Origin: Pyrobaculum neutrophilum V24Sta
Lineage (GTDB): Archaea; Thermoproteota; Thermoprotei; Thermoproteales; Thermoproteaceae
Reading direction: 5' to 3'
Length of the DNA: 64,000 bases
Assembly (NCBI RefSeq): GCF_000019805.1
Contig: NC_010525.1
Coordinates: forward strand, 930,001-994,000
Each line of letters opens with the position of its first letter. Position 1 is the stretch's first letter. The notes below the pieces were generated by a model, which saw only the letters and a list, made by a program, of their open reading frames with translations, searched no databases and had not been told where the DNA came from. Made by a program: the position numbers and the translations under genes. Of the stretch, positions 1 through 64,000 are shown one piece after another.

Positions 1-646
1 TTATGTTTCTAGGCGCTCTGTCGGGAGGCCGGCAGCTGTAGAAGACAAGGTCGTCCCAGATAGGGGCAAGATCGTAGCCCAAGCTCACAGCCCACCTATA
101 CCACTCGGACTGAGAAGTTCTGTGATCCTCAAGGCAGAACTCCCTCCTCCCATCCGAATATATCCTGTAGCGGATAATCACGTTGTGCACCGTGGCGGTG
201 TTGCCAGGCCCAGTCACGTTGTAAACAGACCCGGTAAAGTGCTTCAAGGTGCTCAGGTCTATTACCGGCCTGGAGTCGCTCTTGATCGGGATCCCCAGCA
301 CGTAGTCGATGTACATCACATCTCGAACATACAGCGGCTCCACCTTACTCCATGGATCCTGCACTATGTCGAACAGAGCGACAGCTTTTGTAAAGCTGTA
401 CTCGGAGACGCTCCCATTGGGCAGAGCAGTAATCACGATATAGCCTGGCATTATTTCGCCATACCAACCTTTTGCTTCAATAAACGCTTTTGCCCATTCC
501 GATGCGCTTTCCGAGTAAGCCGTCGTCCCAACTATACATCTATATGGGTTGATGTCGCATTCGGCAGGCGTATAGTGTAGGGCATAGATCTGTTGTGCAT
601 ACACCGCCAGAGCCGCCAGTAGCACCGCTATCAGCAATGCTCTCAT
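1..646 (-). CDS. Secreted protein of unknown function, C-terminus beyond window
   Basis: An open frame starts at the ATG at 646-644 and runs without a stop to the left edge (about 215 codons seen). The first 18 or so residues (MRALLIAVLLAALAVYAQ) form a typical Sec-type signal peptide. The remainder is rich in Tyr, Trp and Ser, has several N-glycosylation sequons (NGS, NVT) and scattered Cys, as expected for an exported archaeal surface protein. No family is recognised. It lies 32 nt downstream of the broken secreted-protein gene at 679-2498 on the same strand, so the two were probably co-transcribed. The frame is supported by the signal peptide and the absence of stops; function is not assignable. 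Confidence 0.7.
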   Translation of the reverse strand, partial: MRALLIAVLLAALAVYAQQIYALHYTPAECDINPYRCIVGTTAYSESASEWAKAFIEAKGWYGEIMPGYIVITALPNGSVSEYSFTKAVALFDIVQDPWSKVEPLYVRDVMYIDYVLGIPIKSDSRPVIDLSTLKHFTGSVYNVTGPGNTATVHNVIIRYRIYSDGRREFCLEDHRTSQSEWYRWAVSLGYDLAPIWDDLVFYSCRPPDRAPRNI

Positions 647-678
647 GGAAAAAATGGGGTTTGGATTGAAAAACCTAC

Positions 679-2498
679 TCAGCCGCCGCAGACGGTACTA
701 CAGGCAAGATTATTTGGTGAACATTTTTCACACAACACACATCCCTTTGGCGATACATAGCTTGTCTGATAGTCGCAGTTTATTTTTCTGAATGGGTCGT
801 ATACGGCTAGTTTTCCTTCTTTGACGAGTGTGGATGTGACGTAGTAGGTCGTGTAGGTGGTGGTGTCTTGTCCGCATCCGACTACTCTGACCGCTTTCAC
901 CACCTCTACTGAGGCTTTCTGGGTGCCCGGCAGATCTCCTGGCTCAACTCTGGTGACGGAGCCGGTGCTGTTTATGGGTATGTAGCTGGGGACGCATATG
1001 TCTATCTTCTCCCCGGGGGCGCCGTAGATTAGCCCTGGGGTATTGCTTTTTGACCACTGTGCGAAGTAGTGGGCTTCTCCGTATATTGCGTCGTAGGAGA
1101 CCAGCTTATCTCCGAGGTGTAGGTAGAGGTCGCCTCTTGAGTATATGATTATTTCGACGGCGGTCGGTATTGTGTTATACCATCCGTCTACCGTGTAGCT
1201 CACTAGGCGGAAGCGCGCCCAGGTGTTGACTTTCGCGCGGAGTTTGTATACGTAGGCGCCTGTGGTGTCTACCTTGTAGAGGTACGGCGCGCTTGCGTAT
1301 GAGCCGCCGGTGTAGGTCGGCCCGTTGCCTATGCGTATTGAGATCGAGGCGTTGTTCCATGTGACCGTAACTGTGCCGACGCCTTGTATGTATATCTGGC
1401 CGGGGCTCTGCATGTACGTCTTCTGGAGGCCGGCGTCGTTGTACCAGTAGACGGCGGCGCCGGTGCCGTTTCTATACGCCGCTACTGAGTATATGACGAA
1501 GGGCGTAACTACGCCGAAGGCGCTGTCTTTAGCCTTGGGGCCCGCGGGCATGACGTAGAGTGTGAGGTCTATGTCGGCTGGCGCCGTGGGGGCGGGGAGC
1601 CCATCGAAGCGGACCCAGCCGCTCCAGGTGGTTACACCTTGTTTCAAGGCGATGGCTTTATCGCCGAATTTAACCGCGGCAGGCTTCGAGGCGATGGCTA
1701 CGTCGAAGCCCTGAGGCGCTTTCACGGTCGTGTCCGCCAGCTGGCCGCTGTATATGCGGACGTTGTTTATCCTGACGTCCAGCTGTGTGCCGTTTAAAAC
1801 AGCGACGAGGTAGACCCAGTGATATACGACCGAGCCGAGAAGCTGCACGTCCCCAGTCCACCCGCTGTACGTGCAAGACGCCCAAAATGGATAGGTATTC
1901 CATTGGTATGTGTACTCGCTTCTGCAGTTGCTACAGGGGAGGTCTCTGACGGTGGCTGTATCTCCAGGCTTTAGGACAAACAGCTGGGGGCCTGTAGGGT
2001 TAGCAACCTTGTAGACCGTATTAAAAGTACATTGTGGTCCGAAGGTGCCAAATTGATAGTCGTACCTAACTGGCACGTCTGTTGTGCTTACAGTGCCGAC
2101 TAGCTTGTAGAGGCTGTCTGTCTGTGAGCCTGGGGCCGGCGGGTTTACGTAGACTGTATAGGGGTATGGGCCTATGTTTGTACCGCTACTTGGAAGGAGC
2201 CTGAGCGGAAGAAGGCGGCTAGCACCGGCACCGACTTGTAGAGGTGGTAGTCTGCCACGTAGTCTGCGTATTCCACAAGCTCCCGGATAAACTCCGCGTT
2301 GACCTCACTCGCGACGACCTCCCTCTTTATACACACAGGCGTCCACGTCTGCGCCCTGGTGGCTACGCCGTAGCTGGTCACCACTGTGACGTTTGCCCCG
2401 CATGGGACAACGGCGAGCCAGGTGCCGTTGGGCGGGACCTGCTTATACACCGAGAGGGTGCGGAGCGTCCCGTTGTAGGCGTACGACACCTCCCTCAC
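679..2498 (-). pseudogene. Frameshifted, N-terminally truncated extracellular protein gene
   Basis: Two adjacent minus-strand frames read as one protein. The upstream piece (2498-2172, 108 codons from a GTG) ends at a TAG. The downstream piece (stop at 679) is open well upstream of its first GTG at 2076, and its sequence before that GTG is protein-like (PYPYTVYV, then Pro-rich). Joining them needs a single extra A in the AAA run whose complement lies at 2177-2179. The product is Tyr/Thr/Gly/Val-rich with many sequons and a Cys-rich C-terminus (CDYQTSYVSPKGCVLCEKC), typical of a disulfide-stabilised secreted beta protein. No signal peptide or convincing start is found upstream of 2498; that frame continues as a Pro-rich stretch toward 2620. 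It is either a decaying gene or a sequencing indel in a gene with an unseen start. Function unknown. Confidence 0.6.
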
Positions 2499-2616
2499 CG
2501 TGGCGTTGCAGGCTTTTGTAGGTGGGGCTGTCAGCGTTTGGCGGGGGGTGTTGTAGGCTTTTGAGGGGGGTTGGTGGTGTTGGTTTTGTTGACCGGAGAA
2601 TGGGGAAAAAGGGGGG

Positions 2617-2877
2617 TTATTTTTTGAGTTCTTCGATTCTCCTGTCTATGTCCTTTAGCACCACCTCTGTTATGTACCGCCTCAGCTCCTCTAGATATCT
2701 AAGCTCTGTCTCTTTGCTCCACTGGGTGGGGCCCCACGTGCCGGCGGCCCACATCCCCCAGTAGCCTGGCCTTAGGTGGGGCGGTAGGTGGCTCCACGGC
2801 CCTCTTCCGGGGCCGCCTCCCCAGCTGTGGCAGCCTCCAAACCACTTCCACCAGCCCATATGTGAAACGTGTTTCAC
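2617..2877 (-). CDS. DUF5320-like small Gly/Trp-rich protein
   Basis: 86 residues in two parts: an N-terminal half rich in Gly, Trp, His and Pro (KHVSHMGWWKWFGGC, then Gly/Pro repeats) and a C-terminal amphipathic helix rich in Glu, Arg and Lys (about residues 55-86) that is likely to form a coiled coil. This organisation matches the DUF5320 family, which is commonly found beside DUF134 proteins, as here. The ATG at 2877 lies inside a perfect inverted repeat (2860-2879), so expression could be controlled by a repressor bound over the start. The gene follows the DUF134 gene with a 16-nt gap and is probably in the same operon. Biochemical role unknown. Confidence 0.6.
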   Translation of the reverse strand: MKHVSHMGWWKWFGGCHSWGGGPGRGPWSHLPPHLRPGYWGMWAAGTWGPTQWSKETELRYLEELRRYITEVVLKDIDRRIEELKK

Positions 2878-2879
2878 AT
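2860..2879. promoter_or_regulatory. Perfect 9-bp inverted repeat over a start codon, operator candidate
   Basis: Arms ATGTGAAAC and GTTTCACAT are separated by GT. The core TGAAAC-NN-GTTTCA recurs at 2918-2931, 55 bp away centre to centre. The site covers the ATG of the DUF5320-like gene and lies just downstream of the DUF134 helix-turn-helix gene. Autoregulation by that protein is an inference. Confidence 0.55.
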
Positions 2880-2893
2880 GTATTTATGTTTTT

Positions 2894-3226
2894 CTACTGG
2901 GGCTCTCCGTCTCTACATGAAACAAGTTTCAGGGGGAGCCTCTCCGTGAGGGCTTTGGCCACCTTGTGGCGGGCTTGTTCAAGTATTCTCCAGAGGGTTG
3001 CCTTTGAGACGCCTATTTTCTGGGCGGCTTCTTCGGTGGTGAGGCCGGCGACGTGTATTAGGTACATGGCCTCCAGCTCGTAGCTACATAGCTCTACGTA
3101 GTGGGTTGGGCGGAGTCCGGGGGCCTCCCTGAGGGGGATGTATAGGGTTTCTTCGTGGGGGAGGGTGGGGGTGGGGCGCGTCTTCGCGCCGGCGTGTCCC
3201 CAGCGGTGGCGCCTGCGGTGGCCCAT
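2894..3226 (-). CDS. DUF134-family helix-turn-helix protein
   Basis: 110 residues from the ATG at 3226, which shares its A with the TAA of the upstream gene (TAATG), so translation is probably coupled. The N-terminus is basic (RRRHRWG). Residues from about 45 follow the DUF134 pattern: SYELEAMYLIHVAGLTTEEA, then a recognition-helix region GVSKATLWRILEQARHK, then a KVAKAL helix. DUF134 proteins are small sigma-like HTH DNA-binding proteins of bacteria and archaea. A longer frame starting at 3451 overlaps the upstream gene and is rejected. A second copy of the TGAAAC-NN-GTTTCA palindrome lies within its 3' end. Confidence 0.75.
   Translation of the reverse strand: MGHRRRHRWGHAGAKTRPTPTLPHEETLYIPLREAPGLRPTHYVELCSYELEAMYLIHVAGLTTEEAAQKIGVSKATLWRILEQARHKVAKALTERLPLKLVSCRDGEPQ
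2918..2931. promoter_or_regulatory. Second TGAAAC-NN-GTTTCA palindrome
   Basis: This 6-bp perfect inverted repeat with spacer AA has the same arms as the core of the site at 2860-2879. It lies inside the end of the DUF134 coding region. Two copies 55 bp apart suggest a cooperative operator pair; no binding evidence exists in the sequence itself. Confidence 0.4.
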
Positions 3227-3648
3227 TAGGGTTTTTTGAGGGCGAAGGGCCTGCCCTGGGTCAGTATCTTGTCTGCTATGTCTGGGGCGGCTTTTTTGAG
3301 GTCTTCGGCTATGTTCTGTAGGAAGGCGAGCTCCTCCTTCTCGTTTCTGAGCTCGTCTGGGAGCATCCTGGGTATCTCCTCGATTATTGGGTACCACCTG
3401 CCGCAGGTTGGGCAGTAGATGACGCCGGTCTCTATCTCCCACCTGTGGCACTCCTCGCAGGGGAGGGCCTCGGGCTTGGGGTGCTCCTTTATCTTTAGGT
3501 CGCGGTAGGAGCAGTACTCCTCGCAGAAGGGCTTGCGGGGCCAGGTGTACTGCCTCTCGGGGTGCTCCGTCCGCTTTATCGCGATGAGGCGGAGGGGGAA
3601 GGTCTTGTCGTAGGGGCAGGCCAGGACGTCCATCAGCCTGTATTTCAT
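3226..3648 (-). CDS. Trm112-like zinc-ribbon protein (methyltransferase activator type)
   Basis: 140 residues. The N-terminus MKYRLMDVLACPYDKTFPL is the Trm112/UPF0434 signature, and later Cys pairs (CEECHRW and CPTCGRW, followed by YPIIEEIPRMLP) complete the zinc-ribbon-like fold. In archaea and eukaryotes Trm112 binds and stabilises several tRNA, rRNA and protein methyltransferases. This protein is longer than bacterial YcaR-type members because of a central insertion, as in archaeal homologs. An AT-rich box (about 3669-3677, overlapping the end of the upstream gene) lies about 25 nt before the ATG. It is translationally coupled to the DUF134 gene downstream. Confidence 0.8.
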   Translation of the reverse strand: MKYRLMDVLACPYDKTFPLRLIAIKRTEHPERQYTWPRKPFCEEYCSYRDLKIKEHPKPEALPCEECHRWEIETGVIYCPTCGRWYPIIEEIPRMLPDELRNEKEELAFLQNIAEDLKKAAPDIADKILTQGRPFALKKP

Positions 3649-3670
3649 AGGGGCGAGAAGGTTGCGAAAT

Positions 3671-4591
3671 TTAAATATGCCGGGGACCCGCGAAGAGGGC
3701 GTATAGCCTTCTGAAGGCGGGGGGCCTGGGGGGGTAGGCGGCCGACTTTATCACCACGAAGGCGTTGACGAGGGCTCTGTATTCGAAGCTCCTCGCGATT
3801 CTCTCGTGGAAGCCGTCGAGGGAGGGGAAGCCGTACTGCGCCAGGAACCTCCGCAGCTCCTCCAGCTCGCCGTCTTTGGGCTTGGCTCTGCCGAAGTTGA
3901 CGGGGCGGTCTGTGACGTGGCGCTCGCCGCCTCCCGGGAGGAGGACCTTGCCGTAGGCGGCCTTGAGGCGCCATGTGGCGCTGTCTGTGCTGTCTACCCC
4001 CAGGGCGGCTAGTATGGGGGTCACCGAGGGGCTCCCCATGCCCAGCACGTGTAGCGCGCCTCTGAACTCCTCCCTTGCCCTCTTTATCAGGGAGAGGGCG
4101 TGTTGCCGCGACCCCCTGGGGGCGCCCCTGGTGATTAAGACGTAGGGGACGGCGGCGCCTATGGCTAGGGCTGGGGCGTCTCTGTACAGAGCGAGGTACC
4201 TCTCGAAGAGGGCCTCGTCTCTGTAGACGTGGAGGACAGGCACTACGGCGTCTCCCACGGCTCTCCTGAGCTTGAGCCAGTTCTGGTAGGACTTCCTCAT
4301 CTTCTTCTCGGCGGCGTCGGGGGGGTCCGAGGGGGAGGGGGGCACGTCTAGGGAGAGGTAGAGCTGGGCGTCTACCCTTCTGTATATCTCGGCGATTTTG
4401 TCCACGTCTATGGAGAGACCCCTCTTGAGTATCTGGTAGCCCCCCGAGTCCACCCAGAGCTCCCCCTCGTAGCCGAGGGCGGCGCGGGGGTCGCGGCGTA
4501 TGTCGAGGGCGTTGACCATGACCCCCGGCACGTCGAAGTGGTGCCAGGGCTTTGGGACGGCGGAGAGCGGGCTGCCTAGGACGACTCTCAC
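3671..4591 (-). CDS. tRNA-guanine transglycosylase superfamily protein (TGT/DpdA-like)
   Basis: 306 residues. The motif VDSGGYQILKRG near residue 48 corresponds to the DSGG(F/Y)Q motif with the catalytic aspartate of TGT enzymes. Later segments LSLDVPPSPSD, HVLGMGSPS and GVDSTDSATW fit a TGT TIM barrel. TGT enzymes exchange a guanine for a 7-deazaguanine in tRNA; DpdA relatives do so in DNA. The canonical C-terminal zinc site (CxCxxC...H) is not visible and there is no PUA domain, so this is not a standard archaeosine TgtA. A minus-strand TATA-like element at 4610-4618 gives a leaderless start at 4591. It may act on tRNA (a QueF-like enzyme lies at 35111-35455) or on another nucleic acid; the substrate is undetermined. 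Confidence 0.7.
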   Translation of the reverse strand: MRVVLGSPLSAVPKPWHHFDVPGVMVNALDIRRDPRAALGYEGELWVDSGGYQILKRGLSIDVDKIAEIYRRVDAQLYLSLDVPPSPSDPPDAAEKKMRKSYQNWLKLRRAVGDAVVPVLHVYRDEALFERYLALYRDAPALAIGAAVPYVLITRGAPRGSRQHALSLIKRAREEFRGALHVLGMGSPSVTPILAALGVDSTDSATWRLKAAYGKVLLPGGGERHVTDRPVNFGRAKPKDGELEELRRFLAQYGFPSLDGFHERIARSFEYRALVNAFVVIKSAAYPPRPPAFRRLYALFAGPRHI

Positions 4592-4609
4592 CTTATTTTG
4601 TCTCCTGGT

Positions 4610-4618
4610 CTTATAAAA
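4610..4618 (-). promoter_or_regulatory. TATA element of the TGT-like gene
   Basis: TTTTATAAG on the minus strand, centred about 23 nt upstream of the ATG at 4591. The spacing fits an archaeal TATA box driving a leaderless mRNA. Confidence 0.6.
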
Positions 4619-4665
4619 CAGGTCGGTTGGGTTCTCCGAAAGTTTCAGCCACCTCCTATGAGGTA

Positions 4666-4688
4666 ATATTCAGGTATCATCTGAATAT
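4666..4688. promoter_or_regulatory. 8-bp inverted repeat running into a TATA box, operator candidate
   Basis: ATATTCAG and CTGAATAT are perfect arms separated by 7 nt. The right arm overlaps the TATA element (4684-4693) that sits about 24 nt before the ATG at 4713. A protein bound here would block TBP, so it is a candidate repressor site for the 4713-6263 operon. Confidence 0.5.
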
Positions 4689-4712
4689 ATAAAGGGGGGA
4701 GTACTCTAGGCG

Positions 4713-5201
4713 ATGATTCTCCTAATCGTGAAGACAGACAGCGGGGAGGTGGCCAAGAGGCTGGCGAGGGCGGTGGAGGGCCTCGAGCTGGCCCCCGGCC
4801 TCTACCTCACCTGGGCCCCCCGGGAGAAGGTGGCCCGGGCCGTCAACGCCGCCAAGAGGGAGGCGGTGAGGAGGTGGGAGGAGGAGGGCTCCGGCCCCCA
4901 GCTGGAGGTGGCCGCCCTGGAGCTCACGGAGGAGCAGTACAGGGAGCTGAGGCCGCTGGCGAGGGGCGTCATCGAGAGAGCCGCCGAGGCCCTCCTGGAG
5001 GAGATGGAGAGGCTTCTGGAGAGGCTGAGGTCCCCCGGCGGCCGCGACCTCTCCGGCTGGTACCGCGACCTCGCCAGGAGGTACGAGAGGCTGGTCAACG
5101 CCTCCATCGCGCTGGACATAGAGCCCACGGCCCTGGGGAGGCTCCGGGACAGGTGGAAGGAGGTGGCCCTGGAGGCCGGCAGGAGGCTGAGGCGCCCCTA
5201 G
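4713..5201 (+). CDS. Hypothetical helical protein
   Basis: 162 residues. A short beta-type N-terminus (MILLIVKTDSGEVAKRL) is followed by long charged helices rich in Glu, Arg and Leu (EALLEEMERLLERLR) that look like a coiled coil or helical bundle. No catalytic motif or known family is recognised. The ATG is positioned about 24 nt after a TATA box, supporting a leaderless start. It lies 6 nt upstream of the amidohydrolase gene, so the two probably form an operon. Confidence 0.7.
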   Translation: MILLIVKTDSGEVAKRLARAVEGLELAPGLYLTWAPREKVARAVNAAKREAVRRWEEEGSGPQLEVAALELTEEQYRELRPLARGVIERAAEALLEEMERLLERLRSPGGRDLSGWYRDLARRYERLVNASIALDIEPTALGRLRDRWKEVALEAGRRLRRP

Positions 5202-5207
5202 GCGTCT

Positions 5208-6263
5208 ATGCGCCTCCGGGCCCGCTACGTCCTGGCCGGGGGGCTTGAGCTGGTGGCAGACGGCGTTGTGGAGGTGGACGACGGCGGGGTGGTGGTGGGG
5301 GTGGGGAGGTACACGGGGGGCGTGGCGGCGGACTTGGGCAACGTGGTGCTCATGCCCCAGCTGGTGAACGGCCACGTGCATGTGCTCGACGCAGCCATCT
5401 TGGACCGCGACGACATGTACATAGACGACCTGGTGGGGTGGCCCCACGGCGTTAAGTACCACGTCGTGAGGAGGCTGGTGGAGAGGGGGAGGCACACAGC
5501 CCTGCTGGAGAAGGTGGCGAGGAGGATGAGGAGATACGGCGTGGGGTGCGCCCTGGTGTACGCCGAGTACGCGGCGGGGGACGTGGAGGCGGCCCTCCGG
5601 CGCTGGGGGATCGAGGCGGTGGTGTTCCAGGAGGCGCACGGGGGGTTCCCCAGCTACCCCAACGTCCAGGTGGCCACCCCCGTCGACCACCCCCCGGAGT
5701 ACCTCCGCCAGCTCAGGGCCAGGTACAGGCTGGTGTCTACCCACGTCTCCGAGACCGAGGACTGCCACGAGGCGGGCGACCTGGAGCTGGCGCTGAAGGT
5801 GCTGGACGCAGACGTCCTCGTCCACCTGGTGCACCTCACTCCCGAGGAGGTCGGCCAGATCCCCCCCTCCAAGACGGTCGTGGTGAACCCCAGGGCCAAC
5901 GCCTACTTCGTGGGGCGGGTGGCGCCGGTGCCCCAGCTACTGCACCTCAAGCCCCTCCTCGGCACAGACAACGTCTTCATGAACGAGCCCGACCCCTGGG
6001 CGGAGATGAGGTTCCTCCACGCCTACGCCGCCGCCGCGGGCTGGAGGCTGGAGGAGAGGGAGATACTCTCCATGGCCACCGTCTGGGGCTGGGAGAAGAT
6101 GAGGTGCGTCCCCCCCATCGAGCCCGGCCACAGGCTTAGGGCGATCGCCGTGGCGGCGCCGTACGCGGGGGAAAAGGTGCTGAAGTTCCTCGTGAAGAGG
6201 GCCGCCCACACAGACCTCGTCGCCTTCGTGGAGGGCTCCTCTATAGAGCCGCCCCCCTCCTGA
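5208..6263 (+). CDS. Amidohydrolase-family metal-dependent hydrolase
   Basis: 351 residues with the SsnA/TrzN/ATZ-type amidohydrolase layout: a small N-terminal beta domain, then the metal motif NGHVHVLDA near residue 58, STHVSETEDCHEAG near 180 (His ligand), HLVHLTPEEV, NPRANAYF, and LLGTDN near 270 with the catalytic-type aspartate. These enzymes hydrolyse or deaminate ring amines and amides using one or two metal ions. The substrate cannot be read from the sequence. The gene follows the 162-residue hypothetical closely, and its end overlaps by 23 nt the end of the convergent zinc-ribbon gene. Confidence 0.8.
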   Translation: MRLRARYVLAGGLELVADGVVEVDDGGVVVGVGRYTGGVAADLGNVVLMPQLVNGHVHVLDAAILDRDDMYIDDLVGWPHGVKYHVVRRLVERGRHTALLEKVARRMRRYGVGCALVYAEYAAGDVEAALRRWGIEAVVFQEAHGGFPSYPNVQVATPVDHPPEYLRQLRARYRLVSTHVSETEDCHEAGDLELALKVLDADVLVHLVHLTPEEVGQIPPSKTVVVNPRANAYFVGRVAPVPQLLHLKPLLGTDNVFMNEPDPWAEMRFLHAYAAAAGWRLEEREILSMATVWGWEKMRCVPPIEPGHRLRAIAVAAPYAGEKVLKFLVKRAAHTDLVAFVEGSSIEPPPS

Positions 6264-6450
6264 GGCTGCCCCCCGCCGCCTCCTGGTTCCTCGTCCACTT
6301 CGCCACGAACTGCCTGTAGCACTCCCTCGAGCAGAAGACCCACGGCTTGTTGACGCAGCAGGTCTTGACCACTATGGCCCCCGCGCCTACAAGCCTGCCG
6401 CAGTTGGAGCAACGGAGCTCGGTAGGCCTCTGCCTAAGCTCGAACGGCAT
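6241..6450 (-). CDS. Small zinc-ribbon (TRASH-like) protein
   Basis: 69 residues with [14 protein letters not shown] near the start and [21 protein letters not shown] in the middle, giving a treble-clef/TRASH-like Cys arrangement for one zinc. The ATG at 6450 overlaps the end of thi4 by 17 nt, implying translation from the same mRNA. The overlap with the end of the convergent amidohydrolase is 23 nt. TRASH-like fingers bind metals and often accompany metal or thiol metabolism; a link to the Thi4 iron or sulfide chemistry is an inference. Confidence 0.7.
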
Positions 6451-7213
6451 ACTCCACCAAGTCCTTGTGTATTATCTCGGCGGCTCTCCTGCCGGAGAGG
6501 AGCATCCCGCCGAAGATGGGCCCCATCCTCGGGAGGCCGTGGACGGCGCATACGGCCATGCCGGCGGCGTATAGGCCGGGCGCCACCCTGCCCGTGTGCT
6601 CCACCACGAGCTTCTCAGACACCTCGGCCCAGGCCGACTTCTCCCCCCGCACCTCCACCCCCAGCTCGGGCACCTTCCTCGACGCGATGGAGATCACCTC
6701 GGCGTCGTGGCCCGTGGCGTCTAGCACAGCCCTGGCCTGGGTGTAGAGGGGGTCCACGTGCGAGCCGGACATCTGTATCGGCGTCCACACCCACAGCAGG
6801 CCGGCCACCCTCGGCGGGTCGCCCCGGAAGATGACGTCGTCCACGTGCACCCCCAAGATTATCTTCGCGCCGGCGTCTATGGCGCCGGCGGCCAGCTTGG
6901 CTATCAGCTCGGCGGGGTCCACAGTGTAGAGGCCGTCGCCCACCGGCCTATACCTAACCCTGAAGTCCTTGAGGACCGGCACGGCCTCCTCCTGAACCAC
7001 GATCTTTGGGATCATGTTGCCACCTGGGCCTATGCCTCCACCGAAGGAGAACCTCCTCTCGTATACAACCACCCTGTGGCCCCTCTCCGCCAGGTACCTA
7101 GCGGCCGTCAGCCCGGCGGGGCCGGCCCCCACCACCGCCACATCCACCTCGCTGTATTCGTAGAGGTCCTCAAGCCCGTGTTTGATTATTGCCCTTGCGA
7201 TCTTCAGCTCCAT
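6434..7213 (-). CDS. thi4: Thi4-family thiazole synthase (sulfide-dependent type)
   Basis: 259 residues from the ATG at 7213 (an earlier alternative start at 7324 would add a low-complexity extension). The Rossmann motif [19 protein letters not shown] near residue 28 binds the dinucleotide, and [13 protein letters not shown] and [10 protein letters not shown] are Thi4 signatures. Thi4 makes the ADP-thiazole precursor of thiamine from NAD and glycine. In yeast the sulfur comes from a suicidal Cys. Here the equivalent segment reads [11 protein letters not shown] with His, as in archaeal sulfide-using catalytic Thi4 enzymes. An AT-rich element about 24 nt upstream (TTTATT region, 7233-7239) supports the start. 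The TenA genes and ABC/MFS transporters in this window fit a thiamine theme. Confidence 0.88.
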
Positions 7214-7314
7214 AAGCAACAAATATAATCCAAATAAATAGATTTTGGACGCAGAAGCTACCCCACCACAGCCGCAGCCGGAAAACGAACAGGAGAAACG
7301 CCCCCCACCGTCGC

Positions 7315-7899
7315 CTACTGCCAAGGCCGCGGATTAGGCAGAGTCCACCTCAACATGTGTATGTAGAAGTGTGTAGTGTGTAGGTCCGGCCTGTCCTCAA
7401 CAACGCCAAATCTGTAGCCGCATTTTCTGCAGGAGTAGATGTGGACCCCTCCGTATATGTAGACGTCGAAGCTGTCTCTCCCGGAGGCGCCGCAGTTGGG
7501 GCAACGCCACAGCTCGAACTCCCACTCGGAGCCGCATATGCACCTCGCATACGGCCTATGTCTCTCGTAGATGCCGAGGTCCTCCCGCCTCAGCACGATG
7601 AGGGAGGCGGGGTCGCCGCAGTTCTTGCAGCGGCCGCCCACCCCGCCGCTCCCAAACCTAAAGTAGAGGGCTCTCCTAACCACGTAGTCAACCAGTTGCC
7701 TCGGGACGCCCCTCCCCTCCGCCTCCCTTCTAAGCCTCTCGACGTCGACGGACTCGACGGCGTATTGACCAGGTCTGTCCACGTGTATCTCCAGACCTCT
7801 CGCGATCTGGTCGAGCTCGGATAAAAAACGGGGGGTTTCTCTCGCCTCCCTGAGGCACTCCTGGTCTTCGCCGCAGAGGGCTCTATACAGCGGCTCCAC
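7315..7899 (-). CDS. fdhE: FdhE-like formate dehydrogenase maturation protein
   Basis: 194 residues from a GTG at 7899. The N-terminal half is helical. The C-terminal half carries two rubredoxin-like Cys sites, [11 protein letters not shown] with CICGSEW, and [16 protein letters not shown] with YSCRKCG, the arrangement of FdhE-type proteins. FdhE assists late maturation of Tat-exported formate dehydrogenases. The gene overlaps the end of the cytochrome b gene by 17 nt and is the last gene of the fdh cluster, which supports the call. Confidence 0.75.
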
Positions 7900-8590
7900 G
7901 TCTCCTCAGGTAGTTTGGCATGTGTGTTTTTGCCCAGTCTAGTGGGATGGTCCCGTCGCCGAACATGGCGTTGAGCAACGGCCTGTTGGCGGGGTGCAAC
8001 ACGGCGAACACGTGGAGCGCCACGAAGAGTAGCCCAAGGGCGAAGCCGACGTCGTGTAGCAACAGCATAAGCCTCGCCTCTTCCACAGATAGGCCAAGGG
8101 CATCTCTATAGACAAGCGCCACGCCGCTTATGGAGAGGAGGACCACGGACGCGATAAGCAGAAGCGCCATGTAGGCAACGAACACGTTGTGCCTCTCCAT
8201 AGACGCCTTGACGTCCTCGGGAAGCGGCCTGCCGAGGAGGTAGTGCCCCGCCAGCGCCTTAGCCTCCCTAATCTGCCGGCCAAGCGGCTTGCGGAGGGCG
8301 TCGAAAATCCTCACCTTTCTAAAGAATAGCAGATTGACGGCGTACACCAGGAGCAACGCCCCCCATATGTGCCCCAGAAATCTGTGGGATGTCCTCAGTA
8401 GCTGCGCCCCCGCCGTGACGGCGTCGGTGCCCACAGCCGCCGCCAGGGGGGCGCCCACGGCGTACACCAGCGGGGCCAGCACCTCGATGGCGAATAGGGC
8501 GCCCCCAGTTATCGCCAACACAGTAAACAAAAGCAAATTCCAGTGGTGGGCTATCCTATACCCGATACTTACAACTTCTACTTTATCCAT
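7883..8590 (-). CDS. Formate dehydrogenase membrane cytochrome b subunit
   Basis: 235 residues with about four transmembrane helices (roughly 20-45, 70-90, 137-160, 178-202). Candidate haem-ligand His residues are in AHHWNLLLF near the start, SHRFLGHIWG in the second helix and HDVGFALGLLFVALHVFAVLHP in the last. This is the FdnI/cytochrome b561-like architecture, passing electrons from the periplasmic-side FeS subunit to the quinone pool. An AT element TTTAAAAA (complement of 8611-8618) is centred about 24 nt before the ATG, so cytochrome b and fdhE may also have their own promoter. Confidence 0.85.
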   Translation of the reverse strand: MDKVEVVSIGYRIAHHWNLLLFTVLAITGGALFAIEVLAPLVYAVGAPLAAAVGTDAVTAGAQLLRTSHRFLGHIWGALLLVYAVNLLFFRKVRIFDALRKPLGRQIREAKALAGHYLLGRPLPEDVKASMERHNVFVAYMALLLIASVVLLSISGVALVYRDALGLSVEEARLMLLLHDVGFALGLLFVALHVFAVLHPANRPLLNAMFGDGTIPLDWAKTHMPNYLRRRGAAV

Positions 8591-8610
8591 GTATAATAGC
8601 TAGGTAGAAG

Positions 8611-8618
8611 TTTAAAAA
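8611..8618 (-). promoter_or_regulatory. Internal TATA-like element before the cytochrome b gene
   Basis: An AT-only stretch in the 33-nt gap between the FeS and cytochrome b genes, centred about 24 nt before the ATG at 8590. The position fits a secondary promoter that could adjust subunit and maturase levels. Confidence 0.4.
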
Positions 8619-8623
8619 CTTTT

Positions 8624-9463
8624 CTATTGTTTTTTCTCCTGTACTCTCTCCCGCCGCCAGGCGGCTAAGCCCAACACGGCGAGGGCGCCAGCGAGCGCCG
8701 CGCCCCCCACGGTCACAAGCGGCTTGAGAACCTCTCTCGCCTCCTCCACAGCCACGGGCTTGCCCTTATCCGCGAAGTGGCTATCCAAGGCAAAGCCCCT
8801 CCTCTCCGAGGTCACATAGATCCACCTGACCGAGCCGCCCACATACCTATCCACGTTGAGGCCGTAGACCTTCCTGCCCTTGGCCTCCTCCTGCCTAGCC
8901 CTCTCTATGACGTCTTTCGCGGGGCCGAAGGTGAAGACCCTCGTGGGGCACACCTCCACGCACGCCGGCTCCCTCCCGTTTTGTATCCTGTCTACGCAGA
9001 AGGTGCACTTGTAGAACTTCCCGTCGTCTCCTCTCTTCGGCACGTCGTAGGGACACGCCATCTGGCAGTAGCCGCATCCGATGCACTCGTCTTTCTCTAT
9101 CACCACGGCGCCCTCGGGCGAAACCTTAATAGCGCCGACCGGGCAAGCCCTGGCACACGGCGCCTCTACGCAGTGCATACAGTTGTAGGGGAGAGGCGCC
9201 ACCTCCACCTGGCTGAAGGCCACCTCGCCAGAGGGCGTCAGGAGGCGCTTCCTGGTGGCCCCCTCGTAGTAGAAGACCACCTTCCAGTCCTTTGAGGTTA
9301 GAGACTGGGGGGACGTCAACACGCCTTGGAACTGGGTGCGCTCGGCCGAGAGGCCGTTCCACTCCTTACACGCCACCTGGCACGCCCTGCATCCAATGCA
9401 CTTGTCTAGGTCTACCAAGACGGCGTAGCCCTCCTCCGGCCTTGGGAACTTTATGGAGACCAT
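8624..9463 (-). CDS. fdhB: Formate dehydrogenase iron-sulfur subunit
   Basis: 279 residues from the ATG at 9463, which lies 2 nt after the stop of fdhA; a longer in-frame start inside fdhA is rejected. Four ferredoxin-type Cys clusters are visible: CIGCRACQVACKEWN, CMHCVEAPCARACP, CIGCGYCQMACPYDVP and CTFCVDRIQNGREPACVEVCP, giving four [4Fe-4S] centres. A hydrophobic helix near residues 245-265 (VTVGGAALAGALAVLGLAAW) anchors it to the membrane, as in FdnH. It links the catalytic subunit to cytochrome b. Confidence 0.92.
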   Translation of the reverse strand: MVSIKFPRPEEGYAVLVDLDKCIGCRACQVACKEWNGLSAERTQFQGVLTSPQSLTSKDWKVVFYYEGATRKRLLTPSGEVAFSQVEVAPLPYNCMHCVEAPCARACPVGAIKVSPEGAVVIEKDECIGCGYCQMACPYDVPKRGDDGKFYKCTFCVDRIQNGREPACVEVCPTRVFTFGPAKDVIERARQEEAKGRKVYGLNVDRYVGGSVRWIYVTSERRGFALDSHFADKGKPVAVEEAREVLKPLVTVGGAALAGALAVLGLAAWRRERVQEKKQ

Positions 9464-9465
9464 GG

Positions 9466-12400
9466 CTACGCCCCCTCGGCCTTCTTTATTTTGCCGAGCC
9501 AGGCCTTGGACTCCTGTATGGTCGTCACCACGTCTCCCACGTCTGGGTTGATGAAGTTGGCCTGCGCCCCGGTGGTGTAGCCCAGGAAGCTGAAGGACCA
9601 CACAACGTTTACGACCGGTAGCCTCCTGCCGTTTACCTCCAGGTAGGCCTCGCCCTCTGTCACATATGCCTTAAGCCTCACCGCGCCTCTCGCGGTGATC
9701 AAATCGACGTACTCACCAGGCGACACGCCAAGCTTCTGGGCGAGGGCCTTGGGGACGTAGACGAAGGGCTCAGGCACCAGCTCCGCCAGCAGCGGCACGT
9801 TCCTGGTCAAGGTCCCGCTGTGGAAGTGCTCCGTAAGCCTGTTGCTTGTCATAACCACCAGCTCCCCCGGCAACTGCTCCAGATCCTTAGGCTCGAGCGC
9901 CACCCCCACCGGCTTGCCTTTTACGATATCCGGTTGCTCGTTGAGGACGGATAGGTTGTATGGGTTGAGCCACGCCAGCGTTGGGTACCTCAGGGCGAGC
10001 TCCACGTCGGGAGACTCCACCGGCTCGGTGTGTATAGGCCACTGGAAGTTGTAGCCGGCGTACCACCCGCCCATTTCGCTTATGACCTTCAACGTGGCCG
10101 TCTTCAAGCTCCCCGACTCCTGGTAGTACCTCTTGAGCAGCTCCCTCATCTGCTCCATCTTCGGCTTGAAGGCGCGCCACCCCCCGCCGGAGAAGAAGGG
10201 CCTCTTCACGGCGGCTTTGAAGCCTGTGGTGTCCTCGTCCCAGTAGAGCGTGTCGTTGACCCAGAGGTACCTCATGCCGGTCTTTGCCGCGTACTCCTCG
10301 TAGGTGATCGTTTTAACGCCGTCTCCCTCCTCCACCGCGAACCTCCCGTCTATCTTCACGGAGCCTGTCCTGATGTATGTGATGAGGTCTAGCCCCCCGA
10401 AGAGGTCGGCCACCCCGCTCAGCCTGCGCTTGAAGGCCCTTGGGACCCAGAAGTTGTGGCCGGGTATAAACGCCGGCTTGTACTCGCCGGTGTATTCGTC
10501 TATCCACTCGCCGGTCTCTCCCGTCACCACGTACTCCTTCCCAGCGGCCTTCACCTTTGCCTCAGCCCCCAGCACCGCCTTCAGCGAGTCGTAGTTGTAG
10601 AGGAACCTCACGTTCATAGGCCAGGACCACCCCCAGTCCTTGTAGACCTTGAACTGTCTGCTGAATACGCCGTCTATCTCCCCCTCTCCCCTCAGCCTTG
10701 TGCTCCTCCTCATGGTGGTGAACTCGTCTCTGATGGGGTCGTATATGCCCTGGTAGATGAAGACGGCGAAGTTTATCTCCTTGTTTATCAGCCTCGGGTT
10801 GACCTCCGCCTCGATGGGCGACACCGGCGTGCTTTTCCCTGTGCCGCCGGAGTAGTTCCAGCTTTCGTCGGGCCTGAGAGGCCTCTCGTATATGAAGACG
10901 AGGCTTCCCCCCTTTCTGAACGCCACCCTCTCCCTCCTCACCCCAGCCGCCTCGCTGGGTAGCTGGATGACGCCCCCCCTCCTCAAGGCCTCATAGAGCT
11001 TGGTTATGATCCAGTAGTCCGGCCTGGACTCCCCCTTGGGCGGCACAGCCCTGTATGTCCACTGGATCACTCTGTTTCCGTCGGTGCGGGTGCCCTCCTT
11101 CTCCGCGAAAGACGCCGCCGGCAGGACCACGTCTGCGAACCAGGCGGTCTCGCTCTGGAATATGTCGCTTACCACCAGAAGCTCTAGGGAGGATAGGGCT
11201 GCCCACACCAGCTTGGCGTTGGGGTTCGTCACGGCTGGGTTTTCCCCGAATATGATGGCCGCCTTTATCTCGCCTGCCAGGGCCCTCCTTACGAAGGTTA
11301 TCTCCGAGGAGCCTGTGCCGAAGGGGAAGTCGCATACGACTGTGCCGTTGGCTGGGTCCTCCTCGGGCTTGGTGCCGCAGAAGAGACCCCACGCCAGCTC
11401 CAGCCTACGCCAGCCGTAGAACTTGAACACCTGTAGGACCTTGGCCAGATCGGCCTTGCCCTTGTCGGGGGCGGCCGTGGAGAACTTGCCGCGGGCCCAC
11501 TGGGGGACCTCCCAGCTCCACGCGTCTGGCATGCCCTGTAGCTTCCAGTCTTGGTAAAGCCTCACCTCGAAGGCGCTGGTGGGGTTTCCGTGGTAGCCGG
11601 GCAAAGAGTCCCAGCCCCCGCCCTGTACGTCGTTGGCGCCTTGGACGTTGCTGTGGCCTCTGAAGGGGTGGGTCCCGCCGCCTGGGAAGCCGACGTTGCC
11701 CAGCAGGAGCTGCACGATGGCGGCGGCGCGGATGATGTTGATCGTGGCGTTTGTGTGCTGGGTGAGCCCCATGGCCCACTGGATGACGCCGTGTTTCTTG
11801 TGGTTTGTAACAACGCCGCTGTTTTCCACGTAGATCTGGGCCACCGTCCTCAGCAGATCGGCGGGGACGCCCGATATCCTCGACACCTCCTCCGCCGTGT
11901 AGTCCCTGAGGAGCTCCTTCAAATCCGCCAAGTCGTCGTCAGTTATGTTCCACCTAGACATCAGCCTGCGGAACTCCGGAAGCTGATCTATTGGCGGGTT
12001 CCTCTCGAAGAAGGCGTAGTGGAGTATGTAGTTTAAGACGGCGGCGTCTGTCCCCGGCCTAAAAGGCACCCAGATGTCGGAGGCCGCGGCGGTTCTGGAG
12101 TACCTCGGGTCGAAGGCTATGAAGATGGTGCCCCTCTCCCTCTTCCCCTTGAGGAAGTACTGGAAAGACAGGGGGTGGGCCTCGGCGGGGCTGGAGAAGA
12201 AGAGAACCACGTCTGCCAGCGCCACGTCCTCAATGGAGGCCGTCTCGGCGCCCCAGCCGTACGTCACAGCGAGTCCCGAGACGGTGCTCGAGTGGCACTT
12301 CCTATACTGCGAGTCCATGTTGGCCGTGCCCAGAAACACCGCCAGCTTTCTGCTGAGGAAGGCCTCCTCGTTTGTCAATATGGAGGAGCCTATTATCTGG

Positions 12401-12972
12401 AGAGGCACGTCCTTGCCCACGTAGTAGTACCCGTCTTTCTGCGCCGGCGCCCCAGTGCTCTGCCTCCAGCGGCTTAAAATCTCGCCTAGCCTCTCCGCAA
12501 TGTACTGAAGCGCCTCCGTCCAGCTGACCTCCCTCCACTTAGGCGGGTACTTCTTGGCTACAGCCACCAGCTCGTCCCAGCTCTTGGCGTTGAGGAGCTC
12601 CTCAGGGGGCGGCTTGGGGCCTGTCCTAATCAACGGCCTTCTAAGCCTAAGCTCGTTTTCCACGAGCTGGAAAGCCGCCTTGCCCTTGGGGCACAGCGCC
12701 CCCCAGTTTATGTAGGAGTCCTGTGAACCTGTGCTGTGTACCACCCTGTCGCCCGCGACGTACATGTCGATGGAGCATCCCATGGAGCAGTACGGGCATA
12801 TCACCGGCACCACGGAGGCCTTAACCACCTCGGCCTTCCCACCGATCTCCCCGAGAGCCCACTGCGTCTTCCACTCCTTAAACGGCACCTGCCCCGACGC
12901 CGGAAGCGCGAAGGCGGTGCCCGCGATCGCGGCTATCTTCAGCAGGCCCCTCCTCGTCGTTGCCAGCGTCAT
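9466..12972 (-). CDS. fdhA: Formate dehydrogenase catalytic subunit (Mo/W-bisPGD, Tat-exported)
   Basis: 1168 residues. The N-terminus carries a twin-arginine signal (TTRRGLLKIAAIAG). Cys residues in VICPYCSMGCSIDMY and ALCPKGKAAF bind a [4Fe-4S] cluster. The cofactor-ligand region reads YRKCHSSTVSGLAVTYGWGA, where Cys replaces the selenocysteine of E. coli FdnG and the following His is conserved. HTNATINIIRAAAIVQLLLGNVGFPGGGTHPFRGHSNVQGA and the C-terminal MTSNRLTEHFHSG are further family motifs. It is about 150 residues longer than FdnG because of a large middle-to-C-terminal insertion. It oxidises formate to CO2 outside the membrane. It starts with an ATGA overlap with the 68-residue gene upstream and is followed by fdhB. 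Confidence 0.92.
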   Translation of the reverse strand: MTLATTRRGLLKIAAIAGTAFALPASGQVPFKEWKTQWALGEIGGKAEVVKASVVPVICPYCSMGCSIDMYVAGDRVVHSTGSQDSYINWGALCPKGKAAFQLVENELRLRRPLIRTGPKPPPEELLNAKSWDELVAVAKKYPPKWREVSWTEALQYIAERLGEILSRWRQSTGAPAQKDGYYYVGKDVPLQIIGSSILTNEEAFLSRKLAVFLGTANMDSQYRKCHSSTVSGLAVTYGWGAETASIEDVALADVVLFFSSPAEAHPLSFQYFLKGKRERGTIFIAFDPRYSRTAAASDIWVPFRPGTDAAVLNYILHYAFFERNPPIDQLPEFRRLMSRWNITDDDLADLKELLRDYTAEEVSRISGVPADLLRTVAQIYVENSGVVTNHKKHGVIQWAMGLTQHTNATINIIRAAAIVQLLLGNVGFPGGGTHPFRGHSNVQGANDVQGGGWDSLPGYHGNPTSAFEVRLYQDWKLQGMPDAWSWEVPQWARGKFSTAAPDKGKADLAKVLQVFKFYGWRRLELAWGLFCGTKPEEDPANGTVVCDFPFGTGSSEITFVRRALAGEIKAAIIFGENPAVTNPNAKLVWAALSSLELLVVSDIFQSETAWFADVVLPAASFAEKEGTRTDGNRVIQWTYRAVPPKGESRPDYWIITKLYEALRRGGVIQLPSEAAGVRRERVAFRKGGSLVFIYERPLRPDESWNYSGGTGKSTPVSPIEAEVNPRLINKEINFAVFIYQGIYDPIRDEFTTMRRSTRLRGEGEIDGVFSRQFKVYKDWGWSWPMNVRFLYNYDSLKAVLGAEAKVKAAGKEYVVTGETGEWIDEYTGEYKPAFIPGHNFWVPRAFKRRLSGVADLFGGLDLITYIRTGSVKIDGRFAVEEGDGVKTITYEEYAAKTGMRYLWVNDTLYWDEDTTGFKAAVKRPFFSGGGWRAFKPKMEQMRELLKRYYQESGSLKTATLKVISEMGGWYAGYNFQWPIHTEPVESPDVELALRYPTLAWLNPYNLSVLNEQPDIVKGKPVGVALEPKDLEQLPGELVVMTSNRLTEHFHSGTLTRNVPLLAELVPEPFVYVPKALAQKLGVSPGEYVDLITARGAVRLKAYVTEGEAYLEVNGRRLPVVNVVWSFSFLGYTTGAQANFINPDVGDVVTTIQESKAWLGKIKKAEGA

Positions 12973-13175
12973 AACACGCTCCTAGCCGCCCCCTTATCCC
13001 TCCGGCCTAGCAACTTCTTCGCCGTGAAGCAGGTGTAGTCCTCGGCGGCTTCGTAGAGGCTGGATAGGCCGTCCGCTGCCTCGGGCATCACGCCGAGTAG
13101 ATCCTCAATGTCTCTCCTAACTCTTGCGTACTGGACCTCCGCCGCCTTAAGAGCGGCCTCAAAAGACTCCGGCAT
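12969..13175 (-). CDS. Small protein leading the fdh operon
   Basis: 68 residues, helical and charged, with a single Cys in EDYTCFTAKKLLGRR near the C-terminus. A TATA-like element (CTTATATG at 13195-13202, read on the minus strand) sits about 24 nt before the ATG, so this is probably the first cistron of the fdh operon. It overlaps fdhA by ATGA. No family is recognised; a small accessory or chaperone role for FdhA is inferred only from position. Confidence 0.65.
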   Translation of the reverse strand: MPESFEAALKAAEVQYARVRRDIEDLLGVMPEAADGLSSLYEAAEDYTCFTAKKLLGRRDKGAARSVL

Positions 13176-13194
13176 GCCCCCTCCTCCGACTTGG

Positions 13195-13202
13195 CTTATA
13201 TG
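13195..13202 (-). promoter_or_regulatory. TATA element of the fdh operon
   Basis: CATATAAG on the minus strand, centred about 24 nt upstream of the ATG at 13175. It would drive the 68-residue gene, fdhA and fdhB as a leaderless transcript. Confidence 0.55.
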
Positions 13203-13230
13203 CCGTATTCGAGCGGGCCTCGAACAAAAT

Positions 13231-13908
13231 TTATATGGTGGAGGGGCAGAGCGGGGTGAAGCCTCTGGTTTTTACGTTGGCCACCAGGGGGATCCCCAGC
13301 TTACAAGCCGCCTCGACCCCGCTGTAGAGGGGCCCCCGGAGTGAGACTATCGCCGAGACTCCAATGGAGGCCAGCCTATTTACGATGTCTGCCGAGACGC
13401 GGCCGGTGGTAAAGCCTATCTTCCTCTGCCCCACGAGGCCCTCCATTAGGTACCTCCCCACGAGCTTGACAACCCCGCTGTGGCGGCTTGTGTCGTGGAC
13501 GACAAGCCAAACCCCGTCCACGTAGAGGGCCGAGGTGTGCATAGCCAGCTCGGGCTCGACATGCCAAACCGTGTATTTGGCGAACTCCCTCGCGAGGTCG
13601 ACGGCGACGTCCAGCGGAACCTCGACGCCTTTCTTAAACTTAACGAGGGGCGCCACGCCGCAGTCCTCCGTATATGTAGAAACCGCGGCTGCTCTCCCCC
13701 TCGACACCTCGGCCCAGATCCTCCTACCCTCTATTTTTAGGCCGGCTTGGGATAGGTCGTCTATGTACCCCTCCGAGTATAAGTAGCCGTAGGCTAGAGC
13801 CTCCAGATCGACCGGAGCCGTTATGAATACGGCTGACCTCTCGCCGTTTACGTAGACCTCGACCTCAGCATCTACAGCTATCTTGATTCCCCCTACTTCT
13901 TTATACAT
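13231..13908 (-). CDS. fdhD: FdhD-type sulfurtransferase for formate dehydrogenase
   Basis: 225 residues from the ATG at 13908 (an upstream alternative at 13929 would add seven). Family motifs are in order: LEALAYGYLYSEGYI, a loop TYTEDCGVAP, MHTSALYV, HDTSRHSGVVKLVG, FTTGRVSADIVNRLASIGV, and GIPLVANVKTRGFTPLC. FdhD transfers sulfur from a cysteine desulfurase to the Mo cofactor of formate dehydrogenase. E. coli FdhD uses two Cys (CxxC) in the loop; here the loop has one. It overlaps the regulator gene by 16 nt and lies just upstream of the fdh operon promoter. Confidence 0.85.
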   Translation of the reverse strand: MYKEVGGIKIAVDAEVEVYVNGERSAVFITAPVDLEALAYGYLYSEGYIDDLSQAGLKIEGRRIWAEVSRGRAAAVSTYTEDCGVAPLVKFKKGVEVPLDVAVDLAREFAKYTVWHVEPELAMHTSALYVDGVWLVVHDTSRHSGVVKLVGRYLMEGLVGQRKIGFTTGRVSADIVNRLASIGVSAIVSLRGPLYSGVEAACKLGIPLVANVKTRGFTPLCPSTI

Positions 13909-14378
13909 GGCGTAACCACGAGGCCGCACCTCCTGCAGTGCCCGGCGAAAACTCCGTTCACAGCGACTCCCCGGTGGATCTCGTCTAGCTCCATGCCGTA
14001 TTTCGCGGCTATTGCGGCGACAAGACTGCTTTTAACCCCCCGGAGGAGAGCCGCCACGGCCAGCTCCAGCCACGTGCCGGGATGCGTATCTGCAAGCGAC
14101 GCAAAAAAGCCGCAGATCTCATCTCTGTCAAACTGGCCGAACTCCCTCTTGACTGCCTCAGCCAAAACGTCGTCGCAACCGAAGGCCCGGTAGTAGGCTA
14201 GGTAGGCACCCGCGTTGGCCTCGCATCTGCCTGCTCCACAGCGGAGAGCCCCGTCTCTGTTCAATTTCTCAACGGCGTAGTAGACGGTTGAGTTTGAAAA
14301 CGGGGAGAGGGAGGCGAGGCGGTAGACGGAAAAGGACCCCAACTCCAGAGCCCTCCTCAAAACCCATCTGACAGACAC
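13893..14378 (-). CDS. Winged-helix regulator with C-terminal Cys cluster
   Basis: 161 residues from a GTG at 14378, chosen because an AT box (14399-14409) is centred about 26 nt upstream; a TTG two codons earlier is an alternative. Residues 1-50 look like a winged helix (SVYRLASLSPFSNSTVYYAVEKLNRDGAL). Cys residues follow in CGAGRCEA, and the C-terminus carries CRRCGLVVTPC, which could bind zinc or an FeS cluster. It overlaps fdhD, so it likely regulates formate dehydrogenase genes in response to metal, redox or formate. The regulatory role is inferred. Confidence 0.65.
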   Translation of the reverse strand: MSVRWVLRRALELGSFSVYRLASLSPFSNSTVYYAVEKLNRDGALRCGAGRCEANAGAYLAYYRAFGCDDVLAEAVKREFGQFDRDEICGFFASLADTHPGTWLELAVAALLRGVKSSLVAAIAAKYGMELDEIHRGVAVNGVFAGHCRRCGLVVTPCIKK

Positions 14379-14409
14379 GCACAATTATAATTATGTACAA
14401 TATAAATTT

Positions 14410-14799
14410 TCACCCGAAGCCCGAGCCTGCGCCTGCCGCCTCCTCCCCCGTAGGCACTGTGGCGTTGGTGGGGGTGAAGGTTGGCAGTGTTACGTTTGCC
14501 GTGAAGTTAAGCGTCTGGGCGTGGCTTGGGTAGAGGTAGGGCGTTAGGAGGATCAGCCCAGCCGCGGACACGGCGGCGAGGGCCAGCACCCCGATGAGGA
14601 GGTAGGCGGCAAGGCTAGGCCTAGTCGCCATCTCTATCGCCCCCCTTGGGCATGTATAGGTGCAGAGGCCGCAACCGGTGCAACGTGAGTAGAGGACGCG
14701 GGGAGGCTTCAGAGCGCCGGTGGGGCATGTTCTTACACAGAGGTTGCATTTTGCGCACCTCCGCCCGTCTATCGCCGCGACTCTCCTAGTTAGCTTCAT
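14410..14799 (-). CDS. Membrane-anchored 2x[4Fe-4S] ferredoxin
   Basis: 129 residues from the ATG at 14799, which overlaps the upstream stop (ATGA). Two Cys motifs, CAKCNLCVRTCPTGAL and CTGCGLCTYTCPRGAI, bind two [4Fe-4S] clusters. A hydrophobic helix follows (about residues 64-86), then an extracellular-looking Thr/Asn-rich tail with sequons (NFTANVT, NATV) and Gly. It is the last gene of the second molybdoenzyme operon and may carry electrons at the membrane to the reductase. Confidence 0.8.
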   Translation of the reverse strand: MKLTRRVAAIDGRRCAKCNLCVRTCPTGALKPPRVLYSRCTGCGLCTYTCPRGAIEMATRPSLAAYLLIGVLALAAVSAAGLILLTPYLYPSHAQTLNFTANVTLPTFTPTNATVPTGEEAAGAGSGFG

Positions 14800-15362
14800 A
14801 GCGAGAGGGCTCGGGCCAGCCCCTCTCTGTGGGCCACCGAGAGGTGGGCCAGGTAGCGCTGCACGTCGAGATCTCCCGTTAGTATGAACTCCTCGACGGG
14901 GGTCGGCTTGGGCTCCCTGAGGTAGATCCACTCGCCGCATCCCCTCAGCGTGAGGAAGTCGATGTAGTTGTCCACAACGACGAAGTCCCCCTCCACACAG
15001 CCGCCTAGTCTTGGGAACTCGATTTTCACATCAGCCTCAACCCCCCGTAGCTTGAGGAAGGCCAGTTGCGCCGCTTGATACATCGCCCTTTCCCGGCCTT
15101 TTACCAGGTCGGGGTCGTAGTAGCACCTAACCTCGAACCTCTTGGTAAGGCCGTGCAACTGTCTAATGAGGCCCTCCCCCCTCGCGTAGAAGGCGTCGGA
15201 GAAGCCCGTCTTCTCGAGCAGTTGCCTCTTTGAGAGGCGGCCGTAGGCATGGGAGATGAGGAGGGGGCAGTGGGCCAGTGGGAGGGAGAGGGTTTTGCCC
15301 CTCCCCCTCAGGAGGTTTATCAAAAAGGGGTGGGTTTCGGGGACGGAGTATATGTATATCAC
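14796..15362 (-). CDS. Unknown protein in the molybdoreductase operon
   Basis: 188 residues from a GTG at 15362 that overlaps the TGA of the catalytic-subunit gene (GTGA); the longer frame starting at 15581 is an antisense-like extension and is rejected. The protein begins VIYIYSVPETHPFLINLL, has a middle helical region with scattered Cys, and ends in SVAHREGLARAL. It has no signal peptide, membrane helix or recognisable domain. Tight coupling between the catalytic subunit and the ferredoxin suggests a dedicated assembly or maturation factor, analogous in position to redox enzyme chaperones. Confidence 0.65.
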   Translation of the reverse strand: MIYIYSVPETHPFLINLLRGRGKTLSLPLAHCPLLISHAYGRLSKRQLLEKTGFSDAFYARGEGLIRQLHGLTKRFEVRCYYDPDLVKGRERAMYQAAQLAFLKLRGVEADVKIEFPRLGGCVEGDFVVVDNYIDFLTLRGCGEWIYLREPKPTPVEEFILTGDLDVQRYLAHLSVAHREGLARALSL

Positions 15363-18300
15363 GGAAGCTCGCGGAGGTCCGGCACCTTCGGAGGCCAGTA
15401 GTAGGCAGACTTGGCGGGCTTGGGGCCTATGCCCAGGCCCCACAGGAAGGTGCGCCTCATCCTGACCAAGTCGGGCCTCGCGCAACCGGGCGCGCCGGGC
15501 TTGGGGCACAGCACCTCTCCCCTGATTATGCCGAGTATACGTGGGAACTCCAGCCTCAGCCCGCCCCACCTCTGGGACCACAGGCTGTATATGCCCTGGG
15601 CCAGCTTGCCTCTGCTGCCGTGTGTCAGTAGTTTGTAGAAGAAGTCGAAGGCGGCCTTCGCGGCCTCGAAGTCGAACTCCATAGAGCCGTACTCCTTGGG
15701 ATCCGCCTTCTCTATCTTGACCTTGAAGTGCCAGAGGTTAGTCCAGGCGATTGGGTCATTGGTCTGCGGGAGTACGAAGTCGTAGGTGGTGCCGGTCTCC
15801 TTCCACCAGACGTACTTGGCGAGGTCCCAATAGGGCATGCCCCTCTCCTTGTACAGCTTCGTAATCGCGATCTTGCCGAGCTCCTCCTCAGTGAGGGGCG
15901 CGGGGTCGGCGACCTTAGTCCACTTGAGGCGTTTCCAGTTGAAGTCCCCCGCCCGTATCTTATCCACGAGGCCTGCGCCGTCTACCTTGATGTCGACGGT
16001 CTGGAAGACCGCGGAGGTTGGGTAGGAGCCGGCGACCTCCAACACTCTGCTGTGGTTCCACCAAGCCGGCCTCCACCTATATGCGCCGTGTAGAAGCACC
16101 ACGACGCCCTCCCTCACCCTGGGAGTGACCCACACCTTCGTCACCATGCTCGAGACCTCAAGGTCATTCAACGCCTGGATTAAGAACCTCACCCTCACCG
16201 CGTCGCCGGTCTTGAGGCCCAGCAGCTGGGCGTCTATGGGGTTCATCCAGAGGTAGAGCGAGGGCCACAGCTCGAAGGAGTACCACATCTGCTGCACGCG
16301 GGAGTTCTCGCCTTGGTACAGGAAGCGGGAGTTGGCGACGAAGTCGAACTCGCCCTTCCTCGGGTCGACGCCGGTGGTTAAGCCGGGGATCCTCGCCCAG
16401 AAGTCGTGAATCGGTATGACGAAGTGTAGCTTCGCGTTTATCAGCTTCTGTACCGTCCCCAAGTCACCTGCAATGGCCTTCTTTAGGTCCGCCTCCAATG
16501 GGATAATGGGTATAGACACCTCTCTCAGCTCCTGCTCGGCCATGGCCGGGTTGTACCACTCAAGCTTCAGAGTGTGGGTGACTGTGCCGAGGACGTTGAA
16601 CCCGAGGTATATCTCGCCGTCGATTTCTACGCCGGCGATGCCCCCCGCCTTGTCGTAGGCCAGCTTCGTGATGGGGTCTACCCTAGCCACCTGCTCCCTC
16701 GGCACCTTCTTTAGGTAGGTCTTCTCGGCGTATACGTTAGTGTCGTGTATGACGAACTGGTACAGCTCCAGCGCCTCCACGGGCTCCAGGCCTTTGTCCT
16801 TTGAGAACTTGACGACGGTGGGCGAGTAGGCGTATACAGCCCAGTTGTACATATCCCACATCGTCGGCACCACCTGCTTCCTAATGTCGTTTACGAACTG
16901 CTCGTAGGTGATCTTCCCGTCGTAGAGGTCCCTAATCAGCTTCTCGGGCAACTGCTCGGGCGGAATGCCGAGCTGCGCCGCGTAGCGCTTGCCTCTGTTG
17001 ACATCGATTAGGAAGGCCAGCCTGTCGGCGAGGCTGGGTATCTTCACCTTGGCCCCCAGGTAGTCCACCTCCTTATCCCTTAGCAGATCCTCCACTGGCT
17101 TCCCGTTTTTCTTAGCCATAAGCACAGTCTTCGCTATGGTTCTCCAGGCCAGCTCCAGATACCACTCCTCCGGCGAGATGACGTCGCCAAGGCCTATCTG
17201 CTGGTGGGCCTCAAGCGCAGATCTGTGCGGGTCCTTCGGCCTCCAGCCCATCCTCATCAAGAATATGACGTAGGAGGGCCACCGCACGCTGAACCACCTA
17301 TCTGGCGCATATATGCCGGGGGCGGCCGGCTGGGGGTCGTGGCGCTCGAACCAGTGCCCCTCAGATATGCAGAGGTCTGAGAAGTAGCAGGTCTCGTTCC
17401 AGAACTGGGTCATGTGTACCTTCAGCTCCACCTTTTCTGGGTTTGCGAAGAACCTCACCCACTGGGCGCCGGCTTGATATGTGGCTGGCGGATTCACCAC
17501 ACGGGAAATCCATACATACACTCTGTCGGGCACCGCGAAGCCGAGGCTTCTCCAGTACTCCTGCCACTCGGGGTCGTACATCCTGAAGGGTATGGTGTTG
17601 GTGGGGTCGTAGGACCCGAAGGCGCTCTCCTCTGGCGCTATCATGTTTATGTTCCAGACGGCGGGTCCGTCTAGCTTCCTCTTCAGCACCTGGGCCGCGA
17701 GGGTGCCCTGCCACCAGTAGTACACGAAGTCGGTGTTGTGCCACGAGGCCGCGCCGGTGCCTCCCACAGTGCCGACGGCGCCTGTCAGCGCTATTAGTAA
17801 GAAGAACATCCTCGCCAGCATCCACCCGCCGTAGGTCTGGCCGGGGCCGCGCCACTGGTTTATAGACAGCGCCTTGCCCGCCGCGGCGACTTCTTTAGCT
17901 ATGGCGCGTATCAAGGCGGCGGCGTTTCTGACCTCCTCCTCACTCAACGGGTCGGGCGGCGGCGTCTTGGCGTTTAGCCTCGTGACCCACGCGGCGTATT
18001 CGGGGGTGAAGTTCGCGAAGTACTCCCTTAGGAACTTCTGGAAGTAGTCCCACGCCTTGGCGTAGTCCTTTATGTAAACCACGCCGTCTTCCGTCACGCC
18101 GTATATGTCGTCGGGCGGGAGCGTCTTTATGTAGCCCATGTTGTAGAGGTGTTGCAGCAGCTTCCTATCCCTCAGGAACCAGTCCCAGTTCCACCACCTC
18201 CTGACGAACTCCCAATCCACCGCGTTTAGCTCGTTGATGAGGACGTTTGCCACAGCCGCCCACAGCCACGCCTCGGTGCCAGGCCACGGAGTCACCCAGT

Positions 18301-19315
18301 AGTCGGCTAGAAGCTCCGTGTGGAAGTACTTCTCCCTCACCGAGATGATCTTAGTCCCCTTTAACCTCGCCACCGCCAGCCTAGGGCCGTGGGACATTAG
18401 GAAGTGAGCAGCGTCTCCCAGGTGGCCCATGCCGTGATTGACCACCACCTTCGCCCTGTAGTAATCCGGCGAGTTGCGGTCCATGGCGATCCAGAGGTTG
18501 TTGCCTAGGCGGGCTCCAGCCGAACACAGGTTGGTGTGGCTACCGAAGGCGTGTTGTTGCTCCCAGTCTTTAACCCAGGGGTGGTGGGTGAAGTAGCCGG
18601 TCTGTAGAGGTCTGCCCTCGTGCCAGTGCAACCTCGTCGAGCCTATGGGGTTGCCCTCGACGAAGTACTCGTAGAAGGCTTTTGCGTAGTAGTCAGATAC
18701 GATTTCGAGAGACTCGTCGTAGGTCACCCTAACGAAGTTGTCGTCGCCCCTGGCGCCCACCCTCTTGCCCGTCTTGGGGTCTATCTTGCTTAGTATATAC
18801 ACTATCCTGTCTGGGTGGGCCGCCGCGGCGGCGGCGCTCTGGCCGCGCACGCAGAGCCCCCAGTTGCTCTTGTTGAGCGGGTTGACCATTACCTTCCGCG
18901 CCAGTCTCGTGTCTTTGTCTATCCACACCACGAAGTGGCAACTCACCTCGCACCCGCCGCAGACTCCGCCGGTGGCTATGAAGTACCTCCTCTCCCTGGG
19001 CTTAGGCCACGCCTTAGCGTCGTACTCCCGCCAGTCTATCCAGTTCTCCCACCACTTCAGAGATATGGTCTTCAGCCCGTCGGGGGTGCTCACCTCGAAG
19101 GAGCCGCCCACCTCCTTCACCCCGCCAGTGGGCGGGACGCGGTATAGGGTTGGGTACCCCTTGAACTTGCCGGTGGCGCCGCTCCACCAGTTCTGGTCCT
19201 GCTCCACCTCGCTGTAGAGCTGAGCTTTTACAAAGGCGCCGGCGGCGATCCCCACCGCCATCGCCGCGGCGCTCGCCTTTAGGAAGTCTCTCCTAGAGAG
19301 GACCGCCTCCGTCAT
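15359..19315 (-). CDS. Molybdopterin oxidoreductase catalytic subunit, Arr/Ttr/Psr-like
   Basis: 1318 residues from the ATG at 19315 (ATGA overlap with the cytochrome gene). The Tat signal is LSRRDFLKASAAAMAVG. Cys residues in GGVCGGCEVSCHF and NWGLCVRGQSA give a [4Fe-4S] site. The active-site region reads SHTNLCSAGARLGNN, with Cys as probable Mo ligand, as in the Arr/Ttr/Psr branch rather than Asp as in Nar. NHGMGHLGDAAHFLM and WRGPGQTYGGWM are further conserved bisPGD segments. Substrates known for this branch are arsenate, tetrathionate, thiosulfate and polysulfide; the sequence does not decide. It is much longer than most members. With the FeS and cytochrome b genes it would form a membrane-bound, externally facing respiratory complex. 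Confidence 0.85.
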   Translation of the reverse strand: MTEAVLSRRDFLKASAAAMAVGIAAGAFVKAQLYSEVEQDQNWWSGATGKFKGYPTLYRVPPTGGVKEVGGSFEVSTPDGLKTISLKWWENWIDWREYDAKAWPKPRERRYFIATGGVCGGCEVSCHFVVWIDKDTRLARKVMVNPLNKSNWGLCVRGQSAAAAAAHPDRIVYILSKIDPKTGKRVGARGDDNFVRVTYDESLEIVSDYYAKAFYEYFVEGNPIGSTRLHWHEGRPLQTGYFTHHPWVKDWEQQHAFGSHTNLCSAGARLGNNLWIAMDRNSPDYYRAKVVVNHGMGHLGDAAHFLMSHGPRLAVARLKGTKIISVREKYFHTELLADYWVTPWPGTEAWLWAAVANVLINELNAVDWEFVRRWWNWDWFLRDRKLLQHLYNMGYIKTLPPDDIYGVTEDGVVYIKDYAKAWDYFQKFLREYFANFTPEYAAWVTRLNAKTPPPDPLSEEEVRNAAALIRAIAKEVAAAGKALSINQWRGPGQTYGGWMLARMFFLLIALTGAVGTVGGTGAASWHNTDFVYYWWQGTLAAQVLKRKLDGPAVWNINMIAPEESAFGSYDPTNTIPFRMYDPEWQEYWRSLGFAVPDRVYVWISRVVNPPATYQAGAQWVRFFANPEKVELKVHMTQFWNETCYFSDLCISEGHWFERHDPQPAAPGIYAPDRWFSVRWPSYVIFLMRMGWRPKDPHRSALEAHQQIGLGDVISPEEWYLELAWRTIAKTVLMAKKNGKPVEDLLRDKEVDYLGAKVKIPSLADRLAFLIDVNRGKRYAAQLGIPPEQLPEKLIRDLYDGKITYEQFVNDIRKQVVPTMWDMYNWAVYAYSPTVVKFSKDKGLEPVEALELYQFVIHDTNVYAEKTYLKKVPREQVARVDPITKLAYDKAGGIAGVEIDGEIYLGFNVLGTVTHTLKLEWYNPAMAEQELREVSIPIIPLEADLKKAIAGDLGTVQKLINAKLHFVIPIHDFWARIPGLTTGVDPRKGEFDFVANSRFLYQGENSRVQQMWYSFELWPSLYLWMNPIDAQLLGLKTGDAVRVRFLIQALNDLEVSSMVTKVWVTPRVREGVVVLLHGAYRWRPAWWNHSRVLEVAGSYPTSAVFQTVDIKVDGAGLVDKIRAGDFNWKRLKWTKVADPAPLTEEELGKIAITKLYKERGMPYWDLAKYVWWKETGTTYDFVLPQTNDPIAWTNLWHFKVKIEKADPKEYGSMEFDFEAAKAAFDFFYKLLTHGSRGKLAQGIYSLWSQRWGGLRLEFPRILGIIRGEVLCPKPGAPGCARPDLVRMRRTFLWGLGIGPKPAKSAYYWPPKVPDLRELP

Positions 19316-20034
19316 GGCCCACCCCTCTTCTTCACCTCTTCCACATACGCCTTGTGGTGCGCCATCCACCACTCAATCGGCACATAGCCTTTCGCCAACA
19401 ACTGCGACTTCAGCATCGGCCAGTTGGTGGGGAAGATCGACATGATGAAGTGTATGGGGAGTGCGACGTAGAAGATGAACGCGCCGAATATGTGCAACAG
19501 CGACATGAAGCCCCTCCACCAAGGCGGTAGGATCTGCATATAGAACCACTTCTCCACCACCAGGAACAGCCCGGATACGCCCAGGAGGAGTAGCCCCAAG
19601 ATGACGCCCCACACCCACATAACTTGGAACGGGTGGTAGAACGGCGTGGGCGGATACTCCTTTCTACGGCCTAGCCTGTACTCGGCGACTTCCTTAAACA
19701 CGCGGAGCGCCTCGCCGAACTTCGTGATTTCCCTAAGCCCAGCCCTCTTGTCTGAGGCGGCCAGGACAATCAACACTCCTATGAGCATCAGTATTGGCCC
19801 AACCCAGTCGTGGAGTATGCTTATCAGCTGGCTGGAGGTGTGCGGCGCCGGCAGGCCTAGCGCCGCCCCAAGCCCCTCGAATATGTTGACCTCGCCGAAT
19901 TTGAAGAACATGGGGAGGCCCGTTATGAAGCTGATGGTCATGCCCACGAGTAGGAACAAATGCGCAATCTGCGTAGCGGGCTTAAACCTAAGGACGTATT
20001 CCTTGCCCCCCTCGGTCTTTATCAACGGCCTCAT
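19312..20034 (-). CDS. Cytochrome b membrane subunit of the second molybdoenzyme
   Basis: 240 residues with about four membrane helices (near 27-47, 73-91, 131-155, 176-198). Candidate haem His residues lie in QIAHLFLLVG, SILHDWVGP, MSLLHIFGAFI and ALPIHFIMS. It is the same b561/FdnI-like type as the subunit at 7883-8590. Most Psr/Ttr complexes use an NrfD-type anchor instead, so a haem-bearing anchor here is notable. It lies 4 nt after the FeS gene and overlaps the catalytic gene by ATGA. Confidence 0.85.
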   Translation of the reverse strand: MRPLIKTEGGKEYVLRFKPATQIAHLFLLVGMTISFITGLPMFFKFGEVNIFEGLGAALGLPAPHTSSQLISILHDWVGPILMLIGVLIVLAASDKRAGLREITKFGEALRVFKEVAEYRLGRRKEYPPTPFYHPFQVMWVWGVILGLLLLGVSGLFLVVEKWFYMQILPPWWRGFMSLLHIFGAFIFYVALPIHFIMSIFPTNWPMLKSQLLAKGYVPIEWWMAHHKAYVEEVKKRGGP

Positions 20035-20038
20035 AGCC

Positions 20039-20926
20039 CTAGTGCGCCGGCTTTATTAGCCCTGTCCATACCGCGCCCGCGCCGGCGATTACCAACAGCG
20101 CAATGGCCGCGTATACCAACGCCTGGCGGGTATCCCTAACTGCGTTGCTCAGCTCCGCAGTTGAGGGGTCCTTCGTCGGTCTGTACTGCTTCCAGAGCCC
20201 CAGCGCGTTTGGCTCAGGAGACCACTCGGGGTGTGCGCCGGGCTGCAGCGCAGGGTCTGCGTTTGGGTTCCAGGTGCTGAGGTCGACGACGGTGTCGACA
20301 AGAGCTCTGTTGCTGGCCTCGGCTGTGACCACTTTCTTAAACGCGCCGGCGTCTGTGTTTATGGGCCTCTCTGCTCCAAACGGCGCGAAGAAGAGCCTCG
20401 GCTTCACCACCTCCGCCACCTTGCCCACTGGCTTAATCCTCCCCTCTCTGTAGAGCTTCCCAATGAGGGAGTTGGGGTCTTCGATGTCTCCAAATATGCG
20501 GGCTCCCGTGGGACACGCCGCGACGCAGGCGGGGAGGAGGCCAGAGTAGACAAGGTGCTCGCAGAAGGTGCACTTATCCGCCTTGTTCGTACGGGGGTCT
20601 ATATAGACGGCGTTGTAGGGACACGCCCTGGTGCACGCCCTACAGCCGATGCAGAGGTCCTTGTCCAGCTGGACTATGCCCGTCTCCGGGTTGTGTCTAA
20701 GAGCGCCGGTGGGGCACGAGTTGACGCAGGGTGCGTTTTCACAGTGGTTACACTGGGGCAGATGGAGTATGTAGCCAACGACGTTTGGATACTCGCCGGC
20801 GTAGTGCTCCGTTATAAACAGCCTCCATTTCCCAAGCGGTACGTCGAACTCCTGCTTACACGCCGCGACACACGCCCAGCATAGCATACAGAGGTCCTCA
20901 ATCGTGGCCATCGCGAGTTTAGGCAT
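20039..20926 (-). CDS. Iron-sulfur subunit of the second molybdoenzyme
   Basis: 295 residues with four ferredoxin-type Cys groups: CMLCWACVAACKQEF, CNHCENAPCVNSCPTGAL, CIGCRACTRACPYNAV and CTFCEHLVYSGLLPACVAACPTG, for four [4Fe-4S] clusters. A C-terminal hydrophobic helix (ALVYAAIALLVIAGAGAVW) anchors it. It is the first gene of the operon, with a minus-strand TATA element (20947-20954) about 24 nt before the ATG. The long linker between clusters and anchor is rich in Asn, Pro and Thr. Confidence 0.9.
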   Translation of the reverse strand: MPKLAMATIEDLCMLCWACVAACKQEFDVPLGKWRLFITEHYAGEYPNVVGYILHLPQCNHCENAPCVNSCPTGALRHNPETGIVQLDKDLCIGCRACTRACPYNAVYIDPRTNKADKCTFCEHLVYSGLLPACVAACPTGARIFGDIEDPNSLIGKLYREGRIKPVGKVAEVVKPRLFFAPFGAERPINTDAGAFKKVVTAEASNRALVDTVVDLSTWNPNADPALQPGAHPEWSPEPNALGLWKQYRPTKDPSTAELSNAVRDTRQALVYAAIALLVIAGAGAVWTGLIKPAH

Positions 20927-20946
20927 ATTCCCTTTACTGCCAAGGT

Positions 20947-20954
20947 CTTATATT
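20947..20954 (-). promoter_or_regulatory. TATA element of the second molybdoenzyme operon
   Basis: AATATAAG on the minus strand, about 24 nt before the ATG at 20926. It is divergent from, and about 35 bp away from, the TATA element at 20984-20991. Confidence 0.6.
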
Positions 20955-20983
20955 GCAAATTTCCCAAGTCCGGTGTAGCATGG

Positions 20984-20991
20984 TATATAAA
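20984..20991 (+). promoter_or_regulatory. TATA element of the 142-residue gene
   Basis: TATATAAA centred about 25 nt upstream of the ATG at 21012. This decides the start over the TTG two codons earlier. Confidence 0.65.
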
Positions 20992-21011
20992 CTAAAGATA
21001 GAAGTTTGTGG

Positions 21012-21440
21012 ATGAGTCTCGATGAAAAGATGCAGTATGTACAGGGCTACGGTGTGCTTGTGGCGGTGAGGCAGCTGGCTAGGCTTCTCTCCGCCCCGGC
21101 TAAGGCGGGGTTCTACATCTCGGTGCCCGACGTTTTAGAGATCGCCGAGTCTCTCGGCGTGCCGGCCATGCCCCGCAACGAGCGGCAGTGGTTTTTCGAG
21201 GAGGTCATGAAGGCGGCTCTCGACATGGAGAAGCTAGACGCGTTTCTAAACGAGCTGAGCAAGCTCATAGACGAGAGGGCGAGGGAGGTGGCCACCTACG
21301 TAAACAAGTATCCAAGAGCCGGCGAGTACCTCAGGTGGAGTCTTGAGAGGGCTGAGGAGCTGAAGAAGAGGATTAGGGAGACCGCCAGGATCTACCAAGG
21401 CTTTCTAAGGCTAAAGAAAGAATACGGCGAGCCTGGCTAG
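21012..21440 (+). CDS. Hypothetical all-helical protein
   Basis: 142 residues, nearly all predicted helix, with charged repeats at the end (LERAEELKKRIRETARIYQGFL). No motif is recognised. It is transcribed divergently from the molybdoenzyme operon, separated by 85 bp containing both TATA boxes, so it may be co-regulated with it. Its 3' end overlaps the end of the convergent gene at 21411 by 30 nt. Confidence 0.7.
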   Translation: MSLDEKMQYVQGYGVLVAVRQLARLLSAPAKAGFYISVPDVLEIAESLGVPAMPRNERQWFFEEVMKAALDMEKLDAFLNELSKLIDERAREVATYVNKYPRAGEYLRWSLERAEELKKRIRETARIYQGFLRLKKEYGEPG

Positions 21441-23174
21441 GGAGGGGAGCTCCGGCTTCATATACCGCGCCGCGCCGGGGATTCCGGCTTGGCCAACCGC
21501 GTTTTTCAGCCTCTCGTAGAACTCCAGCACCTCCTCCCTCCTCGCGGCGCCCCATCTCAAGAGGAGATATGCCTCTACCGCGTGGTAAAACAGCGTCAGC
21601 TTGTCCATCGGGTCTATCCTAGAGGCTACAGAGGCGAGCGCCTTCGGCTCCGCCCCCTCGGCCAGTAGCTTCAACAACGTCTTCAGCTCCGGCCTGATGT
21701 CTAGTTTCTCCAGCTCGCCTCTGACGTCTAAGCCAGCGGCTAGGCCGGCCAGCGCCGCGATTACGTCCGCCCCCGCCTTCCTGGCGTACTCCCTAACTGC
21801 GGCGGCCTTCTTCGACGTTAGGAAGAACAAAGCCGCGGTTTGGAAGCCCCTGTATCTCCTCAGCATTTCCCGCGCCGCCTTGAACTCCCCAAGCATGATG
21901 TAGGCCCAGCCCAGGTTTAGCTTCACCACGTCTTCAAAGCTCCTCTCCAGGCGGAGAGCCGCGTGCTCATCCTCAAGGAGGCGCTTCACCTCCCTCCAGT
22001 TGCCCAGCAGAGCCTCTCTATAGGCGAGGAGGAGGTGGAGGACTCTCTTTGCCCTTATCCAGTCTTCGCCCTCCAGCTTGAAGAGCAGATCCTCAACTAT
22101 CGAGAGGACGGACTCCGCCTCTCTGTACTTCCCCCGGCCCAGGAGGAGGGCTCCCAGGTTGTAGAGGGCGCTGTAGGCCTCCTCCGCCGGCGCGAGTGCG
22201 GCGGCCCTCCTGGCGAGGTATACGACGTCGGCAGTGGTGAACTCTAAATACCGCATAGCCTCGCTTAGGGCTAGAATCGCCTTCGCCTCGCCCCTCCTCC
22301 CCCCGGCCCTGCTTTCCAGAAAGTAGATAGCTAAGTCGGCGGCCACCTGCGGCGGAGCTTGGAAGAGGGCGTCGACGTATTTTGCGCTGTCTTCCAAGTA
22401 TTTATTGACCCCCAGCCTCCAGAGCAACGCCTCGTAGTAGAGCCGGCGGACTGGGTCTTTTACTATCTTCAGCGCCTCCTCTAGAAGCCCCTTGGCCAGC
22501 TCCGGGTCGTACTTCACGGCAAAAAACTGAAGCCACGGCAACCTAAGCACATATGTGTCACCCCGCCTCTCGAACCACGCCCCCGGCCTAATGCCGAGTT
22601 GCCCCAGCTCCTCCTCCGAGAGGTAGCCGAGGACTGCGCCCTTTAGAAAGTCCGGCCCGAAGGACTCCACAGCTTCTAAGAACCACAGCGGCTTCAAGCC
22701 CAGCTCTTCGACGTGTTCTTTTGCGATCTTCCCAGGGTAGTTCAACTTCTCGAGGGCGGCGCAGAGGGCCTCGGGGTAGCCGCCTGTGATGTATATCAAG
22801 TCCTCGGCGGCGTCAGGCTCAGTCGCTTGGCCGAACGTTGCGAGAAACTCCAGCAGCTCCGCCTTGCTCATCGGCGGCATAACGTAGGCCCCAACCCTCC
22901 CAGCCACCTCCATCACCTCTGCAAGCGGACCTGTGGCCACCGCAAAGGCGCCGCACCTGACGGCCTTCTCAACCTCTGCAGGTGAGACTTCCACCACGGC
23001 GTAGGAGCCGCATTTTAAACCCTCGCCAACCTCCACCCCCGCGATGTTGGCTAGTCTCTTCGCCGTCGTTGAAACGCCGGATCTCCTCGGCCCTAGCAAC
23101 GCGCCGGGCCTCCTCTGCTCTAGATCTGCCAGCACTGCCCGGTCAACGGGCCTGGGCCAGTAGCTACACTCCAT
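21411..23174 (-). CDS. Helical-repeat protein with P-loop-like N-terminus
   Basis: 587 residues. The N-terminus has GPRRSGVSTTAKRLA near residue 29, resembling a Walker A of STAND-type ATPases but with Ser-Thr in place of Gly-Lys, so nucleotide binding may be lost. The segment PPMSKAELLEFLATFG...GGYPEALCAAL resembles the lid and sensor region of archaeal ATPases. From about residue 240 it is a run of TPR-like helical pairs (YSALYNLGALLLGRGKYREAESVL). It is the last gene of an operon with a polyferredoxin and a TorD-like chaperone, so a scaffolding or sensing role for respiration enzymes is plausible but unproved. Confidence 0.65.
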   Translation of the reverse strand: MECSYWPRPVDRAVLADLEQRRPGALLGPRRSGVSTTAKRLANIAGVEVGEGLKCGSYAVVEVSPAEVEKAVRCGAFAVATGPLAEVMEVAGRVGAYVMPPMSKAELLEFLATFGQATEPDAAEDLIYITGGYPEALCAALEKLNYPGKIAKEHVEELGLKPLWFLEAVESFGPDFLKGAVLGYLSEEELGQLGIRPGAWFERRGDTYVLRLPWLQFFAVKYDPELAKGLLEEALKIVKDPVRRLYYEALLWRLGVNKYLEDSAKYVDALFQAPPQVAADLAIYFLESRAGGRRGEAKAILALSEAMRYLEFTTADVVYLARRAAALAPAEEAYSALYNLGALLLGRGKYREAESVLSIVEDLLFKLEGEDWIRAKRVLHLLLAYREALLGNWREVKRLLEDEHAALRLERSFEDVVKLNLGWAYIMLGEFKAAREMLRRYRGFQTAALFFLTSKKAAAVREYARKAGADVIAALAGLAAGLDVRGELEKLDIRPELKTLLKLLAEGAEPKALASVASRIDPMDKLTLFYHAVEAYLLLRWGAARREEVLEFYERLKNAVGQAGIPGAARYMKPELPSLARLAVFFL

Positions 23175-24018
23175 ACACCTCCCTAATCAGCTCTCTCCCA
23201 ACTCCACACACAGGACACACGCCCCTCTTCTTGGGATACACCGTGCCGCAGTTGGGGCACTGCTCCACCTCGAATAGGTAGGTCTCCACGGGCTCTCCCC
23301 CCTCCACGAGCTTGATCGCGCCTTCTGGACAAGCCTCGGCGCAGAGGCCGCACTCCGCGCATTTGTAGCCGTCTACCTTTAGCATAACCTCGTCCTCGTC
23401 TACCTCAATGGCTTGTATTGGACACACGCCGGCGCATAGGAAGCATGCCGTGCACTTCTCCACGTCGATAGCCGGCCTCCTGGGGCTGACCAAGCCCAGC
23501 TCCACCGCTTTCTCTCTGTCGTAGGAGATACGCCGGGGCGGGCCCCTCTTCACCTCAAGTAAGTCGCCGCCGGCGAGCTTGGCGAGGCCCCTCCGGAGGA
23601 GCATCCTTCTGCCTACGTCGCCGCCGCGGCCTCTGATAACCCTAATTTTTAGACCCGCCTTCACCGCCTTCTCAAGCTCCTCTAGCCCCCTACCCCTGAG
23701 GCTACAGTCGTCGCATCTGGCGTCTACCGTAACCTCGCCGTATTTCTCCACCAGCCTCAGGTAGTCCTCCGCCCTTAGGCCGTTTATACAGACCCCGCCC
23801 TCTCTACAGCTGATGTAGGGCCCCAGCTGGGCTGTGAAGACGCCGGTGGGACATGCCGACATGCAGACGCCGCAACCGACGCAGAGGCTTGGCTCGGCCT
23901 TCACAAACCTCCCCTCGACGTAGAGCGCGCCCGCGGGACACACGTCAACGCATTTTCTACAGCTTGCGCCTGTCCAGAAGCCCCTGACGCACCTGCCGAA
24001 GTCAGCGTAGATTTTCAT
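23164..24018 (-). CDS. Polyferredoxin with C-terminal zinc ribbon
   Basis: 284 residues from the ATG at 24018; a TTG three codons earlier is less likely. Cys groups in order: CVRGFWTGASCRKCVDVCPAGAL, CVGCGVCMSACPTGVF, a CREGGVC/CDDC pair, then CTACFLCAGVCPIQAI and CAECGLCAEACPEGAI, giving about four [4Fe-4S] clusters. A zinc ribbon follows (CPNCGTVYPKKRGVCPVCG). There is no signal or membrane helix, so it is cytoplasmic. It overlaps the TorD-like gene upstream by 17 nt and the next gene by 11 nt. It probably shuttles electrons for, or senses the state of, the respiratory enzymes encoded nearby. Confidence 0.8.
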   Translation of the reverse strand: MKIYADFGRCVRGFWTGASCRKCVDVCPAGALYVEGRFVKAEPSLCVGCGVCMSACPTGVFTAQLGPYISCREGGVCINGLRAEDYLRLVEKYGEVTVDARCDDCSLRGRGLEELEKAVKAGLKIRVIRGRGGDVGRRMLLRRGLAKLAGGDLLEVKRGPPRRISYDREKAVELGLVSPRRPAIDVEKCTACFLCAGVCPIQAIEVDEDEVMLKVDGYKCAECGLCAEACPEGAIKLVEGGEPVETYLFEVEQCPNCGTVYPKKRGVCPVCGVGRELIREVYGV

Positions 24019-24538
24019 AGTCCTCAAGTAGGAACTTCACGACGAGATCCCCCACCGCCGAGTAGAAGGGCGTAGAGGCGGCCTCCCTAATGGCTATCCC
24101 GGCGAGAGGCCCCCACCTAAGTAGGTGCCGTTCTAGGAACTGGAGGGCCTCGGCGGTCTTACCCTCCTCTAGGAGTATTCCAACGAAGGCCAGCTCTAGG
24201 CCTAGGTGATCTCCGCACCGCACCCTAGCCTCCCTGAGGTCGGGCTCGTAGCCCATCTTCCTGTAGAACCTCACCACCTCGCTTGAAAGATCCGTGCATA
24301 GCAGTCCAGAGGGGTCCCTGAAGACGGACTCATAGGGGTGGACATACTGGATGAAGGTCTTTGTGTAGTCAACCCTCAGCCTGAGGTAGGCCTCTTCCCT
24401 CTTCAGCTCGCCCAACATAGCGCTTCTATAGGGCTCTGGAAGCTCGGCGGCGACCTTCTCCACCTGTGGTAGCTCGGCGGGCTCAAGCTCCTTGAGGACA
24501 AGCCTGCTTAAAAAGAAGTACATCCCGGCGCTAGACAC
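24002..24538 (-). CDS. TorD/DmsD-family redox enzyme chaperone
   Basis: 178 residues, all helical. The family signature is visible: YVHPYESVFRDPSGLL, followed by VVRFYRKMGYEPDL and DHLGLELAFVGILLEEGK, ending with a conserved Pro/Tyr region (STPFYSAVG). TorD/DmsD chaperones bind Tat signal peptides and help insert the Mo cofactor before export. The two Tat-bearing molybdoenzymes in this window are natural clients. It is the first gene of the operon 24538-21411, next to the 10-bp inverted repeat at 24568-24592. Confidence 0.85.
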   Translation of the reverse strand: MSSAGMYFFLSRLVLKELEPAELPQVEKVAAELPEPYRSAMLGELKREEAYLRLRVDYTKTFIQYVHPYESVFRDPSGLLCTDLSSEVVRFYRKMGYEPDLREARVRCGDHLGLELAFVGILLEEGKTAEALQFLERHLLRWGPLAGIAIREAASTPFYSAVGDLVVKFLLEDYENLR

Positions 24539-24567
24539 CGTATCCAGGGCGCGGAGAAATTTGAGGC

Positions 24568-24592
24568 TTACTACACCTATGCGGTGTAGTAA
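24568..24592. promoter_or_regulatory. Perfect 10-bp inverted repeat between divergent promoters
   Basis: TTACTACACC and GGTGTAGTAA are separated by TATGC. To the right an AT element (24595-24604) lies about 24 nt before the GTG at 24622. To the left an AAATTT element (24558-24563) lies about 22 nt before the ATG at 24538. The site sits between both candidate TATA boxes, an ideal operator for the Cys-rich regulator encoded on the right. Confidence 0.7.
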
Positions 24593-24621
24593 AAACTTAA
24601 AAAACGCCGGTAGAGTAGTTC

Positions 24622-25314
24622 GTGGAAAATCTTCTTTCTCGATTTAGAGAGGCGTGGAAAGGCCTTATTCCCCCCCTCACGGACAACCAGAGGGCTATTT
24701 TAGAATACTGTCTTTCTAGATACCCCTCCTCCTGTAGTCCCTACGAGGTGTATAAGAATACGCCACTACAGGTATCTTCGGTCTATAAGGGATTTAGATG
24801 GCTGGTGGGCAATAGACTAGTTCTCCCGCTTTCAGTGAAATACATCGCCAACGTCAAAGCCGCCATAGCGCTTCTCTTCCACGGCAATACCTTGGCGTTG
24901 CCCTACGTGGCTAAGATATGGGGTCTGTCAGCCCCTCCTCTCTCCATCCTCGCGTGGCTTATAATCCTAGGCGCGTCGCTTTCTAAGCTCGGTTTTGATC
25001 TAAGGTCGGCCTACATTTGTTCACCCCACGGAGCCGCCGCGTACATCTCAGAGCATATCCGCGGAGGATTTAGGTCGCTTAGCGACACTCTCGGCATAGA
25101 AAAAGAGATTCTGGTGAAATCTTATGAAGCTCACCTCGAAATTATGAAGCCTTATATGTTTAGAAGAGGCAACGTAGAGATCTTCATAAGAGTTCGAAAT
25201 GGGAATGTTGATATAATTGCGGCTAGATGTCCCAGGTGGAGGACGTGTTCCCACGAGTTTCCCGACGAATGTCCAGAGACGAGGAAAATCGTCTATGCTT
25301 CCGCTCCACGTTAA
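24622..25314 (+). CDS. Cys-rich winged-helix-like regulator
   Basis: 230 residues from a GTG at 24622. Residues 15-70 look like a winged helix (TDNQRAILEYCLSRYPSSCSPYEVYKNTPLQVSSVYKGFRWLV). The middle is hydrophobic. The C-terminus has CPRWRTCSHEFPDECPE, a possible metal or FeS site. Its layout (N-terminal HTH, C-terminal Cys cluster) parallels the regulator at 13893-14378. It is transcribed away from the TorD operon across a perfect inverted repeat, so autoregulation and control of that operon are likely. Base composition is visibly AT-richer than that of its neighbours. Confidence 0.65.
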   Translation: MENLLSRFREAWKGLIPPLTDNQRAILEYCLSRYPSSCSPYEVYKNTPLQVSSVYKGFRWLVGNRLVLPLSVKYIANVKAAIALLFHGNTLALPYVAKIWGLSAPPLSILAWLIILGASLSKLGFDLRSAYICSPHGAAAYISEHIRGGFRSLSDTLGIEKEILVKSYEAHLEIMKPYMFRRGNVEIFIRVRNGNVDIIAARCPRWRTCSHEFPDECPETRKIVYASAPR

Positions 25315-26293
25315 GGGGGCGGGGGTTAGGAACCTCCTACGCCACTTCCCGCCGCTGGCCTACCTCGTCTTGGTGGAGTTCGAGGGAGGCGACGCGTCCG
25401 ACGAGGCGGAGGCCATGGGCCTGCCGCGGGAGCTGGGGAGCTACGTGAGACAAGCCGTAGAGCGGCTTGAACGGGAGCTGTTGGCCGAGGTCCTAAGCCG
25501 GCTGAGCCAAGACCAGCAGTTCCTCAACGGCCTCCACCAGTGGATCTCACAGGCCGTAATCGGGAGGGAGGAGCTGTGGGGCCCCGCATCGCTCTACATC
25601 AAGCACCTCTACTGGGAGGCTGAGGAGGGGCCCTACAGCCGCTGTATGGAGGCCGAGGAGCTCGAGGCCTACCTTGCGATGGCTCAGGGCCGGCCGGAGC
25701 AACTGAGGGCCGCCGGCCTCGTCTACTGGAGGTACGACCCAACCCTCTCGAGGCATCTCTACTGCTCCCCCCGATGGTACAGCGCCGTCTTCCAGCGGAT
25801 CTCCGCCGCGGTTAGGGAGGAGCTGGGAGGTGAGGCCTACGCCTACGTAATGAGCTTTGTGGAGAGGCTCTTCTGGAACCCCAGGGGCTACGCCTACTTC
25901 AGATCCGCCGTCTTTAAAGACACGCCTGTGGTGCCCTACGACGAGTTTGTGGGCGACGCCGCGACGCTCCCCGGCGTCTTCGACGGCCGGAGGCTCAACC
26001 CCACCTACAGAGAAGCCGCCAAGAAGGCGATCTTCCAAGTGGAGCGCATAGACGCGGCGGCTCAGCTAGACGAGGAATTCGGCGTGTATGTAGACGGCGG
26101 AGAGGTGGTGGCCCCCACGGTGGAGGCTGTGGGCCACAAGATGCTGGCGAAGTACCGGGGCAAGAGGGTGGTAGCCCTCGCCAAATTCGACATAGAGATA
26201 CCCAAGCTCAAGCCCAAGCTGGAGATCTACGGCGTAGAGATAAAGCCACGCCGCCACTACCTCAAAACAACAGCCCCCTCAGAACCCCCCTAA
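25295..26293 (+). CDS. Unknown protein downstream of the Cys-rich regulator
   Basis: 332 residues from the ATG at 25295, overlapping the regulator end by 20 nt. It is mostly helical with aromatic-rich segments (LHQWISQAVIGREELWG, YIKHLYWEAEEGPYSRC, SPRWYSAVFQRI) and a C-terminal beta region (KMLAKYRGKRVVALAKFDIEIPKLKPKLEIYGVEIKPRR). No family is recognised. The overlap suggests it is co-translated with the regulator. The GC-rich, strongly C-biased coding strand continues into the non-coding stretch after its stop. Confidence 0.65.
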   Translation: MLPLHVKGAGVRNLLRHFPPLAYLVLVEFEGGDASDEAEAMGLPRELGSYVRQAVERLERELLAEVLSRLSQDQQFLNGLHQWISQAVIGREELWGPASLYIKHLYWEAEEGPYSRCMEAEELEAYLAMAQGRPEQLRAAGLVYWRYDPTLSRHLYCSPRWYSAVFQRISAAVREELGGEAYAYVMSFVERLFWNPRGYAYFRSAVFKDTPVVPYDEFVGDAATLPGVFDGRRLNPTYREAAKKAIFQVERIDAAAQLDEEFGVYVDGGEVVAPTVEAVGHKMLAKYRGKRVVALAKFDIEIPKLKPKLEIYGVEIKPRRHYLKTTAPSEPP

Positions 26294-26775
26294 AGACGCC
26301 AACCCCACCCCCAAGAGCCGCCGCGCCCAACACGGTAGCCCAACTCGCCGAAGACCCCCCTCCACAACGCCGCCGAAAGCTCTAGCCCCCACCCTATGCG
26401 GCCACGCCCGCCACGCCAAGGCGAATCCCCCCACCAGGCAGCGCCACATAAACCAGAGCCTGAAAAACTCAACCCTAAAACCTCCTCAAACGGCGCGCGT
26501 GTTAGCCTCAAAGGGGACACGGCGGATGTGACTCCCACCCCTAAGGCGTGGCTTCCCGAGGGCTCGGCCGTTGCCCGGGGGCCGCGGCGGAGCGGGCACC
26601 GCGGCGGGGCGTCCCCCCGCCGGGGCCATCTTGCGTGTTTTTTTGGGCGGCCGTGTGGCGCGTACCGCTATTGCTTTCTCCGCCCTCTTCGCCGCTCTGC
26701 CATTAAAGGCTCTAATCCACCCCCGCCCTGATGGCGGGCTGTTGTAAGAGCCGAAGACCTGCCCGCCCGCCGGCC

Positions 26776-26797
26776 ACGGCCGGGGGCCGTCAGTTTT
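26776..26797 (+). terminator. Hairpin plus T-run
   Basis: ACGGCC and GGCCGT arms around GGG, then CAG and a run of T. It has the form of an intrinsic terminator for any transcript arriving from the left and merges into the TATA element at 26794-26805. Confidence 0.4.
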
Positions 26798-26805
26798 TTA
26801 TAAGG
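26794..26805 (+). promoter_or_regulatory. TATA element of the first DUF3782-like gene
   Basis: TTTTTTATAAGG, centred about 23 nt before the GTG at 26823, fits a leaderless start. Confidence 0.6.
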
Positions 26806-26822
26806 CTCTCTAGAGATATAAC

Positions 26823-27776
26823 GTGAGTGTTGCAGAGGAGGTTAGGAGGGTTTTGCTTGAGCATCCTGAGATTATTGCTGAGGCTATCGAGGCTAGGCCT
26901 GAGGTTCTCTACAGAGCTCTCGCCAGGCTTACGCCGTGGCAAAACCTAGCCACCAAGGAGGACGTGAGATCGCTGAGAGAGGAGATGCAGAAGATAGAGG
27001 AGAAGATGGCCACCAAGGACGATATAAAGGATCTTGAAGCAAGGATGGCCACCAGAGAAGACGTGAGAAGACTTGAGGAGCAAGTGGGAGAGGTGAGAAA
27101 AGTAATGGCTACGAAGGACGATCTCAAGGCCTTCGCTACAAGGGAGGACGTTAGGAGGCTTGAAGAGCAGCTGGACGAAGTGAGGAGAGTTATGGCTACG
27201 AAGGAGGATCTTAAGGGCCTCGCCACAAAGGAGGAGCTCAAGGCGCTTGAGGAGAGGATGGCTACGAAGGAAGATCTGAAGGCTCTTGCCACGAGAGAGG
27301 AGCTGAGGGGTCTCGAGGAGAGGATGGCCACAAAGAGGGACGTGGAGGAGCTGTGGAGGGCTATCAACAGGCTGGAGAGGAAGCTGGACGCGCTGGGGGC
27401 CAGATGGGGGGTAATCAGCGAGGAGGCGTTTAGGGAGGGGATGAGGGCAATGTTGAGGGAGGCCGGGTGGTCGGTGTCTAAGGAGGTCCTCTACGACAGG
27501 GAGGGCTACGTATACGGCACCCCCTCTGAGGTGGACTACGACGTGGTGGTCAGAGACGGGAGGCTGATAATCGTCGAGATCACGTCCTCGCTGAAGCGGA
27601 GCGACCTGCCCACCATAGTGAAGAAGAGGGAGCTCTACGAGAGGGCCAGGGGGGCCAAGGTAGCCGCCGTCTACGTAGTCACCCCCTACATAGACGACAG
27701 ATACCCCGAGCGGGTAAAGGCCATGGCCAAAGACCTAGGGCTGGAGGTGGTCTACCCGGCCCCACCCCAGGAGTAG
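26823..27776 (+). CDS. DUF3782-like coiled-coil protein with PD-(D/E)XK-like domain, copy A
   Basis: 317 residues from a GTG. An N-terminal helical segment (VRRVLLEHPEIIAEAIEARPEV) precedes about 130 residues of short coiled-coil repeats built on MATKEDLK/LEERM units. The C-terminal domain (from about 200) contains SEVDYDVVVRDGRLIIVEITSSLK, a D-Xn-E-X-T arrangement like a PD-(D/E)XK nuclease with the Lys replaced. Pfam DUF3782-type proteins have this build and are numerous in Thermoproteales. It faces copy B (27897-28868) tail to tail with a 120-nt gap. The first 182 nt of coding sequence are nearly identical in the two genes. Role unknown; DNA processing is only suggested by the fold. Confidence 0.75.
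   Translation: MSVAEEVRRVLLEHPEIIAEAIEARPEVLYRALARLTPWQNLATKEDVRSLREEMQKIEEKMATKDDIKDLEARMATREDVRRLEEQVGEVRKVMATKDDLKAFATREDVRRLEEQLDEVRRVMATKEDLKGLATKEELKALEERMATKEDLKALATREELRGLEERMATKRDVEELWRAINRLERKLDALGARWGVISEEAFREGMRAMLREAGWSVSKEVLYDREGYVYGTPSEVDYDVVVRDGRLIIVEITSSLKRSDLPTIVKKRELYERARGAKVAAVYVVTPYIDDRYPERVKAMAKDLGLEVVYPAPPQE
26835..27016 (+). repeat. Left arm of a 182-bp near-identical inverted repeat
   Basis: This matches the reverse complement of 28681-28862, with one mismatch found by eye (GTT against GTG near the outer end). It covers the N-terminal coding part of copy A. Confidence 0.9.
27005..27099 (+). repeat. 95-bp coiled-coil module shared with copy B at another position
   Basis: Read by eye this is identical to the reverse complement of 28340-28434. 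In copy A it follows the N-terminal module directly, while in copy B it lies near the end of the coiled coil, so the module has been moved within the gene family. Confidence 0.85.
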
Positions 27777-27896
27777 CAACAGATAGAGGGTCAGGGATTT
27801 GGGAACACCTGCGGCGGCGCGGTAACGAAGGCCTCTGGTGGACGGCTCAGTCATCTCGCCGGCTGGGGTCGTTGAGTTGCGGTTCGCCTACAGCCG

Positions 27897-28868
27897 CTAG
27901 AGGTCTCCGGGGGCTACGATGTCTATGCCGTACTCCTTTGCCTTGGCTCTGACCAGGTCTGGGTTTCTGTCGTGTATAAACGGCGTCACCACTATCACTC
28001 TGTCCAGCGGCCTGCCGGCTGTCCGCTGGTAGAGCTCCGCCTTCTTTTTGATGTACTGGAGATCTCCCCTCTTGAGGGCGGCTGTGAGCTCTACAGCTAT
28101 TGTTTTGCCGTCTTTAGCCACGACGTCTAGCTCCACCTCCGCCGGGTAGCCGTATACGTAGCCCTCGCCGTCGTAGTAGACCCACCGCTCCACCGTGTAT
28201 CCCGCGTCGCGGAGGAGCTCCCTCACCCCCTCTCTATATACATCCTCGCTAACTACCCCCCATCTAGCCCCCAGCGCGTTGACATACGCCATGATGCGTT
28301 TTTCAAACGCCACATGTTCATCCTTCGTAACCATAACTCTTCTCACCTCTCCCACTTGCTCCTCAAGTCTTCTCACGTCTTCTCTGGTGGCCATCCTTGC
28401 TTCAAGATCCTTTATATCGTCCTTGGTGGCCATCTTGGCCTCAAGGGCTCTCAGCTCCTCTCTCGTGGCAAGAGCCTTCAGATCTTCCTTCGTCGCCACT
28501 CTAGCCTCAAGAGTCTTTAGATCCTCTTTAGTGGCGAAGGCCTTTATATCGTCCTTGGTGGCCATTTTGGCCTCAAGAGTCTTAACCTCCTCCTTGGTGG
28601 CCATCTCTCTCCTCGTCTCCTCAAGCCGATCCTCAAGCCTACTGACGTCGTCTTTAGTTGCCAAGTGTTTTAGGTCATCTTTGGTGGCCATCTTCTCCTC
28701 TATCTTCTGCATCTCCTCTCTCAGCGATCTCACGTCCTCCTTGGTGGCTAGGTTTTGCCACGGCGTAAGCCTGGCGAGAGCTCTGTAGAGAACCTCAGGC
28801 CTAGCCTCGATAGCCTCAGCAATAATCTCAGGATGCTCAAGCAAAACCCTCCTCACCTCCTCTACCAC
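27897..28868 (-). CDS. DUF3782-like coiled-coil protein with PD-(D/E)XK-like domain, copy B
   Basis: 323 residues from a GTG at 28868; an AT element at 28884-28893 lies about 23 nt upstream. The order is the same as in copy A: identical N-terminal segment, coiled-coil MATKDD repeats, then a nuclease-like domain with AEVELDVVAKDGKTIAVELTAALK and VIVVTPFIHDRNPDLVRAKAKEYGID. The C-terminal domains of A and B are clearly diverged while their N-termini are almost identical in DNA sequence. This points to gene conversion or domain exchange rather than simple recent duplication. Confidence 0.75.
   Translation of the reverse strand: MVEEVRRVLLEHPEIIAEAIEARPEVLYRALARLTPWQNLATKEDVRSLREEMQKIEEKMATKDDLKHLATKDDVSRLEDRLEETRREMATKEEVKTLEAKMATKDDIKAFATKEDLKTLEARVATKEDLKALATREELRALEAKMATKDDIKDLEARMATREDVRRLEEQVGEVRRVMVTKDEHVAFEKRIMAYVNALGARWGVVSEDVYREGVRELLRDAGYTVERWVYYDGEGYVYGYPAEVELDVVAKDGKTIAVELTAALKRGDLQYIKKKAELYQRTAGRPLDRVIVVTPFIHDRNPDLVRAKAKEYGIDIVAPGDL
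28340..28434 (-). repeat. 95-bp coiled-coil module, copy B version
   Basis: Reverse complement of 27005-27099 with no mismatch seen by eye. It encodes the MATKDDIKDLEARMATRED unit. Confidence 0.85.
28681..28862 (-). repeat. Right arm of the 182-bp inverted repeat
   Basis: Reverse complement of 26835-27016 with one mismatch seen. The arms are separated by about 1.66 kb and could pair or recombine to invert the segment between them. Confidence 0.9.
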
Positions 28869-28887
28869 GTATATACATTTTTGTTTT

Positions 28888-29478
28888 TTAATAACTTATC
28901 GCCCTCCAGAAGTCTAGTTCGTATCTCTGGATCGCCTTTGCTACGAAGCGGTATCTTGGCCAGTCGAGGTGGCGCTGCGCCACCCCCTCGGCCAGCTCCT
29001 CCAGCTCTGTGTAGGGGCCTGCGAAGAGGTCCATGAACCTGGTGTTTCTCACGCCGTTTTGCCTCGCCCACGCGGCGAAGGCGGCGCAGTTCTGGCCCCA
29101 CACTGGGAGGTTTACGGCGGCGGCTACGGCTAGGTCCCCCATGGTGCCGTTTAGCGCCAGCCAGGAGAGGAAGTGGGTGTAGGCCACGGCGGTGGGGTCA
29201 AGCAGATCCCAGGAGAACTCCACGCCGAGCTCTGCGGCGAGTTCCCAGAAGGCCTTTAGGGCTTCCCAGTCGCCGTCTATGAGCATCTTGGCTAGTCTGT
29301 ACTCGTCTGGTTCTCTGGCCTTGGCCATGGCGGCTGAGAGGGCCTTCAGGTCGTGGGGGACTATGTAGAGCTGGTTGGCGACGAAGCGCCTAAGCGCCTC
29401 GCGGCTGGGCTTGGCGGCGGCTAGTATCTCCCTGTTTAGGGGCTCGAGCTCCCGCCTAAGCGTCTCAATGACCCTCAT
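28888..29478 (-). CDS. TenA-like protein lacking the catalytic Cys
   Basis: 196 residues, all helical, starting at the ATG at 29478. It overlaps the TenA gene upstream by 14 nt. The fold is TenA/heme-oxygenase-like: it has AQRHLDWPRYRFVAKAIQRYELDFWRAI at the end, matching the end of TenA. The active-site helix reads AAVNLPVWGQNCAAFAAWARQNG, without the LPCFWSYAEI motif. It may bind a thiamine-related ligand, form a heterodimer with TenA, or have a new activity. Confidence 0.7.
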   Translation of the reverse strand: MRVIETLRRELEPLNREILAAAKPSREALRRFVANQLYIVPHDLKALSAAMAKAREPDEYRLAKMLIDGDWEALKAFWELAAELGVEFSWDLLDPTAVAYTHFLSWLALNGTMGDLAVAAAVNLPVWGQNCAAFAAWARQNGVRNTRFMDLFAGPYTELEELAEGVAQRHLDWPRYRFVAKAIQRYELDFWRAISY

Positions 29479-30103
29479 AGGCGGCCTGCCAGAACTTGAG
29501 CTCGTATATCGACGCCTGTCTGAAGTAGGGCCAGAGGGCCTCCGGCGGCGCGCCGGAGCTTTCCAGCAGGGCGCGTAGCTTCTCCACGAGGGCGTTGTAC
29601 TCCGGCGTTAGGTAGACCGAGGCCCACCTCCTATACAGGGGGACGGGGTTCCTCTCCAGCGCGTCTCTGTGCCTCTGGGCTATCTCGGCGTAGCTCCAGA
29701 AGCAGGGTAGGAGGGCCGCCATGCACTGATAAAAGCCCTCCAGGGAGCAGACGGAGAGGAGGTAGGACATGTAGCTCACGTTTACGAAGTTGGGCTCGGC
29801 CCCCTCGGCGTCTTTCAGCGTGAGGCCGGCCTCCCTCAGGAGGGCCTCGTAGTTGGCCATCTCCCCCGTGACGGTCCCGTGGGCCAGCTCCAGCGCCGTC
29901 TTCATCTGCTCCACGCCGGGGGCTCTGGCGGCGGCTAGGGAGAGGGCCTTGGCGAAGTTGACGAGGTAGTTGTAGTCCTGTAGTAGGTAGTACCTGAACT
30001 TGTCCATGGGGAGGGAGCCGCGGTAGACCTCCACGACGAAGGGGTGGCGGAGGATCTCCTGCCAGATGGGGTCTGCCCAGGCCCGTAGCTTCTCGGTGGC
30101 CAT
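29465..30103 (-). CDS. tenA: TenA-family thiaminase II / aminopyrimidine aminohydrolase
   Basis: 212 residues, all helical. Typical TenA segments are HPFVVEVYRGSLPMDKFRYYLLQDYNYLVNFAKAL near the N-terminus, SLEGFYQCMAALLPCFWSYAEIAQRH (catalytic Cys in the LPC motif), and the C-terminal SIYELKFWQAAYEG with a Glu before the aromatic run. TenA salvages the pyrimidine of degraded thiamine by hydrolysis. It shares a 55-bp promoter region with the divergent MFS gene, where the two candidate TATA boxes are adjacent. This location suggests the transporter imports a thiamine-related compound. Confidence 0.85.
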   Translation of the reverse strand: MATEKLRAWADPIWQEILRHPFVVEVYRGSLPMDKFRYYLLQDYNYLVNFAKALSLAAARAPGVEQMKTALELAHGTVTGEMANYEALLREAGLTLKDAEGAEPNFVNVSYMSYLLSVCSLEGFYQCMAALLPCFWSYAEIAQRHRDALERNPVPLYRRWASVYLTPEYNALVEKLRALLESSGAPPEALWPYFRQASIYELKFWQAAYEGH

Positions 30104-30120
30104 ATCCCCCCTCTGTCTTG

Positions 30121-30140
30121 CACATAAAAATTTTTTATAT
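30121..30140. promoter_or_regulatory. Adjacent back-to-back TATA elements (tenA and MFS gene)
   Basis: On the minus strand TTTTTATGTG is centred about 24 nt before the tenA ATG (30103). On the plus strand TTTTTTATAT is centred about 24 nt before the MFS ATG (30159). The elements abut in one A/T block, so TBP binding to one may exclude the other. Confidence 0.5.
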
Positions 30141-30158
30141 GGAAGTCATCAGCCTTTT

Positions 30159-31412
30159 ATGGCCGAGTGGAAAAGGGTTCACTGGACTCTCTTCTCGATA
30201 GTCTCCGCCAGCTTTTTCCTAGACGGGGTGCTCTTCAGCCTGGTCCCCACAACCATATATCTGACAGATCTGGCGCAGCAGGCCCCTCTCATATTTGCCG
30301 TCAACTCCCTGGCCTTCATGTTGGGGGCCTTCCTCCTCGGGAGGCTGGGGGACGCGGTGGGGAGGCGGCTGGGCCTCGTCGTATCCCTCGCCGTATATAC
30401 GGCCGGCGCTTTGTGGTTCGCCGCGGCGTTTTGGGCCGGCGGGCTCGACCTGGCGTCCGCCCTCCTCTCCACCTCCGTGATCAACTTCGGCGTGGGGGGC
30501 GAGGTGGGGCCGGCCTACGCCGCCCTCGCCGAGTTTTCGCCGCCTAGGCGGAGGGGCGCCGCGCTGATGCTCTCCGCCAACTTCTGGAACATCGGGGCGG
30601 CGGCCATAGCCGTGGCCTCCCTCTACTACACGGCGCTGGCGGCGGACCCCAAGACCGCCGTCTTCTACACATTCCTCACCGCCGTGGCGCTCGCCGCCGT
30701 CGTCCTTCTGGCGAGGCTCCACATACCCGAGTCCCCCCGGTGGCTCCTCGCGAGGGGGCGGGTGGACGACGCGAGGGCTCTGGCGGAGAGATACGGCGTC
30801 CCCCTCCCCAGGGCGCAGCCGGCGTCTTCCTCGCTGAGGGGCTACTGGGGGAGGGTGGCCGTCTTGGCGGCCGCCTTCACCGCCCAGCTACTGACGTACA
30901 ACATCGCGGCTTACTACCTCCCCTACGCCCCGGGCTTCGCCTACGGCGCAGACGCGGCTGCGGTGAACATCGCCGTGGCCAACGCCGGGGCTGCGGCCGG
31001 GGCCTTCCTACTCCTCCCGCTGATAGACAGATCTAGGCGGGCGTCCTTCCTGGCGGCCTTTCTCGGCGGCTTGGCGACCGCGGCGGCGCTGGCCGCGGCC
31101 CACGGGGCCCCAGCCTCGCTCTACCTCGCCGTGCTCTTCGTCAACCTGGTCTTCTCGGAGTGGGCGTGGGCGGCGGTGAGCGTGCTGGAGAGCGAGCTTT
31201 TCCCCACAGCCGTTAGGTCGACGGCCGTGGGGGTGGTGACCGCGGCGGCTTGGCTGATAAACGCCGGCGCCGTCTTCACAGAGGGCGCCCTAGGCGCGGG
31301 GGCCTTCTTCGCCCTCCTCGTAGCCCTGTGGGCGGCTGGGGCGGCCGCGGCGGCCTACTGGCACAGGAGGGGCGTGGAGAGCGCGGCGAGGGAGCTGGAG
31401 GAGCTGGCCTAG
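30159..31412 (+). CDS. MFS transporter, next to tenA
   Basis: 417 residues with about 12 hydrophobic segments. The MFS loop signature RLGDAVGRRLG lies between helices 2 and 3, and PESPRWLLARGRVDDA follows helix 6, as in sugar-porter-like and organic-ion MFS proteins. The ATG at 30159 is about 24 nt after its TATA element. Pairing with tenA suggests import of thiamine or its breakdown pyrimidine, but substrate residues cannot be read. Its TAG at 31410-31412 lies in a CTAG that is also the stop of the convergent MFS gene. Confidence 0.85.
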   Translation: MAEWKRVHWTLFSIVSASFFLDGVLFSLVPTTIYLTDLAQQAPLIFAVNSLAFMLGAFLLGRLGDAVGRRLGLVVSLAVYTAGALWFAAAFWAGGLDLASALLSTSVINFGVGGEVGPAYAALAEFSPPRRRGAALMLSANFWNIGAAAIAVASLYYTALAADPKTAVFYTFLTAVALAAVVLLARLHIPESPRWLLARGRVDDARALAERYGVPLPRAQPASSSLRGYWGRVAVLAAAFTAQLLTYNIAAYYLPYAPGFAYGADAAAVNIAVANAGAAAGAFLLLPLIDRSRRASFLAAFLGGLATAAALAAAHGAPASLYLAVLFVNLVFSEWAWAAVSVLESELFPTAVRSTAVGVVTAAAWLINAGAVFTEGALGAGAFFALLVALWAAGAAAAAYWHRRGVESAARELEELA

Positions 31413-32557
31413 CGCCTCTTGGTCTCCGGCAGGGCGTACACGGCGGCGGGGACGGCGAGCCAGAGGAGGGGCACCGCCGCTAGGGCGTAGAGGCCGGCCG
31501 CGGGGTAGAGCCAGGGGCCGAGGATCATCCCCACCCGCGCGGCGGAGCCGGCGGTCCCGACGGCGAGGCCTCTGACGTGTTCTGGGAAGAGCTCGGGCGT
31601 GTAGGCGTATACCACCCCCCAGGCGCCTAGGTTGAAGAAGTTCAGCGCGATGGCCGACGCGTAGAGCTGGGGCAGGTCTGCGCTGTATATGAGGGCGGCC
31701 GCCGAGGCGGCGGAGCCGAGGAAGAAGACAGCGGCGGTGGGCCTCCTCCCTATCCTCTCCACTAGGTAGGCGGCGGTGAGGTAGCCGGGGATCTGGGCAA
31801 CCGTCGTAATTAGCATGAACTGGTAGGTCTGCACCTCGGCAAGCCCCCTCTCTCTGACGAGGATGGTGGGTAGCCAGAGGAAGACTCCGTAGTATCCAAA
31901 CGCCAGGGCCAGCCATATGTACCACACGGGGTAGAGCCGCCTAGCCTCAACCGGGGCGGCCCCCCGGGGGGCTGGCTTGTGCTCCGGGAGGGCGGCCCTT
32001 ATCACCGCGGCGTATAACGCGGTGAGGCCGAGGAGGAGCAGGGAGGTTCTCCAGCCGAGGCGGGGGAAGAGGAAGTAGGCCACGGCGGCTGCCGCCAACG
32101 CGCCTAGGGACCAGAAGCTCTCTAGAACCACCACGTTTCTCCCCCTCCTCTCCGGCGGCGAGAGCTCAGACACGTACGAGGCGACGACGGGGAGCTCGCC
32201 GCCTAGGCCCAGCCCTGCGATGAGGCGGACCGCCGCCAGCTCCCACCCGTTTTTTACGAGGGCTGTGGCGGACGTGGCGAGGCTGTAGAGGAGGAGCGTG
32301 GCGGTGAAGACGGCCCTCCTCCCCAGCCTATCCGACAGTCTGCCGAAGGCGGTTGCCCCTATCAACATGCCGAGGTTGTTGGCCAGCACGACGGCGGACT
32401 TCTCCCAGACCCCCAGCCCCAGCTCCGCCGCAGACGCCACCAGTATGTACGAGAGGAGGAGGACGTCCATGGCGTCGAAGAGCCAGCCCACGCCTGCCAC
32501 CGCGATGAGCCTTAGCTCGGGCACCACGGGCCGCGCTACCCCTCCCCATTTAAGCAT
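31409..32557 (-). CDS. MFS transporter, second copy
   Basis: 382 residues with about 12 membrane helices. The signature RLSDRLGRRAVF lies after helix 2 and SPPERRGRNVVVLESFWSLG in the central loop. It is related in plan to the convergent MFS at 30159-31412. Start: ATG 32557 is used, but a TATA-like run (32554-32562) overlapping it suggests the real start may be a GTG at 32527 or 32524, removing about ten residues. Substrate unknown; a thiamine precursor is possible from context. Confidence 0.8.
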   Translation of the reverse strand: MLKWGGVARPVVPELRLIAVAGVGWLFDAMDVLLLSYILVASAAELGLGVWEKSAVVLANNLGMLIGATAFGRLSDRLGRRAVFTATLLLYSLATSATALVKNGWELAAVRLIAGLGLGGELPVVASYVSELSPPERRGRNVVVLESFWSLGALAAAAVAYFLFPRLGWRTSLLLLGLTALYAAVIRAALPEHKPAPRGAAPVEARRLYPVWYIWLALAFGYYGVFLWLPTILVRERGLAEVQTYQFMLITTVAQIPGYLTAAYLVERIGRRPTAAVFFLGSAASAAALIYSADLPQLYASAIALNFFNLGAWGVVYAYTPELFPEHVRGLAVGTAGSAARVGMILGPWLYPAAGLYALAAVPLLWLAVPAAVYALPETKRR

Positions 32558-32620
32558 ATATACGTCAAATCTTTCCCCCGGCCCCGGGGTCTCGTGGAGG
32601 AGGCGGCAAATTTTTATTCT

Positions 32621-33520
32621 ATGTTGGTAAAGGGGGTTGTGAGGATTGTGGAGGTGGAGGCGGAGGACGCGGTGTTGGCGGAGGCGCTTAGGAGGCACGG
32701 TGTGGAGGTGAGGAGGGGGGCCCCGGTTGTGGCGGTGTACGGCAGAGACCGGGACATCCTCAGGGCTTTGAGGAGCGAGGAGAGGCCGGTGCTGGGGGTC
32801 TCGCCGCCGGGGGTAGACGCGAGGCTGGCGGCTCTCGAGCTGAGGGAGGTGCCGCTCCTGCCCGACCTCGCCCTGGAGGTGGTGGACGTGGTTAGGGTCG
32901 AGGCCGAGAGCGGGGGGCAGAGGGTGGTGGCCATCAACGAGGTGGCTCTCCTAGCCGCGGAGCCGGCCTCCTTCGTCCGGTACTCGCTCTACGTAGACGG
33001 GGCCTTCGTATTCAACGACCTGGGGGACGGCTGCCTCGTGTCCACTCCGGTGGGCTCCACGGCGTATGCGCTGTCTGCGGGCGGGGCGGTCGTCAGCCCC
33101 AGAGCCGACGTGTTGGAGGTGGTGCCCGTCAACTCGGCCCTTAGGAGGCCGCCCCACGTCTTCCCCTCCGACGTCCGCATAGAGCTGAGAGACGTGAGGA
33201 GCAGATCCGACGTATACTTAATCGGAGACGGGGCGGAGAAGATCAGATACAGGGGGTACGCCGCCGTGGCCAAGGCGGGGACGGCCAAGCTGGTCGTCCG
33301 CCCCCAGAGGCCGAGGGCGGCGCCGAGGTTGCCCCCCAGCGTCCAGCTGGTAAAGAGGGTCGTCGAGGAGAGGGGGCCGCTTACGGCCTCCGAGGTGGCG
33401 GCGCTGACGGGCCTCTCGCCCAGGACCGTGAGGTACGCCCTGGAGAAGCTCAGGGAGGCGGGCCTGGTTAGGTCCACCGTCGACCCCACTGACCCCCGGA
33501 GGCGGATCTACATGGCATAG
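32621..33520 (+). CDS. NAD-kinase-like protein fused to a winged helix
   Basis: 299 residues from the ATG at 32621; a GTG at 32639 fits better with the AT element at 32608-32619 and may be the true start. Residues up to about 215 follow the NAD kinase fold: NEVALLAAEP (NE motif) and GDGCLVSTPVGSTAYALSAGGAVVSP are well conserved. The position of the catalytic GGDG motif reads YGRDRDILRAL, so both glycines needed for phosphate binding are lost. The last 70 residues are a winged helix (ERGPLTASEVAALTGLSPRTVRYALEKLREAGLV). It may be an NAD(H)-responsive transcription factor or a divergent kinase. Confidence 0.75.
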   Translation: MLVKGVVRIVEVEAEDAVLAEALRRHGVEVRRGAPVVAVYGRDRDILRALRSEERPVLGVSPPGVDARLAALELREVPLLPDLALEVVDVVRVEAESGGQRVVAINEVALLAAEPASFVRYSLYVDGAFVFNDLGDGCLVSTPVGSTAYALSAGGAVVSPRADVLEVVPVNSALRRPPHVFPSDVRIELRDVRSRSDVYLIGDGAEKIRYRGYAAVAKAGTAKLVVRPQRPRAAPRLPPSVQLVKRVVEERGPLTASEVAALTGLSPRTVRYALEKLREAGLVRSTVDPTDPRRRIYMA

Positions 33521-33547
33521 CTTATAAAGAGCCTACGGGCGGGGGGC

Positions 33548-34408
33548 GTGATTGCGTGTAGAGGGGTGGGGAGGAGGTTCGGAGGCTTCTGGGCCCTCAG
33601 GGGGGTGACCTTCGAGGTGGGGAGGGGCGCGGCGGTGGCAGTGCTGGGGCCCAACGGCGCTGGGAAAACCACGCTGGTGAGGATCTTGACCACCGAGCTG
33701 GCGCCCACCGAGGGGGCGGCGGAGGTGGCCGGCTTAGACGTGGTAAAAGACGCGGAGAGGCTTAGGCGGGTCATCGCGGCTGTGCCGCAGGAGGCTAGGC
33801 CGATAGATTTCCTAACCCCCTACGAGTTCGTCCTGAGCTACCTCCTCCTGAGGGGGCTCCCCCTGAGGGAGGCGAGGAGGAGGACAGCCGAGGCGCTGAG
33901 GCAGTTCGGCCTGTGGGAGGCGCGCGGCAGGGAGCTGGACGCGCTCTCCGGCGGGATGAAGAGGAGGACGCTCGTCGCCGCCGTGTTTGCATCCGAGGCG
34001 GAGGTGGTCTTCCTCGACGAACCGACGACGGGGCTCGACGCCTACTCCAGAAGGGTGGTGTGGAACGCGGTGGCTGAGCTGAAGCGCCGCGGCGCCACAG
34101 TCGTTTTGACCACCCACTACGCCGAAGAGGCGGCGGCTCTCGCCGACTGGGTGCTGGTGCTGAAGGGGGGCCGCGCCGTGGACTTCGCCCCGCCGGCTAA
34201 GCTGGTGGAGAAGGTGCCGGGGAGATACGTCGTGGAGGTGTACGGCGGCGCGGAGTTGGAGGGCCGCGCCGTGGCCGAGGTGGGGGGCAGGAGGCTGTAC
34301 TACGTGGACGCCCCCGCCTACGTGGAGGGGGCCGTGGTGAGGCCGAAGTCCCTGGAGGACTACATCCTTCTCAACGTCGGCGCGGCTGGGGGCCATGAAG
34401 GCGATTAG
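33548..34408 (+). CDS. ABC exporter ATPase
   Basis: 286 residues from a GTG. Walker A GPNGAGKTT lies near residue 35, the Q-loop VPQEARPIDFLT near 80, the signature LSGGMKRR near 135, Walker B VVFLDEPTTGLD near 155 and the switch His TTHYAEEA after it. This is the ABC-2/DrrA type, used for export or resistance. It overlaps the permease by 14 nt. A TATA-like CTTATAAA (33520-33528) lies about 24 nt before the GTG. Confidence 0.85.
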   Translation: MIACRGVGRRFGGFWALRGVTFEVGRGAAVAVLGPNGAGKTTLVRILTTELAPTEGAAEVAGLDVVKDAERLRRVIAAVPQEARPIDFLTPYEFVLSYLLLRGLPLREARRRTAEALRQFGLWEARGRELDALSGGMKRRTLVAAVFASEAEVVFLDEPTTGLDAYSRRVVWNAVAELKRRGATVVLTTHYAEEAAALADWVLVLKGGRAVDFAPPAKLVEKVPGRYVVEVYGGAELEGRAVAEVGGRRLYYVDAPAYVEGAVVRPKSLEDYILLNVGAAGGHEGD

Positions 34409-35114
34409 AGACGCGCTGGTGATAGCTTGGGTAAACGGCTGGATAGCCGCCGTCCGGGGCTGGGTGTGGGTGCTGGCAAACGCCGCCACCCCCCTGTCTT
34501 TCCTAGCCATCTTGGGGGTCTACGGCGGCGTAGACGGCCTCAGGTGGGGGCTCGCCGGCGGCCTCGTGTGGACTGTGGCCTCCAACGGCATCTCGCTGAT
34601 AGGCGACGCCGCCTACTACCGCCTCGCCATTAGGTACCAGAGCATGCTCGTGGCCGCGCCGGTGTCTCCCGCCGGATACGCCCTAGGCCTCGCCCTCAGC
34701 TCCTTCGTCTTCTCCCTCCCCTCCCTGGCCGTCTACGCGGCGGCCGCCCTCTGGCTTGGGGTGAACCTCCTGGCTCCCCAGGCCGCATACGCCTTCGTCA
34801 TGTTGTGGCTGGCGTCAGCCGGCGTGGGCTTCACCCTTTCGTCCCTGGTTAAACACATGAGGTACGCCTGGTCCCTTCCCCAGATACTCTCCACCGTCTT
34901 CACCGTGGCCGCCCCCGTCTACTACTCAGCCACGCTTCTGCCGAGCCCCTACCTCGGCCTTCTGTTGCCCACGGGGGCCGCCGCCGTGATCATACAGGAG
35001 GCCGCCGGCTTAGCCAACTACGGCCTGGGGGCGCCGGCCGCCGCGGCTCTGGCGGCGCAGAGCGCCCTGGGGCTGTACTCCCTCTTCAAGCTGGCCAGGT
35101 GGAGGGAGCCCTAG
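34395..35114 (+). CDS. ABC-2 type exporter permease
   Basis: 239 residues with about six membrane helices, hydrophobic and Ala-rich. It contains an ABC-2-like loop (RLAIRYQSMLVAAPVSPAGYALG) and ends in basic residues. It forms the membrane part of the exporter with the preceding ATPase. Its TAG sits in a CTAG (35111-35114) that also provides the stop of the convergent QueF-like gene. Substrate unknown. Confidence 0.8.
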   Translation: MKAIRDALVIAWVNGWIAAVRGWVWVLANAATPLSFLAILGVYGGVDGLRWGLAGGLVWTVASNGISLIGDAAYYRLAIRYQSMLVAAPVSPAGYALGLALSSFVFSLPSLAVYAAAALWLGVNLLAPQAAYAFVMLWLASAGVGFTLSSLVKHMRYAWSLPQILSTVFTVAAPVYYSATLLPSPYLGLLLPTGAAAVIIQEAAGLANYGLGAPAAAALAAQSALGLYSLFKLARWREP

Positions 35115-35455
35115 ATGTACACAGGCGGGACGCCCCCCGACTCGGCCACCACCTCCACCTCAACCCCGATGTAGACCGACTTGAGGACCACCTTCACATA
35201 CGGCGGGTTCACCGCCGCCTTGATCTTCTCCATGAGGTCCACCGCCAGCTCCTCGTGCAGTATCTCGCGGCCTCTGTAGCTGTCCACCATCCGCTTGAAC
35301 TCCTCTATCGCCAGCGCCCCGCCCCTCGGCATGTACTCCACCGTGACCTCGAAGCTGTCCACCACCTTGCTGATGGGGCACACCGCCTCCCCCCTCGTCT
35401 TGAGCCGGACGAGGGTTGGGCTTCTGGAGAGCTTTAGGACGGGCTGGTGGGCCAT
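35111..35455 (-). CDS. queF-L: QueF-like archaeosine synthase (amidinotransferase)
   Basis: 114 residues with the QueF/T-fold pattern AVCPISKVVDSFEVTVEYMPRGGALAIEEFKRMVDSYRGREILHEELAVDL. The Cys in CPISK aligns with the nucleophile that forms a thioimide with preQ0. In Pyrobaculum the QueF-like enzyme converts preQ0 at position 15 of tRNA to archaeosine, replacing ArcS. The size (about 110-115 residues) fits the archaeal QueF-like group, and it lacks the NADPH-binding features of bacterial QueF. The TGT-like gene at 3671-4591 could be related in function but is far away. Confidence 0.85.
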   Translation of the reverse strand: MAHQPVLKLSRSPTLVRLKTRGEAVCPISKVVDSFEVTVEYMPRGGALAIEEFKRMVDSYRGREILHEELAVDLMEKIKAAVNPPYVKVVLKSVYIGVEVEVVAESGGVPPVYI

Positions 35456-35530
35456 GTGGCGCGGCGCTTCTGGGCTATATATCAGTTTGCGCCGAGGCGC
35501 AGGTAATATCTACAACAGGCCGTAGCAATC

Positions 35531-35540
35531 TATTTATACC
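35531..35540 (+). promoter_or_regulatory. TATA element of the KaiC-like gene
   Basis: TATTTATACC, about 20 nt before the ATG at 35554. It selects this start over a GTG far upstream that lies inside the queF-L region. Confidence 0.55.
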
Positions 35541-35553
35541 GCCCCAGTTCTAT

Positions 35554-36696
35554 ATGGATCTCGCCTTTCGCGGAGTTACCGCCATCTACGGGAGGCCCGG
35601 CGCGGGCAAGACGAGCCTCGCGATGCGTATAGCCCACGGCTACCTCGCCGCCGGCAAGAAGGTGCTGTGGGTATCCCTCTATGAGGACAAGGAGACCTTT
35701 CTCGCAAACGCGGCTAAGCTGGGGTACGACCTCTCCCGGGCCGAGTTCTGGGACATGATCTTCGTCAAGCCGGACGTGATACTGAACCAGATCATATCCG
35801 CCATCTCGCAGGGGGAGTACCACCTGGTGGTCGCCGACTCCCTCTCAGCCCTCGTGGAGGAGGGCCAGAGCAGGGAATGGCTCATCAACGCGGTGTATAG
35901 GGTCTTCAAGCCGGCCAACATAGACTTCGTGGGGATCGCCGAGGAGGAGACCGTGACGCCTCTCGACTACATAGCCGACAACCTCATCCGCCTGGAGCTC
36001 AAGATGGAGAACGGCGTCGCCGAGAGGAGGATGTACGTGGTGAAGTCCAGGGGGAGGAGGGCAGGCTACTACGTGGAGTTCGACATCTTGGAGGGGAGGG
36101 GGGTGGTCTTCATCGACGAGCTCCCCCAACCCAGGAGGAGGGCGCCCTGGGGCAAGTGGCTGGACTCCCTCTCCAAGGCCTTCGGCCCCATAAAGGGCGG
36201 CTGCGTCTACCTCTTCTACGGCAGAGCCGCCACTCCTCTTCTGGCGAAGGCCGCCGCCGAGCTCTCCAGGGAGGGCTACAAGGTGCTCTACCGTGTTTTC
36301 GCGGGGGACCCCGCCGCCGTGGCGTCGCTGATTGAGAAGTTCGGGGGGCGTGCCACCGTCCAGAGGGCCGCCCCGGCGCCCATGAGCCACTTCGCCCACG
36401 TCAAAAGCTTCTACGAGGCCCTCGCCGAGACCGACGCCGACGTCGTCATCTCAGACGGGGTAGACGTGGAGTTCCTCGTCTACGGGAAGAAGGCCTTCGA
36501 GATCAACCGCTTCGAGGCCGAGGAGCTGAAGAGGTTGGGCATAGCTCTCCTGGCGAGGGCCGACCGGGACTACGGCTTGAGGTATATTGCAGACGCGGTG
36601 GCGGCGGTCGGAAAAGAGAAGGCCGTGGTCTACACCCCCGCCGGCGTCGCCGAGTGCCGCTACGAGACGCAGCCGGAGCCCCGCCTCGCCTGCTAG
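35554..36696 (+). CDS. KaiC/RadA-like RecA-fold ATPase with degenerate second half
   Basis: 380 residues from the ATG at 35554. Walker A GRPGAGKTSLA lies near residue 11 and Walker B HLVVADSLSALVEEG near 98, typical of KaiC/RadA-like (archaeal RecA-like) ATPases. The second half (from about 215) repeats the beta-alpha pattern but has GRAATPLLAKAAAELSREGYKVLY where a P-loop would be, so it probably does not bind ATP. It lies 2 nt upstream of pyrC and may be co-transcribed. Role unknown; KaiC-like proteins in archaea include signalling and DNA-repair relatives. Confidence 0.75.
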   Translation: MDLAFRGVTAIYGRPGAGKTSLAMRIAHGYLAAGKKVLWVSLYEDKETFLANAAKLGYDLSRAEFWDMIFVKPDVILNQIISAISQGEYHLVVADSLSALVEEGQSREWLINAVYRVFKPANIDFVGIAEEETVTPLDYIADNLIRLELKMENGVAERRMYVVKSRGRRAGYYVEFDILEGRGVVFIDELPQPRRRAPWGKWLDSLSKAFGPIKGGCVYLFYGRAATPLLAKAAAELSREGYKVLYRVFAGDPAAVASLIEKFGGRATVQRAAPAPMSHFAHVKSFYEALAETDADVVISDGVDVEFLVYGKKAFEINRFEAEELKRLGIALLARADRDYGLRYIADAVAAVGKEKAVVYTPAGVAECRYETQPEPRLAC

Positions 36697-36698
36697 AC

Positions 36699-37832
36699 GT
36701 GTGCATCGCGATCGAGGGCCGGGTCTACCTCGGGGGGCGCCTGGCCAGGTTTAAGCTGGGCCGAGGCAAGACGCTCCAGTTTTCCAACAGACACCTGGTG
36801 CTCCCCGGGATGGTGGATATACACGTCCACTTCCGGGGGTGGGAGCTGTCCTACAAGGAGACCCTTGAGGGGGGCGCCGCGGCGGCTCTCGCCGGCGGCG
36901 TTGTGGCGGTGGGCGATATGCCAAACACGAGGCCCCACATCAGAACCGCCGAGCTCTACAGAAGGCGCATGGAGGAGGGGTCCCGCCTCCCCGTGGTGTA
37001 CCGCCTACACATGGGGGTGCCCCGGGACCTCGCTGAGTTAGACGCCGCCCGGCCCCCCACGGTGAAGGTCTACCCGGAGGACGTGGCGGAGTTCGGCTGG
37101 GGACACGTCGAGGCGCTCATGAGGAGGTGCGCCGGCCTTGGATGCGCCGTCGTCTTCCACTGCGAGGACCCCTCCCTCTTTAGAGACGGCGAGAGGCCCC
37201 CCGAGGCGGAGCTGGCCTGCGTGGAGAAGGTGAGGCGGCTGGCGGTGGACACCGGGGCCAGGGTGCACCTAACCCACGTCTCTCTGCCCCAGACGGTGGA
37301 CGCGGCCAGGGGCTGGGCCACGGTGGACGTCACCCCGCACCACCTCCTCCTAGATAGAGAGAACTGCCGCCTGGGCGGGCTCTGCCTGGTGAACCCCAGG
37401 CTTAGGGAGCCCCGGCAGAGGAGGGAGCTTCTGGCCCGCCTCGCGGCGGGGCTAGTCGATATGTACGCCACCGACCACGCCCCACACGCCCTGGAGGAGA
37501 AGCTGTCCGCCGCCCCCCCGCCGGGCATCTGTAGCCTAGAGGTGGCCCTCCCCCTCCTCCTATCCCTCTGGAGGAGGGGGGTCATCGCGCTGGAGGACGT
37601 GGTGAGGCTCTACTCCTACCGGCCGGCGCGCTTCCTGGGCGTCAACGCCGACCCAACCGCGGGCTACTTCACAGTGGTGAGGCTGGAGGAGTTCGCCGTG
37701 AGGGGGGAGGAGTTCGCTGGGACATGCCGCCACACGCCCTTCGAGGGGTTCAAGGCCTTCGGCAGGGTGGTGGCCACGGCCGTCGGCGGCAGGGTGTATT
37801 TCAGAGACGGCGAGGTGGAGGAGCTGTGCTAA
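36699..37832 (+). CDS. pyrC: Dihydroorotase
   Basis: 377 residues from a GTG two nucleotides after the KaiC-like stop. Metal and catalytic motifs are in order: VDIHVHFRGWE near residue 43 (HxH), a Lys in TVKVYPED near 125, VFHCEDPSLF near 152 and HLTHVSLPQT near 190 (His ligands), and MYATDHAPHALEEK near 255 (catalytic Asp). It matches class I dihydroorotase, which cyclises carbamoyl-aspartate in pyrimidine synthesis. Length is close to the archaeal norm. No other pyr genes lie in this window. Confidence 0.88.
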   Translation: MCIAIEGRVYLGGRLARFKLGRGKTLQFSNRHLVLPGMVDIHVHFRGWELSYKETLEGGAAAALAGGVVAVGDMPNTRPHIRTAELYRRRMEEGSRLPVVYRLHMGVPRDLAELDAARPPTVKVYPEDVAEFGWGHVEALMRRCAGLGCAVVFHCEDPSLFRDGERPPEAELACVEKVRRLAVDTGARVHLTHVSLPQTVDAARGWATVDVTPHHLLLDRENCRLGGLCLVNPRLREPRQRRELLARLAAGLVDMYATDHAPHALEEKLSAAPPPGICSLEVALPLLLSLWRRGVIALEDVVRLYSYRPARFLGVNADPTAGYFTVVRLEEFAVRGEEFAGTCRHTPFEGFKAFGRVVATAVGGRVYFRDGEVEELC

Positions 37833-37879
37833 ATCTGCACCACCCGCCATACATATTTGGGCGGGAGGTACCGACACCC

Positions 37880-38218
37880 GTGAAGTGTCCACAAGCCGTC
37901 GTGATAGGGGGGAGGAGGGTGGAGCTGGATAGATGCCTCCCGAAGAACCCCGGGGACTGGAGCCACGAGCTCGCCAGAGCTCTAGCCGAGGCAAACGGCA
38001 TATCCTACAGCCAGCTGGTCCAGCGGGTTGTGGAATACGTCAGGAGGTTCTGGCTGGAAAACGGGTCCTGCCCCCCGCTGTCTGTCCTCGAGGCCGACCT
38101 GGGGGTAGACAGGCGGACCGTCATGGAGAGCTTCGGAGGTAGCTACGACGCCATCTGCATACTGGCGGGGGCCGAGCCCCCCTCGGGCTGCCTCTCCAGG
38201 GTCCTAGCCGGCGTCTAA
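37880..38218 (+). CDS. dsrC: DsrC/TusE-family sulfur carrier protein, long-tailed
   Basis: 112 residues from a GTG at 37880, with a TATA-like element (37852-37858) about 25 nt upstream. The family pattern is seen in GDWSHELARALAEANGISYSQLVQRVVEYVR and in the arm SYDAICILAGAEPPSGCL. The two C-terminal Cys are ten residues apart, as in DsrC, where they carry the trisulfide made by sulfite reductase. In typical DsrC the second Cys is penultimate; here eight more residues follow (LSRVLAGV). It shares overlapping stops with the convergent DsrK-like gene. Confidence 0.75.
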   Translation: MKCPQAVVIGGRRVELDRCLPKNPGDWSHELARALAEANGISYSQLVQRVVEYVRRFWLENGSCPPLSVLEADLGVDRRTVMESFGGSYDAICILAGAEPPSGCLSRVLAGV

Positions 38219-39393
38219 ACCGCCGACTTATACACCAGCTCCACCACCCCGGTGACCTCCGCTTTGATGCCCAAAGCCGCGAACACCCGCCGAAGCTGGG
38301 CTTTACAGGTGGCGCAGGGCCGCACCGCTGTGCCGAACTCAACGCCGCCGTAGGCCCTCCTCCAGTAATGTACAGCGAGGTCGAGCGCATCGGGCGCGAT
38401 AAGCCCGCCGCCCCCCAGACAGCAGACGGACTCCCCCGGGTTTTTCCAAAGCTCGACGTACTCCCCCACCGCGGCCTTGAGGAGCGCCCTGGGCTCCCTC
38501 ACGAGGGGGGCGGCGCCGCGGGAGTAGTTGCAGGGGTCCATATACACCACCGGCCTGGGAACCTCCACCGGCTTCAGCCTCAGCCGGCCCCTCTCGTGGG
38601 CTCTGTAGAGGAGCTGGAGTATGTGCAGAGCCGGCCTGGGCGACCTCGGCGCGACGATCCGCGAGAAGACGTGCCAGCCGTGGCCGCACTCGCCTAGAAC
38701 CACCACCTGCGGCCGGACTCTCCCGATCTCCTCCAGATACATACCCGCTATCTTGTACATCGCCTCGGTGCTTAGGTAGTAGCCGTAGTTGGCCACCTCG
38801 GCCAGCCTGAGGCTAACCACCACGTCGAACCCCAGCTTGTTCAAGAGGTAGATGTAGCCCCTGAGGGCCACGTCGAACTCGAAGACGTCTGACGACGAGG
38901 GGAAGAGCAGGGCGGCGGCGCGCCCGGGAGCAGCCTCCGCCCCCGAGGGATCTCTGTAGGCGGCGCCGTCGTAGAGGAACACCCGGGGGGCCTCCCCCCT
39001 CTCCTTCTCTATGGCCTTCGCCGCTGCCCTCACCGCGGCCGCCACCGCCCCCGGCGTTAAGCCGACGTTGTTCCCCCTCCGCAACATGTTCTCCACGACC
39101 TTCGAGACGTAGGGCGGCGGCCGGCCCGACTTAGACAAGACGTCCCGAATCTGCCTCGTCACCTCAGCCACGTCTATCCCCGTGGGGCAGAAGTAGGCGC
39201 AACGTTTACACATCGTGCAGAGGTGGAAGCTCCGCGTCAGTTCATCCCAGGAGGCGCCTTTGAGAAGCTGGAGCCTCCCCATGGGGGAGTTCCTCAGATC
39301 TCCCGTGGCCACGTAGGAGGGGCACACATCGACGCAGTTGCCGCACCGCATGCAGGCGGAAACCGCCGAAGAGACATACGGGGGGAGCTCCAC
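38215..39393 (-). CDS. dsrK: DsrK/HdrD-like FeS protein
   Basis: 392 residues from a GTG. The N-terminus has two [4Fe-4S] motifs, CMRCGNCVDVCPSY and CTMCKRCAYFCPTG. Two CCG-type domains follow: YMDPCNYSR near residue 270 and SVCCLGGGG with RPCATCKAQL near 325-370, the binding pattern for the noncubane cluster of HdrD/DsrK. DsrK receives electrons from the membrane protein DsrM and reduces the DsrC trisulfide. The DsrM-like gene is divergent at 39483 and DsrC convergent at 37880, so the functional trio is adjacent although on different strands. Confidence 0.8.
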   Translation of the reverse strand: MELPPYVSSAVSACMRCGNCVDVCPSYVATGDLRNSPMGRLQLLKGASWDELTRSFHLCTMCKRCAYFCPTGIDVAEVTRQIRDVLSKSGRPPPYVSKVVENMLRRGNNVGLTPGAVAAAVRAAAKAIEKERGEAPRVFLYDGAAYRDPSGAEAAPGRAAALLFPSSSDVFEFDVALRGYIYLLNKLGFDVVVSLRLAEVANYGYYLSTEAMYKIAGMYLEEIGRVRPQVVVLGECGHGWHVFSRIVAPRSPRPALHILQLLYRAHERGRLRLKPVEVPRPVVYMDPCNYSRGAAPLVREPRALLKAAVGEYVELWKNPGESVCCLGGGGLIAPDALDLAVHYWRRAYGGVEFGTAVRPCATCKAQLRRVFAALGIKAEVTGVVELVYKSAV

Positions 39394-39416
39394 GCGGGAG
39401 GGTGCGCTCCCCCCCC

Positions 39417-39460
39417 TTTAACGCCGCGCCTCGTGCATTCTCTGCACCACACCGCTTTTA
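39417..39460. promoter_or_regulatory. Divergent promoter region of dsrK and dsrM
   Basis: TTAAA at 39417-39421 lies about 26 nt before the dsrK GTG. TTTTAAA near 39452 lies about 27 nt before the dsrM ATG. The 89-bp gap therefore holds both core promoters, and co-regulation is likely. Confidence 0.45.
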
Positions 39461-39482
39461 AACACCGCCGCGTCTCTCCCAC

Positions 39483-40061
39483 ATGCTTGCCGCGTTTCTG
39501 GCGGTCTTCGCCGTGGCGGCCGCCGTCGCCCTGCACAGAGCCTATAGGTCGTACTCCACATCTCCCACCGTCGCCGCCCCCCAGGACCTCACGAGGTTTT
39601 TAACCATGGGCGCGTTGAGGGACCGGAGGCGTAGGGCGTTGGCCCTGGCGTTTCACGCGGCGGTGGCCACGTCGCTGGGAGGCCACCTGTTTCTGCTGGT
39701 GGAGGAGGTGCCCCCGCTGCTCCCCCGCGTGGGAACCGCCGTCGGCCTCGCCGCGTTAGCCCTACTCGCCGTCTTGGCGGCGGCGCGCGGCGTTCGGAGA
39801 GCCCCCGTCTTCGCCTCCGCCTTGGCCACGGTGGCCACCGGCGTAGCCATGGGCCTCGCGGCGCCGAGGGAGGAGCTGGTGAAGCTGGCGTGGTCCTGGC
39901 CCGCCTCGCCCAGCGCGGCGGGTCTCCTCCTGGCCGTCCACGTGGCCAGCGCCTCGGCTTTAGCCCTCTCGCTGGCGTATACATGCCACATCTCCGCGCC
40001 GGCGGTGTACCTGGCCGCCAGGTTGGTTAAAAAACCTAAGTTCAAGTTTATAAATATGTGA
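39483..40061 (+). CDS. dsrM: DsrM/NarI-like membrane cytochrome b, short form
   Basis: 192 residues with about five membrane helices. His residues suitable for haem ligation are in ALAFHAAVATSLGGHLFLL (second helix), AVHVASASALALSLAYTCHISAP (last helix) and HRAYRSYSTSP after the first. This is the DsrM/HdrE/NarI type, but shorter than typical DsrM. It would pass electrons from menaquinol to the DsrK-like protein. The basic C-terminus ends 14 nt before the next gene. Confidence 0.75.
   Translation: MLAAFLAVFAVAAAVALHRAYRSYSTSPTVAAPQDLTRFLTMGALRDRRRRALALAFHAAVATSLGGHLFLLVEEVPPLLPRVGTAVGLAALALLAVLAAARGVRRAPVFASALATVATGVAMGLAAPREELVKLAWSWPASPSAAGLLLAVHVASASALALSLAYTCHISAPAVYLAARLVKKPKFKFINM
40047..40055 (+). 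promoter_or_regulatory. TATA element of the 191-residue gene
   Basis: TTTATAAAT, centred about 25 nt before the ATG at 40076 and overlapping the end of the dsrM-like gene, gives a leaderless start. Confidence 0.6.
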
Positions 40062-40075
40062 AACTGTAGACCACC

Positions 40076-40651
40076 ATGGAGAAGAGGGACAGGGTAAATA
40101 TCGCGGTCGCTAAAGCGGTGGCCGAGCTGCTTGCCAAAACGGCGGAGGAGCTCGGCATGACTCAGTACGCGCTGGCTAACCAGATACTCTCCGTGGGACT
40201 TGAGCTCGTCCGCATGGGCTACAGCCCGAGCCAGATACGGGAGGTGGCGCTGTTCTACAAGATAATGACGGAGCTGGAGAGCCTCCCCGTTCCGGGGCGG
40301 CTTATGGATAGGATGATAGTGGAGGTGGCCTCAGTAGACGCGGAGGCTGTGTACCGCGCTTGGTGCGACGCTGGGAAGATGCTGGCGGCCTACATCAAGG
40401 CCGTCTTCGGCGATCTTGAAAAGGCGGTGGAGCTTGCGCCATATCTCGCCAAGGTTATCCCAGCCAAGCGCTTCGACGTAAAAGCCCAAGGCGGCAATTT
40501 CCAGCTAGACGCGGTGGGGGTTGGCTACAGCATTGAGAGCGTCCAGGCAACTGCACGCGCCGTGCAGTGCCTCCTGGAGGAGGTGGGGTACGAGGTGAAG
40601 GAGGTGGTTACGGCGCCTGGGGTCCTGCGGGTATCCGCCGCGAAAAAATAG
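40076..40651 (+). CDS. Hypothetical protein with ribbon-helix-helix-like N-terminus
   Basis: 191 residues. The first 50 residues (KRDRVNIAVAKAVAELLAKTAEELGMTQYALANQIL) look like a ribbon-helix-helix or antitoxin-type DNA-binding domain. The remainder is helical with a beta end, including AGKMLAAYIKAVFGDL. No known family. Its stop abuts the start of the ABC ATPase at 40652, so it is the first cistron of that operon and could be its regulator. Confidence 0.65.
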   Translation: MEKRDRVNIAVAKAVAELLAKTAEELGMTQYALANQILSVGLELVRMGYSPSQIREVALFYKIMTELESLPVPGRLMDRMIVEVASVDAEAVYRAWCDAGKMLAAYIKAVFGDLEKAVELAPYLAKVIPAKRFDVKAQGGNFQLDAVGVGYSIESVQATARAVQCLLEEVGYEVKEVVTAPGVLRVSAAKK

Positions 40652-41575
40652 ATGGCCATCTCCCTTCGGGGGGTAGAGAAGGCGCTGGGGCGCTTCCGGC
40701 TCGGCCCCATAGATCTGGAGGTGGGGAGGGGGGAGAGGGTGGCCCTGGTGGGCCCCTCGGGCTCCGGCAAATCCACCCTCCTCAGGCTGGTGGCGGGACT
40801 CGCCAGGCCGGACAGAGGCCGGGTGTACATCGATGGGGCCGACGTCACAGGGGTGGAGCCGTGGAGGCGCGGCGTCGGCTTCCTCTTCCAGACGCCGGCT
40901 CTCTTCCCCTCCCTCACGGTGCTGGAGAACGTGGCGGAGCCGCTCCTCTCCCGGGGGGTGCCCAGGGGGGAGGCCAGCAGGAGAGCCGCCGAGGTGCTGG
41001 AGCGGCTGGGCCTAGGCCCCCTAGCCGGTAGGTACCCGCCGGAGCTCAGCAGAGGCCAGCAGCAGAGGGCGGCGCTTGCGCGGGCGCTGGCCGCGGAGCC
41101 CCCCGTCCTCCTCCTGGACGAGCCCCTCACCGCGCTTGACCCCCCGCTGCGGGGCGAGGTTCTGCCGTATATATACGAGGCGACGAGGGGTAGAACCGTG
41201 ATATATGTGACACACGACTTCGAGGAGGCCACCTTCATCGCCGATAGGCTCGTCGTGCTGATGGATGGACGCGTAGCCGCAGAGGGGCGGCCGGCCGACC
41301 TCTTCGAAAACCCGCCCAGCCCCAGAGTCGCTCACTTCCTGGGCTACAGCAACAGGCTTAAGACAGAGTGCGGACACCTCTACTTCCGGCCCTGGGACGT
41401 GGCGCCCGGCGGGAGATACAGGGGGAGGGTCGTCGCCGTTTGGTACAGAGCGGGCAGACACGAGGTGCTGGCCGAGGTAGACGGCCAACACGTGAGGTTG
41501 CTCCTCCCCCAGCCCCCCGCCGGGGGGTACGTGGAGTTCGACGTGGCCAGGGGGAGGTGCTTCCCCCTAGAATGA
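40652..41575 (+). CDS. ABC importer ATPase, ThiQ/FbpC type
   Basis: 307 residues. Walker A GPSGSGKST lies near residue 31, the Q-loop FLFQTPALFPSL near 77, the signature LSRGQQQRAALARALA near 132, Walker B VLLLDEPLTALD and the switch His YVTHDFEEA after it. A TOBE-like C-terminal domain follows (FRPWDVAPGG and beyond). This belongs to the iron(III)/thiamine/sulfate ABC importer group. It is convergent with, and overlaps by 9 nt, the permease gene at 41567-42982, which with the binding protein completes the transporter. Confidence 0.8.
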   Translation: MAISLRGVEKALGRFRLGPIDLEVGRGERVALVGPSGSGKSTLLRLVAGLARPDRGRVYIDGADVTGVEPWRRGVGFLFQTPALFPSLTVLENVAEPLLSRGVPRGEASRRAAEVLERLGLGPLAGRYPPELSRGQQQRAALARALAAEPPVLLLDEPLTALDPPLRGEVLPYIYEATRGRTVIYVTHDFEEATFIADRLVVLMDGRVAAEGRPADLFENPPSPRVAHFLGYSNRLKTECGHLYFRPWDVAPGGRYRGRVVAVWYRAGRHEVLAEVDGQHVRLLLPQPPAGGYVEFDVARGRCFPLE

Positions 41576-42982
41576 GTAGGGCCTGGGCCGGATCAGCCGC
41601 GACGCGGCCACAGCCGCCATAACCGCCGCCGCCAAGACGGCCGAGTAGAAGTGGCCGGCCTCTATCAACTCCGGAGCCCGGGATGTGAGAAGCCGGGCCG
41701 CCGCCGCGGCGATGGTGGGCTCCCCGCCCGCGGTGAGTATGTAGGCGAGGGTGGTCTCGGAGAGCGACGCGGCGAAGGCGAGGAGCCACGCCTGGACGAT
41801 GGAGGGCCCGAGAGCCTCCGCCGCCGCCCTAACGACGCACCTCGTGGGGCCGAGGTAGAGGACGCAGGCCTCCCTCACGTCCGACCTGATCTTATCCCAG
41901 GAGGGCTTCAGCAGGGAGTAGACGAGGGGGGTTAGGACGAGGGCGTGTGCGGCGGCCAGGGCGATCAACGTCCCGTAGAGCGGCTGCGCCAGGTAGAAGA
42001 AGCCCAGGGCGAATACGCTCCTCGAGAGAGATAGAGACGCGGCGTAGGCCACAGCCGGCGCCTTCGACGCAGCCGCGTCGCCCACGAGAAGGAGGAGCCC
42101 CATGGCCAGTGCCGCCCCCGACGAGACGAGGGCCACCTGAAGGCTGTTGGCCAGAGGCCGGGCGAGGTCCCCCACGGCCCTGGGGCTGGCCAGCGGGGCG
42201 AAGATGTAGGCCGCCACAACGGCGAAGTATAGAGCTACGGCGGCTGAGGCCGCGGTCGCGGCGGGGCCAACCCGGGGGGTGGAGGGGGCGGGGCCGGCGG
42301 GAGGAGGCGGCGGGATCTTGAAGAAGGGGGCCGCCAGAGCGGCCGAGGCGGCGAGGGAGACGAGGACGAGGGGAGCCGCCAGGGCTGTGGAGGCGAAGGA
42401 GGTGGCGTAGAGGTAGACCAAGAGCTCCACCGTCGGGTAGCGGCCGCCGAGTAGAAGAGGCGTGGTGAAGCTGAGGAAGCTGAAGACGTAGGTGGTGTAG
42501 AGGGAGTAGAGTAGGGAGGGCTTGAGCTCGGCGAGGAGAACCCTGGCGGCTGTGGCGCGGCGGCGGGTGTAGAGGGCCAGCGCGTCCAGGAGGTCGGACG
42601 GGATCGACCTGAGGTTGGACTCCAGGAGGAGGGCTGAGTAGGGGCCGTAGTAGACGCCGTGGGCGAGCACTATCCCCCAGGGCCCGTACATGAAATCGCC
42701 GTGGAGGCGCGCCAGCGCGTCCACCGTCGAGAGCGCCGGCGCGAAGAAGGGCACCAGCGCCACCGGCTTCAGCCAAGGCGCTCTGACGTAGGCCGGCAGG
42801 AGGGCTAGCCCAAGCGCCGTCGAGAGGAGGGCCGAGGCGGCCGCCTGCCCCGCCGTGAAGAGGAGAACCCACAGGGAGTAGGGGTCCAGCTGGGGGGAGA
42901 AGCCGAGCTTCGCAAACAGCGCCGCATACGGCGTTGTGAACAGGGCTAGGAAAAAGAGGGCTGGAAGCCCGTGCGGCTTCAC
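41567..42982 (-). CDS. ABC importer permease with two fused membrane domains
   Basis: 471 residues from a GTG at 42982 overlapping the TGA of the binding protein (GTGA). About 12 membrane helices are visible in two halves, each with a permease EAA-type loop (for example ALDLLDALALYTRRRATAARVL-like around 160 and VREACVLYLGPTRCVVRAAAEALGPS around 400). This ThiP/FbpB-type fusion matches the partner ATPase at 40652-41575. The Ala-rich sequence and GC-rich DNA are typical of this window. Confidence 0.8.
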   Translation of the reverse strand: MKPHGLPALFFLALFTTPYAALFAKLGFSPQLDPYSLWVLLFTAGQAAASALLSTALGLALLPAYVRAPWLKPVALVPFFAPALSTVDALARLHGDFMYGPWGIVLAHGVYYGPYSALLLESNLRSIPSDLLDALALYTRRRATAARVLLAELKPSLLYSLYTTYVFSFLSFTTPLLLGGRYPTVELLVYLYATSFASTALAAPLVLVSLAASAALAAPFFKIPPPPPAGPAPSTPRVGPAATAASAAVALYFAVVAAYIFAPLASPRAVGDLARPLANSLQVALVSSGAALAMGLLLLVGDAAASKAPAVAYAASLSLSRSVFALGFFYLAQPLYGTLIALAAAHALVLTPLVYSLLKPSWDKIRSDVREACVLYLGPTRCVVRAAAEALGPSIVQAWLLAFAASLSETTLAYILTAGGEPTIAAAAARLLTSRAPELIEAGHFYSAVLAAAVMAAVAASRLIRPRPYSF

Positions 42983-43995
42983 CCAGACGCGATCTCCCTC
43001 TGCCACCTCAGCCTCCACTCGTCGGCTTTGGACCCCAGCGCCGGGTTGTAGACGACGACGGACTGCGGCCTCGGGAGGCCCAGGTTGTTTTTAACCACGG
43101 CGTCTGGCCTAACCGGGAGCATGTAGTTGTAGGGGTCGACCAGGTCCTGCCCCTCCTTACTCAGCGCGAATTTGACGAACTCCAGGGCCAGGTCCCTGTT
43201 CCTGGCGTTTTTCAACACGGCCACCCCCTCCTTGTATAGGAAGGCGCTGTACGTCGCGGCCTTCATGCTGGGGGTCCCGGGGTCGATGGCGTGGCTGTAC
43301 CACGAGAGGGCGATCAAAACATCCCCCCTCTTCAACGCGCTTCTCAACGGCGTGAAGCCGGACGGGTAGCCGATCTTGGAGATCTGGCTGGACAGCTGCT
43401 TGAGGTAGCGCCAGCCCTCCTCCTCCCCCTTCACAGACATGACCCAGGAGAGCACGGCGAGGCCGGTGCCCGACTGGACCGGGTTGGGATATGTGATAAG
43501 CCCCCTGTACTCCGGCTTCAGAAGATCGTCGAGGGTCTGAGGCGGCTTGAGGCCCCGCGCGGCGAGGGCCGACTCGTTGTAGACGATCCCGATGTAGGAC
43601 TTGTCAAGCGGGTAGACGCAGCCGTGGGGATCCCAGTACTCCTCGGCCGGCACCCCCTCCACCTTGAAGCCGGGGCAGTAGAGCACGCCCTTCTCCACCA
43701 GAACGGTGTAGTAGAACTCGGGCACCCCGATGGCCACGTCCCACGGCGGGTTGTCCCTGTTTCTCACCAGCTCGTTCACCATCTCCACCGCCCCCCCAAG
43801 CGCCACAAAGGTGGCGTTTACCCCATACCTCTCGCTGAACCTCCTGGCCAGCTCCCTGCCCAAGTCGCCGATGCCGGCCGGCCCCACGATCACGAGCTTC
43901 CTCTCCATCTGCTGCTGGAGGGACTGCCACGCCATGAGGGCCGCCAACACGGCGGCGACGACCACCACAGCCGCCAATAAACCCCTAATGGACAT
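42979..43995 (-). CDS. ABC importer substrate-binding lipoprotein-like protein (ThiB/Fbp type)
   Basis: 338 residues from the ATG at 43995, about 24 nt after the TATA element at 44015-44024. An N-terminal membrane segment (LLAAVVVVAAVLAALMAW) anchors it. The body follows cluster D binding proteins: LVIVGPAGIGDLGRELARRFSERYGV, YPLDKSYIGIVYNESALAARGLKPPQTLDDLLKPEYRGLITYPNPVQSGTGLAVLSW and IPLRSALKRGDV-like segments. The LITYPNP...GTGLA motif is shared by thiamine, iron and phosphonate binding proteins. Given thi4 and tenA nearby, thiamine or a derivative is the first candidate, iron(III) the second. Confidence 0.75.
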   Translation of the reverse strand: MSIRGLLAAVVVVAAVLAALMAWQSLQQQMERKLVIVGPAGIGDLGRELARRFSERYGVNATFVALGGAVEMVNELVRNRDNPPWDVAIGVPEFYYTVLVEKGVLYCPGFKVEGVPAEEYWDPHGCVYPLDKSYIGIVYNESALAARGLKPPQTLDDLLKPEYRGLITYPNPVQSGTGLAVLSWVMSVKGEEEGWRYLKQLSSQISKIGYPSGFTPLRSALKRGDVLIALSWYSHAIDPGTPSMKAATYSAFLYKEGVAVLKNARNRDLALEFVKFALSKEGQDLVDPYNYMLPVRPDAVVKNNLGLPRPQSVVVYNPALGSKADEWRLRWQREIASG

Positions 43996-44014
43996 GGCAA
44001 AGACCACGAATCTG

Positions 44015-44024
44015 TTTATAAATA
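44015..44024 (-). promoter_or_regulatory. TATA element of the ABC importer binding-protein gene
   Basis: The minus-strand TATTTATAAA region is centred about 24 nt upstream of the ATG at 43995 and decides the start over an ATG four codons earlier. Confidence 0.6.
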
Positions 44025-44090
44025 TTGGCTATTGGGGAGACGTGATGAGACGGCCGTGACTGGAAAAGTGAAGAGGTGTTTCTAAGCTGA

Positions 44091-46313
44091 CTAGAAGGCC
44101 TCCACGAAGTCCGTCGGCTTGGGTATCTCCTCCTTCAGCCCCTTCTTCTTCCTCAGCTGCTTCACCATGTCGGCTAGGATCGACTCAGGCATAGGCGCCC
44201 ACCTGGAGAACTGCATAGACCAGAAGATCTTGCCGGCGGCCGCCGCCCTCAGCTCGTCGCTGATCGTGAAGGACTCCAGGACGGGAAGCTCGGCCCTGAG
44301 GTAGGCCATGTACTCCTGCTGAGTCATATCCAGTATCTTGCCCCTGTGTTTGTTGAGGACGGAGGTCACGGCGCCGATGTAGTCCGGCGCTACCTTTATG
44401 TCCAGCTTCATAAGAGGCTCCAGTATGGTGGGCCTCGCCGACAACACCGCGGCGAAGATGGCGTTCTTCGTAGCAGGCATGATCTGGGCGGGCCCGCGGT
44501 GGGCTGGGTCCTCGTGGACAACGGCGTCTGTCAACACCACCTTGAGCCCCCTCATGGGCTCCTGCGCCAGAGGGCCGGCCTCCGTGGCCCACCTAAAGCC
44601 CTGCACTATGTAGTCGCGGATCTCCCTCAGGTACTGGATGCCCGAGGTCCTGTCCACGATGAGGTTGAAGAACCTGTCGTCTATGGCCCAGATGCCCCTG
44701 GCCTCGTCGGCGTCCCAGCCGGCCTTCTCCCTGAGGATCTTAGCCCTCTCCCTCGGGTCCTGATCCTCGGTGATCTCCCTGGTGGCTATGAGCTCTATGG
44801 TGGTCTCGTCAAGCGGCTCCACGTAGAAGTAGAGGCGGTTGTGCTTATTCGGCGACTTGCCCTCCCACACCTGCGACCTCTCCCTGACGGTCTCCCTGAA
44901 GCGTATCAACGGCGGAGACACCGTGAACTCAGTCTTGGTCCTCTCCTTCAGCAACCAGGTGGCGATCTCCAGATGCAACGTGCCGACGCCCGACAGCAGT
45001 ATCTGCCCCGTCTCCTGGTCGATCTTGAGGTCCAGGGTCGGGTCCTCTATGACCAGGTCCTTAAGGGCCTCCACGAGCCTGGCCAGCTCCGCAGGGTTCT
45101 TCGGCTCGATCGCCACCGTCACCACCGGCTCCGAGATGTACCTCATCTTCTCAAACGGCGGGATCTCCGACAGCCTGGGGTCGACGAGGGTGTCGCCGGC
45201 TCTCGCCTCGTCTACGCCCATGAGGGCAACGATGTTGCCGGCGGGCATGTATGGCACTATGATCCTCGACGGGCCCATGTAGATGTAGGTCTGGAGGACC
45301 TTCTTCTTCATCTTCCTCCCGATGATGTATATCTCGTCGCCCTCCCTGATGGTGCCGGAGAAGACGCGGCCTGTGGCTATCAACCCGGCGTGCGGGTCCT
45401 TGTTGACCTTGCTCACGGCGATCACCGTCGGGCCGTTGGGGTCGGCCTCCAGGAGGGCTTTCCCAATCTCGCTGTTGAGGTCGCCCCTCCAGAGCCTCGG
45501 GATTCTGTACTTCTGCGCCACGTTAGGCGGCGGGACGTGCTCGATGATCATGGTGAGGAGGGTCTTGTAGAGCGGGAACTCCTGCGCCAGCTGGTCCACG
45601 TACCCCTTCTCGTAGGCGTCCACGATGTTGCTGAACTTTATGCCGGCCTTCTGCGCCATGGGGATGGTGATGCCCCACTTGTGCAGGGCGGAGCCCATGG
45701 CCATCTGGCCCTTGCCCGGGTCCACCTTCCACTTGTCCTTAAACTCCGGCGGGGCGAACATGTCTATCAAGGCGTTGAAGTCCTTCACTATGGTCAAGAT
45801 CCGCTGCTGGATCTCCTGAGGCGAAAGCCTAAGCTCCTTGATCAAGCGGTCTATCTTGTTTATGAAGAGGACAGGCCTAACGTACTCCTCCAGCGCCTGC
45901 CTCACCACCGTCTCGGTCTGCGTCATCACCCCCTCTACCGCGTCCACCACCACCAAACCGCCGTCCATAACCCTCAGCGATCTGGTGACGTGGCCTGTGA
46001 AGTCCACGTGGCCCGGCGTATCTACGAAGTTGATCAGATAGGGCTTCCCCCCGTACTCGAAATAAAGCGATATGTTCGCCGCCTTGACCGTCATCTGCCT
46101 CAGCTGCTCGATGGGGACGTAGTCCATGGCGAGGGCCTTCCCCGCCACCTTCGGCGATAGGAGGCCGGCGCCCATCAGCAGAGAGTCCGACGTGGTGGTC
46201 TTCCCGTGGTCCACGTGGGCTAGAGTGCCGGCGTTTCTAATCTGGGCGGGGTTTCTAGCTATCGCCAAAATCTCGTCCAGCTGCTTTTCCACTACCCTCA
46301 CCGCTGAAGACAT
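44091..46313 (-). CDS. fusA: Translation elongation factor 2
   Basis: 740 residues, the full archaeal length. GTPase motifs are AHVDHGKTT near residue 31, the switch region RQMTVKAANISL, DTPGHVDFTGHV near 98 and NKIDRL near 152. Domain IV carries HEDPAHRGPAQIMPATKNAIF, where the His before RG is the diphthamide site. EF-2 translocates the ribosome after peptide transfer. A minus-strand TATA-like TTAATATAG (46333-46341) is about 24 nt before the ATG, so it is a leaderless single gene. A housekeeping gene here shows this part of the window is core genome. Confidence 0.97.
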   Translation of the reverse strand: MSSAVRVVEKQLDEILAIARNPAQIRNAGTLAHVDHGKTTTSDSLLMGAGLLSPKVAGKALAMDYVPIEQLRQMTVKAANISLYFEYGGKPYLINFVDTPGHVDFTGHVTRSLRVMDGGLVVVDAVEGVMTQTETVVRQALEEYVRPVLFINKIDRLIKELRLSPQEIQQRILTIVKDFNALIDMFAPPEFKDKWKVDPGKGQMAMGSALHKWGITIPMAQKAGIKFSNIVDAYEKGYVDQLAQEFPLYKTLLTMIIEHVPPPNVAQKYRIPRLWRGDLNSEIGKALLEADPNGPTVIAVSKVNKDPHAGLIATGRVFSGTIREGDEIYIIGRKMKKKVLQTYIYMGPSRIIVPYMPAGNIVALMGVDEARAGDTLVDPRLSEIPPFEKMRYISEPVVTVAIEPKNPAELARLVEALKDLVIEDPTLDLKIDQETGQILLSGVGTLHLEIATWLLKERTKTEFTVSPPLIRFRETVRERSQVWEGKSPNKHNRLYFYVEPLDETTIELIATREITEDQDPRERAKILREKAGWDADEARGIWAIDDRFFNLIVDRTSGIQYLREIRDYIVQGFRWATEAGPLAQEPMRGLKVVLTDAVVHEDPAHRGPAQIMPATKNAIFAAVLSARPTILEPLMKLDIKVAPDYIGAVTSVLNKHRGKILDMTQQEYMAYLRAELPVLESFTISDELRAAAAGKIFWSMQFSRWAPMPESILADMVKQLRKKKGLKEEIPKPTDFVEAF

Positions 46314-46336
46314 GCCCCCCCTAGAGAGCTACTATA

Positions 46337-46993
46337 TTAATTTTTTGTTCCCCGGCACGCCTCCTCCACCTCCGGCCTATACCCCGACGCCTCCCCCCGC
46401 CACGCCACGGACCCCTCCCTCAGCGCGTAAACCCACCGGCAGCAGCCCAACACGTCCAGGTGGTGGGTCGTAACCACCACGATCCGCCCCGAGGAGTACT
46501 CCCCCAAAACCCGCATGGCCCTCCCCCTCCAGTCCCCGTGTAGGTTGGAGAGAGGCTCGTCCAGGAGGAGGAGGTCCGCCTCCGAGGCCAGCGCCGCGGC
46601 GATGACGAAGCGCTGCCTCTCCCCCCCGCTGAGGGTAGACCACCTACGCCCCGCCAGCCCCAGCACCCCCAGCGCCTCCATGTACCGCCGGGCCGCCTCC
46701 ACGTCCCCCCGCTCCACCGGCCGGGGGGAGAACCTAGACCTCCCCGACAGCACCACCTCCCCCGCCGGCGCGTCCGGAGGCACGTGGAGATCCCCCACGT
46801 ACACCCTAGAGGACACCCCCACGTATTTAACCCACCCCCCGTCGGGCTTGAGGAGGCCCGCCAGGATCTTGAGGAGGGTGGTCTTCCCCGAGCCGTTGGG
46901 CCCCACCACGCAGGTGACCCCCGGCTCCAGCCTGCCGGAAGCCCTCAGCAGAAAGCCGCCGAGCCTCTTCTCCACGTCAAACTCTACGTACAT
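46337..46993 (-). CDS. ABC importer ATPase, FecE/BtuD type
   Basis: 218 residues. Walker A GPNGSGKTTLLKIL lies near residue 31, the signature LSGGERQRFVIAAALA near 121, Walker B LLLLDEPLSNLHGD and switch His TTHHLDVLGCC after it. The Q-loop region is atypical (VYVGDLHVPPDAPAG). It is short for the family. It overlaps the permease gene by 17 nt and completes a binding-protein-dependent importer for a metal chelate, haem or cobalamin. Confidence 0.85.
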   Translation of the reverse strand: MYVEFDVEKRLGGFLLRASGRLEPGVTCVVGPNGSGKTTLLKILAGLLKPDGGWVKYVGVSSRVYVGDLHVPPDAPAGEVVLSGRSRFSPRPVERGDVEAARRYMEALGVLGLAGRRWSTLSGGERQRFVIAAALASEADLLLLDEPLSNLHGDWRGRAMRVLGEYSSGRIVVVTTHHLDVLGCCRWVYALREGSVAWRGEASGYRPEVEEACRGTKN

Positions 46994-47900
46994 ACCTCCA
47001 CATGAGGAGGGCCGCCGCCGGCGCCCCCACGATAGACAGCACCACGTTAGCCGGCACGTCCCTCGGCAGGAGCAACCTCATGGCGAGGTCCGCCCCCAGC
47101 GAGAGGACGGCCCCCATAGCCGCCGCGTCGAAGAGGACCCTGTCCACCCTGTGGCTACCCGCCGCCCACCGGGCCATGTGAGGCGCTAGAAGGCCCACGA
47201 ACCCCACAGGCCCCACCGACGCCACGGCCAGCCCCGCCCCCGCCGAAGCCGCCGCCACCGCCAGCGCCGACGCCCTCCTCACGTCTACCCCCAGGCCGGC
47301 GGCCGCCTCCTCCCCGTGGACAAGCGCCGAGATGTGCCGCGAGTTTAGATACACCGCCGCCAGGAGGAGGGCGGCCGCCCCAGCCACGGCCCACCCCAGG
47401 GCGCCGGGGGGGTAGGCCCCGTAGCTCCCCTGCAGGCCGAGGTATATGTAGCCCAGCTCCTCCGGCGGGAGCAGGAGGAGGGCCAGCTGGAGGGCCGCCC
47501 CGGTGAGGAAGGCGGCGAGGACACCCGCCATCAGCACCACGTAGAGAGACGCCCGCCTGGCGAGGGCGGTGAGCCCGGCCACCGCCAGAGCGGCCCCCGC
47601 CACGGCCCCCAGGAAGTAGCCCAGGTAGGGGAGGCCCCACAGGCGCCAGAGGAGGTACGAGCCGAGGGCGGTCAACATGGCGGAGCCGCTCACCCCCAGG
47701 AGGTAGGGGTCCGCCAGCGGGTTCCTCAGGGATGTCTGCAGCAGAAGCCCCGACATCCCCAGGAGGGCGCCGGAGACGGCTGCGCCGAGGGCTCTGGGGA
47801 GCCTAACCGCGTCCACTATCCCCCAGTCTAGGCCCGCGGGGCCGATGAGGAGCTCGGCGGAAAAAAGGAGGGGGGCCGCCAGGAGGAGGAGCCGCCTCAC
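46977..47900 (-). CDS. ABC importer permease, FecCD/BtuC type
   Basis: 307 residues from a GTG at 47900 that overlaps the binding-protein stop (GTGA); a longer frame to 48323 is antisense-like and rejected. Family motifs are VRLPRALGAAVSGALLGMSGLLLQTSLRNPLADPYLLGVSGSA near the N-terminus, and HGEEAAAGLGV and GFVGLLAPHMARWAAGSHR near the end. About nine to ten membrane helices are visible. BtuC/FecCD permeases import iron chelates, haem or vitamin B12. Confidence 0.9.
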   Translation of the reverse strand: MRRLLLLAAPLLFSAELLIGPAGLDWGIVDAVRLPRALGAAVSGALLGMSGLLLQTSLRNPLADPYLLGVSGSAMLTALGSYLLWRLWGLPYLGYFLGAVAGAALAVAGLTALARRASLYVVLMAGVLAAFLTGAALQLALLLLPPEELGYIYLGLQGSYGAYPPGALGWAVAGAAALLLAAVYLNSRHISALVHGEEAAAGLGVDVRRASALAVAAASAGAGLAVASVGPVGFVGLLAPHMARWAAGSHRVDRVLFDAAAMGAVLSLGADLAMRLLLPRDVPANVVLSIVGAPAAALLMWRYVRRV

Positions 47901-49183
47901 TGCAGATGCACAAAGAGGGTGAAGTTGCCGGGCGGCGCCACCTCGGGGTGTATGATCCACACCAGCTCCTCCAGCAGCCGCTCGGGGTAGGCGTTGGCAA
48001 GCTGGTAGAAGGCGGGGCTGTAGGCGTAGACCCTCCCAAGCACCACCGGCCTCAGCTCCGCCAGCCTCGGCTCCACCTTGAGCAGATCCCTCACGCTGGA
48101 TACGCCGTAGCTTGACCAGATCAAGACGTCTACGTCGTTTTTGTGCTTCAGCACCACCTCGAGGTCCACCCTGCTGTAGTTGGCGTAGGCGTACCTCCCG
48201 CCGGCTGTCCTGATGAGGTCCCTCACGCCAGCCCCCGCGGGGTACAAAACGCCGCCGAATATGGTGAACCACGCCACCCTGGGCCTGTCTAGGTCGGCCA
48301 CGAGGGATGCCAGGGAGCTCCACCTCGCCTCCACCCTGTCGAAGATCTTGACGGCGTCGTCCGTGGCGTTGTAGAAGGCGGCTATGAACTTAATCCACTC
48401 GGCTCTCCCAAGGGCCGTCTGCTCCTGGAACTCGTTAACCACGGCGTAGGGGATCCCCAGCTGGTCCAGCTTCTTCACCACGGACTCGGTGCCGTATGGG
48501 CCGGGGTAGTAGAAGACAAACACCACGTCGGGCTTCAGCGAGGCGATCTTCTCGAAGTCCGGCGAGTAGGCCGGCCCCACGTCGGCTATGGTGCCGTTGT
48601 TAAGCATCGCCTCCACCTCCGGGAGGTACCACCGGTACTCCCTCCCCCACATTATCCCCACGATCGACCTAAGGACGTCCGCCCTGCCCGCCTCTTTATA
48701 CAGCCTGTAGGCCATGGCCACCTCGGTGGAGGACATGTAGACCGCCCTCTTGACGGGGTAGTACACAACAGCGTCCGGCCTGTACTTCGCCCTGTAGTAG
48801 TTGGCGAGGTCCTGCGACATGCCCCGCGGCAGGAGGAGTATCCTCCGCCCAAGGGCGTCCCTCAGGATATAGACGTCGCCCTCGTACTGTATGGAGAAGA
48901 GCCTGGCGTACCTCACCGGCACGAAGCCGGAGGGCCTCCCCGATATCTCCCTCAGCAGCTTGGCCTCCCTGTAGGCGGCTGCCGCCGTCGAGTTTATAGA
49001 CGACAGCTTGGCCTCCACCCCCGCGAGGCCCCTCGACACCTCCGCCCCAACCGCCTCCACCCTAGACTGGAGCTGCGCCAGCTTGTCGTTCACCGCCTGC
49101 ACCGCGTAGTACGTCTGTACAAAAGCCGCCGCGGCGACGGCCAGCGCCACCGCGGCGAGCAGGTAGGCGAGCCTGGACTGCAT
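47897..49183 (-). CDS. ABC importer binding protein, FecB/BtuF type, coiled-coil anchored
   Basis: 428 residues. An N-terminal hydrophobic anchor (about 5-25) is followed by a coiled coil (KLAQLQSRVEAVGAEVSRGLAGVEAKL) that acts as a spacer, then the helical-backbone binding protein fold. Recognisable segments are IASLKPDVVFVFYYPG, YAVVNEFQE, RVAWFTIFGGVLYPAG and DVDVLIWSSYG. A TATA-like TTATATAG (49203-49210, minus) is about 24 nt before the ATG and overlaps the end of the M16 gene. Ligand unknown. Confidence 0.8.
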   Translation of the reverse strand: MQSRLAYLLAAVALAVAAAAFVQTYYAVQAVNDKLAQLQSRVEAVGAEVSRGLAGVEAKLSSINSTAAAAYREAKLLREISGRPSGFVPVRYARLFSIQYEGDVYILRDALGRRILLLPRGMSQDLANYYRAKYRPDAVVYYPVKRAVYMSSTEVAMAYRLYKEAGRADVLRSIVGIMWGREYRWYLPEVEAMLNNGTIADVGPAYSPDFEKIASLKPDVVFVFYYPGPYGTESVVKKLDQLGIPYAVVNEFQEQTALGRAEWIKFIAAFYNATDDAVKIFDRVEARWSSLASLVADLDRPRVAWFTIFGGVLYPAGAGVRDLIRTAGGRYAYANYSRVDLEVVLKHKNDVDVLIWSSYGVSSVRDLLKVEPRLAELRPVVLGRVYAYSPAFYQLANAYPERLLEELVWIIHPEVAPPGNFTLFVHLQ

Positions 49184-49201
49184 AAGCTGGAGATAGAGCC
49201 A

Positions 49202-50353
49202 CTATATAAGCTCTTCGGGCCCCACCACCGCCTCGGCCTCAGCCAGCGGCGTAACCCACAGGGTGCCCCCCTCCGCCGCCCTCCTAAACGCGGCCTCGGC
49301 ATCCTCCGGCCTCCCCCCCTTCGCCACGTACTCCCCGATGGAGACGGCCCTATTCGCCGGGCTCCTCCACGCCACCCTCCAGACGTAGTCGAAGTACCTA
49401 AGCCTGTAGGGGGGAGGAGACCTGGGCTTCAAAGCCTCCGACACGGCCCTCCTCGCCTCCTCCAGAGACCTCGCCGACTCCACCACCACCTCGAGATAAG
49501 CCACGTCCCCCACCACGTCGTAGTCCACGTAGTAGGAGTAGGCGATGCCCGGCGTCCTCAGGAGGTTAAAGAGGACCGACTTGGTCCCAGACTCCAGGTG
49601 GAAAGCCGCCCCGTGAAGCGCGGCGAAAGCCGCCGCGGGGTCCCCAACCGCCACCCTCACAGCCCTGGCGTAGTACACCCCGTCGACCTCCCGCCTCTCC
49701 ACGATCCTCCCCGGGCCCGACCCCGCCGTGGGCCTCGGCCTAGGCGGGGCCTCCCCCTCAAGCCCCCCAAAGAGCTCCACCGCCTTCGCGACGGCCTCCT
49801 CCCCAAACCCCCCCGACAGCACCACGAAGGTGTTCCCCGGCGTGAACCACCTCCGCTTAAACTCCAGGAGGTCCCCCAGGGAGATGGACTCCACAGCCTC
49901 CGGCGTGCCCCCCACCGGGTCCCCCCAGTCAGAGTCGCCGAAGAGGGCCCTAACCCCCAGCTCCCCAACCCAGTCCGAGGGGTCCTCCCTAACCTGCCTA
50001 AGCTCAGAAAGCACCACGTCCCTCTCCCGCTCCAGATCCGCCTCATCAAACCGCTCGTTGGCGTACAGCCGGAAGGCCAGCTCCACCAGCCCAGCCGCCG
50101 ACTCGGAAACCCCCTCCAAAACCAGGAGGAGGACATCCCGCTCCGTATAGGCGTTGTTGGACCCCCCCAGCGACTCCACAGCCTCATCCACGTCGAACCC
50201 AGGCACCCGGAACAGCATATGCTCCAGCAGGTGGGTAATCCCCCTCCGCCCCCTCTCCTCAAACAGCGACCCAACGCCGACCCCCACCACCACAGCCGCC
50301 GTAGGCGCGGCAAACCTATCCAACACAAGCCTCACCCCGTTATCCAGCAACAC
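49202..50353 (-). CDS. M16-family zinc metallopeptidase, single domain
   Basis: 383 residues from a GTG at 50353, chosen because the TATA element at 50372-50380 is about 23 nt upstream; longer starts would place the TATA box inside the gene. The inverted zinc motif HLLEHMLF (HxxEH) lies near residue 33. A Glu ligand is expected in the helix with RERDVVLSELRQVRE near 110. The C-terminal half is the second M16 domain, and a GEY-containing segment (RAVSIGEYV) is near the end. M16 enzymes cut peptides or process precursors; two such subunits usually pair. Substrate unknown. Confidence 0.85.
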   Translation of the reverse strand: MLLDNGVRLVLDRFAAPTAAVVVGVGVGSLFEERGRRGITHLLEHMLFRVPGFDVDEAVESLGGSNNAYTERDVLLLVLEGVSESAAGLVELAFRLYANERFDEADLERERDVVLSELRQVREDPSDWVGELGVRALFGDSDWGDPVGGTPEAVESISLGDLLEFKRRWFTPGNTFVVLSGGFGEEAVAKAVELFGGLEGEAPPRPRPTAGSGPGRIVERREVDGVYYARAVRVAVGDPAAAFAALHGAAFHLESGTKSVLFNLLRTPGIAYSYYVDYDVVGDVAYLEVVVESARSLEEARRAVSEALKPRSPPPYRLRYFDYVWRVAWRSPANRAVSIGEYVAKGGRPEDAEAAFRRAAEGGTLWVTPLAEAEAVVGPEELI

Positions 50354-50371
50354 GCACCCCCAAACCACGCC

Positions 50372-50380
50372 ATATATAAA
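50372..50380 (-). promoter_or_regulatory. TATA element of the M16 peptidase gene
   Basis: TTTATATAT on the minus strand. Its distance to the GTG at 50353 is the usual 23 nt. Confidence 0.6.
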
Positions 50381-50448
50381 CTTGGCAACGCCAATCCCCA
50401 ACCCCCGACGCCGCAACACGGGCCGCGAGCCCCCCCGCCGACCCACGC

Positions 50449-51810
50449 CTAGCTCTTCCCGTAAAAGACGTAGTCGCTAACCGCAACCCCGGACTCCCCC
50501 AGCCGCCTCCTCAGCTCCCCCGGGTCGGGAACAGCCTCCGCCCGGGTCCCCCCGGGGCCTCTAGACAGGAAGTAGATCCTCTCAAGGTCCACCAGGTCCA
50601 CAACCACGGGGGAGTGCGTGGCGAGGAGAACCGGCACGTCAAGCCCGTTAAACACGTCCACGACGTACTCCAGAAGCCTCGCGTGCATGCTGTTCTCCAC
50701 CTCGTCCACGAGGAGCAGCGAGGGCCCCAGATCCACCGCCAGCATCAGCACCACCAGCTTAAGCAGGCCGTCGGGGATGTTGGAGGGGGGAAGCTCCACA
50801 TCCCCCTCCCTGGCGACAAGGAGGGCGCTGTTGTAAAGCTGCCTAACCTCCAACACGACGCCCGGAAAGAGGACGGCCAGAGCTCTGTCGACAGACTCCG
50901 GGTTCCTCCCAAACCTCCCCCTGTAGCTAAACAGCACCGCGGCCACGTTCCGCCCCCGCTCATCAAGCACATCCCCGCCGGCGATAGGCACAGGCTCCAC
51001 ACGCTTCTCCACATGACGGAGAAAGACCATCCTCCCGAGAACCCACCTCACGGCTCCCAAGACATCATCCAGACAGAACCCCAGCGGCGGCCCCACGCGG
51101 ACCCCCCTCGGCCTCCTGGCCCTCCCCAACGCGACCGGGTACGGCAGGAGAGTCCCCCCGGCGACTTGGCTACACGCCAGCAAGTCCTCCGACGCCCACC
51201 CCCTCGGCCCCGGCCACAGCACGAGCCTAAGGCCCTCGAGGTGTAGCGGCGCCTCCATGTCCCACCTATACGAGACGACTGCCCTGCCGCCCTCCTCCTT
51301 GGGCTCGGCCAGTTTGAAAGGTATGTGTTTCATATTTTCCTTGATCCACTTCATCGCCCTGTCGAAGTCCTCCTTTGGGGCCGTGATGGCGATGCCTCCT
51401 CTGTCTATCTCCGCCTGGGTGTCGCCGATTTTCACCACGTGGCGGACGGGCTCAATCGTCTCGTAGGGCTGCGGCCTGTACCTGAGGTAGGTGGTGAACT
51501 CCGCGTAGGCCGACAGCCACTCCCCGCCCGCCTCGCCGTAGAGCTCCAGGCCCAGGCCAAGCGCCACCTCCCGCCTCGGGTCCCGGCCGTAGATCACGTC
51601 AAGCGGCGAGAGGTAGTCCGGCGCGTGTGGGAGATACGGCGAGGCCGCCTCCACCAGAGCCCTCCTGGCGAACCTAACCGCCTCCAAGACGTTGGACTTC
51701 CCAGCCCCGTTCGCCCCCACCAGGAGGTTCACCCCCGGCCTCAGCTCAAGCTCCAGCTCCCCGATACTCTTGAAATTCCTAACGACGACCTTCCTAACAA
51801 ACACATACAC
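50449..51810 (-). CDS. RecF/OLD-like AAA ATPase
   Basis: 453 residues from a GTG at 51810, about 23 nt after an AT element (51828-51837); longer frames to 52218 are rejected because they run through the non-coding stretch. The N-terminus VRKVVVRNFKSIGELELELRPGVNLLVGANGAGKSNVLEAV is the ABC/SMC-like Walker A. The C-terminus has SLLLVDEVENSMHARLLEYVVDVFNGLDVPVLLATHSPVVVDL (Walker B and D-loop). This AAA_21/OLD-type family includes defence and repair ATPases; no nuclease (TOPRIM) domain is seen here. Confidence 0.8.
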   Translation of the reverse strand: MYVFVRKVVVRNFKSIGELELELRPGVNLLVGANGAGKSNVLEAVRFARRALVEAASPYLPHAPDYLSPLDVIYGRDPRREVALGLGLELYGEAGGEWLSAYAEFTTYLRYRPQPYETIEPVRHVVKIGDTQAEIDRGGIAITAPKEDFDRAMKWIKENMKHIPFKLAEPKEEGGRAVVSYRWDMEAPLHLEGLRLVLWPGPRGWASEDLLACSQVAGGTLLPYPVALGRARRPRGVRVGPPLGFCLDDVLGAVRWVLGRMVFLRHVEKRVEPVPIAGGDVLDERGRNVAAVLFSYRGRFGRNPESVDRALAVLFPGVVLEVRQLYNSALLVAREGDVELPPSNIPDGLLKLVVLMLAVDLGPSLLLVDEVENSMHARLLEYVVDVFNGLDVPVLLATHSPVVVDLVDLERIYFLSRGPGGTRAEAVPDPGELRRRLGESGVAVSDYVFYGKS

Positions 51811-51827
51811 ACATGCGCCATATTCCC

Positions 51828-51837
51828 CGTTTAAATG
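51828..51837 (-). promoter_or_regulatory. AT element before the RecF/OLD-like ATPase gene
   Basis: The element (CATTTAAACG region on the minus strand) is about 23 nt upstream of the GTG at 51810. Confidence 0.45.
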
Positions 51838-51893
51838 CACTCGCCCCACGCGCAAGAGGCGGAAGATTTTTAAGCTAGAGATTATATATAGCA

Positions 51894-52011
51894 GGGCCGG
51901 CGGGGGCCCTCCAGGGTCGGCTTGCGCGCGGTTCGTCAGAGGTCGGCCTAGCGGAGGTGCATCATCCCCCCTCATCGGGCTTCCCCCGGCCCCGGAAGAA
52001 TCCTCCTTTTT
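51894..52011 (+). ncRNA. Candidate structured small RNA
   Basis: This intergenic stretch has two AT-rich promoter-like elements just upstream on the plus strand (51867-51874 and 51881-51890). Its 5' end GGGCCGGcGGG (51894-51904) can pair with CCC-CCGGCCC near 51984-51993, leaving one bulged C, to give a closing helix of about 10 bp around an 80-nt interior. A T-run (52006-52011) follows at the 3' side. The GC content is much higher than at the flanks, as for structured RNAs in hyperthermophiles. No match to SRP, RNase P or tRNA motifs is visible. Confidence 0.4.
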
Positions 52012-52058
52012 AGGCACCTGCAGTACGGTCGGCGGACTGGGGGGCGCCGGGGATCTCG

Positions 52059-53030
52059 CTAGGGCTTGAGGACGACCTTCACCTCGCTGGGCTGGAGGGC
52101 CCTCTCGAAGGCCTCTCTCGCGTTGCGTATCCCCGCAACCACGGAGGTTATGAGGGGCTTCACGGCGCCCTCCCTGATGAGCTTGATGGCGTGTCTGAAC
52201 TCCCTGTATGTGCCGCATCTAGTGCCCACTATCCTCAGCTCCTTGACCACCGCCGGCGTTAGGTTGGCGGGGGAGGGGGAGCCGGGGGTGGACTTGAGGT
52301 GTATCACGCCGCGGGGCCTCGCTATCTCTATAGCCGTGTTAATCGCCGAGGGGTCGCCGCTGGCCTCAAACACGACGTCGAACCCCAGCGGCGCGTTCTC
52401 CGCCATGTACTCCCCCAGCTCGCCCAGCTCCACCACCTCCAGACCCAGCCCCCGGAAGAGGTGCGCCTTGGCGCTCCCCCGCCTAGCCACCACCACCGGG
52501 TCGAACCCCCTGAGGACCTGCGCCGCGAGGTAGGCCATGTTCCCCGTCCCCAGGATGGCCACCTTCGCCCCCGGCGGAGGCGGCACCTGTGCAAGGGCGT
52601 TCAACACAGCCGCCAGCGGCTCCACCTGGGTGGCGGCGGCCGGGTCCAGCCCCTCGGCCGGGTGGAGGGCCTCCAGAGGCGCCACGAAGTACTCCGCCAT
52701 CCCCCCGTCAAAGTCGATGCCAAGCGTCCTCTTGTAGGGGCAGTGCGTGTAGAGGCCCGCTCTACACATCTCACACCTCCCACAGGCGAAGTTGATCTCG
52801 CTGACCACGACCCTCCCATCCAGCTCGCCCCCCTCCACCACGCCCACCACCTCGTGCCCCGGCACAAGAGGCGACTTAAACAGCCTGTAGGTCCCCCTGT
52901 AGAAGGCCTTGTCAGTGCCGCAGACCCCAACCGCCAGAGTCCTCACCAGCGCCCACCCCCGCTCCGGCCTAGGCACAGGGATCTCCTCCACACGGAGATC
53001 CCCCGCCCCGTACAACCTAGCCGCAAGCAT
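52059..53030 (-). CDS. Zinc-dependent alcohol dehydrogenase (MDR family)
   Basis: 323 residues from the ATG at 53030. Catalytic zinc motifs are VGVCGTDKAFY near residue 35 and GHEVVGVVEGG near 60; the structural zinc Cys group CGRCEMCRAGLYTHC is near 85-99. The Rossmann motif GTGNMAYLAAQVL is near 160. It belongs to the medium-chain dehydrogenases and resembles glucose/threonine-type archaeal members in size. A TATA element (complement of 53051-53059) lies about 25 nt upstream. Substrate not assignable. Confidence 0.88.
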   Translation of the reverse strand: MLAARLYGAGDLRVEEIPVPRPERGWALVRTLAVGVCGTDKAFYRGTYRLFKSPLVPGHEVVGVVEGGELDGRVVVSEINFACGRCEMCRAGLYTHCPYKRTLGIDFDGGMAEYFVAPLEALHPAEGLDPAAATQVEPLAAVLNALAQVPPPPGAKVAILGTGNMAYLAAQVLRGFDPVVVARRGSAKAHLFRGLGLEVVELGELGEYMAENAPLGFDVVFEASGDPSAINTAIEIARPRGVIHLKSTPGSPSPANLTPAVVKELRIVGTRCGTYREFRHAIKLIREGAVKPLITSVVAGIRNAREAFERALQPSEVKVVLKP

Positions 53031-53130
53031 ACGGAGAGAAGTGTAGGGAAAATAAATATGGCGGCTTCTCCAAAGCAAGCCCGCCTTCGATTCCCACTTG
53101 TGACAGTTTGCATTTACTTTACTCGTTATG

Positions 53131-53140
53131 TTTATATTTT
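53131..53140 (+). promoter_or_regulatory. TATA element of the ATPase-nuclease cassette
   Basis: TTTATATTTT, centred about 23 nt before the ATG at 53158, in a markedly AT-rich 60-nt region. Confidence 0.6.
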
Positions 53141-53157
53141 ACTTTCTTCAAAGGATT

Positions 53158-53604
53158 ATGTATACAATTACCACATATGAAAAGCGGCGGACCTACACAG
53201 TAGTTGCGTATGTGGGCACTGCGGTCTTGGTGCGGCGGGGGGTTCCGAAAAAGTTGGTAGAGCAGGTTCTACGCGGCGCAGCCCCGCGGAAGAGGTGGTT
53301 GGGCGGAAGAGCTGCGTCCTACAAGTCTGAGGCGGGCGCAGTATTAAGGCTCTTCCCACTTGACTACTTCGCCCAGTTTTGCACAGACGGTCTGAGGCTG
53401 CCGTACGTAGATGAGCTCATGAAGGCCGCATACAAGTCGGGACTTCTGGACCTACCAGTTAGGCCGGGGACTATAAAGGTGTGGATCGAGAAGGGACTCG
53501 ACGGCGTTGCAGACGAGGATGAAGACATCGACCCGAGGTGCTTCATACGCCGATATGGGAAATACCACCTAGCCACACCCCCATGGTGTTGCACAGGATC
53601 ATGA
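53158..53604 (+). CDS. Unknown small protein, first gene of the ATPase-nuclease cassette
   Basis: 148 residues. It has a basic N-terminus (YEKRRTYTVVAYVG) and a central PRKRWLGGRAASYKSEAG region, then an acidic segment (DEDEDIDPRCFIRRYGKYH) and a C-terminal WCCTGS. No family is recognised. It overlaps the next gene as ATGA (53601-53604), so the two proteins are probably made in equal amounts. Both genes stand out by lower GC and different codon use from the surrounding genes. Confidence 0.65.
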   Translation: MYTITTYEKRRTYTVVAYVGTAVLVRRGVPKKLVEQVLRGAAPRKRWLGGRAASYKSEAGAVLRLFPLDYFAQFCTDGLRLPYVDELMKAAYKSGLLDLPVRPGTIKVWIEKGLDGVADEDEDIDPRCFIRRYGKYHLATPPWCCTGS

Positions 53605-55115
53605 CTATGCTCAGACGCGACAGCGTCTGTCAGTGCCTAGAGATCACAGATCCAAGCGGCCATGGCCTAGAATACTTCAACAAATGCCGCTATGTCCCCG
53701 TAAGTGTCGTAGATACAATAATCAACGGCATCCTTGAAGGCGGAATACCGAAACTTTTCATAGTATCAGCTTCGCAGGGATACGGCAAGACAACGGCGTT
53801 CTTATATCTAAGGAAAAAGTTGTTCAACGAGGGAGTCGCAGACGAGGAAAAGAAAATTCACAGATACATTGTGGCGTACACCAAAGCAGACCCAAATCTG
53901 GATCTTATGATGGAGAACATAAAATCCAGCATAAAGCTACAATTTTCTCAATACATACACGAGCGAACCTTACAATCGCTTGCCGTAGAAAAGATCCAAG
54001 GATGTTTTACAGACTTGTGGATGTGGCTTGAGTTCCTCAAGCTAGTCGATTTCCCCGTGGTAGTTCTAATAGACGACGTCAAACCCACAGAACTTGATAA
54101 AGTCGCGGAACTCATACGAGGACTTGCATCAACCGGCATTGTGAAGGCCGTGGCCATCGCCCTGCACGCAGGGTATGGGAAAGAAGTCTCACAGAGACTT
54201 AACGAGATAGGAGCGTCGAGCAGATACGACGTTAGAGTTATTACGAACGATCACTTTGTCCCCTCCGGGGGAGCCCTCGAGGAACTAAACAGCTTTACGG
54301 AACAGCTGTTCAAGGACCAAGGCGATTGGCAAGCCATCGCCGAGGTATTCAAAAGCCTATTCTACAATTTCGGCGCCCGCGTCGCCCTTAAATTCGCAGA
54401 GGCATACCGATGTAAACGCAAGGAGGACAAAGGCGATCTAGCCCTCCTATCTAACAAGATCAGAGATGCGCTTCTAGAAGCGGCCATAAAAGACGGCTTG
54501 CCAGCTCAACGCGAGAAGGAAGTGGCCCCCCATAGAAAGTGCGACGTCGTAATCCAGAACAAGTGCGTAGAGGTTAAGGTGGTAGGGGACCCAAACTACG
54601 AGCTTAAGAAAGAAGGCTACAGCCCAGACCTATACCTCATCGTGGGTAAACAAGCCGGCATTAAAAACGCCGTCGTCGTTGATATAAACGCGCGAAAGCT
54701 CACCTCTGCTCTAGATAAATCGCTTGGGCTAACGCCCAACGATATGGCAAGCGCGGACAAGGGACGTGTTTATGAGCTAGCCGCGCGCGCCATAGTCGGC
54801 TACGTCAAGGACAAAGTTTACGAGGCGTTAAACGTCCATCCGAGACGCACCAGCGAAGTCGTCGAAACAGTAAAGAAGCTGTGCATCCAAATTGGCCTAT
54901 CGGAAATCAATAGGAGCGAGCTAATTAGGCGCTACGGCACAATTCTCAAAGAACTATCAAGAAAACTAGGCATCCCAGCGCCGACAAAAGCGTCAGATGT
55001 AGACACACTCATAAACGCCCTAGCTCAGTACTACACAGGAAACGGCTTAGGCACACCGCCACTGAGGAAAAGCGACGATTCACGGGTCAAATGCGTAGCA
55101 ACAAAAAGCATGTAA
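53601..55115 (+). CDS. P-loop ATPase fused to a PD-(D/E)XK-like nuclease domain
   Basis: 504 residues from the ATG at 53601, overlapping the previous stop. Walker A reads VSASQGYGKTTAFLYL near residue 52, and Walker B FPVVVLIDDVKPTEL near 150. A region near 310 reads HRKCDVVIQNKCVEVKVVGDPNYELKKEGYSPDLYLIV, with D, then E-V-K, then the pattern of a restriction-endonuclease-like fold. The C-terminus is helical and basic. No homolog is recalled. AT-richer codon use than in the neighbours suggests acquisition. Together with the 148-residue protein it may be a defence or plasmid/virus-related cassette. Confidence 0.7.
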   Translation: MTMLRRDSVCQCLEITDPSGHGLEYFNKCRYVPVSVVDTIINGILEGGIPKLFIVSASQGYGKTTAFLYLRKKLFNEGVADEEKKIHRYIVAYTKADPNLDLMMENIKSSIKLQFSQYIHERTLQSLAVEKIQGCFTDLWMWLEFLKLVDFPVVVLIDDVKPTELDKVAELIRGLASTGIVKAVAIALHAGYGKEVSQRLNEIGASSRYDVRVITNDHFVPSGGALEELNSFTEQLFKDQGDWQAIAEVFKSLFYNFGARVALKFAEAYRCKRKEDKGDLALLSNKIRDALLEAAIKDGLPAQREKEVAPHRKCDVVIQNKCVEVKVVGDPNYELKKEGYSPDLYLIVGKQAGIKNAVVVDINARKLTSALDKSLGLTPNDMASADKGRVYELAARAIVGYVKDKVYEALNVHPRRTSEVVETVKKLCIQIGLSEINRSELIRRYGTILKELSRKLGIPAPTKASDVDTLINALAQYYTGNGLGTPPLRKSDDSRVKCVATKSM

Positions 55116-55220
55116 AACAGACGCGCGGCGCAACGCCAACCCAGCGCCCAGACCTCCCGGCACACCGCCTTAAGACCCCTTCTAGAATGTCCGCAACGTA
55201 CAACCCGCCTTGAGCCTCCC

Positions 55221-55237
55221 CCAACGCCGCGCGTTGG
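55221..55237. terminator. Perfect 7-bp hairpin after the ATPase-nuclease gene
   Basis: CCAACGC and GCGTTGG flank CGC, about 105 nt after the stop at 55115. It is GC-rich without a long T-run, so it is a weak terminator candidate, or an RNA feature of the promoter region that follows. Confidence 0.35.
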
Positions 55238-55247
55238 AGGAGCAATG

Positions 55248-55255
55248 TTTATAAA
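55248..55255 (+). promoter_or_regulatory. TATA element of the ABC-2/HTH operon
   Basis: TTTATAAA, centred about 26 nt before the ATG at 55277. The left arm of the 11-bp inverted repeat begins immediately after it at 55256. Confidence 0.65.
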
Positions 55256-55306
55256 CTTCACTATCAGTTTAACTTGATGGTGAAACAGTATGTTTTGATA
55301 GTGAAG
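55256..55306. promoter_or_regulatory. 11-bp inverted repeat spanning the start of the ABC-2 operon
   Basis: CTTCACTATCA (55256-55266) and TGATAGTGAAG (55296-55306) are perfect arms 29 nt apart. They bracket the expected transcription start and the ATG at 55277. A repressor or the HTH protein encoded at 56844-57161 could bind both arms and loop or block transcription. Confidence 0.6.
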
Positions 55307-56101
55307 GGGGTGTGGAAGTTCTTCGGCGGGGTGGTGGCCAACGAAGACGTGAGCCTCCGGGCGGGGGAGGGGGAGGTGGTGTCGGTGCTGGGGCCGAATG
55401 GGGCGGGGAAGACCACCCTCCTGAGGCAGATATACGGCGAGCTTAAGCCCGACAGAGGCGTCGTCCAGATCGCCGGCCTCAGCCCCAGGAAGGCGAAGGA
55501 GAGGGGGCTGGTGGGGGCGGTCCCCCAGGAGGCGTCCCCCTTCCACGGCCTCAAGGTGGTGGAGCATGTGGAGATGGCCGCGAGGCTTCGGGGGGTTCCC
55601 AAGGGGAGGGCCAGGGAGTGCGCCAGGGAGGCCATATACGCGGTGGGGCTCGGGGGGCGGGAGAGGGATTTGGTGATGAGCCTCTCCGGCGGGATGAGGA
55701 GGCTGGTGCTGGTGGCGTCGGCAATGGCCTGCAGGCCCAAGCTTATACTGCTTGACGAGCCCACCGCCGGGGTAGACGTGCAGAACAGGCGGAGGATCTG
55801 GGAGGCTGTCAAAGCCGCCAAGGAGGCCGGCTCCGCCGTCGTGTTGACCACCCACTACATCCACGAGGCCGAGGAGCTCAGCGACGTCGTCTATCTGCTA
55901 AACAGGAGAGTTCTGATGCGGGGGGCGCCGGCCGAGCTCAAGAGGCTCCTCCCCTGGGTCGAGGTGAGGACCGACGACCGCGTCGTTAGGGTGGAGTGGG
56001 ACAAGGCGGTGGAGATAGTGGCGGAACTCGCCAGGCGGAGGGCCAGGTTCGAGCTGAGGGAGCCCACGCTCGAGGACGTCCTAACCGCCGTCTGGCCATG
56101 A
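55277..56101 (+). CDS. ABC-2 exporter ATPase with HTH operon
   Basis: 274 residues from the ATG at 55277. Walker A GPNGAGKTTLLRQI is near residue 43, the Q-loop VPQEASPFHGL near 84, the signature LSGGMRRLVLVASAMA near 137, Walker B LILLDEPTAGVD and the switch His TTHYIHEA. The C-terminal 50 residues form a DrrA-like extra domain. It is an ABC-2 type exporter subunit followed by its permease with ATGA overlap, then an HTH gene and three small genes. Substrate unknown. Confidence 0.85.
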   Translation: MVKQYVLIVKGVWKFFGGVVANEDVSLRAGEGEVVSVLGPNGAGKTTLLRQIYGELKPDRGVVQIAGLSPRKAKERGLVGAVPQEASPFHGLKVVEHVEMAARLRGVPKGRARECAREAIYAVGLGGRERDLVMSLSGGMRRLVLVASAMACRPKLILLDEPTAGVDVQNRRRIWEAVKAAKEAGSAVVLTTHYIHEAEELSDVVYLLNRRVLMRGAPAELKRLLPWVEVRTDDRVVRVEWDKAVEIVAELARRRARFELREPTLEDVLTAVWP

Positions 56102-56838
56102 GGCTCGGCAACGTCCTGGTCATCGCCAAATACATGGTGCTCGCCACGAGGGGGTGGCACATAACCCTGGCGTGGTTCATGGTGCCCTACCCCCTCCTCT
56201 GGCTGTGGCTACTGAAGCTGGTGGGCTACCCAACCTACGTCGAGCACTTCGTCGTGGGGACCGTCCTCTCCACCGCCTTCCAGATGCCCTACGTCGTCAC
56301 CGCCCAAGACGTCGCCTCCATGAAGCACTGGTCTAGGCAGTACTCCCTCCTCCTGGCAAACGGCGCAGACCACTTGGAGATAGCCCTCAGCTACCTGGCC
56401 CAGTCCACGGCGACTACGGCGGGCGCCTCCGTCCTGTTGCTGGCCGCCTCCGCCGCCGTCGCCGGCGTGGCCTACGGCCCCGCCCAGGTGGCGGCCGCGG
56501 CCGGGGCCTCCGCCCTCATCTCGGCAGCCTCCTGCCTCCTCGGCTACGCCCAGGCGATAGGTATAAGAAACCCCGCGTTGTCCCAGCAGATGGCCCAGAT
56601 CGTGCCGTTGCTCCTCATCTTGGTAGCCCCCGTGTACTACCCCGCGGACCTCCTCCCAGAGCCTCTGAGGGCCGCCAGCCACCTCCTCCCCACCACCTAC
56701 ATGGCCTACGCCCTCCGCGGCGCCCTCGCGCTGAACCCCGAGGAGGCCGCCAGAGGAGCCGCGGGCATCCTGGCATACGCCGCCGCCTCGGCGCTTGTGA
56801 CGATATACGCCGTGAGGAGGGAGCAGAGACATGGCTAG
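56098..56838 (+). CDS. ABC-2 exporter permease
   Basis: 246 residues from the ATG at 56098 (ATGA with the ATPase stop); an upstream in-frame start at 55996 is inside the ATPase gene and rejected. About six membrane helices are predicted, with an Ala-rich core and a basic C-terminus (VRREQRHG). It forms the membrane part of the exporter. The adjacent HTH gene follows after 5 nt. Confidence 0.8.
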   Translation: MRLGNVLVIAKYMVLATRGWHITLAWFMVPYPLLWLWLLKLVGYPTYVEHFVVGTVLSTAFQMPYVVTAQDVASMKHWSRQYSLLLANGADHLEIALSYLAQSTATTAGASVLLLAASAAVAGVAYGPAQVAAAAGASALISAASCLLGYAQAIGIRNPALSQQMAQIVPLLLILVAPVYYPADLLPEPLRAASHLLPTTYMAYALRGALALNPEEAARGAAGILAYAAASALVTIYAVRREQRHG

Positions 56839-56843
56839 CGTAG

Positions 56844-57161
56844 ATGTCTTCTCCGGAGGACCTGCTACGGGTCGCCAAGGCGCTATCCCACCCCCTACGG
56901 CTGAAGATACTCCTCCACCTAGCCAGAAGGCCCACCTACATCCAGGACATAGCCCAGACCCTCGGAATCCCCTACGCGCTGGCCCACATGCACCTCAAGG
57001 TGCTGGAGGAGGCCGGCCTGGTGGAGGGGACATACGTGGTGGAGGAGAAGCCCAAGCCCCACCTCCGGAAGATCTACCGCCTCCGAGACTTCAAGCTGGT
57101 GGTAGACAGGCAGGTCCTGGAGGAGCTGGCCAAGTCCCAGGACTCCCAGCGGGGTCGATAG
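56844..57161 (+). CDS. ArsR/HTH_20-type winged-helix regulator
   Basis: 105 residues. The pattern RVAKALSHPLRLKILLHLARRPTYIQDIAQTLGIPYALAHMHLKVLEEAGLVEG is an ArsR-family winged helix. No metal-binding Cys is seen, so it may respond to a small molecule or to a protein partner. It lies in the operon it probably controls; the 11-bp inverted repeat at 55256-55306 is a candidate operator. Confidence 0.85.
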   Translation: MSSPEDLLRVAKALSHPLRLKILLHLARRPTYIQDIAQTLGIPYALAHMHLKVLEEAGLVEGTYVVEEKPKPHLRKIYRLRDFKLVVDRQVLEELAKSQDSQRGR

Positions 57162-57166
57162 CCGCC

Positions 57167-57478
57167 ATGCTGGCGTCGTCCCTAATAATCGGGGCGGGGG
57201 TGCCCGTGGCCCTCTTCTATATAGCCTACAAAACCGCCTCCTGGGTCTTCCTAGCCGCCGCGGCCCTCCTGGGAGCCCTCGCCATATTCTGGGGCGCCGT
57301 GATGGCGCTGGCGGCCTTCGTCCCCATACTAGACTACGTAGACGCCCTAGCCGAGGAGAGGGGAAGCCGCCTCAACGCCTACAGAGCCCTCGCCAGGAGC
57401 CTCCTCGAGGAGCTAGACGAGGTCAACGCCGTCCTCAAGGAGATAAGAGACGAGCTGAAGAGACTGGGCGAGACATGA
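57167..57478 (+). CDS. Membrane protein with two TM helices and a C-terminal coiled coil
   Basis: 103 residues from the ATG at 57167. Two hydrophobic helices (about 4-24 and 29-55) are followed by a charged helical tail (YRALARSLLEELDEVNAVLKEIRDELKRLGET). No family is recognised. The next gene overlaps as ATGA, and the tail is similar in character to the following 39-residue helical protein, suggesting a small complex at the membrane. Confidence 0.7.
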   Translation: MLASSLIIGAGVPVALFYIAYKTASWVFLAAAALLGALAIFWGAVMALAAFVPILDYVDALAEERGSRLNAYRALARSLLEELDEVNAVLKEIRDELKRLGET

Positions 57479-57594
57479 CCGAGCTGAAATACGCCCAGGC
57501 CGGCGACGAGGAGGTCCTCCAGATGATCAGACAGAGGCTGAGAGAGATGAGGCAGCTCCTCGCCGAGATAAGGGAGATGCTCAAGGTCAAGTAA
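57475..57594 (+). CDS. 39-residue helical microprotein
   Basis: An ATG at 57475 overlaps the previous stop as ATGA. The frame ends with TAA at 57592-57594, which overlaps the next ATG as TAATG. The product is a single charged helix (QMIRQRLREMRQLLAEIREMLKVK). The exact start/stop overlaps on both sides make this short frame very likely real. It probably pairs with the coiled-coil tail of the upstream membrane protein. Confidence 0.75.
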   Translation: MTELKYAQAGDEEVLQMIRQRLREMRQLLAEIREMLKVK

Positions 57595-58043
57595 TGGCCG
57601 AGAAATTCGACAGATACTACGAGTACTACAGCCGCAGGAGGAGGGGGCCGCGCACCATAAACCTAGGCCTCGTCAAGCTCAACCTGGGGGGAAGACCATC
57701 CATAGAGGTCAGGGGAATCCCCAGGAGGCCCAGAGGCCCCCCCGGCGGCACAACCCTCGAGACGGCCGAGGGAGAAGACGTAGCCCTCAAAAACGCCGTC
57801 GTCCAGCGGGTCGCCGGCAGGCGAGTCAAACTCTACAACTGCGATGCGGACTACGTCGAAGGAGAAGAGGTAACCCTAATCAACACACACGCCAAGGAGG
57901 TCACAGCCACCAGGGCAAAACTCATCAACAGCCACGTAAAAGTCCTGAGATACAGAGAAAGCTACACCGCAACCAACTCCGTCGTGGAAAAGCCAGAAAA
58001 AATCGCCGAACACCAACGAGGACGCCCACAGACGCCGCAGTAG
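57594..58043 (+). CDS. Protein with beta-solenoid-like repeats
   Basis: 149 residues. The N-terminus is Tyr/Arg-rich (FDRYYEYYSRRRRGPR). Residues 55-135 repeat every 12-15 residues with the pattern hydrophobic-x-N-x-hydrophobic (ALKNAVV, KLYNCDA, TLINTHA, KLINSHV), as in short parallel beta-helix or bactofilin-like domains. It is the last gene of the ABC-2/HTH operon and overlaps the 39-residue gene. It may form a scaffold or polymer; no homolog is named. Confidence 0.65.
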   Translation: MAEKFDRYYEYYSRRRRGPRTINLGLVKLNLGGRPSIEVRGIPRRPRGPPGGTTLETAEGEDVALKNAVVQRVAGRRVKLYNCDADYVEGEEVTLINTHAKEVTATRAKLINSHVKVLRYRESYTATNSVVEKPEKIAEHQRGRPQTPQ

Positions 58044-58234
58044 ACCCCCCTCCCACTCCCCCCACCCCCCCCCCCACCGACAAGCAGACCCCGCAGGGAC
58101 CCCCGCCGCACCCCACTCCCTCCGCCAAAGGGCCCACACCCCGCGGCCGCAGGCGGCCGAGCACCCCGGGACGGCGCCCACATGCCGAAGGCACAGCAAA
58201 AGGCCCCTATAGCACCCCCCAGCGCGGGCGGCAA

Positions 58235-58242
58235 CTTTATAT
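58235..58242 (+). promoter_or_regulatory. TATA element of the DUF2250-like gene
   Basis: CTTTATAT, centred about 24 nt upstream of the GTG at 58263; it selects that start over the ATG at 58182. Confidence 0.55.
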
Positions 58243-58262
58243 GTCCAGGCCGACCACCTCCA

Positions 58263-58547
58263 GTGGACCAGGAGGAGCTGGCCGTCCTCCGCCACCTCAA
58301 GAGGGCCAACGTGGACTACGGCAAATCCATCGCGGTAAACACGGGCATCCCCCTACAGAAGGTCCTCGACATCCTGGAAAAGCTTGAGGCCCTCGGCCTC
58401 GTCGAGCGGGTAAGAGGCGGCAAAACCCTCAAGCGGACCGAAGCCCGATACAAGCTAAGCCACGAGGTGCGGAAGCACCACGTCTACTACCGCCTCACCA
58501 GAAAGGGCAGACACCTCCTAAGGCAGGAAAGGGGGCAGAACCCCTAG
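58263..58547 (+). CDS. DUF2250-like winged-helix protein
   Basis: 94 residues from a GTG at 58263. It has the DUF2250 archaeal HTH pattern: ELAVLRHLKRANVDYGKSIAVNTGIPLQKVLDILEKLEALGLVERVRGGKTLKRTEARYKLSHEVRKHHVYYRLTRKG. The wing and the terminal YYRLTRKG are characteristic. It is likely a DNA-binding regulator. The ATPase gene at 58630 has its own TATA element (58602-58609), so co-transcription is not needed. Confidence 0.8.
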   Translation: MDQEELAVLRHLKRANVDYGKSIAVNTGIPLQKVLDILEKLEALGLVERVRGGKTLKRTEARYKLSHEVRKHHVYYRLTRKGRHLLRQERGQNP

Positions 58548-58601
58548 ACGCTAGACACAGAATCCTCGGAGGCCGGTAGCCACCCCACGGCGCCGAGATT
58601 C

Positions 58602-58609
58602 ATATAAAA
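58602..58609 (+). promoter_or_regulatory. TATA element of the AAA_21/OLD-like ATPase gene
   Basis: ATATAAAA, about 24 nt before the ATG at 58630. Confidence 0.6.
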
Positions 58610-58629
58610 ACCGGGGCGGCGGGGGAGAC

Positions 58630-59748
58630 ATGCGGGTGGCCATCAGAGACTTCAAAAGCGTCGCACACGCCGAGCTGGAGATAGCCCCCCTCACCATACT
58701 GATAGGCCCCCCGGCCGGCGGCAAGTCAAACATACTAGACGCCCTCGCCGTCTTGGGCTACCCCGCCAGGCTCCTACGCCTAGACGAGGAATACGGCGGC
58801 GCTAAAAACGCCCTGGAGCCGTTGGGACTGGTTGCCAGGTACACGGACCCCAGAGCCCTCTTCCGAAACTACGACCTAACCAAGACCCCAACCGTGGAGA
58901 CGCCCAAATACTCCGTCTCCATCCACTACAGGCGGGGCCTACAGGTGAAGGCAGGAGACGCGACAGCCGAGATAAATATGGAGCACCTCACCGGTGAGGG
59001 CGACCTGGCCCCCCTCCAGGACATCCTCGTGGAGACCCGCCTCTACGGATACGACAGATACGGCCTGCCGGCCACGGGGTGCCGGCAGGGCCACTGCGGC
59101 TTCTACGACTACCTAACCACCCAGGTGAGGTTCACCCCCCACAACATCCTAAGCGACCTCGGCTGGAACATACGCCGAGTCATCAGGTACACCCCAGACG
59201 TCGTGAGGGAGATCAACGAAGCGCTTTCGGAAAGGCTCGGCGAGAAGATAGAGCTCAAGGTGTCCAAGGACGGCGCCATCGCCATCTACGACTACGACTA
59301 CGAGGTTACGTCGCCCTCCGTATCCGAGGCACTATTCCGGCTGATCTACTACCTAGCCGCTCTGAGGTCCGCCGCCAGCTACGCCAAGCTCCACGGCCTA
59401 GAGGGGCGCCTCGTCGCCGCGCTGGAGGAGCCCGAGGCGCACATATTCCCCTTCCTCCTGGACCTGCTCGCCGACCACATCGCCCAGGCCGCCTCCACCG
59501 TCCACGTGGTGCTCGCCACCCACAACCCACTCCTCGTCTCAGCCCTATGGGACCGCGCCGCCGGAGTCAAAACATACTACATCCACCGCGACAAACACGG
59601 CGCCACAACCGCCGCCGAAATAGACATAGAGAAAATGGCACAGGACCTGGCCACCGCCGAAGACATCATGCTCACGCCCCCCGCCGAAATCCTCGCCAAA
59701 TACGCCAAAAGCCCCGCGACGCCAAGCGCCACGCCAACCGCCGCCTAG
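58630..59748 (+). CDS. AAA_21/OLD-like ATPase
   Basis: 372 residues. The N-terminus VAIRDFKSVAHAELEIAPLTILIGPPAGGKSNILDALAVL has an SMC/OLD-type Walker A (GPPAGGKS). The C-terminus has LVAALEEPEAHIFPFLLDLLADHIAQAASTVHVVLATHNPLLVSALW (Walker B and H-loop). The middle has a CRQGHCGFYDY segment that may bind metal. No TOPRIM domain is present. The protein ends in an Ala/Pro/Thr tail. The next gene continues in another frame, so the pair may be a two-component ATPase system. Confidence 0.8.
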   Translation: MRVAIRDFKSVAHAELEIAPLTILIGPPAGGKSNILDALAVLGYPARLLRLDEEYGGAKNALEPLGLVARYTDPRALFRNYDLTKTPTVETPKYSVSIHYRRGLQVKAGDATAEINMEHLTGEGDLAPLQDILVETRLYGYDRYGLPATGCRQGHCGFYDYLTTQVRFTPHNILSDLGWNIRRVIRYTPDVVREINEALSERLGEKIELKVSKDGAIAIYDYDYEVTSPSVSEALFRLIYYLAALRSAASYAKLHGLEGRLVAALEEPEAHIFPFLLDLLADHIAQAASTVHVVLATHNPLLVSALWDRAAGVKTYYIHRDKHGATTAAEIDIEKMAQDLATAEDIMLTPPAEILAKYAKSPATPSATPTAA

Positions 59749-59813
59749 CAGAACAGCTGAGGAATCACGGCTTTATAACGAACCTGAGACACGCCGGCAA
59801 CTACGGCAGAGAC

Positions 59814-60191
59814 ATGATACTGGCCAAAGTCGCAGAGAAAAAAGGCTGCAACGCGGAGGGCCCAACACTCCTGGTCATAGACTACGAACTGGGTGACGCC
59901 AGAGTCTACATCGAGGAAAACTTCGACATCGTCGAGACCAACGCGCAGTGGAGCACCCACCTGGCGCGGTTCAGGAGGTGCCAAAACGTCGCCGCCGTGA
60001 TCTTCGACCCAGCGATAGACCACGAAAAAGGCCCAATATGCAGAGCAGACCCCAACCTCTGCCAAGGCGACAACAGGAGGAGGATCAAGTCAAAAGACGC
60101 ATGCCGCCAGCTCGGCGAGGTGCTGAACAACCACCTCCAGCCGCTAGTCGCCTGGATAGCCCAAAACATCCCCAAACTCTACACATGGTAA
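59814..60191 (+). CDS. Partner protein downstream of the AAA_21/OLD-like ATPase
   Basis: 125 residues from the ATG at 59814. Protein-like sequence in the same frame continues upstream to about 59720 (AEQLRNHGFITNLRHAGNYGRD) but has no normal start codon; that frame is minus one relative to the ATPase. The body reads GPTLLVIDYELGDARVYIEENF and VAAVIFDPAIDHEKGPICRADPNLCQGD, which resembles a nucleotide- or metal-binding alpha/beta domain with conserved Asp residues. It may start at a rare CTG, be joined to the ATPase by frameshifting, or begin at the ATG. It overlaps the end of the 996-residue gene by 13 nt. Confidence 0.55.
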   Translation: MILAKVAEKKGCNAEGPTLLVIDYELGDARVYIEENFDIVETNAQWSTHLARFRRCQNVAAVIFDPAIDHEKGPICRADPNLCQGDNRRRIKSKDACRQLGEVLNNHLQPLVAWIAQNIPKLYTW

Positions 60192-63169
60192 AAGAACAGC
60201 CTCAGAAACGCCCGCTTCGCCTCCAACTCGTCGCGTCTCCTCAGCGCGTCGGCGAGCTCGCCGAAGAACTCTCTAGTTCTAGTAACACCAAATTTATTTT
60301 CGAACTCAGCGAGCTCAGCGGCCGCCTCCCAGTCGCCGTGTAGGTAGAAGACAGCCGCGCGGAGAAACTGCTGGAGGGAATCAGCCGCGTATTTCCACGC
60401 CTCCCACCGATCTACTTTCGCCTTTTTCGCCAGCTGGTATCTGCGGCTGTCCCCCTTTGAGATGGCGTCGTACAGCTCCTCTATTATGCCGGCGGCGTGG
60501 CGCCACACAGCATTCACCCTTGGATCAGCTATGCTATCTATTACTCTCTTCATGTACTCCAGATCCAACTCCTTTGCCGCCTCTATTGCCTTCTCCACGT
60601 AGTTGCGGTCACACATGGCAAGGATGGCTAGAGCCGCCGCGTAGGCTCTTGGATTTTTCATCGATGCTTTCAGCGCCTCCTCGACCTCGCCTCCCCGACA
60701 TCTATTAGGTTGCCCCTCCATGGCCTTAGCCGCCTCAGCCACAGCGAACTGGGCCGCGGCGTCTGCGAAGATCTCCAACGTCAAAAACGGCTCCTTCTCT
60801 TTTGCTTCTTTCCAGAGCTTTTGGAAATTCCAACGCTCCCCTCCCACATCCCACTCAAACACCTCCTCCTTGGAGGAGAGGTATGCAATACGGCCAAGGT
60901 AAGATATTGAAGTTATACGGTTTGACTCAATGACATTCCTCCTCAACACCTCTTCGAAGTGCTTCCGCGCCTCCTCCCAAGCGCCTTGGACGAAGTATAC
61001 CCGACCTTTCAGATGGTGGAGGTAACGGCGCCATTCCTTCAGCTGAAGTTCGTACTTCCCCTTGGGGTCTCCGCCCGCTACAGACAGCCACTCCTTCAGC
61101 CCCTCCTCCCGCTCCACGTCCAGCTCCTCCAACTCCCCCAGCACTTCCTCAGCCTCTTTCAAAGCCGACAGCGGGTCGCCGCCTCTGTACATCTCGTACT
61201 CAACCTCAGTGAAGAGGTACTCCAGACGCGCCACCCTCCTCAACGCCCCATCTCCAATCCTCCCCACTAGAGCCTCTGCTCCTTTCAATACTACGTCCGC
61301 CGCCACTGGCCTTCTCTTCGCAACAGCCGTCAACGTCAACGCCTGGAGCGTTTTTACCACGTCGTCGCCCTCAAGCTCTGGAACTGAAAACGGCACGCTA
61401 CCGAGCAATTCCGCAAAATTCCGGAGATAAAGTGCTATCAGATGCGGTAGTTCTTTCGGAAGCCCATCGGCTTTTTTTCCCAACCTTTGCCAGAGCTCCT
61501 CGATGACATTGTTATGGAACTCTAATCCCACGAGCGGCACGTGTTGAAGCGCATATGCGCCCCACCTGAATGCGTGCCTAGCCAACTCCTGTACCTCGTC
61601 GCCGCCGCACCCAACGGTCTTGCACCTCTCCCAGAGCCAAGTGACGTGGCTTAAGGCGCTAAGCAACATTCGGTCTGTGTATTTTCCGCTTTTCTCTGAC
61701 TCCCACGTCAATATTTTGAGTAGTGCCTTCCTAACGAGGGCTTGCTCCTCGCGCGCCTCGTCTAGCGCGTCGACTAGGTGACGCCACTTCCACCACTCCT
61801 TCCTAAGGCTGTAGACAAGCAGTTTCCTACCATCCCACTGCTCCTCATCCCTCTCGACCAGCCAGTGTCTTTCCAGCGACCTAAGCCTGCAACTTTCGAC
61901 GTACTCAAATACCTCCCCGGCGAGCTCTTCCGCAAGCCTTCTGCTCTCCTCGTAACTCTTCGTCAACGACTTTAGGCACATATGGGCACTGCTTGGACAT
62001 AGGCAGGCCAGCTCCTCCTCGGCGGCTTCTCCGTAGAGGAGCGCCGCTAAGGCGAAGTTGTCCTTCCTCAACTTGTCGTATACGGCCTTGATTGCCGCCT
62101 TCATGTGCTGTGCATTTCTCTTTGCCATGTCTTTGTCGCGTGGGTTTGGGGTATAGGCTGTGCCGGGCCTCGGCGCGATCTTCTCTAGCTCCTCTCTGGT
62201 GAACCCCAGATTCACCATGGTCGAGGCGATGTAGATAGAGCCGGCGGACGCCCTGTAGAGAAGGTCGCCGTACCTCTCCCTTACCTTTTCGTACTCCCCC
62301 TCCGGGAGGTTGGCCCTAAGCAACTTCTCGAACTCCTCAGGCTGGGCGGAGTCCATGAAGATTATATTATCTACGTCGAAGAGGCCCGAGGCGAGGCGCC
62401 CGCCCCTTAGCCGGGGGCTTGGGTTAAACAGCGCTTCGTAGACCGCGGCAGGCGGATCCGCACTGCGTGAGAGGATCTCGGCGTATTCGTCATAGTTCAG
62501 TCTTACCACGACCACAACGCGGGCCCCCCTTGCCCAGGCATCCTCAGCCACGCCGACGACCTCGTTCTCACGTCCAACTGCACCTGTCACGTCGTCGAAA
62601 ACTAAGACGAGTCTGTCGTAGCTAGGCTTCTCGCGGAGCACGCGGACAAGTCCCCACACGGACTTAATCAAGGATACCACCCAGCCGAGACCCGGAACCT
62701 CGGCCGCCGCCTCATCCAAGCCGCTCCGCCTCGCCGCGTCCAACACTTTCCGCAACACCGATTCATGCACGCCCAACTTATTGAGAAGGCCCTCTAGAGC
62801 CTTGCGACACTCCTCAGACTGGGGGTCTCGGCATCTATCGTAGATGCGGGCGGCCTCGGGGAGGACGGCGGCGGCCACGTCTAGGTACGTGGCCAGCTGC
62901 CTCGTCGCCGGGGCGGTCAACTTGAGGACGTAGCGCGGCCTCCCCTCGACGTCGTAGGTCACGTGCAGATCGGCGTCGGGCTCCGCCAGGAGCTGCGGCG
63001 AGATCCACACCACATGCCTCCCCTCCCTAGCCGCCGCCTCCAGCGCAACATAAAGCGCCGACGTCGTCTTCCCCACCCCCGGCAACCCCACCACAGCCAG
63101 CGCCCCCCTTCCCAACAGCGCTTTCAGGGCCCCCTCCTCAAACCCCCTAACCACATACCTAAAACCCAC
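60179..63169 (-). CDS. Large STAND-like P-loop NTPase with helical repeats
   Basis: 996 residues from a GTG at 63169, about 25 nt after a TATA element (63190-63197). Walker A AVVGLPGVGKTTSALYVALE lies near residue 26, Walker B YDRLVLVFDDVTG near 188, followed by a sensor-like VVVVVRLNYDEYAEIL. From about 350 the protein is a long run of TPR-like helices (ALKEAEEVLGELEELD, KGRVYFVQGAWEEARKHFEEVL). This is the layout of STAND NTPases, several of which are antiviral sensors (Avs, NLR-like). No nuclease effector is seen at the N-terminus; the C-terminal helices could sense a ligand. Confidence 0.75.
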   Translation of the reverse strand: MGFRYVVRGFEEGALKALLGRGALAVVGLPGVGKTTSALYVALEAAAREGRHVVWISPQLLAEPDADLHVTYDVEGRPRYVLKLTAPATRQLATYLDVAAAVLPEAARIYDRCRDPQSEECRKALEGLLNKLGVHESVLRKVLDAARRSGLDEAAAEVPGLGWVVSLIKSVWGLVRVLREKPSYDRLVLVFDDVTGAVGRENEVVGVAEDAWARGARVVVVVRLNYDEYAEILSRSADPPAAVYEALFNPSPRLRGGRLASGLFDVDNIIFMDSAQPEEFEKLLRANLPEGEYEKVRERYGDLLYRASAGSIYIASTMVNLGFTREELEKIAPRPGTAYTPNPRDKDMAKRNAQHMKAAIKAVYDKLRKDNFALAALLYGEAAEEELACLCPSSAHMCLKSLTKSYEESRRLAEELAGEVFEYVESCRLRSLERHWLVERDEEQWDGRKLLVYSLRKEWWKWRHLVDALDEAREEQALVRKALLKILTWESEKSGKYTDRMLLSALSHVTWLWERCKTVGCGGDEVQELARHAFRWGAYALQHVPLVGLEFHNNVIEELWQRLGKKADGLPKELPHLIALYLRNFAELLGSVPFSVPELEGDDVVKTLQALTLTAVAKRRPVAADVVLKGAEALVGRIGDGALRRVARLEYLFTEVEYEMYRGGDPLSALKEAEEVLGELEELDVEREEGLKEWLSVAGGDPKGKYELQLKEWRRYLHHLKGRVYFVQGAWEEARKHFEEVLRRNVIESNRITSISYLGRIAYLSSKEEVFEWDVGGERWNFQKLWKEAKEKEPFLTLEIFADAAAQFAVAEAAKAMEGQPNRCRGGEVEEALKASMKNPRAYAAALAILAMCDRNYVEKAIEAAKELDLEYMKRVIDSIADPRVNAVWRHAAGIIEELYDAISKGDSRRYQLAKKAKVDRWEAWKYAADSLQQFLRAAVFYLHGDWEAAAELAEFENKFGVTRTREFFGELADALRRRDELEAKRAFLRLFFYHV

Positions 63170-63189
63170 CGCGACAATACAACAACGGT

Positions 63190-63197
63190 ATTATATT
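63190..63197 (-). promoter_or_regulatory. TATA element of the 996-residue NTPase gene
   Basis: The complement of TATTATATT places an AATATAAT box about 25 nt before the GTG at 63169. Confidence 0.6.
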
Positions 63198-63384
63198 GCT
63201 AACGCCCCGCAAAAACGCGGCGGGCGCCACCGCCAGGCGGGAGCCTGCGGGCGGCGGTCTACAAAACTAGCCACATGGGGCAGGTGTGGCCGGCCACGTG
63301 TAGAAGCCGCGCCCTCTTCACGGCGCTTGTGATATGCTGTGTACTTCACCGGAGATTTGGCGGCATACTATCGCTACGAGACGC

Positions 63385-63768
63385 CTAGCCGTCGTCTAGT
63401 ATCTTTTTGGCGGTGCTTGGCCAGTACATCGCCAGCGCAGAGGCGGCGTCTTCGATGGCCATTGCCGCCTCCCAGGCGCGTATCTTCCAGCGGGGGGAGT
63501 CGCGGCAGCGGCTCGCCACGTAGTAGGCCTTTTTGAGGGCGTCGACGAGAGCAGCCACGAGTTGCCTAACGGGGAGGGGCCTTGGGACGAGCCTCCTAAC
63601 CCTCACAGCCACCCCCAACAGGTCGTCCACAGAGCCGAGGTAGACGGTATCACGCGGGCGCCACCCCACCTTCAGATACAGCCGCCTGCCCAAAAGCCAG
63701 AGATAGCCAACGAGAGGCCCAACCCTAACACGGCCAAAGTAGAGATACACACCAACCACAACACCCAC
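63385..63768 (-). CDS. Hypothetical basic membrane-associated protein
   Basis: 127 residues. A hydrophobic N-terminus (GVVVGVYLYFGRVRVGPLVGYLWLLGRR) is followed by basic and helical segments (LVAALVDALKKAYYVASRCRDSPRWKIRAWEAAMAIEDAASALAMYW). No family is recognised, though the helical C-terminal half resembles small HEPN/PaREP1-like helical proteins in character. A GTG is used; the exact start is uncertain because an AT element at 63783-63790 is 15-24 nt upstream of two candidate GTGs. The gap 63202-63384 before the NTPase holds small GC hairpins only. Confidence 0.55.
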   Translation of the reverse strand: MGVVVGVYLYFGRVRVGPLVGYLWLLGRRLYLKVGWRPRDTVYLGSVDDLLGVAVRVRRLVPRPLPVRQLVAALVDALKKAYYVASRCRDSPRWKIRAWEAAMAIEDAASALAMYWPSTAKKILDDG

Positions 63769-64000
63769 GCATTAAAACATTCCAATATATGTCAGTAAAG
63801 GATACAATATACTTTAGACAAGGGTTTAGAAAGCCGAAGGCGAAGAATGGCGCTGGGTCGCGCCCTCTATGAGGCGGAGTTATGATGGTAGAGGCGAAGA
63901 ATGGCGCACGCCGTCTCTCAGACAGAGGAATGTGTGAATGTAAAGGGCGGTGGAAAAGCGACCGCCGAGGGAACAAAAAACCACGAAAAAACTTAAAAAC
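63769..64000. repeat. Non-coding right end with a 16-bp direct repeat
   Basis: AGGCGAAGAATGGCGC occurs at 63838-63853 and again at 63892-63907 with a 54-bp period. A short minus-strand open frame overlaps but looks non-coding. The last 15 nt (aaaaacttaaaaac) resemble a promoter for a gene beyond the window. Confidence 0.55.

Follow-up and report, generated by a model that had tools for sequence, protein, structure and literature searches.

The window analysed here is the whole 64,000-nt stretch of the Pyrobaculum neutrophilum V24Sta genome (G000 below; contig NC_010525.1, positions 930,001 to 994,000). Near its end lie two overlapping, AT-rich genes, which a first-pass annotation had proposed as a plausible undescribed defence or mobile-element system. 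This raises the question of what the two proteins are, whether they belong together, and which role would best account for them.

A coupled gene pair of foreign composition

The pair and its signals, numbered from the first nucleotide of the window, are as follows:

53131..53138, + strand: TATA-like box TTTATATT, recognized from the sequence, 20-27 nt 5' of the ORF1 ATG
53158..53604, + strand: ORF1, a 148-aa partner protein with homologues in G015, G018 and G061
53578..53589, + strand: PPWC tail motif of ORF1, found close to the C-terminal end of every intact partner (as PPWC in type 1 partners, PPW in type 2)
53601..55115, + strand: ORF2, a 504-aa ATPase with a predicted nuclease domain, supported by homologues and profile searches

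Both genes were found as described earlier, with the ORF2 start codon (53601-53603) overlapping the ORF1 stop codon (53602-53604) in an ATGA arrangement. Because homologues begin at the same point and the TATA-like box lies at the distance given above, ORF1 most likely starts at 53158; an ATG at 53128 is likewise open, but sits over the TATA box. An in-frame GTG at 53586, which overlaps the PPWC codons of ORF1, may be an earlier start for ORF2, and two homologues have the same arrangement. As judged by eye, each of the six intact loci of the family described below has an AT-rich TATA-like element at a similar distance 5' of its partner gene. The pair therefore appears to form an operon of its own with a leaderless mRNA, and in P. 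neutrophilum the position of the box predicts a leaderless transcript of two genes.

The foreign composition attributed to the pair was borne out. GC content across 53-55 kb is 0.50 and 0.51, as against ∼0.60-0.70 in most of the window, and GC3 is 0.63 for ORF1 and 0.56 for ORF2 compared with 0.86 and 0.89 for the genes on either side. The homologues in G018 and G061 have a host-like GC3 (∼0.9), and AT-richness is therefore no family trait but marks the copy in P. neutrophilum as an arrival.

Domains of ORF2 and its partner

Three regions can be distinguished in ORF2:

53769..53792, + strand: Walker A motif SASQGYGKT, within residues 56-64, the same loop in 6/6 members that keep this half
54054..54077, + strand: Walker B motif (..VVVLIDD, residues 152-159), from sequence and family alignments
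54438..54725, + strand: putative PD-(D/E)XK-type nuclease domain, approximately residues 280-375, from predicted helix and strands and the motif
54543..54578, + strand: catalytic-type motif D315-x8-E324-V-K326, CDVVIQNKCVEVKV, with D, E/D, V and K in 6/6 members that have the region
54843..55112, + strand: C-terminal helical domain (RSEL...VD...SRVKC), from the structural model and alignments

The Walker A, Walker B and RKCDVVIQNKCVEVKV motifs reported earlier were all recovered, as was the combination of a small protein with a Walker ATPase/nuclease-motif fusion. The ATPase motifs are kept in each of the six members whose N-terminal half survives, and D-x(8-9)-(E/D)-V-K in each of the six with a surviving nuclease core; one further copy, in G055, is a remnant starting past the nuclease motif. 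Since the motifs recur in the six members that retain each region, they are not chance occurrences. This holds across considerable divergence, some ORF2 pairs being just 20-26% identical, and the two ORF2 clades can be aligned over their full length (hhalign E 1.2e-10, 448 columns). The fusion is best viewed as an ORC/STAND-like ATPase that leads into a PD-(D/E)XK-type domain and then into a helical domain at the C-terminus.

The ORF2 model has a mean pLDDT of 71.5. When its ATPase part was searched with Foldseek, Cdc6/ORC came first (E 3.6e-6), and Pyrobaculum Cdc6, ORC, TnsC and NLRs were matched. The nSTAND_NTPase5 and AAA_16 profiles agree with these fold matches, although both match the ATPase half below their curated cut-offs (AAA_16 at E 6e-6 for the G052 protein). 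By eye, an 'xLxP' segment follows the Walker motifs, like that of ORC/STAND ATPases. ORF2 thus resembles the STAND, ORC/Cdc6 and AAA_16 ATPases in Walker A, Walker B, this segment and its fold. We nevertheless did not assign it to STAND. No STAND, NACHT or AAA_16 model scored above its curated cut-off, no repeat family was matched, and GxP, the motif of the STAND winged-helix domain, was not seen by eye in the ORF2 alignments; in contrast to STAND proteins, which have fused sensor repeats, ORF2 lacks a repeat sensor array and is accompanied by a small separate partner. Profile searches of the PDB gave P-loop or chance matches only.

For the middle domain, a predicted helix (280-297) and strands (302-304, 316-318, 321-327 and 344-348) would fit the alpha-beta-beta-beta-alpha-beta core of PD-(D/E)XK nucleases, at moderate model confidence (pLDDT ∼52-73). 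As in that superfamily, a helix precedes the predicted beta hairpin on which D-x(8-9)-(E/D)-x-K sits, here as D315 and E324-V-K326. Outside the family, the best match of the nuclease profile was the DpnII-MboI-like protein of G116 (hhalign 94%, E 2e-7, in 28 columns only; negative controls ≤0.5%), which was rejected as a family member and serves as a reference for the nuclease superfamily only. Of four other PD-(D/E)XK-type references, three scored ∼3% or less and one 17%, outside the motif. Unlike established members, ORF2 matches no nuclease model in Pfam and can be aligned in the motif region only. Because the outside match is restricted to one protein and 28 columns, the assignment rests mainly on motif and topology; on these grounds the domain likely belongs to the PD-(D/E)XK superfamily and ORF2 is a predicted nuclease. 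The C-terminal helical domain was modelled confidently (residues 421-500, pLDDT mostly 80-93).

The partner, left as unknown by the first-pass annotation, can now be characterized by its conserved C-terminal PPW tail. Type 1 partners (G000, G015, G018 and G061) have invariant residues in common and a G..(Y/W)....PPWC-type tail at the C-terminus, and type 2 partners (G052 and G059) have an N-terminus unlike that of type 1. The C-terminal 98 columns of the two types align, including PPW (hhalign E 2.6e-4, probability 42%), which makes for a modest link between them. PPW within the last 25 residues was found in 3/143 non-overlapping ORFs, all three of them partners, an approximate count because the greedy selection behind the ORF set omits some partners. 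Fold searches with ORF1 against the PDB and viral models returned nothing below E 0.18.

No family in Pfam, NCBIfam, PADLOC or PHROG covers ORF1 or ORF2. Against PADLOC, the two proteins gave nothing beyond weak P-loop matches to the mad8, Nhi and AbiO models, and a literature search found no published description of the pair.

Distribution, pairing and genomic surroundings

A sequence search of 101 relatives recovered both genes in G018 and a copy of ORF1 in G015, the neighbour of which proved to be an ORF2 relative. Profiles added G061 and then the second ORF2 clade (G052, G059 and the G055 remnant). In G018 one frameshift (L034, near 6000) interrupts the ORF2 homologue, which could be a draft-assembly error or decay. 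Alignment A5 contained no stretch conserved enough for a pattern search.

We then searched 398 Thermoproteota genomes with profile A8, built from the nuclease half and C-terminus of ORF2. Seven genomes matched at E ≤5e-35, along with one unrelated nuclease at 2e-4; because six of the seven contributed to the profile or are its source, 7/398 measures rarity and is no independent test. Weak P-loop matches to ORF2 in many genomes were set aside as generic ATPases, and the only one examined in full, in G036 (L068), has neither the nuclease motif nor a PPW partner. The distribution is patchy, unlike that of a housekeeping family, and homologues lacking the nuclease residues, the other outcome that would have spoken against the original reading, did not appear among the six with an intact nuclease core.

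Constant pairing, proposed earlier as a check, was found: the partner lies upstream of ORF2 in all seven genomes with the ORF2 family, six intact and one a remnant. In the six intact loci it is directly 5' and overlaps ORF2 or lies within ∼10 nt of it. In the decayed copy of G055, what is left of ORF2 lies ∼3.5 kb from what is left of a type 2 partner (L077:5010-9338). Conversely, the ORF1 profile matched 4/81 genomes of the class, each with ORF2 adjoining.

The surroundings of the pair in P. neutrophilum include these features:

53031..58223, no strand assigned: strain-specific 5.2-kb segment with the cassette, an ABC transporter and small genes, from comparison with G004
50449..51819, - strand: AAA_21 (OLD/AriA/HEC-01-like) ATPase gene, outside the pair and common to G004
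58630..59748, + strand: second AAA_21 defence-type ATPase gene, common to G004

The near relative G004 is without the pair and has 1.46 kb in place of 53031-58223, containing a GPN-type ATPase and a NifX-like gene, with flanks 90-91% identical. Also absent from G004 is a segment from 59.8 to 63.4 kb with a 996-aa STAND-like ATPase that has TPR-like repeats (60179-63169, - strand) and no PADLOC match. Direct repeats around the cassette were rejected as an att site, being short, GC-rich and away from the boundaries. The AAA_21 genes were likewise rejected as system components: their orientation and presence vary, those of G000 also occur in G004, where the pair is missing, and a separate promoter-like element precedes the pair.

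By a qualitative count, defence-type genes lie near the pair in 5/7 loci. G000 itself has the two AAA_21 genes and the STAND-type ATPase. An AriA-like AAA_21 gene with a small protein occurs near the pair in both G018 and G061 (L034:3157-4972; L044:4694-6395); these are homologous in two genomes of different families, and the small proteins match no family. G018 further carries Cas6, a CRISPR array and a HEPN/nucleotidyltransferase pair. A HEC-01A/Mads-like pair adjoins in G052, and a 1,065-aa TmtA-like gene (sacsin/HATPase with a NOV_C nuclease) is next to the pair in G015 (L035:6977-10174). The expected proximity to defence genes was thus borne out in part: G059 has no recognized defence neighbour within the stretch examined, and the AAA_21 genes of G000 are present in G004 without the pair.

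Between the two Thermofilum-type genomes G052 and G059, identity is 93% over a 4.9-kb stretch that runs up to the junction of partner and ORF2, and it returns to 92.6% past ORF2. Their partners are near-identical, but their ORF2 proteins share only 41% identity. Conserved flanks and partner beside so divergent an ORF2 point to replacement of ORF2 behind a constant partner and not to gradual drift, which argues that ORF2 is the fast-changing, selected part of the pair. The two loci also differ in an OLD-type pair, present in G052 and absent from G059.

Searches for relatives outside this set were negative. Scans of GTDB contigs and IMG/VR for close relatives of ORF2 found none, P0009 and P0010 had no relative in IMG/VR, tblastn against phage and plasmid records found no relative, and a GTDB scan with the partner P0008 returned its own contig only. 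The proposal of an undescribed defence or mobile-element system is partly supported: the pair is unfamiliar to four databases, patchy, consistently paired and located in variable segments, in five of seven loci beside defence-type genes, but its nuclease activity and antiviral role are putative. Of mobile-element hallmarks, neither att repeats at the boundaries nor viral or plasmid homologues were found.

Possible functions of the pair

That the family is rare, divergent and variably located, with a replaced allele and defence-type neighbours, argues for a role in conflict, and the anatomy of ATPase, nuclease and partner argues for a gated nuclease. The explanation we favour, at slightly better than even, is that the two genes form a self-contained module of innate defence against invading DNA, with nuclease activity, docking, trigger and antiviral outcome all putative. 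ORF2 would be a nucleotide-switched effector whose ORC/Cdc6-STAND-like ATPase restrains the fused PD-(D/E)XK-type nuclease; once switched, it would let the nuclease cut DNA, of the invader (virus or plasmid) or of the host. ORF1 would be an obligate partner with a variable N-terminal part acting as sensor or regulator, and its conserved C-terminal helical segment, ending in PPW, would dock on ORF2 and gate the nuclease.

In kind, the pair would belong with ATPase-gated nuclease systems, and the family with its PPW-tailed partner appears to be new. Archaeal ATPase_2-DUF234 and AAA_14-DUF4143 proteins join an ATPase and a PD-(D/E)XK-like domain on one chain, as in ORF2, but ORF2 has no sequence match to DUF234 or DUF4143, and we know of no PPW-tailed partner for those proteins. 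PARIS, Septu, Gabija and HEC-01 (AAA_15/21 plus nuclease) share the ATPase-plus-nuclease logic and occurrence in defence islands. In contrast to these, ORF2 lacks an ABC/OLD-type AAA_15/21 ATPase, has its nuclease fused to the ATPase and shows no homology to them; genes of these types adjoin the pair as neighbours only.

The allele swap allows a more specific and distinctly tentative extension, which we consider doubtful: a constant PPW-tailed adaptor may dock on interchangeable ATP-switched nuclease receptors, with whole receptor genes swapped by recombination exactly behind the adaptor gene. If true, this would be an archaeal immune design not described before, giving the host a sensor-effector that can be exchanged while the docking peptide stays fixed.

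The main rival is a toxin-antitoxin (addiction) pair, with ORF1 as antitoxin and ORF2 as an ATP-dependent nuclease toxin, serving selfish maintenance or abortive infection. We regard it as unlikely, and the data do not tell it apart from a gated immune effector. In every case the small partner precedes ORF2, with the two genes overlapping or almost doing so, the antitoxin-first order of a type II-like two-gene operon; to the eye, type 2 partners look like a helix-turn-helix regulator (with no match in Pfam), the distribution is narrow and patchy, and the HEPN/nucleotidyltransferase pair adjoins in G018. However, effectors of 491-623 aa that combine an ATPase and a nuclease domain are large as classical toxins go, a near-constant partner with two ORF2 alleles 41% identical is unlike tightly co-evolving toxin-antitoxin pairs, and the search of plasmid records found no plasmid carrier.

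It is improbable that the genes are a fragment of an integrated virus or plasmid, their ORC/Cdc6-like ATPase and resolvase-type nuclease acting in the element's replication or recombination. The AT-rich foreign composition, the variable site, Cdc6/ORC as best fold match and a virus-like gene set ∼15 kb off in the same genome would fit such an origin; yet the pair travels without other element genes, its boundaries have no att-like repeats, the G018 and G061 homologues have host-like GC3, and IMG/VR, phage and plasmid collections held no homologue at the sensitivity used. Least probable is a DNA-repair or stress ATPase-nuclease with its regulator, unrelated to conflict: repair does include ATPase-nuclease fusions and no result rules against a repair substrate, but occurrence in 7/398 genomes, divergence to ∼20% identity, allele replacement and defence-gene neighbours all speak against it.

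The innate-defence reading bears on a wider pattern. In a 2026 survey of 7,747 archaeal genomes, Thermoproteota generally had a lower prevalence of known defence systems, with restriction-modification, CRISPR-Cas and argonautes as exceptions (PMC12988326). If the pair is a defence system, part of this gap would reflect systems too divergent for current profiles. The pair makes a small, concrete test case with defined residues (K63, D158, D315, E324 and K326 in ORF2; PPWC in ORF1), and the G052/G059 allele swap is a natural experiment on what the partner recognizes.

CRISPR arrays lie near the pair in both G000 and G018. In G000, a 16-repeat array at G000:C1:994020-995072 (L081:1021-2073) lies just past the end of the window and coincides with the published Crispr7 of P. 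neutrophilum (NC_010525.1, 994025-995068; PMC3396285), ∼9 kb beyond the cassette; in G004 the corresponding site holds a larger array (L079, about 1540-3960). Near Crispr7, L081:5364-9746 encodes a helicase, a PDDEXK_1/Cas4-like nuclease and a weakly Gp16-like ATPase, and looks like an integrated virus or element.
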